In this document: piece by piece, positions 1-32,033 of the stretch | Position numbering within the stretch: position 1 is the stretch's first letter | How the letters are laid out: each line of letters opens with the position of its first letter | Virus record (IMG/VR): IMGVR_UViG_3300043313_002603 | Coordinates: 1-32,033 of that record | DNA length: 32,033 bases | Reading direction: 5' to 3' (one strand) | Source: a virus | Program-made: the position numbers and the translations under genes | The notes under the pieces: generated by a model | Seen by the model: the letters and a program-made list of their open reading frames with translations, nothing else | Database searches by the model: none | What the model was told of the DNA's origin: nothing

Positions 1-137
1 GTGTCGTCCACCGTGGCATCCAGGTGTACCGGGTCGTCGAGGCCGGCGGCCCCGTCGAGCTCCCCGACCCCATCTCCGCCCAGCCCCGGGTCACGTTCAG
101 CGTCGAGCTGTGGGTCCGGATCCGTCCACCCCGCTGA
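1..137 (+). CDS. Phage tail-terminator or head-tail joining protein, C-terminal part
   Basis: Only the last 45 codons are in the window; the reading frame starts at base 3 and stops with TGA at 135-137. The visible residues (VVHRGIQVYRVVEAGG near the start, FSVELWVRIRP near the end) form short beta-strand-like stretches, as at the C-terminus of small siphovirus tail-terminator proteins. The position immediately before the major tail protein fits that role, because this slot usually holds the protein that caps the tail tube and joins it to the head. The identification rests on position and weak resemblance only; another head-tail connector is possible. Confidence 0.55.
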   Translation, partial: VVHRGIQVYRVVEAGGPVELPDPISAQPRVTFSVELWVRIRPPR

Positions 138-227
138 CCAACGAAAACCGGAAATCCCGGCTTTCGCAAGCCACCCGTACCCAACCTGTCACCCGTCCCG
201 GGTGGCACCGACCGCGTAGGAGCGGAC

Positions 228-791
228 ATGACCCTGAATGCATCCAACGTCCGAGTCGCCCTCACGGGGGCGGCCTATGTCGGCCCGCCTGCGAGCGTCC
301 TGCCGGCTACCCCGGAGGCGATGTGGGGTACCGGGTTCGTCGATCTCGGCTACATCTCCGAGGACGGGATCACCGAAGCGCACGACGACGAGGTCACCGA
401 GCACAAGGCGTGGCAGAACGGTGCCGTCGTCCGTACCGACATCACCGGTTCGAAGGCGACGTTCAGCTTCACGCTGATCGAGACCACCGCGGCCGGTGTC
501 GGCCTGTACTACAAGGGGACCCCGGTGACCGGTGAGGACGACGGGCCGGCGACCGTCGAGATCCGGACCCCGTCCCCGGACCCGCGCACGTTCGGGTTCG
601 ACGTGATCGACGGGCTCGAGGTGATCCGCACCACGATCGCCATCGGGCAGGTCACCGAGAGGGGCGAGATCGTCTACAAGAACGACGAGCCGGTCGGCTA
701 CGAGCTGACCGTCACCGCCTACCCCGACGGTGAAGGGGTGTGCGCCACGAAGATGTTCAGCAGCCTCGACGGGCTCCCCGCCGGCGTCTGA
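228..791 (+). CDS. Major tail protein (tail tube subunit)
   Basis: This 187-residue protein is the likely building block of the flexible tail tube. It carries features typical of actinophage major tail proteins: an N-terminal DLGYISEDGITE segment, the KAWQNGAVVRT motif near residue 65, then FSFTLIET, followed by a beta-rich C-terminal half. The ATG at 228 is preceded by AGGAG at 218-222, an ideal ribosome-binding spacing, so it is preferred over upstream codons. A hairpin follows the gene, and the tail assembly chaperone genes come next, which is the classical order. High expression is expected. Function is inferred from family resemblance and synteny. Confidence 0.92.
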   Translation: MTLNASNVRVALTGAAYVGPPASVLPATPEAMWGTGFVDLGYISEDGITEAHDDEVTEHKAWQNGAVVRTDITGSKATFSFTLIETTAAGVGLYYKGTPVTGEDDGPATVEIRTPSPDPRTFGFDVIDGLEVIRTTIAIGQVTERGEIVYKNDEPVGYELTVTAYPDGEGVCATKMFSSLDGLPAGV

Positions 792-800
792 CCGGTCGCG

Positions 801-838
801 GGGGTGGCCGGCCCCTGAGCGGGCACCCGGCCATCCCC
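801..838 (+). terminator. Hairpin after the major tail protein gene
   Basis: GGGGTGGCCGG (801-811) pairs with CCGGCCATCCCC (827-838) with one bulged base, and the loop holds a further GCCC/GGGC pairing. No U-tract follows. A partial terminator here would lower expression of the downstream chaperone and tape measure genes relative to the major tail protein, an arrangement known in siphoviruses. Confidence 0.6.
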
Positions 839-887
839 GTGAACCACCCCGGCCCGCTCACCCGCCCGCTCTCGAGGAGACCCGCTG

Positions 888-1250
888 ATGCCCGCCAAAC
901 GCACCACCAACACCCGTGCCACCAACACCCGTGCCACGAAACCGAAGCAGTTCGTCGACGCCTCCGGTGACTTCCTCGCCTTCGTCGAGGACGTGAAACG
1001 CAAGGACACCCGGGCGTTCATGATCGGCGACCGGACGTTCCACCTCCGGGGCCCGGCGTTGCTGTCCGACGCCGAGGTCGAGTCGTTCAACGCCGACCGC
1101 GAGGACGTCGTGGCGAAGGCCCGGTTGGCGATCGACGACTACGACGGGTTCGCCGCCGCCGGTGGCACCGCGATGATGCTGATGAAGTACTACGACTCGG
1201 TGTTCAACACGGACGCCGAGGGGGAAGAGCCGGCCTCCTCGAGTTCCTGA
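888..1250 (+). CDS. Tail assembly chaperone, short form (G)
   Basis: This 120-residue protein is the upstream product of the two-product tail assembly chaperone locus that precedes the tape measure gene in nearly all siphoviruses. These chaperones hold the tape measure protein while tail tube subunits assemble around it. A basic Thr/Arg/Lys-rich N-terminus with a small repeat (TNTRATNTRAT) leads into an acidic helical body. The end, from GEEPASSSS, is the unshifted terminus. The ATG at 888 follows GAGGAG (about 875-880). A -1 slip near 1220-1226 would add the downstream domain. The function rests mainly on locus architecture. Confidence 0.85.
   Translation: MPAKRTTNTRATNTRATKPKQFVDASGDFLAFVEDVKRKDTRAFMIGDRTFHLRGPALLSDAEVESFNADREDVVAKARLAIDDYDGFAAAGGTAMMLMKYYDSVFNTDAEGEEPASSSS
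1220..1226 (+). other. Candidate -1 ribosomal slippery site GGGGGAA
   Basis: In the G frame this reads G GGG GAA. A one-base backward slip lets P-site tRNA re-pair perfectly on GGG. The new frame then runs open from 1226 to 1633, encoding LLEFLSEHEEAVEFD and the GT-specific domain. Location, shift direction and product match the conserved programmed frameshift of tail assembly chaperones. The exact slip codon is inferred. Confidence 0.75.
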
Positions 1251-1633
1251 GCGAACACGAAGAGGCCGTCGAGTTCGACCTCCAGAACCTCTGGAACATG
1301 AACCTGTGGGAGAGCCTCACCAGCGGCGAGCTGTCGTGGGCGAGGCTCGGCCGGTTCCTGCGCCAGCTCCCCGCCGACGCCGCCACCTGGCGGTCGGTGA
1401 ACGGCACCGAGGCGACCACCTGGACCCTTGACCGGCAGCTCGCAGCCGGCACCCTCGACGCCCTACGCATCGCGAACTGGCAACGCAGCGGCGGCAAGAA
1501 GAAGGACCGGCCCAAGCCGATCCCACGGCCCGGTCTCGACACGGGAACCGTCACGACCGGAGACGCCTCCCAGGTCACCCAGGCCCAGGCCCGACGGTTG
1601 CTCGACGCACGCAAGCCCCGACCACCCGTCTGA
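1226..1633 (+). CDS. Tail assembly chaperone, frameshift extension (GT)
   Basis: This frame has no convincing ribosome-binding site of its own and is probably made only as a fusion with the first 113 codons of the gene starting at 888, giving about 248 residues. After the slip the sequence reads LLEFLSEHEEAVEFDLQNLW, then a helical segment with LGRFLRQLP, and ends in a Pro/Arg-rich tail (LLDARKPRPPV). In the phage family, the T domain of the GT fusion binds the tape measure protein and G binds tail tube subunits. Its stop at 1631-1633 lies 12 bases before the tape measure start. Confidence 0.82.
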   Translation, partial: RAGLLEFLSEHEEAVEFDLQNLWNMNLWESLTSGELSWARLGRFLRQLPADAATWRSVNGTEATTWTLDRQLAAGTLDALRIANWQRSGGKKKDRPKPIPRPGLDTGTVTTGDASQVTQAQARRLLDARKPRPPV

Positions 1634-1645
1634 CCCGCCGAGGAG

Positions 1646-4477
1646 GTGGTTGCCATCGCCGTCGAACTGGCAACCGCCTACATCAGCCTGGCCCCGTCGG
1701 CGAGGGGGATGGGCAAGGCCCTCGACCGTGAGCTCTCCTCTGCCGGTACGGCAGGGTCGAAGGCGTTCGGGTCGTCGTTCACCGCGGGGATGGCGTCGGT
1801 CGGGAAGGTCGCGGCGACCGGGCTCGGTGTCGCCATGGTCGCCGCCGGCGGGGTGGCCGCCGGGCTGTACCAGGTGGGTGAGTCGTTCGACAACGCCTAC
1901 GACAAGATCCGGGTCGGGACCGGCAAGACCGGCGAGGCGCTCGCCGGTCTCGAGGGTGACTTCAAGGCGGTCGCCACCACCGTGCCGGCGTCGTTCGAGG
2001 ACGCCTCGACCGCGGTCACCGACCTGTCGAAGCGGCTCGGCCTGACCGGCGGCCCGTTGCAGGGTCTGTCCGGGCAGTTCCTGGAGCTGTCACGGATCAC
2101 CGGCACCGACGTCGCGACGAACATCGATTCGCTCACCCGGGTGTTCGGGGACTGGCAGATCGGTGTCGACGCCATGCCCGGCACGCTCGACAAGATGTAC
2201 CGGGCCGCGCAGGCGTCCGGCATCGGGATCGACGACCTCGGCCAGTCCGTCGTCCAGTTCGGCGCCCCCCTGCGCAACCTCGGGTTCGGGTTCGACGAGT
2301 CCATCGCCCTCATCTCCCAGTTCAACAAGACCGGCGTGAACACCGAGACGGTGTTCGCCGGGATGAAGGCCGGCGTCGGCAAGATGGCCAAGGCCGGTGA
2401 GGCGGTCCCCGACACGTTCCGCCGGGTCGTCGACGAGATCACCCGGCTCGGCCCCGGGACCGAATCGACCGGCAAGGCCATCGAGCTGTTCGGGCAGCGG
2501 GCCGGCCCCGACCTCGCCGACGCCATCGCCGGCGGCAAGTTCGAGATCACCGGGATGCTCGACGCCATCTCGAACGGGACCGACACCGTCGCCCAGGCCG
2601 GCAAGGACACCGGCGACTTCGCCGAGAAGCTTCTCCTGCTGAAGAACCAGGCGCTGGTCCGGCTCGAACCGATCGCGCTCCGGGTGTTCGGTGCGATCGG
2701 TGACGGGATCGAACGGGTGGCGCCGCTGGCGACCGAGATCGCCGGCGGGTTCGCCGCCATGTACGCCGCGTTCACCGACGGCGGGAACGAGATCACATCC
2801 TCCGGTCTCGCCGGGACCCTGGAGGGGATCGGGGTCAAGCTCCGCGACGTCTTCGACCAGATCGCCCCCCGGGTCACCGCCGTGGTCGACGCCATCAGCG
2901 CGGTCGACTGGGCGAAGGTCCTCGGTGACGTCGCCGACGTCGTCACCCCGATCGCCGACGCCTTCGTCAACCTCGCCCTCGCCGTCGCCGATTTCGCCGT
3001 CGACCAGTGGCCCAAGGTCGCAGCCCTCCTCCCCGTCGCCATCGACGTCGCCGAGGTCGTCGGCCCGGTGCTCGCCACCGCGGTCAACTTCCTCGCCGAC
3101 AACATGACCATCCTCGGTCCCGCCCTCGTCGCGGTCGCCGCCGGGCTCGTCGCCATCAAGGCCGCCGAGGGTGGCGCCGCCCTGCTCAACAACATTCGGA
3201 CCGGGGAGACGGTCACCCACGTCAAGCAGCTCAACTCGAACTTCGATCAGTTCCTCGACAAGACGAAGACGCTGGCCAGCTCGGGGTCGAAGGCGGCGAG
3301 CGGCGGGCTCGACACGATCCGACTGAAGTCGATGTACGCCGGTGAGAAGCTCAAGGCCGCCGGCACGTCGGCGTCGGCGTTCGGGTCGAAGATGAAGACC
3401 GGGGTCGTCAACCAGGCCAAGGCCGCCGGGACCGCGCTCTCCTCGGCCGGGTCCAAGGCCGCCGAGTTCGGCACCAAGATGCTCAAGGCGGCCGGCGGTG
3501 TGGTGAAGAGCACCGCTGCGTTCGTGGCCAACAAGGCTGCGCTCGTCGCCCAGAAGATCGCCCTGGCCGCCACCACCGTGGCCACCACCATCGCCACCGG
3601 CGCGACCGCGGCGTTCAACTTCGTCATGGCCCTGAACCCGGTCGTCCTGGTCGTCCTGGCCATCGTGGCGCTGATCGCCATCCTGGTCCTGGCCTACGCC
3701 AAGGTCGACTGGTTCCGGGCGTTCGTCGACAAGGCGTTCGCCGCGGTGCGTGACGGGGTCGTCACCGCGGTGTCCACCGTCCGCGACGTCGTGCTCCGCG
3801 TGTTTTCGGCCATGGTCGACGCTGTCACCCTCTACGTGTCCACCTACGTCCGGGTGGTCACCTTCGCCTTCCGGGTCGTGCGCACCGCGATCGAGGCTGC
3901 GGTGGACGGGGCGAAGTTCGTGGTCAAGGCCGGGTTTGCGCTGATCAAGGCGTACATCGTCGACCCGGTCCTCGCGGCCAAGGACCAGGTCGGGGAGACC
4001 CTCGACAAGGTCGCCTCGCTGTTCACCGACCTGCCCGGCCGGCTCGGTTCCGGGCTGTCGTCGCTGGCGTCGACCATCGCCGCCCCGTTCAAGGCCATGG
4101 GCCAGGCGATCAAGGACGCCTGGAACAACTCGGTCGGCGGGAAGGGCTTCACCATCCCCGACATCCCGGGTGTGCCGGGCCGTGGAACCGAGGTCGAGAT
4201 CCCGAGGCTGCACGCCGGTGGCCCGGTCACCGGACGTTCCGGCCGGGAGGTCCTGCGGATCCTCGAGGCCGGCGAATGGGTGCTGTCCCGCGACGAGGTC
4301 GCCAACATCGCTGCCGGTGGCCGGCCCCCGCGCTCGGTCATCCCGGTCGGCGGTGACATCGGCGGCGGCCGGCAGACGATCCAGGTGACCACCGTGGCCA
4401 ACGCCACCGCCGACGAGGTCGTCGACGCCGTCAACGCCAAGCTCGGCTGGAAGCACACGACGAGGCGTGACCGGTGA
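1646..4477 (+). CDS. Tape measure protein
   Basis: At 943 residues this is the longest gene of the window and sets the tail length. Residues about 1-80 are small and Ala/Gly-rich with a hydrophobic stretch (VAATGLGVAMVAAGG). Residues about 85-290 match the TP901-type tape measure core (GTGKTGEAL, FGDWQIG, SQFNKTGV). The middle is long helical repeat-like sequence. A strongly hydrophobic segment lies near residues 664-688 (NPVVLVVLAIVALIAILVL), probably the membrane-active part used during DNA injection. The only in-frame start after the preceding in-frame TGA is GTG at 1646. AGGAGG at 1641-1646 overlaps that codon, so initiation is atypical and may depend on coupling to the chaperone stop. 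Confidence 0.95.
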   Translation: MVAIAVELATAYISLAPSARGMGKALDRELSSAGTAGSKAFGSSFTAGMASVGKVAATGLGVAMVAAGGVAAGLYQVGESFDNAYDKIRVGTGKTGEALAGLEGDFKAVATTVPASFEDASTAVTDLSKRLGLTGGPLQGLSGQFLELSRITGTDVATNIDSLTRVFGDWQIGVDAMPGTLDKMYRAAQASGIGIDDLGQSVVQFGAPLRNLGFGFDESIALISQFNKTGVNTETVFAGMKAGVGKMAKAGEAVPDTFRRVVDEITRLGPGTESTGKAIELFGQRAGPDLADAIAGGKFEITGMLDAISNGTDTVAQAGKDTGDFAEKLLLLKNQALVRLEPIALRVFGAIGDGIERVAPLATEIAGGFAAMYAAFTDGGNEITSSGLAGTLEGIGVKLRDVFDQIAPRVTAVVDAISAVDWAKVLGDVADVVTPIADAFVNLALAVADFAVDQWPKVAALLPVAIDVAEVVGPVLATAVNFLADNMTILGPALVAVAAGLVAIKAAEGGAALLNNIRTGETVTHVKQLNSNFDQFLDKTKTLASSGSKAASGGLDTIRLKSMYAGEKLKAAGTSASAFGSKMKTGVVNQAKAAGTALSSAGSKAAEFGTKMLKAAGGVVKSTAAFVANKAALVAQKIALAATTVATTIATGATAAFNFVMALNPVVLVVLAIVALIAILVLAYAKVDWFRAFVDKAFAAVRDGVVTAVSTVRDVVLRVFSAMVDAVTLYVSTYVRVVTFAFRVVRTAIEAAVDGAKFVVKAGFALIKAYIVDPVLAAKDQVGETLDKVASLFTDLPGRLGSGLSSLASTIAAPFKAMGQAIKDAWNNSVGGKGFTIPDIPGVPGRGTEVEIPRLHAGGPVTGRSGREVLRILEAGEWVLSRDEVANIAAGGRPPRSVIPVGGDIGGGRQTIQVTTVANATADEVVDAVNAKLGWKHTTRRDR

Positions 4478-5235
4478 CGGTCACCGCCGACTGGCAGGTC
4501 GAACTGGGCGGGGTGACCATTGGTGCCGGGACCGGCTATGTCATTACCGGGCCGATCACCGGGCTCGGCTCGCCGGTGCCCCGCAGCGCCGACAGTGAAC
4601 GTGGCATGAGCCCCGGCGATGTGGCCGGCGTCGACGTCGACGCCCGCCGGGTCCTGACCATCCAGGTCGGCGTCGACGAGACCGACGCCGCGTCGGCGAT
4701 GACATCGTTCGAGGTGTTGAAGTCGGCGTGGGCATCATCGTCGGTCGACGTCGCCCTCGACATCCGTCTCCCCGGGTTCGCCTCGGTGGTACGCCGGTTC
4801 TACGGGAGACCCCGGGGGATGGACGTGGAGCTGGCCTCGCTCCACACCGGCTGGATCGACGTGCTCGCCACGTTCGAGGCGCTCGACCCGTACGGGTACG
4901 GCCCGGAGCAGACGGTCACACTGGTCGACGGGGACACCGTCATCGCCTACCCGGGGTCGGCGCCGTCGGACCGGTACCGGATCGAGCTGACCTCGGTGAC
5001 CGAGGCGTACGTCACCCTCGACACGGCCGGGCCCGGCCCGGCGCTCACCCTCGTCGACGTCCCGTACCCGGCGACCCTCGACGGTCGGACCCGGACCATC
5101 GTCGACGACACCGGTGTCGACCTGTACAGCCATCTCGCCCCCGGATCGGGGTGGCCGGTCCTCACCCCCGGGACCAATAGTTTCACGCTCGACGGGGCGT
5201 CGGGGACGCTCACCTACCGGCCCGGCTACCGGTGA
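4474..5235 (+). CDS. Distal tail protein (Dit-like) / minor tail protein
   Basis: This 253-residue protein follows the tape measure directly, with GTG overlapping its TGA. It has the look of siphovirus distal tail proteins: an N-terminal beta-rich half (VELGGVTIGAGTGYVITGPITG, then RRVLTIQVGVDE) for hexameric ring formation, a conserved region around DIRLPGFASVVRRFYGRP, and a second beta domain from about residue 150 (DGDTVIAYPGSAPSDRYRIELTS is shared with this family in style). Dit rings join the tube to the tip and receptor-binding proteins. Position between the tape measure and a Gp37-like tail protein supports the call. Confidence 0.8.
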   Translation: MTVTADWQVELGGVTIGAGTGYVITGPITGLGSPVPRSADSERGMSPGDVAGVDVDARRVLTIQVGVDETDAASAMTSFEVLKSAWASSSVDVALDIRLPGFASVVRRFYGRPRGMDVELASLHTGWIDVLATFEALDPYGYGPEQTVTLVDGDTVIAYPGSAPSDRYRIELTSVTEAYVTLDTAGPGPALTLVDVPYPATLDGRTRTIVDDTGVDLYSHLAPGSGWPVLTPGTNSFTLDGASGTLTYRPGYR

Positions 5236-6854
5236 CCGCCCGCCGTCTCGTCGTCGTCGACCGCTACGGCGAACCCTACGGTGAGCTCGAGAACGCCACC
5301 GTCGGAGCCATCACCTACCGGCTCGGTGAACCCGACGAGTTCACCTTCACCCTCCCCATCTCCGACCCGAAAGCCGGGCTGCTGCTCGACGACCGGTTCC
5401 GGGAGATCCAGGTGTGGCGCGGCGACCAGCTCCTCACCTGGGGTGTCGCGGTGCGGCCGGCGGTCACCAAGACCCACCTGGCCGTCACCGCCAAAGGGGT
5501 CCTGTGGTACCTGACCCGACGCAACATCGGGAAGGCGTCACGCACCAACCATGTCCTCAACGGTGACTTCGAAGCCGGGCTCGACGACTGGCGGATCGGA
5601 GCCCTGTCCCCGTTCGAACCGCTCGCCAACCGAACCGACACCGTGTTCGAGGCGTCGAACCCGACCGACCGGGCCGTCACCGGCACCCGGTCCCTGCGCC
5701 TCGCCCAACCCGACAGCACGGTCCCGCGCTACGGGGTGCAGGCATCCCAGTTCTTCGTGTGGACCGCCGACGCTGTGTCCACCCCCGAGGGTGACGTGTG
5801 GACCCTGGTCGCCCGTTGCTTCATCCCGTCGACGGGATGGGTCGGGCCACCCCCGGACGGCTGCGGGATCCGGCTCGACCGGTTCTCGACCACCGAGACG
5901 ATCTCCACCCAACCCGAAGGCGGCGGACCCGTCGAGACCCTCCCGAAACCGATCGAGTCGGTCCAGGCCGACATCGACGACTCCACCCCCCGCGACATCT
6001 GGCAACGCCTCGAGGTGACTCTGCGGTCCCCGGTGACCGGCGAGCCCGAGTTCGTTCAGGTCACGCTCGGCTGCCCCGTCGGTACCGGCGCCATCTACTG
6101 GGACCGGGTCGCCCTGTCACTCGACGAGGGGCTCCGGTTCCACGGTGTCGACCAGGCCGTCATCGCCGACACCCTCGTCGCCCATCTCCAGGACCCCGCC
6201 TACGGCAAGTCCGACCTGAACCTGGGGACGGACATGCCGGTCACCGGGGTGCTCCGGGACCGGGTGTTCCTGCACCACGAACACATCAACGGGTTCGACG
6301 CCATCGCTGAGCCCGCCGGCCTCGACGACGGCTACGACCTGTCCGTTGCGGTCACCGCCACCACCCGGACGGTGCGCACCCACCACCCGGCACGGGGGGT
6401 GCACCGCCCCCAGTTCGCCCTCGAGCTCGGCAGCAACGTCGCCGACTTCGCCTGGACGTTCGACGGGGAGAACGCCGCCAACCAGGTCATCGTCCTCGGT
6501 ACCGGTGACGGGTCGGACCGGGAGGAGACCTCGGCCACCGACCCCCCGGCGTACGCCGACGGGCTCGTCCTCGAGACCGTGTTCTCCGCCCCACCCGGCA
6601 CCCCGATCGACTCGCTCGAACCGCTCGCCGTCGAGACGCTCACTGTCACCACCGCACCCGACCTCCTCTCCGTGTCCCTCACCCCGACCCAACCCGGACA
6701 GCCCGACCCGGTCGGGGTCCTCGAACCGGGTGACACGATCCCGGTCCGGTTCGACACCGGCGCCTTCAGCCTCGAGGCCGTCTACCGGGTCGTCGAGCTG
6801 ACCGTCGCGCCGACCGACACCGTCGACCTCGGCCTGAACCGGCGGGACCCGTGA
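5232..6854 (+). CDS. Minor tail protein, tip type (Gp37-like), with inserted carbohydrate-binding-like domain
   Basis: The 540-residue protein starts at a GTG overlapping the previous TGA. Its N-terminal 95 residues (VVVDRYGEPYGELENA, FTFTLP, VWRGDQLLTWGVA) and its C-terminal half (VFLHHEHINGFDAIAE, FAWTFDGENAANQVIV) resemble the actinophage ReqiPepy6 Gp37-like tail tip family. Between them, residues about 105-290 look like a jelly-roll carbohydrate-binding module. It opens with NGDFEAGLDDW and closes with IYWDRVALS, both typical of CBM4/9-like folds. The insertion suggests binding to a cell-surface polysaccharide at the tail tip. Family placement is by eye. Confidence 0.75.
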   Translation: MTARRLVVVDRYGEPYGELENATVGAITYRLGEPDEFTFTLPISDPKAGLLLDDRFREIQVWRGDQLLTWGVAVRPAVTKTHLAVTAKGVLWYLTRRNIGKASRTNHVLNGDFEAGLDDWRIGALSPFEPLANRTDTVFEASNPTDRAVTGTRSLRLAQPDSTVPRYGVQASQFFVWTADAVSTPEGDVWTLVARCFIPSTGWVGPPPDGCGIRLDRFSTTETISTQPEGGGPVETLPKPIESVQADIDDSTPRDIWQRLEVTLRSPVTGEPEFVQVTLGCPVGTGAIYWDRVALSLDEGLRFHGVDQAVIADTLVAHLQDPAYGKSDLNLGTDMPVTGVLRDRVFLHHEHINGFDAIAEPAGLDDGYDLSVAVTATTRTVRTHHPARGVHRPQFALELGSNVADFAWTFDGENAANQVIVLGTGDGSDREETSATDPPAYADGLVLETVFSAPPGTPIDSLEPLAVETLTVTTAPDLLSVSLTPTQPGQPDPVGVLEPGDTIPVRFDTGAFSLEAVYRVVELTVAPTDTVDLGLNRRDP

Positions 6855-7453
6855 CCGCCAAACACCTCCCCCCCGACACCGGCCGCGAGCTCTCGGGGCT
6901 GAAGCGTCGGGTCACCGACCTCGAACTGATGCTCGACCGGATCCGCCGCCCCGCCCCGGCCACCGTCACCGACCACTTCAACACCCCGTTCGCTTCGCTC
7001 GCCGCGGTCATCGCACCCCCGGTCGCCGGGACGACACCGACGCTGCTCACCCCGACCAGCTATCCGGTCGAAGACCCGACCGGTCACATCTTCGCCGACC
7101 ACAACGACCCCACCCACGGCTGGTTCGTCATCCGTATCCCCGGGTTCTACGAGTTCGGTGCGACCGTCACGTTCTTCGACTCGAGCGTCGGCGGCTACCG
7201 GCGGCTCGCCATCGTGTCGACCACCGGCGACGGGAACATCACCGGCCTCTACGACATCCACAGCGTCGACCGGTCACCGGGTACGTCGACGATCATGACC
7301 GGGTCGAGAATCGTCCACGTCGACCAGTCCGTCGTGCTGCGCTGGCATGCCGCCGTGTCCCACACCGCCGGCGGTGACGTGAACGTGCGCTGCGATTCGT
7401 TCTGGTGCCGGTTCGTCACCACCGGCAACGCACCCCCGCTCCCCGGCTCGTGA
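6851..7453 (+). CDS. Minor tail protein with C1q/TNF-like head domain
   Basis: A 200-residue protein whose GTG overlaps the previous TGA. The first 40 residues are charged and probably helical (SGLKRRVTDLELMLDRIRR), suited to trimeric coiled-coil assembly. The rest looks like a C1q/TNF jelly-roll: GWFVIRIPGFYEFGATVTFF near residue 95, YRRLAIVSTTGD, then VDQSVVLRWHAAVSHTAGG. Such heads end phage fibres and bind host receptors. It sits between the tip protein and a glycosyltransferase, so a role in adsorption is reasonable. The specific ligand is unknown. Confidence 0.65.
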   Translation: MTAKHLPPDTGRELSGLKRRVTDLELMLDRIRRPAPATVTDHFNTPFASLAAVIAPPVAGTTPTLLTPTSYPVEDPTGHIFADHNDPTHGWFVIRIPGFYEFGATVTFFDSSVGGYRRLAIVSTTGDGNITGLYDIHSVDRSPGTSTIMTGSRIVHVDQSVVLRWHAAVSHTAGGDVNVRCDSFWCRFVTTGNAPPLPGS

Positions 7454-8007
7454 TCCACCGCTACTGGACCGGTGACGCCACACCGCCGGCCGAGCCGTGG
7501 CTCGCCGCCGTCATCGCCAACCTCCACCCCGGCGACACGCTCACCGACTGGACCGACGACTCCCTCCCCGCCGACCTCGTCGACCGGCTCGACCGTGACC
7601 CGCTCGGCGCCGACCCCCGGCACCGGGCCAACGTGGTCCGCTGGACGCTGCTGCACCTCCACGGCGGGGTGTGGCTGGACCACGACCTGATACCGCTGCG
7701 CCCCCTGCCGGCCGGCGCCTGGACCGCCAGCCTCGGCGGCGCCCGCACCGGGTGCGCCATCTCGCTCCCGGCCGGCCACACCCTGCCGTCGGTGATCCTC
7801 GACATCATCGACTCGACCGACTACCCGGCCACCGCCAACCCGGTCGACGTGTCCGGCGACCGGCTCCTGGCCCGGGTCACCACCTACTGGCCCGACCTCG
7901 CCGCCCACCAGCTCCCCTTCGACGCCGCCGGCCGAGCCGCGCCGACCACCGAACGGTGGGCCGTCCACCTGTGGTCGACCAGCGCCGCCCGACACCTCCG
8001 GAGCTGA
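7450..8007 (+). CDS. Glycosyltransferase, GT32/OCH1-like sugar transferase
   Basis: Translation from GTG 7450, which overlaps the previous TGA, gives 185 residues; the longer in-frame start at 7405 is rejected because it would overlap the preceding gene by 49 bases. The N-terminus IHRYWTGD and the core RHRANVVRWTLLHLHGG followed by VWLDHD (D77-H-D79) match the nucleotide-sugar-binding region of DXD-containing GT32-like enzymes. These transfer a sugar from a nucleotide donor. Within the tail operon it might glycosylate a virion protein or host surface glycan. The catalytic motif is visible, but the acceptor is inference. Confidence 0.75.
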   Translation: MIHRYWTGDATPPAEPWLAAVIANLHPGDTLTDWTDDSLPADLVDRLDRDPLGADPRHRANVVRWTLLHLHGGVWLDHDLIPLRPLPAGAWTASLGGARTGCAISLPAGHTLPSVILDIIDSTDYPATANPVDVSGDRLLARVTTYWPDLAAHQLPFDAAGRAAPTTERWAVHLWSTSAARHLRS

Positions 8008-8009
8008 CC

Positions 8010-8258
8010 ATGACCGACACCCCACCACCGGAGCCGGTCCGGCCGTCGACCCCGGTCGCCGACAAGCTTCTCCTCCTGTTCGGGTGGATCGCCGGGATCC
8101 TGCTCATCATGTCCGTCCTGCTCGTCGCCGTGCTCACCCTGTTCCGGCCCGAGGCCGACATCTCCGGGCTGCTGAAGATGCTCGACACCCAGATCTCCAT
8201 CATCCTCGGCGCCGTCCTCGGCTGGGCCGCCCGCTCCGGCGCCACCCCCCGTCCCTGA
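8010..8258 (+). CDS. Small membrane protein, possible holin or lysis accessory
   Basis: An 82-residue protein starting at ATG 8010, two bases after the glycosyltransferase stop. A Pro-rich N-terminus (TDTPPPEPVRPSTP) precedes a strong transmembrane helix (LLLLFGWIAGILLIMSVLLV). A second weaker hydrophobic stretch (ISIILGAVLGWAA) lies near the C-terminus. Two helices, small size and the position just before a second membrane protein and the endolysin suit a class II holin or an accessory lysis protein. Nothing in the sequence proves pore formation. Confidence 0.65.
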   Translation: MTDTPPPEPVRPSTPVADKLLLLFGWIAGILLIMSVLLVAVLTLFRPEADISGLLKMLDTQISIILGAVLGWAARSGATPRP

Positions 8259-8281
8259 CCGCCCACCCCAAGGGAGCACCC

Positions 8282-8632
8282 ATGGAACTCATCGGCATCG
8301 CCGGTCTCGTCACCATCATCTGGAAGGTCGTCGACGTCCTCCGGTTCCTCGCCAACAAGGACTGGTCGGCGGTCGTCACCCAAGCCTCGGTGTGGCTCGC
8401 CGCGCTCGCCGTCGCGCTCCTCGCCCGGGAAGCCGAACCGTTCCAGGCCGTCGAGATCCTCGGCACCACCTTCGGGGAGCTCGACTTCGCCGCCACCGTC
8501 CTGTTCGCCCTCGGCATCGGCTCCACCGCCTCCGGGGTCGTCGACTTCAAACAGGCCATCGACGGGACCGACTCGGCCGCCGTCCCCCGCCTGGTCGACA
8601 CCCGGCCCGTCGTCGACCACCACCCGACCTGA
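8282..8632 (+). CDS. Holin-like membrane protein
   Basis: A 116-residue protein. ATG 8282 is preceded by GGGAG at about 8271-8275, and the stop overlaps the endolysin ATG (TGATG). It has three hydrophobic segments: IGIAGLVTIIWKVVDVL, VWLAALAVALLA and ATVLFALGIGSTASG. It ends in a polar acidic/basic tail (DTRPVVDHHPT). Small multi-helix proteins translationally coupled to the endolysin gene are the usual phage holins, which time lysis by opening the membrane. This protein and the one before it may act as a pair. Confidence 0.7.
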   Translation: MELIGIAGLVTIIWKVVDVLRFLANKDWSAVVTQASVWLAALAVALLAREAEPFQAVEILGTTFGELDFAATVLFALGIGSTASGVVDFKQAIDGTDSAAVPRLVDTRPVVDHHPT

Positions 8633-9369
8633 TGGCCTGGCGTCTTGCACGGTCCCTCACCGGCCTCCGCGACGAGGTGAACCGAACCTGGCCGAACCGG
8701 TCCAAGGCCAGCGACGGGACCGTCGGCGACCTCGCCCACCAGAGCCGCAGCAGCGGCCACAACCCGAACGCCGCCGGTGTCGTCACCGCCCTCGACATCA
8801 CCGCCGAGGGCATCGACATCGCCTGGTACGCCGAACACCTCCGGACCCTCGGCGCCGCCGGCCACCCGGCACTGCGCAGCGGCGGCTACGTCATCTACAA
8901 CCGGCGGATCTGCTCGGCCAAGTCCGGGTGGCGTTGGACCGCCTACAACGGCGCCAACCCGCACATCAAGCACTGCCACTGCTCGGTCGGGTCCACCGCC
9001 GCCGCCTACGACTCGACCTCCCCCTGGGGGATCACCAACCGAGGAGACGACTTCATGTCCGCACTGAACGACGCCGAACAACGAGAGCTCCTCACCCGGA
9101 TGCGCAAGGCCGAAGAGTACGCGGCCTCCGCCAAGATGATGGCCGAGGACACCCACAAGCGGTGCATCCGCCTCGAGAGCTCCATTCACGGCGTCGACGA
9201 CGACACCCGGAACCGAAGCATCTTCTTCCGGGTCAAGTATCTCTTCAGTGAACTTCTCGATTCCGGCAACAACCTGAAGCTCCGCCAGATCCTCGCCCTC
9301 TACGGCCATCCTGACGTGCAGGCGGCGATACGCAAGGTCGACGCCGAAGCGAACCCGGGCGACCAGTAG
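8632..9369 (+). CDS. Endolysin, zinc peptidase (M15-like) with C-terminal helical domain
   Basis: A 245-residue lysin, ATG overlapping the holin stop. Residues 27-57 read SDGTVGDLAHQSRSSGHNPN then ALDI, and residues 106-119 read NGANPHIKHCHCSV. This arrangement of H36/H43, D55 and H114/H116 is that of LAS/M15-type zinc peptidases that cleave peptidoglycan stem peptides. Residues about 142-245 are charged and helical (DAEQRELLTRMRKAEEYAA) and probably bind the wall or oligomerise. An internal in-frame ATG at 9055, eight bases after GAGGAG (9041-9046), could start the C-terminal domain on its own. The zinc ligands are assigned by motif only. Confidence 0.85.
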   Translation: MAWRLARSLTGLRDEVNRTWPNRSKASDGTVGDLAHQSRSSGHNPNAAGVVTALDITAEGIDIAWYAEHLRTLGAAGHPALRSGGYVIYNRRICSAKSGWRWTAYNGANPHIKHCHCSVGSTAAAYDSTSPWGITNRGDDFMSALNDAEQRELLTRMRKAEEYAASAKMMAEDTHKRCIRLESSIHGVDDDTRNRSIFFRVKYLFSELLDSGNNLKLRQILALYGHPDVQAAIRKVDAEANPGDQ

Positions 9370-9390
9370 AACCCCCCCATACTGGACCGG

Positions 9391-9474
9391 GTGAACGACG
9401 TCATCGCCGCGGTCGTGATCGGGGTCGCCGCCGTGGTGTTCGCCTACGCCTGGACCACCCGTCCCGGGAAGTGA
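9391..9474 (+). CDS. Tiny single-helix membrane protein
   Basis: A 27-residue ORF beginning at GTG 9391 and dominated by one hydrophobic helix (VIAAVVIGVAAVVFAYAW) with a short basic tail (RPGK). Its stop overlaps the start of the next ORF as GTGA. Small membrane peptides directly after the endolysin are common in actinophages and may regulate lysis. No clear ribosome-binding site is seen, so the call depends on the coupled arrangement and the helix. Confidence 0.5.
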   Translation: MNDVIAAVVIGVAAVVFAYAWTTRPGK

Positions 9475-9617
9475 CCGACCTGCAGGTGGCCGTCGCGGCG
9501 CTGGCCTGCACCATCGCCGGATGGACCCTCGTCGCGGTCACCGGTGCCAGACTGGCCCGGGACCGCCGCCGGCGTCGAGCCCCTCGCCAGGTGCGACGCC
9601 CACGGTCGGAAGGGTGA
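9471..9617 (+). CDS. Small membrane protein with basic C-terminus
   Basis: A 48-residue ORF starting at GTG 9471, overlapping the previous TGA. One hydrophobic segment (VAVAALACTIAGWTLVAVTGA) is followed by a strongly basic tail (RLARDRRRRRAPRQVRRPR). By the positive-inside rule the tail should be cytoplasmic. It is the last gene before the terminator and so the end of the late operon. A role in lysis, for example in membrane association or holin control, is plausible but unproven. Confidence 0.5.
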   Translation: MTDLQVAVAALACTIAGWTLVAVTGARLARDRRRRRAPRQVRRPRSEG

Positions 9618-9653
9618 ACGGACCGCCCCGCTCATGTGCTGGGGCGGTCCGTT
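9617..9653 (+). terminator. Strong terminator closing the late operon
   Basis: A perfect 13-bp stem: AACGGACCGCCCC (9617-9629) pairs with GGGGCGGTCCGTT (9641-9653) around an 11-base loop. It begins on the stop codon of the last lysis-region ORF. There is no long T-run, as is common in actinobacterial terminators. The symmetry would also stop leftward transcription. Confidence 0.85.
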
Positions 9654-9842
9654 CGTCGCGCCCCCGACCCGGACATGCAAGCAACCTTGCGCACCGGCCG
9701 GCCTAACCAACGGTTCCCACCCAACCGACGCCAACAGCCGGAGGTCACGGGCCGCCGGCCACCACCAGATCGTCGCCGACCTCACCACGCAACCGGACCG
9801 CCACACGGCGCGGTACCCGACGCACGACCCGGACCGTTCGGG

Positions 9843-9848
9843 TACTTT
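9843..9848 (+). promoter_or_regulatory. Candidate -10 box for a leaderless transcript
   Basis: TACTTT fits the actinobacterial TANNNT -10 pattern and ends eight bases before the ATG at 9857, which has no Shine-Dalgarno sequence. That geometry suggests a leaderless mRNA. No convincing -35 is seen. The rest of 9654-9856 holds no gene I can support; it contains a short GCAAG/CTTGC dyad (about 9676-9689). Confidence 0.35.
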
Positions 9849-9856
9849 GCCCGGCC

Positions 9857-10150
9857 ATGACCACCGACCCTGACATCGGCGTCCTGTCCGGGCTGCTCCC
9901 CGACGGCCAACAATGGACCGTCCAACCCCTCCTGTGGGGCTGCTACCAGCTGAGCATCGGCCCGGTCGGCGCCGGCTTCTACGACCGGTCCTGGCACTAC
10001 GCCGGCCACGACGCCGTGTACAAGGCGCTCGCCCAGTGGCTCGAGGTGTACGACGACGTGATCGAACCGACCGGCTGGCACCGTGCCCACGACGGCACCG
10101 GCCGCCGACGCCGCGACGGCGACCCCACCCAGGAGTACATCCACTGGTGA
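9857..10150 (+). CDS. Hypothetical protein, 97 residues
   Basis: First gene after the late-operon terminator, probably the start of an accessory or early unit. The protein is soluble and has many aromatic residues (LLWGCYQLSIGP, GFYDRSWHYAGHDAVYKALAQWLEVYDD). It ends with an Arg-rich stretch and EYIHW. The helix around KALAQWLEVYDD and the dense Trp/Tyr content suggest a compact fold. No family is recognised. ATG 9857 is chosen because coding character begins there, although no ribosome-binding site precedes it. The next gene overlaps its stop. Confidence 0.65.
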   Translation: MTTDPDIGVLSGLLPDGQQWTVQPLLWGCYQLSIGPVGAGFYDRSWHYAGHDAVYKALAQWLEVYDDVIEPTGWHRAHDGTGRRRRDGDPTQEYIHW

Positions 10151-10290
10151 GCATGAACGAGCGTCAGCGGTTCGCCATCGCCAATCCACTCAACTCGGCC
10201 CGGGACCGGGCCCACGTCATCCGGCACCGCTACCTCCGCGAACGGGGCGACAAGACGCTCCTCGTCATCGTCCTGGCGGTCGACAGGTGA
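10147..10290 (+). CDS. Hypothetical small protein, 47 residues
   Basis: GTG 10147 overlaps the previous TGA; ATG 10153 is a possible alternative. The sequence is basic and amphipathic (MNERQRFAIANPLNSARDRAHVIRHRYLRERG) and ends in a hydrophobic strand (TLLVIVLAVDR). No domain is recognised. It lies in a run of small accessory genes of the type that often carry host-takeover functions, but nothing here shows one. The tight overlap with the upstream gene is the main argument that it is translated. Confidence 0.5.
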   Translation: MSMNERQRFAIANPLNSARDRAHVIRHRYLRERGDKTLLVIVLAVDR

Positions 10291-10314
10291 GCACGCCTCA
10301 ACGATGGGCGGCCC

Positions 10315-10569
10315 GTGTGGCACGCCTCCGTCAGCCTCCAGAACCGCAAGGGCCCGCTCGACGACGAACCGACCGTCGAGCGGTTCGCCATCGACGCGCT
10401 CACCGGGGTCGGCGGCCCGACCGAGTGGTGGCTGTGGAACCCGACCGCCCGCGTCGGCCACCTCCGGGTCCCGGTCACCGACACCGAGAACGAACTGGTC
10501 CCACCGGGCTGCGCCGTCGACGACGCCGGCCCCGAAGGCCAGCAGCGGCCACGCACCACCCGCCCATAA
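10315..10569 (+). CDS. Hypothetical protein, 84 residues (MWHASVS type)
   Basis: This protein begins MWHASVSLQNRKG, a start shared in style by many small actinophage proteins of unknown function. It continues with a helix (VERFAIDALTGVGG), then strand-rich sequence (TEWWLWNPTARVGHLRVPVTD). GTG 10315 is the only start after the in-frame stop at 10288-10290. A competing frame starting at GTG 10287 is Arg/Pro-rich and looks like a shadow. The TAA stop lies inside the first copy of the intergenic motif described at 10562-10586. Confidence 0.65.
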   Translation: MWHASVSLQNRKGPLDDEPTVERFAIDALTGVGGPTEWWLWNPTARVGHLRVPVTDTENELVPPGCAVDDAGPEGQQRPRTTRP

Positions 10570-10586
10570 CGGATGTTGTGTCAAGC
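10562..10586 (+). promoter_or_regulatory. Intergenic motif copy 1 (GCCCATAA-N10-GTCAAGC)
   Basis: The first of four related sites in 10.5-11.35 kb. The left element includes the TAA stop of the upstream gene and the right element lies 10 bases before the next ATG. It differs from the other copies by one base in each element. It may be an operator, a start-associated sequence or a promoter element. Confidence 0.5.
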
Positions 10587-10595
10587 GAGGGAACG

Positions 10596-10886
10596 ATGAT
10601 CGACCCGATGAGTCACGACGGTTGCGCCTACTGCGGCGAACCGATGGAGCCGGACTACGTCCCGCCGAACGGCGCCGAGCAAGCGTTCTGTAACGGCCGA
10701 CCGGCCCACAACGAATGCGGTCTTCGCTCGGCCCTCGGCGGGATCGGGCACCTTGAGGATCACGCCTACTGGTGTCGGCAGATGGACGACCCGGACGGCG
10801 GTCGGACCTACCGACAGTCGGCCCTAGAAGTGATGACATGGGTACATGTTCACGGCATCGATGCCGCCGTGAACGTGTCCGATTGA
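10596..10886 (+). CDS. Hypothetical Cys/His-rich protein, possible zinc-binding
   Basis: A 96-residue protein. ATG 10596 follows GAGGG at about 10587-10591. The N-terminus has a CAYCGEP knuckle (C-x2-C at residues 10-13), followed by FCNGRPAHNEC near residue 33, giving a plausible four-ligand zinc site. The C-terminal half is helical (RTYRQSALEVMTWVHVHGIDAA). Similar short zinc-ribbon proteins are common in actinophage accessory regions, and their function is unknown. It stands alone between two copies of the intergenic motif, so it probably has its own control. Confidence 0.65.
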   Translation: MIDPMSHDGCAYCGEPMEPDYVPPNGAEQAFCNGRPAHNECGLRSALGGIGHLEDHAYWCRQMDDPDGGRTYRQSALEVMTWVHVHGIDAAVNVSD

Positions 10887-10888
10887 CG

Positions 10889-10914
10889 GCCGATAATTCT
10901 GCGATATGTCAACC
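10889..10914 (+). promoter_or_regulatory. Intergenic motif copy 2 (GCCGATAA-N11-GTCAACC)
   Basis: GCCGATAA at 10889-10896 and GTCAACC at 10908-10914, with an 11-base gap (10 in the other copies). It lies just upstream of the ribosome-binding site of the gene at 10927. GCCGATAA equals the -10 consensus of FliA/WhiG sigma factors; a TGAA lies 15 bases upstream, a weak match to the WhiG -35 TAAA. Confidence 0.5.
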
Positions 10915-10926
10915 AGAGGAGGACCG

Positions 10927-11136
10927 ATGGTCGACGAGACCATGCCCGAGGAAACGGTGACGATCCCGATGGTGGAGTACCGGCTACTGGCCGCCATCCA
11001 CGGGCTCGCCGCCGAGCTGGCGATAACGGTTGCACGCACGGACGCCGACGCATCCGCCGACCTCCTCGCCCGGTACGAGAAGACGTCGGTCACGCTCGGC
11101 AGACACCTCATGAGCCGCGCCGACGACCGCCGATAA
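10927..11136 (+). CDS. Hypothetical protein, 69 residues
   Basis: ATG 10927 is preceded by GAGGAGG (10916-10922), so it is preferred over the in-frame ATG at 10906, which lies inside the conserved motif. The protein begins acidic (MVDETMPEETVTIPMVEY) and is then mostly helical (LLAAIHGLAAELAITVAR, ADLLARYEKTSVTLGRHL). The pattern would suit a small dimeric helical bundle. No family is recognised. Its TAA stop is again part of the next motif copy. Confidence 0.6.
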   Translation: MVDETMPEETVTIPMVEYRLLAAIHGLAAELAITVARTDADASADLLARYEKTSVTLGRHLMSRADDRR

Positions 11137-11153
11137 GAGGGATTACGTCAACC
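11129..11153 (+). promoter_or_regulatory. Intergenic motif copy 3 (GCCGATAA-N10-GTCAACC)
   Basis: GCCGATAA at 11129-11136 includes the stop of the upstream gene. GTCAACC at 11147-11153 ends one base before ATG 11155. Spacing is identical to copies 1 and 4. Confidence 0.5.
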
Positions 11154-11154
11154 G

Positions 11155-11316
11155 ATGATGTTCCTACCGACGGTGCCCTACGTCGTGCCGCAACCGCCAC
11201 GACCTCCGCTCATGGTCGGCCGATGGCCGAAGCGGCACGGCGAGGACACGCACGACCTGTTCACCGATCCGGACCCGACCGACCATGACGACGGCGAAGC
11301 GCCGGCCAGCCGATAA
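11155..11316 (+). CDS. Small hypothetical protein, 53 residues
   Basis: A short ORF starting with two adjacent ATG codons (11155, 11158) right after motif copy 3. The protein is Pro-rich at the start (MMFLPTVPYVVPQPPRPP) and acidic at the end (DPDPTDHDDGEAPASR). No ribosome-binding site at normal distance is present; GAGGG lies 13 bases upstream. Its 3' end overlaps the leftward gene that ends at 11261. Position between two motif copies is the best evidence that it is real. Confidence 0.45.
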   Translation: MMFLPTVPYVVPQPPRPPLMVGRWPKRHGEDTHDLFTDPDPTDHDDGEAPASR

Positions 11317-11458
11317 GGCGGGTTCCGTCAACCGGTTGTAGGGGACGGTCGCGGGCCTCCTCCGGCGACAACGGCACGTACGGCTCGTTGAACGTCAACC
11401 CCAGATCCAAGATCCGGGCCACACCCTCCCACCACCTCGGCCTCGTCAGATCAACCAT
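11261..11458 (-). CDS. Hypothetical protein, third gene of the leftward cassette
   Basis: A 65-residue protein read leftward from ATG at 11458, which overlaps the stop of the second cassette gene. It begins MVDLTRPRWWEGVARILDLG, then FNEPYVPLSPEEARDRP, and ends basic (WPALRRRHGRSGPDR). A longer ORF in this frame exists, but the upstream part is the shadow of the neighbouring gene. The translational overlap argues that it is a true gene. The 3' end runs into the end of the rightward gene at 11155-11316 and covers motif copy 4. Function unknown. Confidence 0.6.
   Translation of the reverse strand: MVDLTRPRWWEGVARILDLGLTFNEPYVPLSPEEARDRPLQPVDGTRLIGWPALRRRHGRSGPDR
11309..11338 (+). promoter_or_regulatory. 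Intergenic motif copy 4, orphan (GCCGATAA-N10-GTCAACC)
   Basis: The same motif as copy 3 with 10-base spacing. The right element extends into a perfect palindrome CAACCGGTTG (11329-11338). No rightward gene follows, because the leftward cassette occupies the space. Confidence 0.5.
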
Positions 11459-11696
11459 CGGTCCAAGTCTCGTCGACCAGGCCCACGTGGAAGCTCGACC
11501 CCCGCACCCCACCCTCCGGCCACCACACCGACCGAGTCGCCGTATCGAACTGACCGAAGCCGACAGCGTCATGCCCCGCCGGCCGATTGCACACCAGCTC
11601 CCCACGCCGCGCGGCACACCGCGCGGGGTCATCGCCCGCCAGGTCCGACACGTCGTTGATCCCCGGCCGGCCAAGCCAGTCATCCGGCAGCGGCAT
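11451..11696 (-). CDS. Hypothetical protein, second gene of the leftward cassette
   Basis: An 81-residue protein. ATG at 11696 overlaps the stop of the first cassette gene (TGATG on the minus strand), so the longer in-frame start at 11732 is rejected. The central segment ARCAARRGELVCNRPAGHD carries two cysteines and a histidine, a pattern seen in small phage proteins that may bind zinc. It is followed by strand-rich sequence (SVWWPEGGVRGSSFHVGLVDETW). No family is recognised. The gene also overlaps the third cassette gene, consistent with one leftward transcript. Confidence 0.65.
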   Translation of the reverse strand: MPLPDDWLGRPGINDVSDLAGDDPARCAARRGELVCNRPAGHDAVGFGQFDTATRSVWWPEGGVRGSSFHVGLVDETWTDG

Positions 11697-11950
11697 CAGC
11701 CCTCGCCCCCGACGACCACCGTCTTCACGCACTCGCCGGAGTCGCCGTCGTAGATGTGCGTGAACGTCGGCCGACCCGGCCGGGCATGAGCGGCGGCCAA
11801 GTCGCCATGCCGGCCGGCGATCTCCTCCACCCGGCCGGCGTTCGCCACCGTCACCCGCTCCTCGGCCAACACCGACCCATCGAACGACGACACCCGGAAC
11901 ACCAGGCCACCCGGCGCCACACCCGACCCAATCCGCTCCTCATGAGGCAC
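11696..11950 (-). CDS. Hypothetical protein, first gene of the leftward cassette
   Basis: An 84-residue protein. GTG at 11950 is chosen because a strong GGAGGAGG lies directly upstream on the minus strand; the longer TTG start at 11983 would bury that site. The sequence is beta-rich (GLVFRVSSFDGSVLAEERVTV) with a helix (AGRVEEIAGRHGDLAAAHAR), and ends in an acidic loop and strand (THIYDGDSGECVKTVVVGG). No family is recognised. Its orientation opposite to the rest of the window, next to the integrase, suits a lysogenically expressed cassette. Confidence 0.65.
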   Translation of the reverse strand: MPHEERIGSGVAPGGLVFRVSSFDGSVLAEERVTVANAGRVEEIAGRHGDLAAAHARPGRPTFTHIYDGDSGECVKTVVVGGEG

Positions 11951-11996
11951 TCGAATCCTCCTCCACCTGCGGCTATGCACCAATTGGGGAGAGATT

Positions 11997-12010
11997 AGTC
12001 AACCAGTTGA
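11997..12010. promoter_or_regulatory. GTCAACC site and dyad between leftward cassette and integrase
   Basis: GTCAACCAGTTG here nearly repeats the palindromic part of motif copy 4; TCAAC and GTTGA form an inverted pair. On the minus strand it reads TTGACT, a good -35 for the leftward cassette, though no clear -10 follows. On the plus strand TACCGT (12021-12026) fits TANNNT and ends seven bases before the integrase ATG, suggesting a leaderless integrase mRNA. Confidence 0.4.
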
Positions 12011-12033
12011 TTATTCGCTGTACCGTTGCAGGC

Positions 12034-13482
12034 ATGACCAGCACCTTCAGCTCCTCCGCGGCCCAAGCGATCGTCTCGGCGGTGATCCGGGTCGCCCTGT
12101 ACGCCCGGATCTCGGAGGACGACAAGAAGGACGTCCTCGGGGTGAAGCGTCAGATCCACGACGGCGGCGAGATGGCCGTGGCCAAGGGCTGGCAGGTGGC
12201 CGGCGAGTACATCGACAACGACCTTCGAGCATCCGGTGATGACCTGTGGCGGCCCGAGTTCGAGCGGCTCCTGGAGGACGTTCGTGCCGGCCAGATCGAC
12301 GCCATCATCGCCACCGAGCCCGAACGGATCACCCGGCGGCCGAAGGAGCTGGAGAAGATCCTCGAGGTCTGCGAAGAGGCCGGCGTCAAGTACATCGCTT
12401 ACGTCCACGAGTCCGGCGTCGACATCGGCACGGGCGACGGCATCCTCATGGCGAGGTTCCGGGCTGCGATCGCCGCTCACGAGGTCGCCAAGATCAAGCG
12501 ACGGGTGAAGGACAAGAAGAACGAGCTGGCCCGCGACGGCAAGCCCTCCGGCGGCGGCCGCCGGCCGTTCGGCTATACCGCCGACTACTCGGCGAGCATC
12601 AAGGCTGAGGCCGCGATGATCGAAGACGCAGCCGCCCGAGTCCTCGACGGCGAGTCGATGCGGTCGATCTGCGCCGGGTGGAACGCCGCCGGGCAGCGCA
12701 CCTCGACGGGGGGCGAGTGGCGGCCGAGCTGCCTGCGGTCGATCCTCAAGTCCGGCAGGATCGCTGGACTCCGAGAGCACCATGGCGTCGTCACTCGCAA
12801 GGCGGTGTGGCCGGCGATCATCGACCGAGACACGCATGATCAGCTCGTCGCTCTGCTCGACGCACCCGGCCGACGCCGCGGCAAGATCCTGGGGCACAAC
12901 CTCCTCACCGGTCTGCTCGTATGCGGTCGACCGGGTTGTGACGGCAAGCTTGTGTCGAGCAGCAACAACGGCCACCGCGCCTACGCCTGTCGGACAGATC
13001 CCGGCCGGGCGCACGGTTGCAACAAGCTCGTGATCAAGGCCGAACCGCTCGAGGACTGGATCCGCGACGCTGCCCTGGAACGCCTGGACGAGAACCTGCT
13101 CGCGGAGCTGAAGGCGCAACGGGCCGGGGCCATCGACAAGGCAGACCTCGACAGGATCGACGAGCTCGAGGCTCACATCAGCCTGCTGAACCGGATGCTC
13201 GGCAGCCGCAAGCTCAGCGAGGACGACTACAACGAGGCCCGCGTCGAGGCCGACCCCGAGCTGAAGGCGGCGTACCGGAAGGTGGAACGCCAGCGCACCC
13301 GGACAGTGATCGACGCCTTTCTCGACGATCCCCGCGCTGTCCCGGAGCGATGGGAAGCGGCGAGCCTGCCAGTGAAGCGAGCCGTGCTCGCGGCGATCCT
13401 CAAGAAGATCACCGTCCGCCCAGCGGTGCCTGGCCGGGCCCGCTTCGACGACGACCGCATCGATCCTGACTGGCGCTACTGA
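12034..13482 (+). CDS. int: Serine integrase (large serine recombinase)
   Basis: A 482-residue site-specific recombinase that would integrate the phage at attP/attB without needing host factors. Residues 17-27 read VIRVALYARIS, with S27 as the expected nucleophile of the resolvase domain, followed by ERITRRPKELEKILE. A recombinase DNA-binding domain follows (GGRRPFGYTAD). A zinc ribbon lies near residue 300 (CGRPGCDGK to YACRTDPGRAHGC). A coiled-coil-rich C-terminus contains the KADLDRIDELEAHISLLNRML stretch. The ATG at 12034 is preferred to TTG 12007. A terminator follows. Directionality would need a separate factor; none is recognised here. Confidence 0.95.
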   Translation: MTSTFSSSAAQAIVSAVIRVALYARISEDDKKDVLGVKRQIHDGGEMAVAKGWQVAGEYIDNDLRASGDDLWRPEFERLLEDVRAGQIDAIIATEPERITRRPKELEKILEVCEEAGVKYIAYVHESGVDIGTGDGILMARFRAAIAAHEVAKIKRRVKDKKNELARDGKPSGGGRRPFGYTADYSASIKAEAAMIEDAAARVLDGESMRSICAGWNAAGQRTSTGGEWRPSCLRSILKSGRIAGLREHHGVVTRKAVWPAIIDRDTHDQLVALLDAPGRRRGKILGHNLLTGLLVCGRPGCDGKLVSSSNNGHRAYACRTDPGRAHGCNKLVIKAEPLEDWIRDAALERLDENLLAELKAQRAGAIDKADLDRIDELEAHISLLNRMLGSRKLSEDDYNEARVEADPELKAAYRKVERQRTRTVIDAFLDDPRAVPERWEAASLPVKRAVLAAILKKITVRPAVPGRARFDDDRIDPDWRY

Positions 13483-13510
13483 CCCGGATCGGACCCACAT
13501 TGCCTGGCCT

Positions 13511-13541
13511 ACCGCCCGCCCCCGTTCGAGGGGCGGGCGGT
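13511..13541 (+). terminator. Terminator after the integrase
   Basis: A perfect 12-bp GC-rich stem: ACCGCCCGCCCC (13511-13522) pairs with GGGGCGGGCGGT (13530-13541) around a seven-base loop, 28 bases after the integrase stop. TGTCGCGTCC follows rather than a T-run. Confidence 0.85.
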
Positions 13542-13553
13542 GTCGCGTCCGGG

Positions 13554-13585
13554 GGTTGACAACTGCCCATTGGCGGACGTTCGCC
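13554..13585. promoter_or_regulatory. GTCAACC site (minus strand) and imperfect dyad downstream of integrase; attP not excluded
   Basis: GGTTGAC at 13554-13560 is a reverse-strand copy of the motif's right element and sits in GTTGACAAC, a small dyad. About 10 bases on, GGCGGAC/GTTCGCC forms a near-perfect palindrome (about 13572-13585). Serine-integrase attP sites are often next to the integrase gene and have imperfect dyads, so this stretch is one candidate. No core can be assigned from one sequence. Confidence 0.25.
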
Positions 13586-13679
13586 CAGCGAGATCCATAC
13601 GTGAGAGGAACGACACGGATGTGATTCGGCAGGTCACCGACTCCGCCATAGTTCCTCCAAGGAATGCGCGAATCGGTCA

Positions 13680-13714
13680 TTGACGATCGGCCCTGAGCGG
13701 GTAGCTTGCCGATC
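13680..13714 (+). promoter_or_regulatory. Candidate sigma-A promoter with overlapping operator
   Basis: TTGACG (13680-13685), a 16-base spacer and TAGCTT (13702-13707) form a reasonable promoter upstream of the HTH genes. GATCGG (13685-13690) and CCGATC (13709-13714) form an inverted repeat around the -10, as expected for repressor control. The leader to ATG 13812 would be about 95 bases. The remaining DNA of 13586-13811 holds no supported gene. Confidence 0.5.
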
Positions 13715-13811
13715 AATCGCTTCGACGAACCCGCCGGAATCGGGAGTCGGGGCACAAGGAAACACCACCTGTCGCGGGACCAGGTGACCGACGTTGTGAG
13801 GTCGCGCCCCC

Positions 13812-14030
13812 ATGCAGAAATTCAGCGGGAAGGAACTCCGCCGCCGACGAGAAATGAGCGGCAAACGCCTCGAGCTCATGGCTGTCGAACTGGGCCGGAG
13901 TCGTGACTCGATCGCCTCCTACGAGGCCGGCCGTCGGAACCCTCCGCTCCGCGTCGTCGCCGAACTGGCCGCCAACCTCGGCTGCGAGCCCGGCGCCTTC
14001 TTCACCGAGGAGGCCGACGATGTCGCCTGA
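13812..14030 (+). CDS. XRE/Cro-type HTH regulator
   Basis: A 72-residue single-domain DNA-binding protein. GKELRRRREMSGKRLELMAVELGRSRDSIASYEAGRRNPPLRVVAELAANLGCEPGAFF follows the XRE pattern, with the recognition helix around SRDSIASYEAG and the closing helix VVAELAANLG. Its size and gene position beside the integrase suit a phage Cro or a small repressor. ATG 13812 has GAGG about 11 bases upstream. An operator-like dyad overlaps the candidate promoter in front of it, so autoregulation is plausible. Which lysis-lysogeny role it has cannot be told from the sequence. Confidence 0.85.
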   Translation: MQKFSGKELRRRREMSGKRLELMAVELGRSRDSIASYEAGRRNPPLRVVAELAANLGCEPGAFFTEEADDVA

Positions 14031-14111
14031 AGCGTGCCTCGCGCCGGTCGCCACTGGGCGTCCAGGAAAACCTCCGCTCCGCCTTGTCGCCCCAAAGGAA
14101 CTGTGCACAAA

Positions 14112-14137
14112 GTGGACGTCTAACCACGTTTCGTCCA
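14112..14137. promoter_or_regulatory. Operator-like dyad before the second HTH gene
   Basis: TGGACG (14113-14118) and CGTCCA (14132-14137) form an inverted repeat, with a nested GTGG/CCAC pair, in a locally AT-richer stretch. It lies 30 bases before ATG 14167. It may bind one of the two neighbouring HTH proteins. If translation starts at 14020 instead, the dyad is inside the coding region. Confidence 0.35.
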
Positions 14138-14166
14138 AAACCGGCGATACGAGCAAGGTGAGCAAC

Positions 14167-14538
14167 ATGCCCGAGCAGGACCCCGCACCGAAACGACCGG
14201 GCACCACCGACCCACGCAAAAAGGCGGACCCCCCCCCCCGCTGTCTTGATCAAGTAGCCATCGATGCGTACCTGCGGCGCAACGGGCCGTGGGCGCGGCA
14301 CTGTGGAAGCGCCGTCAAGGCCCGTCGGGAACAGCTTGGACTGACCGTCATCGAGGTCGCCCGTACCTGCAACATCGGGCCACCGACGCTGTACAAGATC
14401 GAGGGCGGGTCGATGGTGCCGAGCGACGCGGTCCGAGCGCTCCTCGCCTACAGCCTCGACATCGAGCCCGAGTCTCTCTGGGCCTTCCCGTCTCGGCTGG
14501 AGATCGAGCTGATCTCCGCCGCCAGAGCGTCGAAGTGA
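14167..14538 (+). CDS. HTH regulator with poly-C tract in its coding region
   Basis: A 123-residue protein from ATG 14167, which has AAGG upstream; an in-frame ATG at 14020, overlapping the previous stop, would add 49 poorly ordered residues. The C-terminal part is an XRE-like domain (SAVKARREQLGLTVIEVAR, TLYKIEGGSMVPSDAVRALLAY). The N-terminal linker is Pro/Lys-rich. A run of 11 C residues (14229-14239) encodes PPP and the first base of the next Arg codon, before the DNA-binding domain. A one-base slip there would remove the HTH, so this gene could switch on and off. It could be the immunity repressor or an activator. Confidence 0.7.
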   Translation: MPEQDPAPKRPGTTDPRKKADPPPRCLDQVAIDAYLRRNGPWARHCGSAVKARREQLGLTVIEVARTCNIGPPTLYKIEGGSMVPSDAVRALLAYSLDIEPESLWAFPSRLEIELISAARASK

Positions 14539-14741
14539 CCCGCGCCGACGAGATCCACGAGTGGATCGAGCGTACGACCAAGGCGCAGGGTCTCCCGTAC
14601 TACATAGAGGACCCGGCCACCCTCCAGCGGGTCGCCCGGCTCCTGCTCCAGGGCATCGACGACACGCCGCCCTCACCACCCGGTGGTGCGGTCGAGGTGT
14701 CTCGCACCGCCTCGGCCGCTGCGCCGGATCGGGTGCCGTGA
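14535..14741 (+). CDS. Hypothetical protein, 68 residues
   Basis: GTG 14535 overlaps the stop of the HTH gene and its own stop overlaps the next ATG, so it belongs to one operon. The first 42 residues are probably helical (TRADEIHEWIERTTKAQGL, DPATLQRVARLLLQGID). The remainder is a Pro/Ala/Ser tail. No family is recognised. The helical core could be a small DNA- or protein-binding module working with the adjacent regulators, but that is only context. Confidence 0.6.
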   Translation: MTRADEIHEWIERTTKAQGLPYYIEDPATLQRVARLLLQGIDDTPPSPPGGAVEVSRTASAAAPDRVP

Positions 14742-15088
14742 TGGACCAGCCGTCGCTGTTCGCTCCGGCCGTCCGCCCAGGCGATCCGGTCACGTCGCAT
14801 CGGGCGGCCGGCCGGAACCGGGTGACGCTCCGCCAGCGGGTGCTGGTCGAGTTGTCCCGGCACCCGAACGGCTTGACCGACTGGGAGCTCGTCGCCCGGC
14901 TCAACCTGCCGGACCGCCGGAAGCCGTCCGTCGCCAAGCGGCGCCAGGAGATCGGCGCCATCGACACCGGCCGCCGGCGCCTCAGCCCGGACCGGCACGA
15001 GTGCGTCGTGTGGACCTTGCAGCCCGAGATCTGGTCGGTCGAGTCCGAACGTCAGGACCCTCCGCCCGAGCGTGTCGCCTCCGGGTGA
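14741..15088 (+). CDS. Winged-helix-like DNA-binding protein
   Basis: A 115-residue protein with ATG overlapping the previous stop. After PSLFAP and DPVTSHRAA, the segment TLRQRVLVELSRHPNGLTDWELVARLNLPDRRKPSVAKRRQEIG has the helix-turn-helix layout of winged-helix proteins found in many phages. A wing-like strand follows (DTGRRRLSPDRHECVVWTL). Proteins of this type are common in early phage regions and are often annotated only as DNA-binding. Its operon with two HTH genes suggests a regulatory or replication role. Confidence 0.65.
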   Translation: MDQPSLFAPAVRPGDPVTSHRAAGRNRVTLRQRVLVELSRHPNGLTDWELVARLNLPDRRKPSVAKRRQEIGAIDTGRRRLSPDRHECVVWTLQPEIWSVESERQDPPPERVASG

Positions 15089-15121
15089 CCTCGACCGACC
15101 ACCACCCCCCAGAAAACAGCT

Positions 15122-15159
15122 GCAGCCCCGGCCATTCCTGAACAGAGGACCGGAGCTGC
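15122..15159 (+). terminator. Imperfect hairpin before the recombination operon
   Basis: GCAGCCCCGGCC (15122-15133) pairs with GGACCGGAGCTGC (15147-15159) with two mismatches and a 13-base loop. It is the only structure in the 93-base gap between the regulator and recombination operons. It could end the first unit or act as an attenuator for the second. No T-run follows. Confidence 0.4.
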
Positions 15160-15181
15160 GCCAACCGAGAAAGAAGGCTAG

Positions 15182-15802
15182 ATGACTGACCAGATCCATA
15201 TCGACCGCATCGCCTCGGAGACCATCCAGGTCCCGATCGTCGGCACCATGCCGCTGATCGTCCACAACTTCTCCGACAAGTCGAAGCGTCAGATGCTCGA
15301 CGCCCAGCAGGGCCGGAAAAAGCCGAAGGAGACCCGCGACCCGGAGGCCGAGTACGAGGCCGCGTTCTACCGGACGAAAGACGGCTACGGGTTCCCGGTC
15401 ACCGCGTTCAAGGCAGCGACCGTCGGCGCCGCCCGCTTCTACGGCAAGGACATCAACATGACGTCGCTGCGCCAGTTCCTGTTCATGCACGGCGAGCTGT
15501 CCGAGAAGGATGCGCAGGCGCTGGTGCCGATCATCGGTGAGCCGACCATGCGAGAGGACATCGTCCGCCTCGGCGGCGCCTCCCGGTCGGCGGACCTCCG
15601 CTACCGGCCGATGTTCAGCGAGTGGTCGACGGTGCTGACGGTCACCTTCGTCACCTCGAGCCTGAGCAGGAGCAGCGTCCTGTCGTTGATCGACGCCGGC
15701 GGGCTCGGTATCGGCGTCGGCGAGTGGCGGCCAGAAAAGAGGGGCGAGTTCGGGACCTTCGCCGTCGACGGCACCCGCGACGTCGAGGTGATCGAACGAT
15801 GA
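15182..15802 (+). CDS. Conserved phage protein at the head of the recombination operon
   Basis: A 206-residue protein. ATG 15182 follows AAGAAGG. I recognise the type from many phages: MPLIVHNFSDKSKRQML early, DPEAEYEAAFYRTKDGYGFPVTAFKAA next, then GEPTMREDIVRLGG, RYRPMFSEW and a glycine-rich GIGVGEWRPEKRGEFG near the end. The strand-rich layout with a late Gly-rich loop is reminiscent of RAMP/Cas7-like folds, but this is an impression that needs a structure search. Its place before exonuclease and RecT genes suggests a DNA-processing role. Pentamer array 1 begins right at its stop. Confidence 0.7.
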   Translation: MTDQIHIDRIASETIQVPIVGTMPLIVHNFSDKSKRQMLDAQQGRKKPKETRDPEAEYEAAFYRTKDGYGFPVTAFKAATVGAARFYGKDINMTSLRQFLFMHGELSEKDAQALVPIIGEPTMREDIVRLGGASRSADLRYRPMFSEWSTVLTVTFVTSSLSRSSVLSLIDAGGLGIGVGEWRPEKRGEFGTFAVDGTRDVEVIER

Positions 15803-16686
15803 GCACGGCAGGCACGGCTAGGCGTGGTATGCCAGGTCTCGGCTTGGCTCGGCAGGGCAGGGCAGGCAAGGCGCGGCTTGGCTTAGCTTGGCCCGTCCGG
15901 GCGTGGCGTGGCTCGGCAGGCATGGTGCGGCTGGTCCTCGCATGGAGCGGCTGGGTGCGGCATGGTGAGGTCGGGCAAGGCTCGGCGAGGCAGGCCAGGC
16001 TTGGCTTGGTACGGCGTGGTGGGGCTGGTTGGGGCACGGCAGGCATGGCACGGCTCGGCCCGGCCTGGCCGGGCAGGGTCCGGCAGCGCCTGGCATGGCA
16101 GGCAAGGCGCGGCGCGGCAAGTCGCGGTGCGGTTCGGCAAGGCGTGGCAGGCAAGGCGTGGCAAGGCCCGGCTCGGCGAGGCCGGGCTTGGCGTGTCTTG
16201 GCTTGGCGTGGCCCGGCAGGCGTGGCTTGGCTCGGCACGGCTAGGCGGGGCGGGGCTCGGCCAGGCTCGGCGTGGCACGGCAGGCTAGGCGCGGCGAGGC
16301 CCGGCACGTCGGGGTGTGGCGAGGTCTGGCATGGCTCGGCAGGCAGGGCTCGGCCGGGCACGTCGTGGCAAGGCATGGCCCGGTCCGGCAGGCAGGGTTC
16401 GGAGCGGCTGGGCAGGGCCGGGCAAGGCTCGGCGCGGCAGGGCGAGTCCTGGCAAGGCTGGGCATGGCAGGCAAGGCGCGGCTCGGCCAGGCGCGACTGG
16501 GCACGGTCGGGCCCGGCGCGGCAGGGTACGGCAGGCACGGCTAGGCATGGCGCGACTGGGCAGGGCTTGGTTTGTCCGGGCAGGGCAGTCTGGGCAGGGC
16601 CTGGTTCGGCCTGGCAGGGCCCGGCGCGGCCGGGCACGGCACGGCTGCGTGCGGCATGTCACGGGGCTGAGGGGGTGGTCGCGTGA
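15799..16686 (+). CDS. Open reading frame made of the pentamer array (295 residues), translation uncertain
   Basis: ATG 15799 overlaps the upstream TGA and the TGA at 16684-16686 overlaps the next GTG, so the frame is open from junction to junction. The predicted product is low-complexity and rich in Ala, Arg, Gly, Trp, Gln and Leu, with recurring 5-residue patterns such as GKARLGLAW. This follows from reading a 5-base repeat in triplets. The same DNA is also open on the minus strand, so openness alone is weak evidence. Either the array is translated as a basic repetitive protein, or it is a DNA or RNA element placed at a coupled junction. Confidence 0.35.
   Translation: MSTAGTARRGMPGLGLARQGRAGKARLGLAWPVRAWRGSAGMVRLVLAWSGWVRHGEVGQGSARQARLGLVRRGGAGWGTAGMARLGPAWPGRVRQRLAWQARRGAASRGAVRQGVAGKAWQGPARRGRAWRVLAWRGPAGVAWLGTARRGGARPGSAWHGRLGAARPGTSGCGEVWHGSAGRARPGTSWQGMARSGRQGSERLGRAGQGSARQGESWQGWAWQARRGSARRDWARSGPARQGTAGTARHGATGQGLVCPGRAVWAGPGSAWQGPARPGTARLRAACHGAEGVVA
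15807..16664 (+). repeat. Pentamer array 1: 160 degenerate CNNGG units with 14 four-base units
   Basis: From the C at 15809 to 16664 the sequence divides without remainder into five-base units of form CNNGG, mostly with two free bases, and 14 four-base units. Thirteen of these are CAGG, seen as GGCAGGC starting at 15807, 15861, 15915, 15989, 16038, 16097, 16146, 16215, 16279, 16338, 16387, 16466 and 16530. One is CAGT (GGCAGTC at 16584). The intervals are 54, 54, 74, 49, 59, 49, 69, 64, 59, 49, 79, 64 and 54, all equal to 4 modulo 5. The plus strand is G-rich. No function is known to me. Confidence 0.9.
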
Positions 16687-17105
16687 GTCTGCGCGATCAC
16701 CTCCAGCACATCTACTCCGAGCGCGGCATGTTGACGCCGGCCATCGTGGTGGACGAGGCCCGGCCGCCGGCGTCGCCGCTGCACGACAGGTTCGACTGGG
16801 ACAACGAGTCGGCTGGTGAGGCGTGGCGGCGTGTGCAGGCGCAGCAGCTGATCCGGTCGGTGCGGGTGGTGTACCGGGAGCCAACGGAGACCGATCCGGG
16901 TGAGTCGGTGCGGGCGTGGCACGCGGTCCGGCAGCCGTCGGGGCACGTGTACGAGCCGGCCGAGAAGGTCGCTGGCGACGAGCTCCTGTCGCGCATCGTC
17001 CTGAAGGACATGGAGCGGGAGTGGAAGCAGTTGCACCGTCGCTTCGGTCACTTCGTCGAGTTCGTCGACCTGGTCCGGGGCGACCTGGGCAAGGAGGCGT
17101 CATGA
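16683..17105 (+). CDS. Hypothetical protein of the phage recombination operon, 140 residues
   Basis: GTG 16683 overlaps the stop of the array ORF. The protein begins SLRDHLQHIYSERGMLTP, then PASPLHDRFDWDNESAGEAWRR and AQQLIRSVRVVYREP. It continues with SVRAWHAVRQPSGHVYEP and ends helical (MEREWKQLHRRFGHFVEFVDLV). This pattern recurs in phages next to exonuclease or RecT-type genes, but I know no assigned activity. The Trp/Arg-rich helices could contact DNA or a partner recombinase. The next gene overlaps it as ATGA. Confidence 0.7.
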   Translation: MSLRDHLQHIYSERGMLTPAIVVDEARPPASPLHDRFDWDNESAGEAWRRVQAQQLIRSVRVVYREPTETDPGESVRAWHAVRQPSGHVYEPAEKVAGDELLSRIVLKDMEREWKQLHRRFGHFVEFVDLVRGDLGKEAS

Positions 17106-17740
17106 CCTCCGGCACAGTGTCCTTCGAGATCAACGACACCGAGTGCAACCTTCGCCTCGAGTTGGATCTCGGCGGACCGGCCCATCTCTATTCGGGTTTC
17201 CTGCAGCTGGTCACCCTGGCGATGACCGGCCTGGACGGAGACACCCCGCCGCCGGTTGAGGCCCCGGCGCCGGTCACCGAGGATCCACTGGTGCCCTCAC
17301 CCGAGGTGCCTGAACCTGAACCGGAGCCGGTGACGTTCACGGTCGACCCGCCCGAGCCGGAGCCGAGCTCATCGAACGGTTCGGGATCGACGAGCCCGAC
17401 GGCGGAGATCCTGGGCCTGTTGGCTGAGGCCGGTGGTGAGTTGTCGGACGCCGAGGGTCGGGTGGCGGCGAAGATCCGTGACATCACCGGCCTGGCCGAC
17501 AAGGCCGTGTCGAACGCTTTGACCCGGTTGCGGGATCGGGGCTTGATCTTGTCGTCGACGACGGGTCGCCGGACCTCGAGGGTGACGCTCACCCTGGCCG
17601 GGTGGGAGGCGGCCGGGTCACCGGCACCGATGGACGCCCCGGCCGCATCCGCTGATCACCATCAGCGGATGCGTGACCGTGCCGCCGAGGCTGTGGGTGG
17701 GACGCCGGGGTCGGGTCGACGGTTCGAGGCCCGGCGATGA
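17102..17740 (+). CDS. Two-domain protein with C-terminal winged helix
   Basis: A 212-residue protein, ATG overlapping the previous stop. Residues 1-45 form a small beta/alpha domain (TVSFEINDTECNLRLELDLGG). Residues about 46-95 are a Pro/Glu-rich flexible linker. Residues about 97-165 look like a MarR-style winged helix (TAEILGLLAEAGGELSDAEG, ALTRLRDRGLILSSTTGRR). A basic tail follows. A perfect 12-bp inverted repeat with a 4-base loop lies in its coding DNA (17645-17672). Pentamer array 2 begins at its stop codon. The function is unknown; a DNA-binding role in recombination or its control fits the neighbours. Confidence 0.7.
   Translation: MTSGTVSFEINDTECNLRLELDLGGPAHLYSGFLQLVTLAMTGLDGDTPPPVEAPAPVTEDPLVPSPEVPEPEPEPVTFTVDPPEPEPSSSNGSGSTSPTAEILGLLAEAGGELSDAEGRVAAKIRDITGLADKAVSNALTRLRDRGLILSSTTGRRTSRVTLTLAGWEAAGSPAPMDAPAASADHHQRMRDRAAEAVGGTPGSGRRFEARR
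17645..17672. repeat. Perfect 12-bp inverted repeat inside a coding region
   Basis: GCATCCGCTGAT (17645-17656) and ATCAGCGGATGC (17661-17672) flank a CACC loop. Perfect symmetry over 24 bases is unusual within a gene. It could form an mRNA hairpin or a cruciform, or be a binding site. It ends 72 bases before array 2. Confidence 0.7.
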
Positions 17741-17744
17741 CCGC

Positions 17745-17825
17745 GGCAGGCACGGAGGGGCAAGGCACGGCGGGGTCTGGCTCGTCATGGCACGGCGAGG
17801 CCGGGCCAGGCAGGGCACGGCAGGC
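17745..17825 (+). repeat. Pentamer array 2: one block of 14 units between two CAGG units
   Basis: GGCAGGC occurs at 17745 and 17819, 74 bases apart, which is 14 five-base units plus one four-base unit and again 4 modulo 5. The block opens like array 1: GGCAGGCACGG begins eight bases after the A of an ATGA junction in both. A 38-codon ORF (17737-17853) runs through it, overlapping the upstream stop and the next start as ATGA at both ends, as for array 1. Confidence 0.85.
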
Positions 17826-17849
17826 ATGGAGATCGAGATGGAGGGTCGG

Positions 17850-18212
17850 ATGACCGAGACCGCTGAGGTTGCGAACCGCAAGCAGTTCCGGGAGGACGTC
17901 CTCGCCCTGGTCCAGGACCTGGGGGCGTTGTGCCGGTTCGTGTGGGATCACCCGGCGTTCCCGGTCCCGACCTTGCATGAGTTCGCTCCGGTGACCTACT
18001 CGGTGGATGCCGGTTCGGAGGACCAGTTCGACCGTCTGTCCGACGTGTTGGCCGCTGATGGTGTGGTGGAGCACGAGTCGCACACGACGTTCCGCCTGGT
18101 GCGCCGCCGGTTCGGTCGGGCCGAGCTGCAGCTGTACCTGTTCCCGGCCGGCCACCCGCCGGTCGAGGACGCCACCGCCGGTGCGGTCCCGGTCGAGGAG
18201 GTGTCGTCGTGA
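17850..18212 (+). CDS. Hypothetical protein, 120 residues
   Basis: ATG 17850 is preceded by GGAGGG and overlaps the stop of the small array-2 ORF. In-frame ATGs at 17838 and 17826 are alternatives that would add four or eight residues. The protein begins TETAEVANRKQFREDVLALVQDLGALCRFVWDHPAFPVP, then a strand and helix pattern around YSVDAGSEDQFDRLSDVLAADG, and a basic strand segment (FRLVRRRFGRAELQLYLFP). It resembles unnamed small proteins found beside phage recombination genes. The function is not recognised. Confidence 0.65.
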   Translation: MTETAEVANRKQFREDVLALVQDLGALCRFVWDHPAFPVPTLHEFAPVTYSVDAGSEDQFDRLSDVLAADGVVEHESHTTFRLVRRRFGRAELQLYLFPAGHPPVEDATAGAVPVEEVSS

Positions 18213-18322
18213 GCGTCGACCCGGAACCCGACGAGGAGGCCGTGGACCTCGACGCGGTCGCTGCCGGTGTCGCCGAGGACGACGCCCTCGAACGGAAACG
18301 GGGTCTCGTCGATGATGAGTGA
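18209..18322 (+). CDS. Small acidic protein, 37 residues
   Basis: GTG 18209 overlaps the previous TGA, and the ORF ends just inside the exonuclease gene. The product is very acidic (SVDPEPDEEAVDLDAVAAGVAEDDALERKRG). Its coupled position suggests it is translated. Such small acidic proteins may act as DNA mimics or as partners of a nuclease, but nothing here proves this. Confidence 0.55.
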   Translation: MSVDPEPDEEAVDLDAVAAGVAEDDALERKRGLVDDE

Positions 18323-19304
18323 CCTGTTGCTCCGCGAGGACCTCGAGGTGGTCGGCCTGGCCGGCGTGGAGCGCGACGACTGGCTGGATCTGCGCCGTAC
18401 CGGGGTGGGCGGATCCGACGTCGGGTCGATCGTCGGGGTGAACCGGTGGAAGTCCTCCTACCAGGTGTGGTTGGAGAAGACGGGCCGACTCCCCGACGAG
18501 GACCTGTCGGACCGCGACGCCGTCCACTTCGGCAACGTGTTGGAGGGTGCGGTGGCGGACCGGTTCGCCTACCGGACCGGGTTCGACGTGTGGAACCCGA
18601 AGGCGATGTTCCGGGACCGGGCGAGGCCGTGGCGTCTGGCCACCCCGGACCGCCTGATGCTCGACGTCGACCGGGTGCTCGGTGTCCTGGAGGTGAAGAC
18701 CGCCGGCCACTACGCCGGGGACGACTGGGCCGACGGGAAGGTCCCGGAGACCTACGAGCTCCAGGGCGCCCACTACGCCGGCCTGCTCGGTCTCCCGTAC
18801 TGCTACTTCGCGGTGCTGATCGGTGGGCAGCGCCTGGAGTGGCGTCGGGTCGACGTCGACGCCGACTACGCCGCCGACGTCGCCGACGTCGTCGACCGGT
18901 TCTGGCACGACCACGTCCTCACCGACGACCCGCCACCACCCGACGGTTCGGCAGCCTGCACCGACGTCCTGAACCGGCTGTGGGACCCGGAGGAGTCGAC
19001 GGTGAACCTGGGTCGGGAGGCGCTGATCTGGGCCCGGGAGTACCTCGACGCCGGCCGGGAACGCAACGTGGTCGAGGCCCGCAAGGTGCTGGCCGCCAAC
19101 CGGTTGCGGACCCTGCTGGCCGAACACACCGTCGGTCTGGTCGACGGGGCGAAGGTGGCGACGTGGCGGCCGGTCGAGACCCGCCGGTTCGACTCGAAGG
19201 CGTTCGCCGTCGACCACCCCGACCTGTTCGAGAAGTACCGGACCACGTCGACGTCACGGACCCTGCGGGTGCCGGCATCGATCAACGCCAAGGAGACCGA
19301 CTGA
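18312..19304 (+). CDS. YqaJ-type viral recombinase exonuclease
   Basis: A 330-residue nuclease expected to resect double-strand DNA ends 5' to 3', leaving single strands for RecT. The YqaJ signature GVGGSDVGSIVGVNRWKSS lies at residues 31-49. The active-site region of the PD-(D/E)XK fold is visible as GNVLEGAVADRF (E78), TPDRLM (D113) and GVLEVKT (E127, K129), with YELQGAHYAGLLG next. The C-terminal third is helical and may contact the partner. ATG 18312 and the adjacent ATG 18315 are both possible. The stop overlaps the RecT start (TGATG), as in other exonuclease-SSAP pairs. Confidence 0.92.
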   Translation: MMSDLLLREDLEVVGLAGVERDDWLDLRRTGVGGSDVGSIVGVNRWKSSYQVWLEKTGRLPDEDLSDRDAVHFGNVLEGAVADRFAYRTGFDVWNPKAMFRDRARPWRLATPDRLMLDVDRVLGVLEVKTAGHYAGDDWADGKVPETYELQGAHYAGLLGLPYCYFAVLIGGQRLEWRRVDVDADYAADVADVVDRFWHDHVLTDDPPPPDGSAACTDVLNRLWDPEESTVNLGREALIWAREYLDAGRERNVVEARKVLAANRLRTLLAEHTVGLVDGAKVATWRPVETRRFDSKAFAVDHPDLFEKYRTTSTSRTLRVPASINAKETD

Positions 19305-20128
19305 TGGCTGCCCGTGACCGTGTCCGACCGTCCGAGCCCGGCCAGGGGGTGGAGCGGGCCGCACCCCAGGCGCCGGTGCTCGCCATGCTGTCGAGACCGG
19401 CGAACCTCGAGGAGGTCGCCAAGGCCCTGCCGGCCGGCTACACCGTCGACCGGTTCATCCGGTTGGCCCGCACCGCCATCCAGACGTCGCCGCAGCTGCT
19501 CGAGTGTCACCCGACGTCGGTCGTCGCCGCGCTGCACCGGGCGGCGTCGTACGGGCTGGATGTCGGCCCGGTCGGTCACGCCTACCTGGTCCCCTTCGGT
19601 GGCAAGGCGCAGCTGATCATCGGGTACCGGGGGATGATCGCCCTGGCCCGACGGTCCGGTGAGCTCGCCTCGGTCGAGGCCCGGGCGGTCCGGGCCAACG
19701 ACGAGTTCGACTACGCCTTCGGGCTCGAGCAGCGCCTCGTCCACCGGCCGGCCCTGTCGGACCGGGGTGACATCGTGTGCTTCTGGGGGCTGGCCCGGTT
19801 CACGAACGGTGGCACCTACTTCGTGGTCGTCGATCTCGACACGATCGAGGCGCACCGTCAGGAATCGAAGACCGGCGCCCAGGACAAGGGCCCGTGGAAG
19901 ACGCACTACGAGGCGATGGGCGCCAAGACTGTGATCCGGATCATGGAGCCCTACCTGCCGTTGACCACCGACGCCGCTGAGGTGATGCAGGGTGACGAGG
20001 TCCCGGTCGACGAGTCCCGGTTCGCCTACCTCGACACGACCATGGTCGACATCCCCGACCCGTTCGACGAACCCGAACTGGGACCGCCACCCGAGCACGA
20101 CCCCGAGCCTGGGGACGGTGACCAGTGA
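19304..20128 (+). CDS. recT: RecT-family single-strand annealing protein
   Basis: A 274-residue annealase that pairs complementary single strands made by the adjacent exonuclease. Typical RecT features are present: RFIRLARTAIQTSPQLLECHPTSVV early, then AASYGLDVG, HAYLVPFGGKAQLIIGYRGMIALARRSG, and KTHYEAMGAKTVIR toward the end. The C-terminus is acidic and Pro-rich, which in this family often binds host SSB or other partners. ATG overlaps the exonuclease stop. The pair gives the phage its own homologous recombination for repair, circularisation or concatemer formation. Confidence 0.95.
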   Translation: MAARDRVRPSEPGQGVERAAPQAPVLAMLSRPANLEEVAKALPAGYTVDRFIRLARTAIQTSPQLLECHPTSVVAALHRAASYGLDVGPVGHAYLVPFGGKAQLIIGYRGMIALARRSGELASVEARAVRANDEFDYAFGLEQRLVHRPALSDRGDIVCFWGLARFTNGGTYFVVVDLDTIEAHRQESKTGAQDKGPWKTHYEAMGAKTVIRIMEPYLPLTTDAAEVMQGDEVPVDESRFAYLDTTMVDIPDPFDEPELGPPPEHDPEPGDGDQ

Positions 20129-20427
20129 CCGGCCGGCGTCGTCGTCTCCGTGCCGGTGTCCTGGACCGGCTGCTGGTCACCGAGTCGGCCGATCCCCGCG
20201 GTGACCGGGTGCTGCTGTGGGTGGCGGTGAGGGTGCCGTCGCGGGCCCGTTGGTTGCGTGCGCTGGTCGACGACCACCGCCTGGACCGTGCCGTCGTCGA
20301 GCGGGCCCGGCTGGTCGAGGCGCTCCGTGACACCGGCCGCACCCTCCCGGCGTCGACGGTCGACATGGACCATGGCCCGGCTGTCGACCGTCTCCTTGAC
20401 CTGCACCGCCCGGGAAAGGCGACGTGA
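20125..20427 (+). CDS. Hypothetical protein, 100 residues
   Basis: GTG 20125 overlaps the RecT stop, and its own stop overlaps the next GTG. The N-terminus is very basic (TGRRRRLRAGVLDRLLV), followed by strand-rich sequence (RVLLWVAVRVPSRARWLRALVDD) and helices (RAVVERARLVEALRDTG). The net positive charge and coupling to RecT suggest a nucleic-acid-binding accessory protein. No domain is recognised. Confidence 0.6.
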   Translation: MTGRRRRLRAGVLDRLLVTESADPRGDRVLLWVAVRVPSRARWLRALVDDHRLDRAVVERARLVEALRDTGRTLPASTVDMDHGPAVDRLLDLHRPGKAT

Positions 20428-20933
20428 CCCGTCGCCGGCCGGCCCGGACCGTGGACGTGCTCGTCGTCGAGCTCGACGCGGTGACGGCGCGGGCCGGTGA
20501 ACGGTGGAACCTGCACCGGGCCGCCATGGACGGCCGTTGGGTCATCACCCTCGGTCTCGACAACGGCCGGTCGTCCGGTCCGTTCGGTGGTCCGGCCGGT
20601 GGACGTTCCGGTGACGACGGCGCCCGGACGGTGTCCGACGATCGCATCACCGGTGTGCTGCGTGCCGCGCTCGCCTCGAGGAGGACCCGGGCGGTGCCAC
20701 GGCGCCCGGCCGAGGTTCAGGCGTTGAGCGTCCGCAAGGCCGGCAACCGGTGGGAGGTGGTCAACGGGGAGGGCCGGGTCGTCATGTGGGCCGACACCAA
20801 GAAGTCGACCGTCGCCGCCGTCGAGCGGTACCGGGCCGCGCAGGAGATGGCGTTGGCCGGCTGGCTCGCCGAGTGGGGGCCAGTCGTGGACGGCGACCCC
20901 GACGGTGTCGGCTGGCATTGGGGACCGTCGTGA
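20424..20933 (+). CDS. Hypothetical protein, 169 residues
   Basis: GTG 20424 overlaps the previous stop and the end overlaps the WhiB gene. Two parts are visible: a first half with VDVLVVELDAVTARAGERWNLHR and RWVITLGLD, then a flexible Gly/Arg-rich centre (FGGPAGGRSGDDGAR). The second half reads like a small beta domain (SVRKAGNRWEVVNGEGRVVMWADTKKST) followed by a helix (VAAVERYRAAQEMALAGWLAEWG). No family is recognised. The compact C-terminal domain is the part most likely to hit in a structure search. Confidence 0.6.
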   Translation: MTRRRPARTVDVLVVELDAVTARAGERWNLHRAAMDGRWVITLGLDNGRSSGPFGGPAGGRSGDDGARTVSDDRITGVLRAALASRRTRAVPRRPAEVQALSVRKAGNRWEVVNGEGRVVMWADTKKSTVAAVERYRAAQEMALAGWLAEWGPVVDGDPDGVGWHWGPS

Positions 20934-21337
20934 ACGACTGGCGTGACGACGCCTCCTGCCGGGGGAAGAACCCGGACCTGTGGCATTCGCCGGCCACGAT
21001 CGGCTATGCGAAGTCGGTGTGTCGGCGTTGCCCGGTCCGCGACGTGTGCCTGGCTGAGGCGGTCGCCGCGGTGGAGCCGTACGGGGTGTGGGGTGGCCTG
21101 ACGGCGCTGGAGCGGAACGTGCGCCGCTACTCGGTGACCGAACAGGAACGGCTCCGGGTGCTGGCGGAGGTCGGGCGGGGTGCGTCGTCGGTCCGTGACC
21201 TGATGGACCGGGTCGGGATCGACGATGTGACCGCCCGCCGCCACCTGGGCCGCCTCGAACGTGACGGGCTGGTCGTCGTGTCGCGCAGCAACGGCCGTCC
21301 GTTGCGGGTCGAGGTGTCGCAGCGGGTGGCGTCATGA
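20930..21337 (+). CDS. WhiB-type regulator fused to a winged-helix domain
   Basis: A 135-residue protein from GTG 20930. Residues 1-60 are a WhiB domain: cysteines at 10, 31, 34 and 40 would hold a 4Fe-4S cluster, and YGVWGG at 51-56 is the turn that contacts sigma factor region 4. Residues about 66-135 form a winged-helix-like domain (TEQERLRVLAEVGRGASSV, TARRHLGRLERDGLVVVSRSNGRPL). Standalone phage WhiB proteins usually lack this second domain. The fusion suggests a transcription factor that combines sigma contact with its own DNA binding. A phage sigma factor is encoded 1 kb downstream. Confidence 0.9.
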   Translation: MNDWRDDASCRGKNPDLWHSPATIGYAKSVCRRCPVRDVCLAEAVAAVEPYGVWGGLTALERNVRRYSVTEQERLRVLAEVGRGASSVRDLMDRVGIDDVTARRHLGRLERDGLVVVSRSNGRPLRVEVSQRVAS

Positions 21338-21402
21338 ACACCGGGCTCGAGCTCCGTCCTCGCCCGGTGCTGTCCGTTCAACGTTTGGAGGATCTGTTGT
21401 GA
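21334..21402 (+). CDS. Possible 22-residue coupling peptide
   Basis: ATG 21334 overlaps the WhiB stop, and the TGA at 21400-21402 overlaps the next GTG. The peptide reads NTGLELRPRPVLSVQRLEDLL. It may be a leader that carries ribosomes to the next gene, whose own site GGAGG (21387-21391) lies inside it. Confidence is low because of its size. Confidence 0.3.
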   Translation: MNTGLELRPRPVLSVQRLEDLL

Positions 21403-22064
21403 AGATGACCCTGCCTGCCCGCGGGTTCGCGACCGCCTGGTTGAACGTGTCGTTGGCGTCGGGTTCGGACGAGCAGCGACCGCAGATGTACCGGACGGTG
21501 CTCGTCGAGGTATTCGAGCGAGCGGTCCGGCTCGTCGCCGCCGACGGGGTGATGCTGCTCACCGCGACGGTGAAGGTCGACGACGGCGACCTCGACGTGC
21601 CCGATTCGGCGGTGGCCGACGAGCACTACATCGTGATCGACCACGACGGCCGGATGCGCAACCTGATGTCGTGGGTGTTGCGTGACGCGGTCGCGGCGGA
21701 CAAGAGCGGCCTGGAACCGACGCAGGTGGTCGTCGAGGTCCGTTCCGGGGAACGGCCGTCGATGCCGACCCTGTCACCGGACTTCGACCGGCAGGTGATG
21801 GTGGTCGGTTCGGACCGGGAGCAGCTTGACCTTGACCTGTACGGCGGCCGGTACCTGGAGTGGCAGCAGTTGTTCGCCGGGCGCAAGCTCGAACCGACCC
21901 CGAAGGTGGGGTTCTCGCCGGCGATGCTCGGCCGGTTCGGGAAACTCCGTGACCTGGCCCATCCGGTCGTGTTCCATCTGGCCGGCACCGATGGTTCCGC
22001 CCAGTTCGAGATCGGTTGCGAACCACCGATCCTCGGGCTGCTCATGCCGTGCCTGGTCCGGTGA
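21399..22064 (+). CDS. Sliding-clamp-like protein (DnaN type), putative
   Basis: A 221-residue protein. GTG 21399 lies seven bases after GGAGG and is preferred to ATG 21405. The alternation of strands and helices suits a clamp fold: YRTVLVEVFERAVRLVAADGVMLLTATV, then HYIVIDHDGRM, and a closing module SPAMLGRFGKLR to FEIGCEPPILGLLMPCLV. The end resembles the last domain of phage beta clamps, which typically finishes with an MP motif. A clamp would tether a DNA polymerase, probably that of the host, since none is seen here. It is shorter than bacterial DnaN (about 370), so two domains at most are present. Confidence 0.55.
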   Translation: MKMTLPARGFATAWLNVSLASGSDEQRPQMYRTVLVEVFERAVRLVAADGVMLLTATVKVDDGDLDVPDSAVADEHYIVIDHDGRMRNLMSWVLRDAVAADKSGLEPTQVVVEVRSGERPSMPTLSPDFDRQVMVVGSDREQLDLDLYGGRYLEWQQLFAGRKLEPTPKVGFSPAMLGRFGKLRDLAHPVVFHLAGTDGSAQFEIGCEPPILGLLMPCLVR

Positions 22065-22306
22065 TGACCCGGGAGAACGCGGCACAGAAGGCCCGCCGGT
22101 ACCTGTGTGAGGGTCGGGTGACGTTGCAGCGTGTCGACCAGGACCGGGTGATCGGCTCCTGTCGGGGCGATGGGACTGTGTACCGGGTCGTGTACTGGCG
22201 TGGGGCCTGGTCGTGTGACTGTCCGGCCCGCACCGACCAGTGCGCACACCTCCTCGCCGTCCGCCTGGTGGTTGTGGTCGACGTGACCGCCGAGGCCGTC
22301 GGGTGA
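22064..22306 (+). CDS. SWIM-type zinc finger protein
   Basis: An 80-residue protein starting at ATG 22064 (or GTG 22061), overlapping the clamp-like gene. Near residue 52 the segment WSCDCPARTDQCAHLLAVRLV fits the SWIM pattern CxC-x(n)-CxH, a small zinc module that binds DNA or proteins. The first half is strand-rich and basic (QKARRYLCEGRVTLQRVDQDRVIGSC). Standalone SWIM proteins occur in phages and can assist recombination complexes, as known for other SWIM proteins. The exact role here is unknown. Confidence 0.7.
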   Translation: MTRENAAQKARRYLCEGRVTLQRVDQDRVIGSCRGDGTVYRVVYWRGAWSCDCPARTDQCAHLLAVRLVVVVDVTAEAVG

Positions 22307-23100
22307 CCGCCCGGGAGCTGATCGAAGCCCACCTCGGTCTGGTGCGGATCGTGGTGTGTCAGGTGGCGCCCGGGTTCCCACCCCACGTGGACCGTGACGA
22401 GCTCGCCGCCGCCGGGAACCTCGGTCTGGTCGAGGCCGCGGCCCGGTTCGACCCGACCCGGGGGGTGCCGTTCGGTCGGTTCGCTTCGGTCCGGATCCGT
22501 GGCGCTGTGCTGGATGCGTGCCGGGCCGCTGATTGGGCGCCCCGGTCGGTACGTCAGGCGGACCGTCGGGTCGTCGACGTCGAGCGCAGGTTCATCGCCG
22601 ACCGACATCGTCGGCCGTCGGCGTCCGAGCTGGCCGAGGCGTTGGGGGTGACCGTGACCGTCCTGGCCGGGATCAGAGCGCGGTCGGACCGGGCGGTCGT
22701 CCTGCACCTCGAGGTGTCCGTCACCGACGAGGGGACGGCCACGGTGGCCGACCAGCTCGCCGACACCGCGCCCGGGCCCGGCAGCGTCCTCGAGGACGCT
22801 GAGCTCTCCGTCTACCTGGCCGACGCGGTCCGCCTGCTCCCGACCCTGCAGCGCACCGTCGCGGTCGGCTACTTCGTCCAGGGCCGGTCGTCACGGTCAC
22901 TGGCCAACCAGCTCGACGTCACAGAATCCCGGGTGTCCCAGTTGCGCAGCGAGGCGTGCCGGATGCTCCGTGACGGGATCACCGCCCAGTACCGCGACCG
23001 GCCCGCCACACCGCCGTCCGGTCGTGCCGAGCGCCGCCGTGACCGCTACGCCGCCGCCATCGCCGACACCCGACCGGTACAGGACCGGATCACCGTCTGA
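22303..23100 (+). CDS. FliA/WhiG-type RNA polymerase sigma factor
   Basis: A 265-residue sigma-70 family protein from GTG 22303. Region 2 is clear: DRDELAAAGNLGLVEAAARFDP, then FGRFASVRIRGAVLDACRAADWAPRSVRQADRR, the segment that melts and reads the -10. A region 3 helix follows (RRPSASELAEALGVTVTVL). Region 4 reads VAVGYFVQGRSSRSLANQLDVTESRVSQLRSEACRML, which reads the -35. The C-terminal 35 residues are basic and extra. It would direct host core polymerase to phage promoters, probably with the WhiB fusion upstream. FliA/WhiG -10 elements are GCCGATAA, a sequence present three times at 10.9-11.3 kb. Confidence 0.92.
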   Translation: MTARELIEAHLGLVRIVVCQVAPGFPPHVDRDELAAAGNLGLVEAAARFDPTRGVPFGRFASVRIRGAVLDACRAADWAPRSVRQADRRVVDVERRFIADRHRRPSASELAEALGVTVTVLAGIRARSDRAVVLHLEVSVTDEGTATVADQLADTAPGPGSVLEDAELSVYLADAVRLLPTLQRTVAVGYFVQGRSSRSLANQLDVTESRVSQLRSEACRMLRDGITAQYRDRPATPPSGRAERRRDRYAAAIADTRPVQDRITV

Positions 23101-23126
23101 CCACCGACACGAAAGGGGCTCCCCCC

Positions 23127-23408
23127 GTGCCCACCAAGAAAACCCATCCCGGTCTCGACGAGGTCGTCACCGACGCCGAGGTCGACCGGTTCATCACCGG
23201 TGACACCGAACCGACCTTCATCGAAGCCCCGGAGCGTCGCTGGCCGGTCACCGCGTTCGGTGCCGTCGTGGCCGCCACCGTCGGTGTCCTCGCCGGGTTC
23301 GCGGTCGCCCCGTTCCTGTCGGTCCTCCAGCTGTTCATCATCATCGGGCTCGGTGTCGGCACCGCGGCTGCGATCCTCACGGTCGAGCTCGGCGACGACG
23401 GTGGGTGA
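23127..23408 (+). CDS. Small two-helix membrane protein
   Basis: A 93-residue protein. GTG 23127 follows AAAGGGG. The first 40 residues are soluble and charged (KKTHPGLDEVVTDAEVDRFITGD). Two membrane helices follow (FGAVVAATVGVLAGFAVAPFL and LFIIIGLGVGTAAAILTV), then an acidic end. The next gene overlaps it and also encodes a membrane protein, so the two may form a complex. Superinfection exclusion is one possibility for early phage membrane proteins, but nothing shows this. Confidence 0.65.
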   Translation: MPTKKTHPGLDEVVTDAEVDRFITGDTEPTFIEAPERRWPVTAFGAVVAATVGVLAGFAVAPFLSVLQLFIIIGLGVGTAAAILTVELGDDGG

Positions 23409-23703
23409 CGTCGTGCTGATCGGGGCCGCGGTGGTGCTGTTCTCGTTCGGTCTGCTGCTGGTCCTGTCCGACGCCGCCCGGGGGGACCCACCCGCCCACG
23501 TCGACCTCGCCGCGGTCGGTGTCGGCGTCGCGGTGGCCGCGGTGCTGGCCGGCTGGCCGGTCGTCGCGTTCACAGCCGGGATGTTCGCCGGGTGGCACCT
23601 CGGCGCCCACCGGATGGCCCGCCGGGTCGCCACCGCGACCAGCGCAGCTCGGATTTACGACCAGGACGAAACCGACGACACCCGACCCCTCGAGGAGAGC
23701 TGA
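23401..23703 (+). CDS. Small membrane protein, partner of the preceding gene
   Basis: A 100-residue protein from GTG 23401, overlapping the previous gene by eight bases. Two to three hydrophobic segments are visible (VVLIGAAVVLFSFGLLLVL, VGVGVAVAAVLAGWPVVAF, TAGMFAGWHLG). A basic and then acidic cytoplasmic tail follows (RMARRVATATSAAR, DQDETDDTRPLEES). It is not an obvious holin, because the lysis cassette is elsewhere. Function unknown. Confidence 0.6.
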   Translation: MGDVVLIGAAVVLFSFGLLLVLSDAARGDPPAHVDLAAVGVGVAVAAVLAGWPVVAFTAGMFAGWHLGAHRMARRVATATSAARIYDQDETDDTRPLEES

Positions 23704-24270
23704 ATGGCCGTGACCCAACGTCTCCGCTTCGAGATCTTCCGCCGTGACGGGCACCGGTGCCGGTACTGCGGCGCCACGCCGGCCGAGCACGAGCTCGAGG
23801 TCGACCACGTCGTCCCCACCGCTCTCGGGGGCTCCGACGATCCCAGCAACCTTGTCACGTCCTGCTCGGGCTGCAACCGGGGCAAGACGAGCAGCGCCCC
23901 CGATGCCGTGCACGTCACCGACGTCAACGCCAAGGCCGCCCGGTGGGCCGAGGCCATGGAGGCCGCGGCCACGATCAGTCGGCAACGGGCAGCCGAGATG
24001 GACAAGGTGGTCGCTGCGTTCGACGAGGAGTGGGCCCGGTACACCTACGTGGGCACCGATGACCCGATCCAACGTCAGGACGACTGGGCGAGGTCGATCG
24101 AGACGTTCCTCAACGCCGGCCTGAACCTTGACGACCTCATCCGGTTCGTCGTCAAGGCGATGCCAAGCCCGTGGACGTGGAAGTACTTCTGCAAGCTGTG
24201 CTGGACCGAGATCCGGCTCCGGCAGTCGATGGCCGCGGAGGCGCTCGCGGCAGAGACCGAGGAGACCTGA
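23704..24270 (+). CDS. HNH endonuclease with long helical C-terminus
   Basis: A 188-residue protein. ATG 23704 follows the previous stop directly, with GAGGAGAG upstream. The N-terminal 60 residues are an HNH domain: CRYCGATPAEHELEVDHVVPTALGGSDDP, with the catalytic DH pair, then NLVTSCSGCNRGK, where four cysteines bind structural zinc. The long C-terminal part is helical (AARWAEAMEAAATISRQRAAEM). Proteins with this layout are frequent beside phage replication initiators. It may nick DNA for replication or be a homing-type element; the sequence does not settle this. Confidence 0.85.
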   Translation: MAVTQRLRFEIFRRDGHRCRYCGATPAEHELEVDHVVPTALGGSDDPSNLVTSCSGCNRGKTSSAPDAVHVTDVNAKAARWAEAMEAAATISRQRAAEMDKVVAAFDEEWARYTYVGTDDPIQRQDDWARSIETFLNAGLNLDDLIRFVVKAMPSPWTWKYFCKLCWTEIRLRQSMAAEALAAETEET

Positions 24271-24650
24271 TGCCATGGGTCCGCCTCGATGACGGCATGT
24301 ACACCCACCGGAAGCTGGTCGACGTTTCCGTGCAGGCCCGGTGGCTGCTCGTCGCGTCGGTCTGCTACGCCAACCAGAACGCCACCGACGGAAAGCTGTC
24401 GCAGCACGCCGCCGAGACGGTCGGGATGATGCGAGACCCCGACGCTGCGATCGAGGAGCTCCTGGCCGTCGTGCTGTGGGAGCGCGACGGCGCCGGCTAC
24501 CGGATCCACGACTACCACCAGTACCAGCCGACCCGGGAGAAGATCCTGGCCGACCGCGCCGCGAATGCTTCCCGCCAGGCCCGACACCGAGCCCGCAACG
24601 GCAGTAACGGTGTGACAGACGCCGTGACAGACGGCGTGACAGGACTGTGA
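24270..24650 (+). CDS. Replication-initiator-like DNA-binding protein
   Basis: A 126-residue protein, ATG overlapping the HNH stop. The opening MPWVRLDDGMYTHRKLVDVS and the later YRIHDYHQYQPTREKILADRAA are the marks of a common phage replication protein, usually with a winged-helix first domain, related in layout to DnaD/DnaT-type initiators. Here the C-terminal part is short, ending at GVTDAVTDGVTGL, and the repeated codons there are the iterons of the candidate origin. The gene thus seems to contain its own binding sites, as many phage initiators do. Confidence 0.75.
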   Translation: MPWVRLDDGMYTHRKLVDVSVQARWLLVASVCYANQNATDGKLSQHAAETVGMMRDPDAAIEELLAVVLWERDGAGYRIHDYHQYQPTREKILADRAANASRQARHRARNGSNGVTDAVTDGVTGL

Positions 24651-24670
24651 CCAACGGCGTGAGTCACACC
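24612..24670 (+). other. Candidate replication origin: five ~12-bp iterons
   Basis: GTGA-starting repeats begin at 24612, 24624, 24636, 24647 and 24659, with spacings of 12, 12, 11 and 12. The first two read GTGACAGACGCC and GTGACAGACGGC; the others are degenerate. They span the 3' end of the initiator-like gene. A DnaA box lies about 90 bases downstream. Confidence 0.6.
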
Positions 24671-24697
24671 GTCCAAAACGGCGAAGTAACGGACCCC

Positions 24698-24726
24698 CCG
24701 GGCCCGGGTACCGGGCCCGGTTGTTT
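24698..24726 (+). terminator. Rho-independent-like terminator
   Basis: CCGGGCCCGG (24698-24707) and CCGGGCCCGG (24711-24720) can pair around GTA and are followed by TTGTTT, giving a stem and U-rich tail. Each arm is itself palindromic. It would end the early operon before the gene at 24790, or act as a structured part of the origin. Confidence 0.75.
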
Positions 24727-24756
24727 AACCCCTGGTTTTCCGCGTGACCAAAGACG

Positions 24757-24765
24757 TTATCCACA
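24757..24765 (+). promoter_or_regulatory. DnaA box TTATCCACA
   Basis: An exact match to the consensus DnaA binding site. It follows a locally AT-richer stretch (24721-24745) and the iterons, supporting origin function. AT-rich nonamers are rare in DNA of this composition. Confidence 0.65.
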
Positions 24766-24789
24766 GGCATCCTGGAACCGAGTCGCCAC

Positions 24790-25263
24790 GTGAACGCCAC
24801 CGACCTCACCTTCGACGGGCTCGTCGACGACGCCATCGAGATCCTCCTCGACCGTGCCCTCACCGCGATCGCCACCCCGTCGAACGTCGGCGCCTGGAAG
24901 CACCGGACCCGACGGGCGTTGCACGCCACGTATGACGCTCAGGCGCACCAGCTGCTCACCGCGGACCTCGAACACTCCGGGACCGTCACCGTCACCGCGA
25001 AGACGTTGGCGAACCTCCTGGACCCCGAACCGGCGCCGGCCGTGGTGCCGGAGCGCCTCGAGCCGAACGTGTACGAGCGTGCCGAGACCCGTCGCCGTGA
25101 ACGCAACGTCGACGCACCGACCGACTGGCTCCCCGAGGAGATCCAGGACCGGTGCGTCGCCGAAGCCCGGGCTGCGCTCGCCGCGGCGAAGGCCACGCAC
25201 GTCGACACCGAGCTCGACGACAACGCCGGCGACGAGAACCCCGCGGACGGGGGGACGGCGTGA
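24790..25263 (+). CDS. Hypothetical protein, 157 residues
   Basis: GTG 24790 lies 25 bases after the DnaA box and has no clear ribosome-binding site. The protein is mainly helical and alternates charged and Ala-rich segments (TFDGLVDDAIEILLDRALTAIA, KHRTRRALHATYDAQAHQLL). It contains TVTAKTLANLLDPEP and ends with an acidic tail. No domain is recognised. Its place beside the origin suggests a replication accessory role, for example helicase loading, but this is context only. The next gene overlaps its stop. Confidence 0.6.
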   Translation: MNATDLTFDGLVDDAIEILLDRALTAIATPSNVGAWKHRTRRALHATYDAQAHQLLTADLEHSGTVTVTAKTLANLLDPEPAPAVVPERLEPNVYERAETRRRERNVDAPTDWLPEEIQDRCVAEARAALAAAKATHVDTELDDNAGDENPADGGTA

Positions 25264-25916
25264 AGGCGTTGGCTGCGCACACCCGGCGTCGGCTCCTCGA
25301 CGAGGCGATCGCCGACCTGCTCCGGGCCCGGGCGTTGCACGACCAGGCGCTCACCCTGATCGCCGACAGCCTGGCCGGTCACCCGAAGGCTGCCCGGTAC
25401 GACGGTCACGTCGAGGCGGCACCTCGGCTGTGGTGCTTCACCCACGAACGCGACCACCGGCGCTGCGAACACGACGGCCTGTCCTGTGGCGGGACACCGG
25501 TGACGGTCACCGATCCGACGGGTGACGCGGCCACGACACCGGACGTCGCCGCGGCGGCGTTGCGTACCGTCGACGTCGCGGTGGCCGGCGCGGCGATGAT
25601 GGCGAGGCTGTTGGTGGTCGAGGTGACGGCGTGGTCGCCGTACACGACGGGGACGGACCGACCGGACCCGGCCGCGGCGACCGTCCCGGAGGGGTGGTGT
25701 GCGAACTGTTGGCGTGACGACCACCGCCACGAACCGGTCGGGGTCCGCCCGGGGGGGACGGTCCCGTACTACGCCGGGCTGTGCGAGTGGTGTGGCCGGT
25801 TCCGGGCGGTCCACAAGTACCTGCCACCGGTCGAGCTGGTCCGGATCCATCACAGTTCGAGCCCCCGGGTCTACGACCGTGACATCGCCCGCTACCGGCC
25901 GGCCGGACGCCGCTGA
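25260..25916 (+). CDS. Zinc-finger-like hypothetical protein, 218 residues
   Basis: GTG 25260 overlaps the previous stop. Two Cys/His clusters are visible: WCFTHERDHRRCEHDGLSCGG near residue 59, and WCANCWRDDHRHEPV to AGLCEWCGRF near residues 146-180. The second is a zinc-ribbon layout seen in many small actinophage proteins. The centre is Ala/Val-rich and helical. A role in nucleic-acid binding is likely, but no specific function is known. It is the last gene before the terminator cluster that separates early and late regions. Confidence 0.65.
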   Translation: MKALAAHTRRRLLDEAIADLLRARALHDQALTLIADSLAGHPKAARYDGHVEAAPRLWCFTHERDHRRCEHDGLSCGGTPVTVTDPTGDAATTPDVAAAALRTVDVAVAGAAMMARLLVVEVTAWSPYTTGTDRPDPAAATVPEGWCANCWRDDHRHEPVGVRPGGTVPYYAGLCEWCGRFRAVHKYLPPVELVRIHHSSSPRVYDRDIARYRPAGRR

Positions 25917-25984
25917 ACCGGTCCCCCCACCCGATGTGTTGCTTCATGTACCCTCAGCAGTTGAATTGGCCGTTGTGTGGCCTA

Positions 25985-26054
25985 GGTCGGAATCCGACCG
26001 GTTCACGGCCCTTTCCGGGTGCCGACCGGGGCACCGGAAAGGGTCCGTGGACCC
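25985..26054. terminator. Cluster of three inverted repeats between early and late regions
   Basis: GGTCGG/CCGACC (25985-25999), then a long stem of CCCTTTCCGGGTGCC (26009-26023) with GGCACCGGAAAGGG (26030-26043) and one bulged G, then GGGTCC/GGACCC (26041-26054). The middle one is a strong terminator. The last two share bases and cannot form together, which would allow attenuation. The rest of 25917-26110 holds no gene; no clear late promoter is seen. Confidence 0.7.
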
Positions 26055-26110
26055 GGGGCCGGGCGTGACGGACCCCCCGACCAGCCGTCGCTGTGGGAAG
26101 GAGCTGGACC

Positions 26111-26443
26111 GTGCCTGAGCTGACCAGCTACCTGCCGTTCGACGTCGAGTTCTCCCGGGACGAAACCCCGGCGTTCCGGCTCAACCTCACCAACGTCACC
26201 GACGCCGAGGTGGCCGGCTGGGTGATCACCGCACCCGTCCGACGTGGCCGGCTCACCGAACCGTTCGCCCACTGGGACGTCACCGTCGACGGGACCGAGG
26301 TCACCCTCCGGCTCGACACCGACGTCACCGCGACCCTCCCAGACCACACCAGCTACCAGGTCCGGTTCGAGCTCGACCCCGACCACGTGTGCATCCCGGT
26401 CGGCGGCCAGCTCCTCCTACGTGACAGCGACGTGTGCCGATGA
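26111..26443 (+). CDS. Small beta-rich structural protein preceding the tail fibre
   Basis: A 110-residue protein. GTG 26111 lies seven bases after GGAAGGAG, so the longer start at 26093 is rejected. The sequence is a series of beta-strands (PFDVEFSRDETPAFRLNLTN, TVDGTEVTLRLDTDVTATL, SYQVRFELDPDH, GGQLLLRDSDVC), as in BppU-N-terminal-like or Ig-like proteins that sit before phage fibre genes. It probably attaches or caps the fibre encoded next, whose ATG overlaps its stop. It opens the late operon here. Confidence 0.65.
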   Translation: MPELTSYLPFDVEFSRDETPAFRLNLTNVTDAEVAGWVITAPVRRGRLTEPFAHWDVTVDGTEVTLRLDTDVTATLPDHTSYQVRFELDPDHVCIPVGGQLLLRDSDVCR

Positions 26444-28026
26444 GCGACCCGGTCACGTTCGAGCTGGTCGTCACGTCCCCCGAGATCACCTTCGACGGGC
26501 CCGTCGCCGTCGGGAACCCCGGGCCCCGAGGACCGGTCGGGACGACCCTGCACGCCGAGCTCACCGACCGGGACATCTCCGGGCACCCGGCCACGGTCAT
26601 CGCCACCACCGGGCCGGCCGGATGGGTCACCACCCAGGAAGCCATCGACGGTCTCCACGCTCTGGCCGTCGCCCTGGCCGACGCCGACACGGACCTGGCA
26701 GGTGCCCTGGAGGCGCTTGGCACCGCCCTCGAAGCGGCCGACACCGCCGAAGCCCAGGCCCGGGCCGCCGCCGACACCGCCGAGATCACCGCCCGCAACT
26801 CGGCCATCTCGGCAGCCATCGCCGCGCTGGTCAACGGTGCCCCCGGGATCCTCGACACCCTCGGCGAGATCGCCGCCGCGCTCGCCGACGACGACGACGC
26901 CATCGCCGCTCTCACCACCGCGGTCAACGCCCGAGCCACCACGGTCGCCCTCACCGCCGAGAAGAACCGGGCGCTCGCCGCCGAAGGTGCCCTCGACGAC
27001 GCCATCGGCGACGAGGAGACCGCCCGGGTCGCCGCGATCTCGGCCGCTGTCACCAACCTCGTCGGTACCGCCCCGGCCTCGTTCGACACGCTCGGCGAGA
27101 TCACCTCCCTCATCTTCGGCATCAACGAAGACCTGTCCACGCGAATCAACAGCGAGGCATCCACCCGGCACATCGCCGACCTGAACCTGAACACGACGCT
27201 CAACAGCGAAGCCCAGGCCCGGGCCGCCGCCGACACAACGCTCACCACGACCACTGGGGCGCTCCGGACCGACCTGACCGCCGAGACCAGCCGTGCCACC
27301 ACCGTCGAGGCGACCAAGGCGACAACCACCGCGCTCACCACCGAAACCAACCGGGCGACCGCGGCCGAAACGGCACTCGACACACGGGTCACGACCGTCA
27401 AGGCCGACCTCACCCAGGAAGGCGTCTACCGGTACGACGAAGACGTCCGGATCAACGCCGCGCTCGGTCTCGTCTCCAACCGGGTCGACCAGCTCGACGT
27501 CGGTGAGATGGTGCCACCATCCCGGGTGCTCGCATTCTCCGGGTCCCTCGCTCAGCCGCTCAGCACCGGCCGGCTCATGCTGCATTTCTTCACCGCTGAG
27601 AAGACCGAGACGGTCACCGCCATCGAGACCTACACCGGTGGGACCGCAGCCGTTGCGACACCGACACTCATCCGACTCGGCATCTACCAGATCGACGGCG
27701 CCGGAAACGGCACGCTCATCGCCTCGACACCGAACGACCTGACGCTCTACACGACGACCTTCACCACCTACCTGCGCACCTTGACACCGTCGTTCGCCAA
27801 GGTTCGAGGGCAACGCTACGCGGTCGCCCTCCTGTGCGTGAGCGCCGTCGGCGTCCCCGGCATCTACTCCGCGACCGGGGGTGGCGCAGCGCCCTCGGAC
27901 ACCATGCTCGGTAGGTCACCTCGGATCGGCGGGATGCTGGCGGGACAAACCGATCTCCCGGGTTCCTTCACCAGCGCCAGCATCGCCGGGTACCGGGTTC
28001 TAGCGGTCGCACGGCTGGTGCCGTAA
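26440..28026 (+). CDS. Tail fibre protein with coiled-coil stalk
   Basis: A 528-residue protein from ATG 26440, overlapping the previous stop. Residues about 1-60 form a beta domain with a short GNPGPRGPVG collagen-like turn. Residues about 70-340 are a long coiled-coil stalk. It contains the recurring phage fibre motif NGAPGILDTLGEIAAALADD and a second version GTAPASFDTLGEITSLI, plus runs of ETSRATTVEATKATT. Residues about 360-528 are a beta-rich head (GRLMLHFFTAEKTETVTAIETY, GQRYAVALLCVSAVG), the likely receptor-binding tip. It is separated from the main tail module on the linear map. The end overlaps the next gene (TAATG). Confidence 0.85.
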   Translation: MSDPVTFELVVTSPEITFDGPVAVGNPGPRGPVGTTLHAELTDRDISGHPATVIATTGPAGWVTTQEAIDGLHALAVALADADTDLAGALEALGTALEAADTAEAQARAAADTAEITARNSAISAAIAALVNGAPGILDTLGEIAAALADDDDAIAALTTAVNARATTVALTAEKNRALAAEGALDDAIGDEETARVAAISAAVTNLVGTAPASFDTLGEITSLIFGINEDLSTRINSEASTRHIADLNLNTTLNSEAQARAAADTTLTTTTGALRTDLTAETSRATTVEATKATTTALTTETNRATAAETALDTRVTTVKADLTQEGVYRYDEDVRINAALGLVSNRVDQLDVGEMVPPSRVLAFSGSLAQPLSTGRLMLHFFTAEKTETVTAIETYTGGTAAVATPTLIRLGIYQIDGAGNGTLIASTPNDLTLYTTTFTTYLRTLTPSFAKVRGQRYAVALLCVSAVGVPGIYSATGGGAAPSDTMLGRSPRIGGMLAGQTDLPGSFTSASIAGYRVLAVARLVP

Positions 28027-28322
28027 TGGCCGAGACCAACGTCTACGAAAACGACGATGTGATCGTGTGGGAGACCGTCCGCGGCACGCCCGGTGATCCC
28101 GGCTACGCCGTCGACCGACGCACCGAACACAAGCCCGGCACGGCCGAGGCGAACCGGTTGACGATCGAAGACCAGGCCAGGCAGGCGCTCGTCAACAACC
28201 GGGCGTTCCTCGAGCTGTCCCCCCCGACCAACGCCCAGGTCCTCGCCCAGGTCCGTGCCCTGTCCCGACAGGTCAACGGTCTCATCCGGGTGACGCTCAA
28301 CCAGCTCGACGACACCGACTGA
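28026..28322 (+). CDS. Phage virion-associated small protein, 98 residues
   Basis: ATG 28026 overlaps the fibre gene's TAA. It begins AETNVYENDDVIVWETVRGTPG, and from residue 55 reads ARQALVNNRAFLELSPPTNAQVLAQVRALSRQVNGLIRVTLNQLDD. The second half is a type often found at the end of actinophage tail fibre operons, with a heptad pattern suited to coiled-coil assembly. It may be a fibre chaperone or minor structural part. The exact role is unknown. Confidence 0.7.
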   Translation: MAETNVYENDDVIVWETVRGTPGDPGYAVDRRTEHKPGTAEANRLTIEDQARQALVNNRAFLELSPPTNAQVLAQVRALSRQVNGLIRVTLNQLDDTD

Positions 28323-28329
28323 CCCGGCC

Positions 28330-28485
28330 GTGCGACCAGGCACGCACCGCTACCTGTCCACGGCGTGCGCTCACAGCCTCCACGACCGCTGCCGGCGCAC
28401 CTGCAAGTTCTGCCTCACCCCATGCGTCTGCGCCTGCCACAACGAACACCCGAAACCACACGAACCCGACCAGGAGGAACCATGA
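28330..28485 (+). CDS. Small Cys/His-rich protein (possible zinc knuckle)
   Basis: A 51-residue protein from GTG 28330. The core reads HRYLSTACAHSLHDRCRRTCKFCLTPC then VCACH, with seven cysteines and several histidines, enough for two zinc sites. The pattern recurs in actinophage genomes near the terminase genes. Its stop overlaps the next ATG (ATGA). Function unknown. Confidence 0.65.
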   Translation: MRPGTHRYLSTACAHSLHDRCRRTCKFCLTPCVCACHNEHPKPHEPDQEEP

Positions 28486-28691
28486 CCATGACCGTGATCG
28501 GTGACCCACGCCCAGCCGGCCAGGAAGGCCCAGCCGGCGACCCTCGTGACCCCGGGGAGGAAGGGCCCGCAGGAGACCCCCGACCCGCCGGAGACGACGA
28601 CGACCCCACCCCCGACGAGGACGAGGACACCGCCCCGTCGAAGGCCAAGTCGAAGGCCGAGTCGAAGTCACGACGCAAGCGCAAGACCTGA
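28482..28691 (+). CDS. Collagen-like acidic/basic small protein
   Basis: A 69-residue protein with AGGAGG at 28472-28477 before ATG 28482 (ATG 28488 is an alternative). Residues 6-38 follow a partly regular G-x-y pattern (GDPRPAGQEGPAGDPRDPG, EEGPAGDPRPAGDD). An acidic stretch (DDDDPTPDEDED) and a basic Lys/Ser/Arg tail (KSKAESKSRRKRKT) follow. Collagen-like repeats are known in phage fibres, where they trimerise. The charge-split tail could bind nucleic acid. Its role is not known. Confidence 0.6.
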   Translation: MTMTVIGDPRPAGQEGPAGDPRDPGEEGPAGDPRPAGDDDDPTPDEDEDTAPSKAKSKAESKSRRKRKT

Positions 28692-28698
28692 CCCGGCC

Positions 28699-28968
28699 AT
28701 GCCGGCCCGCACCGGCCGCCCCTGGACCCGAGTCAAAGCCCGGGTCATCCGACGAGACGGTGGCATCTGCCACCTCTGCGGAGGGACCGGTGCCGACACC
28801 GCCGACCACCTGACGCCCGTCTCGCTCGGCGGGCCGCTCTACGCCATGACCAACCTGGCTGCAGCGCACGCCACCTGCAACCGGATCCGAGGCGTCCGGC
28901 CCGTCGACGTGGCCCGGGCCGAGCTCACCGCCCACCGCACCACCGGCAGCACCGCCTGGACCTGGTGA
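28699..28968 (+). CDS. HNH endonuclease, terminase-associated type
   Basis: An 89-residue single-domain HNH protein from ATG 28699. It shows WTRVKARVIRRDGGICHLCGG, then TADHLTPVSLGGPLYAMTNLAAAHATCNRIRG, with the DH catalytic pair, the final H-x-T-C-N element and paired cysteines for zinc. Small HNH nucleases next to terminase genes are known to assist DNA packaging cleavage in several long-tailed phages. No ribosome-binding site is obvious. The distance to terminase, with another HNH gene between, fits that role. Confidence 0.85.
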   Translation: MPARTGRPWTRVKARVIRRDGGICHLCGGTGADTADHLTPVSLGGPLYAMTNLAAAHATCNRIRGVRPVDVARAELTAHRTTGSTAWTW

Positions 28969-28986
28969 CGACGAACCCACATAGCT

Positions 28987-29017
28987 GAGCCCGGCGCTGC
29001 GCAAACAGCCCGGGCTC
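28987..29017 (+). terminator. Hairpin between the two HNH genes
   Basis: GAGCCCGG (28987-28994) pairs perfectly with CCGGGCTC (29010-29017) around a 15-base loop. There is no T-run. It may terminate or attenuate transcription before the second HNH gene. Confidence 0.5.
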
Positions 29018-29082
29018 TGGACGCGACCCCACGGAGGTCTCGACATGCCCGACGCTAGCTGCGCGGGTCGTACCGCGCCTAC

Positions 29083-29922
29083 ATGCACCACCGGCGCAAG
29101 GGCGAGGAGCCCTGCCAGCCGTGCTGGGTCGCCGCCCGGGCGTACTGGGCCGAGCGCAAGCGATCGAAGGCGTCCGGCGTCGCAACTGCGACAGTCGATT
29201 GCCGGACGTGCGGAGCGTCGTTCACACGAGCTGGAAGGGCAGGCAAGCCGCCGATCTACTGCTCGGCGGCCTGCCACAAGAAGCGACACGCCTCCCGCCC
29301 CCAGGCGATCGTCTGCCAGGGCTGCGGCGCCATCACCCCTTGTCCCGACAACCGAGGCACGCTCCCCAAGTGGTGCGCCCCCTGCCGCAAGCGCAACATC
29401 CGACAGTCGCCATGCCGAGCCTGCGGCCGGATCTTCACGACCACGACCGTCGCCCTCTACTGCTCAGACCAGTGCAAGCCAGCACCCAAACCGCTGGGTC
29501 CTCCCCGGCTCCCCAAGCAGCTCACACTCCCCCTGTTCATCGACCAGCGGTCCAACCTGCGCCAAGCCCACGAGCGCGGTGACCAAGCCGGCGTGATCGA
29601 GGAGCACACAGGCTGCTGGATCTGGCAACACCAGAGCAAAGGCGGCTACCCCCAAGTGCGCTTCGCAGGACGAACCCTCCAGGTCCACAGGCTGAGCCTC
29701 GAAGCGAAGCACGGCGCACCACTCGGCAGCCAGGCCGCACACCACACGTGCGGCGTCAGCATGTGCGTCAACCCTGAACACCTCCAGCCAGTGACCCATC
29801 GAGAGAACGTCGCCGAGATGCTCGCTCGAGCCGCCTACCGAGCACGCATCGCCGAGCTCGAGGAGGCACTGACCGAGCTCCGACCGGATCACCCGCTACT
29901 CCGCATGGTCCGGACCGCTTGA
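29083..29922 (+). CDS. HNH endonuclease with zinc-finger N-terminus, probably frameshifted at its start
   Basis: From ATG 29083 the frame gives 279 residues. Four zinc-knuckle-like Cys pairs come first (CQPCW, CRTCG, YCSAAC, CQGCG, CRACG). A C-terminal HNH_3-type domain follows: GCWIWQHQSKGGYPQVRF, LQVHRLSLEAKHG, AAHHTCGVSMCVNPEHLQPVTHRENV. A strong GGAGG (29032-29036) precedes ATG 29045 instead, which is in another frame. A -1 shift near 29066-29068 would join MPDASCAG to SYRAYMHHRRKGEEPC, the expected family N-terminus. A one-base deletion, or initiation at 29083, are the simplest explanations. This is a homing-type nuclease, possibly a mobile gene. Confidence 0.75.
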   Translation: MHHRRKGEEPCQPCWVAARAYWAERKRSKASGVATATVDCRTCGASFTRAGRAGKPPIYCSAACHKKRHASRPQAIVCQGCGAITPCPDNRGTLPKWCAPCRKRNIRQSPCRACGRIFTTTTVALYCSDQCKPAPKPLGPPRLPKQLTLPLFIDQRSNLRQAHERGDQAGVIEEHTGCWIWQHQSKGGYPQVRFAGRTLQVHRLSLEAKHGAPLGSQAAHHTCGVSMCVNPEHLQPVTHRENVAEMLARAAYRARIAELEEALTELRPDHPLLRMVRTA

Positions 29923-29986
29923 TGTGACCTGGGGCACACCTCCCCCTCGGTGGGTGTCGGAGCGTCCTCGGCCTAGATCCAACAAT

Positions 29987-29997
29987 CTCTCCGAGAG
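29987..29997. other. Short dyad before the terminase small subunit gene
   Basis: CTCTC-C-GAGAG at 29987-29997 lies just upstream of TerS, and GGTG/CACC pairings occur earlier in the 95-base gap. Packaging recognition sites often lie near or in terminase small subunit genes, so a cos or pac element is possible but not shown. A GGGGGG-rich ribosome-binding site follows. Confidence 0.25.
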
Positions 29998-30017
29998 TGA
30001 GAGGGGGGACCCGCATA

Positions 30018-30356
30018 GTGGCGTCACGTAGAGATGTTCGGGCCACCCGGCTCCCGGGCTCGGTCGAGGAGAAGGTGCGTAGCGATGTCGCTGCGCTGGT
30101 CACGACCCACCCGATGGGTGAGGCGTTGGCCGAGATGGCGTTCTGTCTGGCCCGGACCCTCGACCAGGGCGCCGGTCTGGCCGTGGCCGCCGTGAACCGG
30201 GAACTGCGGGCCAACCTGTTGGAGCTCTCCGGGATGGTGGACGATGACGACGACGACCTCGACGCTGTCCTGTCCTCCCCGGTTCGGGACGCCGAGGACC
30301 CCGGACCGTCCGACGTTGGGCCCGGCGATCGCCGAGGTGGCCCGCCGGCTCGGTAA
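30018..30356 (+). CDS. terS: Terminase small subunit
   Basis: A 112-residue protein from GTG 30018, preceded by GAGGGGGG, which makes this start better than GTG 29997. It begins ASRRDVRATRLPGSVEEKVRSDV, followed by a helical core (PMGEALAEMAFCLARTLDQGAGLAVAAVNRELRANLLELSGM) and an acidic linker (DDDDDDLDAVLSSPVRD). This is the actinophage small terminase pattern: ring-forming DNA-recognition protein that loads the motor. Its 3' third overlaps the large subunit gene by 113 bases. Confidence 0.85.
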   Translation: MASRRDVRATRLPGSVEEKVRSDVAALVTTHPMGEALAEMAFCLARTLDQGAGLAVAAVNRELRANLLELSGMVDDDDDDLDAVLSSPVRDAEDPGPSDVGPGDRRGGPPAR

Positions 30357-31698
30357 GCCGTTGATGCCGTGGCAGTTGCATGTGGCCGAGGTGGTAACCG
30401 AGATCGATCCGGTCACCGGCCGGTTCGCCTACGACGAGGTCGGGTTGACGGTGCCCCGCCAGTCCGGGAAGTCGACCCTGATCCTGGCCAAGGCCACCCA
30501 TCGGGGTTCGGCGACGGGGTTCTTCGGTCGCCGGCAGCGGATGACGTACACGGCGCAGACCCGGAACAAGGCCCGGGAGAAGTGGGAGGAGGACTACGCG
30601 GCGGATCTGAAGGCGTCGAAGACGTTCGGTCCGAAGGTCACCGCCCACTTCGGGAACGGCAACGAGCACATCCGGTTCGCGAACGGTTCCCGGTTCGGGA
30701 TCGAGGCGAACACCGAGAAGGCCGGCCACGGTGGGACGCTCGACGAGGCGTACGTCGACGAGGCGTTCGCCCAGGCCGACAACCGGTTGGAGCAGGCGTT
30801 CAGCCCGGCCATGATCACCCGGGTCAACACCCAGTTCTGGTGGGTGTCGACGATGGGGTGGCTCGGTGAGGCGCCGTTCCTGGAACCGAAGGTGGATCGG
30901 GGTCGGGCGCAGGTCGAGATGGGGATCCGTGAGGGTCTCGCCTACTTCGAGTGGTCCGCACCCGACGACGTCGACCCGGAGGACCGGGACGCCTGGCGGG
31001 CCTGTATGCCGGCGCTCGGTCACACCATCACCGAGGCGGCGATCGCCGGTGAGCTGCGCAAGATGTCGGCGACCGTCGCCGATTTCCGTCGGGCCTACCT
31101 GAACCAGTCGGTCCCCAAGCCGACCGACCGTGACCGCACCCCGACCGTGATCGACATGGACCGCTGGGCCGGGCTGGCCGGCCGTGAGCCGGACCGTCCG
31201 ACACCGGTCGCGTTCGCCGTCGCCGTCGGCCCGGACCGGAAGTGGTCGACGATCGCGATGGCCGGGGTCCGGGCCGATGGTGGCCGCCAAGTCCAGGTCG
31301 TCGAGTCCGGCCGGGGTACCACCTGGGTGCCCGGCCGGATCGACGAGCTCGTCCGGGACTGGAAACCGGTCACGGTCGCGTTGAACCCGGCCGGCCCGGC
31401 CGGTGCGCTGCTCCCCGAGCTCGCCCGTCGCAAGATCGAGGTGCTGTCCCTGACGAGCCGGGACATCGGCCAGGCGTGCGGCAACTTCGTCGACCACGCC
31501 GAGGACGGATCGCTCCACCACGTCGACCAGCCGCTGCTCACCATCGCGGTGGGCGCGGCGAAGAAGAAGTTCAAGGGCGACCTGTGGGAATGGGCGCCGC
31601 GGGAACCGTCGGTCGACATCGCGCCGTTGCAGGCGGCCACGTTCGCTCTGTTCGGGTTGGCTGCGAAGCCGGCCACACGCACGGGAAAGGTCTGGTGA
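30244..31698 (+). CDS. terL: Terminase large subunit (packaging ATPase-nuclease)
   Basis: A 484-residue protein. Walker A is PRQSGKST at residues 71-78, with the TerL-typical Arg and Gln before GKST. Walker B is AYVDEA with D172 and E173. A likely coupling motif follows (WWVSTM). The C-terminal half contains the RNase H-like nuclease part, with VAFAVAVGPDRKWSTIAMAG as a probable first strand and VALNPAGPAG next. It cuts and pumps phage DNA into the procapsid. ATG 30244 overlaps TerS deeply. TerL sequence would decide between cos and pac packaging. Confidence 0.95.
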   Translation: MTTTTSTLSCPPRFGTPRTPDRPTLGPAIAEVARRLGKPLMPWQLHVAEVVTEIDPVTGRFAYDEVGLTVPRQSGKSTLILAKATHRGSATGFFGRRQRMTYTAQTRNKAREKWEEDYAADLKASKTFGPKVTAHFGNGNEHIRFANGSRFGIEANTEKAGHGGTLDEAYVDEAFAQADNRLEQAFSPAMITRVNTQFWWVSTMGWLGEAPFLEPKVDRGRAQVEMGIREGLAYFEWSAPDDVDPEDRDAWRACMPALGHTITEAAIAGELRKMSATVADFRRAYLNQSVPKPTDRDRTPTVIDMDRWAGLAGREPDRPTPVAFAVAVGPDRKWSTIAMAGVRADGGRQVQVVESGRGTTWVPGRIDELVRDWKPVTVALNPAGPAGALLPELARRKIEVLSLTSRDIGQACGNFVDHAEDGSLHHVDQPLLTIAVGAAKKKFKGDLWEWAPREPSVDIAPLQAATFALFGLAAKPATRTGKVW

Positions 31699-31702
31699 GC
31701 AC

Positions 31703-32033
31703 ATGCCGATGAAACCCGCGGATGTCGTCGAGCTCGTCACCGACCATCTGGTCCCGGCGTTCGAGGCCGAACGGGCCCGGCTGGCCGTCATCGACGTGTG
31801 GTACCGGTGGCAGCACGAGGACGTCCGTACCCCGAACGCCGCCACCCAGGAGTTGAAGGCGCTCGTCGAGCTGGCCAAGACCCCGTGGCTCAGCCTTGTG
31901 GTGACGAACGTGGCGCAGGCGATGCGGGTCGACGGGTACCGGACCCCCGAGTCTCGTGACGATTCGAGGTCGTGGCGGCTGTGGCAGGCCAACGGGCTCG
32001 GCCGCCGCCAAGGTGCCGTGCACCGGGCGATGC
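31703..32033 (+). CDS. Portal protein, N-terminal part
   Basis: Only the first 110 residues are in the window. ATG 31703 is four bases after the TerL stop; ATG 31709 is an alternative. The visible sequence contains VIDVWYRWQHEDVRTPNAA, then KTPWLSLVVTNVAQAMRVDGYR and WRLWQANGLGRRQGAVHRA. These are marks of the SPP1-type portal proteins of actinophages. The portal is the 12-fold ring at the capsid vertex through which DNA is packed. Its position after TerL is canonical. The gene is truncated by the window edge. Confidence 0.9.
   Translation, partial: MPMKPADVVELVTDHLVPAFEAERARLAVIDVWYRWQHEDVRTPNAATQELKALVELAKTPWLSLVVTNVAQAMRVDGYRTPESRDDSRSWRLWQANGLGRRQGAVHRAM

What the first reader, a model, noticed from the sequence alone, without database searches (positions are those of the whole stretch)
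15807..16664. Long degenerate pentanucleotide array (CNNGG) inside a phage recombination operon
Read directly, about 860 bases divide exactly into 160 five-base units of form CNNGG plus 14 four-base units, with two nearly free positions per unit. Its composition and strand asymmetry are unlike the flanking genes. It is not a CRISPR array, a microsatellite with identical units, or ordinary coding sequence. It sits just before a YqaJ/RecT pair. I know of no described function for such an array, though repetitive proteins of this composition may exist in databases as hypotheticals.
Basis: seen in the sequence. Interest (0 to 1): 0.92.

Follow-up and report, generated by a model that had tools for sequence, protein, structure and literature searches.

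The report
VIPR guide-RNA array in actinobacterial phage
The odd five-base array is a bank of about 14 guide RNAs of a VIPR system (an RNA-guided, CRISPR-like weapon phages use on each other, first described in 2026), and its first guide spells a sequence found, across all searched viral contigs, only in the same weapon's protein gene of a close rival phage.

Summary
The array is real: 15807-16664 is 160 five-base units plus 14 four-base units, with a strong period-5 signal. It is the guide-RNA array of a VIPR system (PMC13142463, 2026: Vipr, a ~20 kD RAMP protein, plus vrRNAs of GGY/NN repeats that read DNA as NN with one skipped base). ORF 15182-15802 is the Vipr: it matches the solved SUSP1 Vipr (PDB 36pp, E 1.4e-11) and folds like Cas7/Csm3 RAMPs. 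The array is 14 guides of 9-15 units, each opened by a GGCA tetramer. Gene 16683-17105 is the likely accessory (vap), found in 109 of 127 vipr loci. A single-guide array lies at 17749-17823. Arrays and vipr co-occur reciprocally; RecT/YqaJ adjacency is incidental. Decoded with the 1-nt skip rule, guide 1 has one exact match in all IMG/VR contigs: the vipr gene of a sibling phage, in frame, skip base on the wobble position, at a site where the window's own vipr differs. Across 876 guides, significant matches appear almost only with the 1-nt skip and are enriched in rival vipr genes. Likely function: silencing rival phages, including their VIPR. Transcription, processing and repression are inferred; only one of 15 guides has an identified target.

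The parts
15182..15802 (+). vipr: 206-aa Vipr protein, RAMP fold
   Evidence: Same PHROG as SUSP1 Vipr; PDB 36pp E 1.4e-11; Csm3/Cas7 fold
15807..16664 (+). vrRNA array: 14 guides of 9-15 GGYNN units, each preceded by a GGCA tetramer
15811..15860 (+). Guide 1 (AC TA GT AT AG TC TT TC AG AG): first nine units match the sibling phage's vipr gene exactly with 1-nt skip
16683..17105 (+). Likely vap: 140-aa accessory protein, PHROG 15946
   Evidence: Present in 109 of 127 vipr loci
17749..17823 (+). Second, single-guide array of 15 units between later operon genes; conserved in position in the sibling
15799..16686 (+). Open frame running through the array, overlapping the vipr stop and the vap start; probably incidental
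   Evidence: 0 stops observed, 2.2 expected after NN shuffling, P(0)=0.07; 70 of 101 arrays have no open + frame

Best explanation
The array is the guide bank of a VIPR (Viral Interference Programmable Repeat) system. Transcripts from 15807-16664 are bound by the 15182-15802 Vipr protein, which probably polymerises along them with the GGY triplets held by protein. Each GGCA-to-GGCA segment is one guide, whose NN pairs read one DNA strand as NN-skip-NN-skip. Binding silences the target, and targets include the vipr genes of rival phages. The 16683-17105 protein is the accessory factor. Shown here: anatomy, Vipr homology and fold, co-occurrence, the skip-1 code in natural matches, and the guide 1 target. 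Inferred: transcription, processing at or near GGCA, DNA binding and repression.
For: Vipr identity: PDB 36pp SUSP1 Vipr at E 1.4e-11, hhalign 1e-12 and 1e-20 to SUSP1 and LESphi2 Vipr, Csm3/Cas7 fold. SUSP1 itself shows GGYNN arrays flanking its vipr. Association is reciprocal: 76/80 vipr loci have an array; 63/80 loci fetched by array pattern have vipr within 3 kb on the same strand, and 70/71 control terminase loci have neither while the other has both. Code: 876 guides against 5.5 Mb (both strands) give 9 matches at E<0.01 with 1-nt skip, 0 at skips 0, 2, 3, and 1 with shuffled guides. Against 123 vipr genes: 7 at E<0.003, all skip-1 and all with the skip on the wobble base, against 0 at other skips and 0.2 shuffled; 5 of the 7 are the first guide of an array, against 17% of guides overall. 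vap genes as negative control show no excess. Guide 1: the unique exact match in viral contigs is the sibling's vipr.
Against: No RNA data exist for this phage. Only 1 of 15 guides has an identified target; three other guides scanned in IMG/VR gave only chance-level matches and a fourth gave none. The per-guide 3' tail described for type II vrRNAs is absent between guides. An 18-base gapped pattern is expected to hit such a collection about once by chance, so the guide 1 result rests on where the hit falls.
Confidence: 0.93

Rival explanations
1. The array encodes a repetitive protein (the open frame 15799-16686), translated between vipr and the next gene.
For: An ATG-initiated frame is open through the whole array and overlaps the vipr stop and the next gene's start; annotators called a CDS in the UmaThurman array.
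Against: 7% of NN shuffles leave that frame open; 70 of 101 arrays of at least 200 bp have no open + frame; stops total 1108 against 1276 expected. The tetramers shift the reading frame at every guide.
Confidence: 0.03
2. The array is a recombination or replication element bound by RecT or the YqaJ exonuclease.
For: It lies about 2 kb upstream of a YqaJ/RecT pair.
Against: Neighbours that recur are vipr and vap; close RecT/YqaJ homologues appear in 2 of 80 vipr loci and 5 of 80 array-pattern loci (diverged recombinases could be missed). It does not explain skip-1 matches to vipr genes.
Confidence: 0.02
3. It is a VIPR array, but its main use is regulation of the phage's own or host genes, not attack on rivals.
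For: 14 of 15 guides have no identified target; the second array is conserved in position and mostly in sequence between siblings, as an endogenous regulator would be. Guide 5 matches the window itself at 17/20, not significant over 15 guides.
Against: The identified target is a rival vipr and self-matches are at chance level. The published analysis finds rival-phage and prophage targets (PMC13142463).
Confidence: 0.12

Closest known systems
VIPR of Escherichia phage SUSP1 (type II; PMC13142463, PDB 36pp)
   Same: Homologous Vipr (same PHROG 4652), GGY/NN repeats, guide length 9-16 units, phage-encoded, 1-nt skip code in natural matches, small accessory gene next to vipr
   Different: SUSP1 has four separate ~100-nt vrRNAs, each with a structured 3' tail, and vap1 (PHROG 5926). 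Here 14 guides abut with only a GGCA tetramer between them and no tail in between, and the accessory gene is an unrelated family by profile comparison (PHROG 15946)
Pseudomonas phage LESphi2 VIPR (OQ594955)
   Same: Homologous Vipr (hhalign 1e-20), GGYNN units next to vipr
   Different: Three separate short arrays, each followed by a distinct ~60-nt segment; vap1-type accessory
VIPR-like loci of Gordonia phages UmaThurman/ODay and Mycobacterium phages such as Brocalys
   Same: Vipr 48-64% identical, contiguous GGCA-delimited array, PHROG 15946 accessory
   Different: Shorter arrays (31-62 units); in Brocalys the array precedes vipr; vipr and vap are annotated only as hypothetical proteins
CRISPR-Cas class 1 (Csm3/Cas7)
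   Same: RAMP fold of the guide-binding subunit; tandem guide bank
   Different: No identical repeats and spacers; repeats of 5 bases with 2 variable; noncontiguous pairing as described for VIPR

Membership tests
VIPR | Small Vipr protein with RAMP fold, homologous to known Vipr | tested here: met
VIPR | Guides of about 9-16 YNNGG (GGY/NN) repeats with hypervariable NN, next to vipr | tested here: met
   14 guides of 9-15 units; array starts 5 bp after the vipr stop and ends just before vap
VIPR | Encoded in a phage or mobile element | tested here: met
   Window is a virus record with terminase, RecE-like and RecT genes
VIPR | Target reading by NN with a 1-nt skip | tested here: met
   Statistically, in natural matches; not biochemically
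VIPR | Accessory vap gene beside vipr | tested here: met
   16683-17105, in 109/127 vipr loci; a winged-helix-like fold is only suggestive, and which published vap it is was not checked
VIPR | vrRNA transcribed and bound by Vipr | not testable with these tools
   needs RNA sequencing and pull-down
VIPR type II (SUSP1/P. fulva) | Invariant structured 3' tail on every vrRNA | tested here: not met
   Guides abut directly; vap also differs
Any other of the seven published VIPR types | Type by Vipr phylogeny, array architecture and vap | not testable with these tools
   Type definitions are in supplementary figures and data that were not readable here
CRISPR array | Identical repeats of tens of bases separated by unique spacers | tested here: not met
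   Whole array parses into five-base units and GGCA tetramers

The most novel reading that the evidence does not exclude
These tail-less, GGCA-delimited arrays are an ordered memory: new guides enter at one end (beside vipr in this window), and the first guide is often an anti-VIPR guide aimed at the rival's vipr gene, read codon by codon with the wobble base ignored. Vipr genes would then change at targeted sites: the window and sibling vipr differ at 14/26 bases in the target site against 47/592 elsewhere.
Probability: 0.2. Interest if true: 0.9.

Novelty: new member of a known kind. Interest (0 to 1): 0.66.

Why it matters
VIPR was described in 2026 and is proposed as a forerunner of CRISPR. 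This locus is an unannotated example, probably from an actinobacterial phage, whose family's natural guides support the 1-nt skip code in a clade that differs from the tested type II systems. It gives a concrete rival-phage target (the sibling's vipr) and shows that guides recurrently aim at rival vipr genes. Related loci in phages of M. smegmatis and Gordonia offer tractable laboratory models.

Tried and rejected
Repetitive-protein reading: rejected on stop-codon statistics. RecT/YqaJ-linked element: rejected on co-occurrence. Rfam: no match. Pfam, NCBIfam and PADLOC: no family for Vipr or vap. IMG/VR scans with parts of guides 6, 7 and 8 gave only chance-level hits; guide 13 gave none, and its 15/18 match to vap genes is not significant against controls. 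A common hairpin tail after the array: 29% of arrays have a strong fold after the end versus 17% before the start, with no shared structure established. Relation of the accessory protein to SUSP1 vap1: none found by profile comparison. Supplementary figures of the VIPR paper could not be read, so no type was assigned.

Full report
Observation. The array at 15807-16664 is real and far above chance. Lag-5 identity is 0.586 against 0.334 +/- 0.015 in dinucleotide shuffles. It parses into 160 five-base and 14 four-base units. In the natural register the unit is GGY-NN (mostly GGC, then GGT, then GTC), and the tetramer is GGCA. The GGCA tetramers cut the array into 14 segments of 9-15 units. A second, single-segment array of 15 units lies at 17749-17823. 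The window is itself a whole virus record.

Identification. A literature search for pentanucleotide repeats near RecT led to PMC13142463 (bioRxiv 2026), which describes VIPR. It comprises a ~20 kD RAMP protein, Vipr, with guide RNAs (vrRNAs) of 9-16 YNNGG repeats. Their NN letters recognise double-stranded DNA with one skipped base between dinucleotides, and the system acts between phages. The ORF directly before the array, 15182-15802, belongs to the same PHROG as SUSP1 Vipr. Its profile matches the solved SUSP1 Vipr, PDB 36pp, at E 1.4e-11. Profile comparison gives 1e-12 to the SUSP1 protein and 1e-20 to the Pseudomonas LESphi2 protein. Its AlphaFold model (pLDDT 85.8) matches Csm3/Cas7 RAMPs: Foldseek E 8e-7, prob 1.00; VIA Z 10.8, rmsd 3.2, 142 residues. 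The detector used here also finds GGYNN arrays flanking the vipr of SUSP1.

Co-occurrence. Of 80 IMG/VR loci fetched by the Vipr protein, 76 carry an array, nearly always on the same strand and mostly within about 2 kb. Conversely, of 80 loci fetched by array pattern alone, 63 encode Vipr, all within 3 kb and on the same strand; most of the rest have the array near the edge of the fetched stretch. Of 71 terminase loci, 70 have neither and one has both. A 140-aa gene family (window 16683-17105) accompanies vipr in 109 of 127 loci, with arrays in three slots: before vipr, between the two genes, or after. It is probably the vap. Its predicted fold is confident, but structural matches are weak and winged-helix-like, and it is unrelated by profile to SUSP1 vap1. 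Close YqaJ/RecT homologues are not consistently near.

Code and targets. Guides from all arrays were decoded as NN with 0-3 skipped bases and compared with 5.5 Mb (both strands) of related phages and prophages, arrays masked. At E<0.01 there are 9 matches with a 1-nt skip, none with 0, 2 or 3, and 1 with shuffled guides. Restricting to 123 vipr genes gives 7 matches at E<0.003. All are skip-1 and have the skipped base on the codon wobble position, against none at other skips and 0.2 for shuffled guides. Five of the seven are the first guide of an array, against 17% of guides overall. vap genes treated the same way show no excess. Several guides spell conserved Vipr motifs codon by codon (EDMVRVGM; EKKGDFGTF), so one guide can match many rivals.

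The window's own guide 1 (AC TA GT AT AG TC TT TC AG) matches the vipr gene of sibling phage IMGVR_UViG_3300043313_001987 at 18 of 18 letters, in frame. A scan of the whole viral collection gave that gene as the only exact match. Two other patterns of this size gave 3 and 0 hits, so the weight lies in the hit being the closest known sibling's vipr, in phase. The window's own vipr matches only 11 of 18. The two vipr genes differ at 14 of 26 bases in the site against 47 of 592 elsewhere (Fisher p 7e-9). Outgroups do not settle which phage changed. Pairing does not continue past the GGCA, so each GGCA-delimited segment behaves as one guide. The sibling is about 83-97% identical over much of the window but has a 44%-identical terminase, as might be expected of competitors. 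The two arrays share one identical guide, one partly identical guide and, with four changed dinucleotides, the second array; otherwise they differ.

Coding. One frame runs open through the window array and overlaps both neighbouring genes, but 7% of NN shuffles keep it open, and 70 of 101 arrays have no open + frame. The array is therefore best read as non-coding.

Conclusion. This is a member of the VIPR kind, not type II, with a compact array lacking tails between guides. The published type list mentions staggered arrays with overlapping vrRNAs, which may be this architecture, but that could not be checked. Steps shown: sequence anatomy, homology, fold, co-occurrence, skip-1 matching. Steps inferred: transcription, processing, binding and repression. 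Fourteen of the 15 guides remain without an identified target.

Noticed in passing
L025 10676-14649: A GGYNN array of about 4 kb (794 units) between vipr and vap; L050 has one of about 2.9 kb.
   Followed up: partly
L090 (Pseudomonas phage LESphi2) 5591-5885: Three separate GGYNN arrays, each followed by a distinct downstream segment, ahead of an unannotated Vipr: an SUSP1-like VIPR in a P. aeruginosa prophage.
   Followed up: partly
L009/L113 versus window: Sibling phage similar to the window over much of its length but with a strongly different large terminase (44% identity).
   Followed up: no
Downstream ends of arrays in L029, L034, L035, L048, L179: Very stable hairpins directly after the array (z -6 to -8), possibly terminators or a terminal tail.
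   Followed up: partly
L013 array, guide at 5210: A guide matching the integrase gene of Mycobacterium phage Brocalys at 25/28 letters with 1-nt skip (E 4.5e-5).
   Followed up: no
window 12007-13482 and 13812-14538: A large ORF that looks like a serine recombinase (by eye), followed by two ORFs, at least one a helix-turn-helix regulator, upstream of the vipr operon.
   Followed up: no
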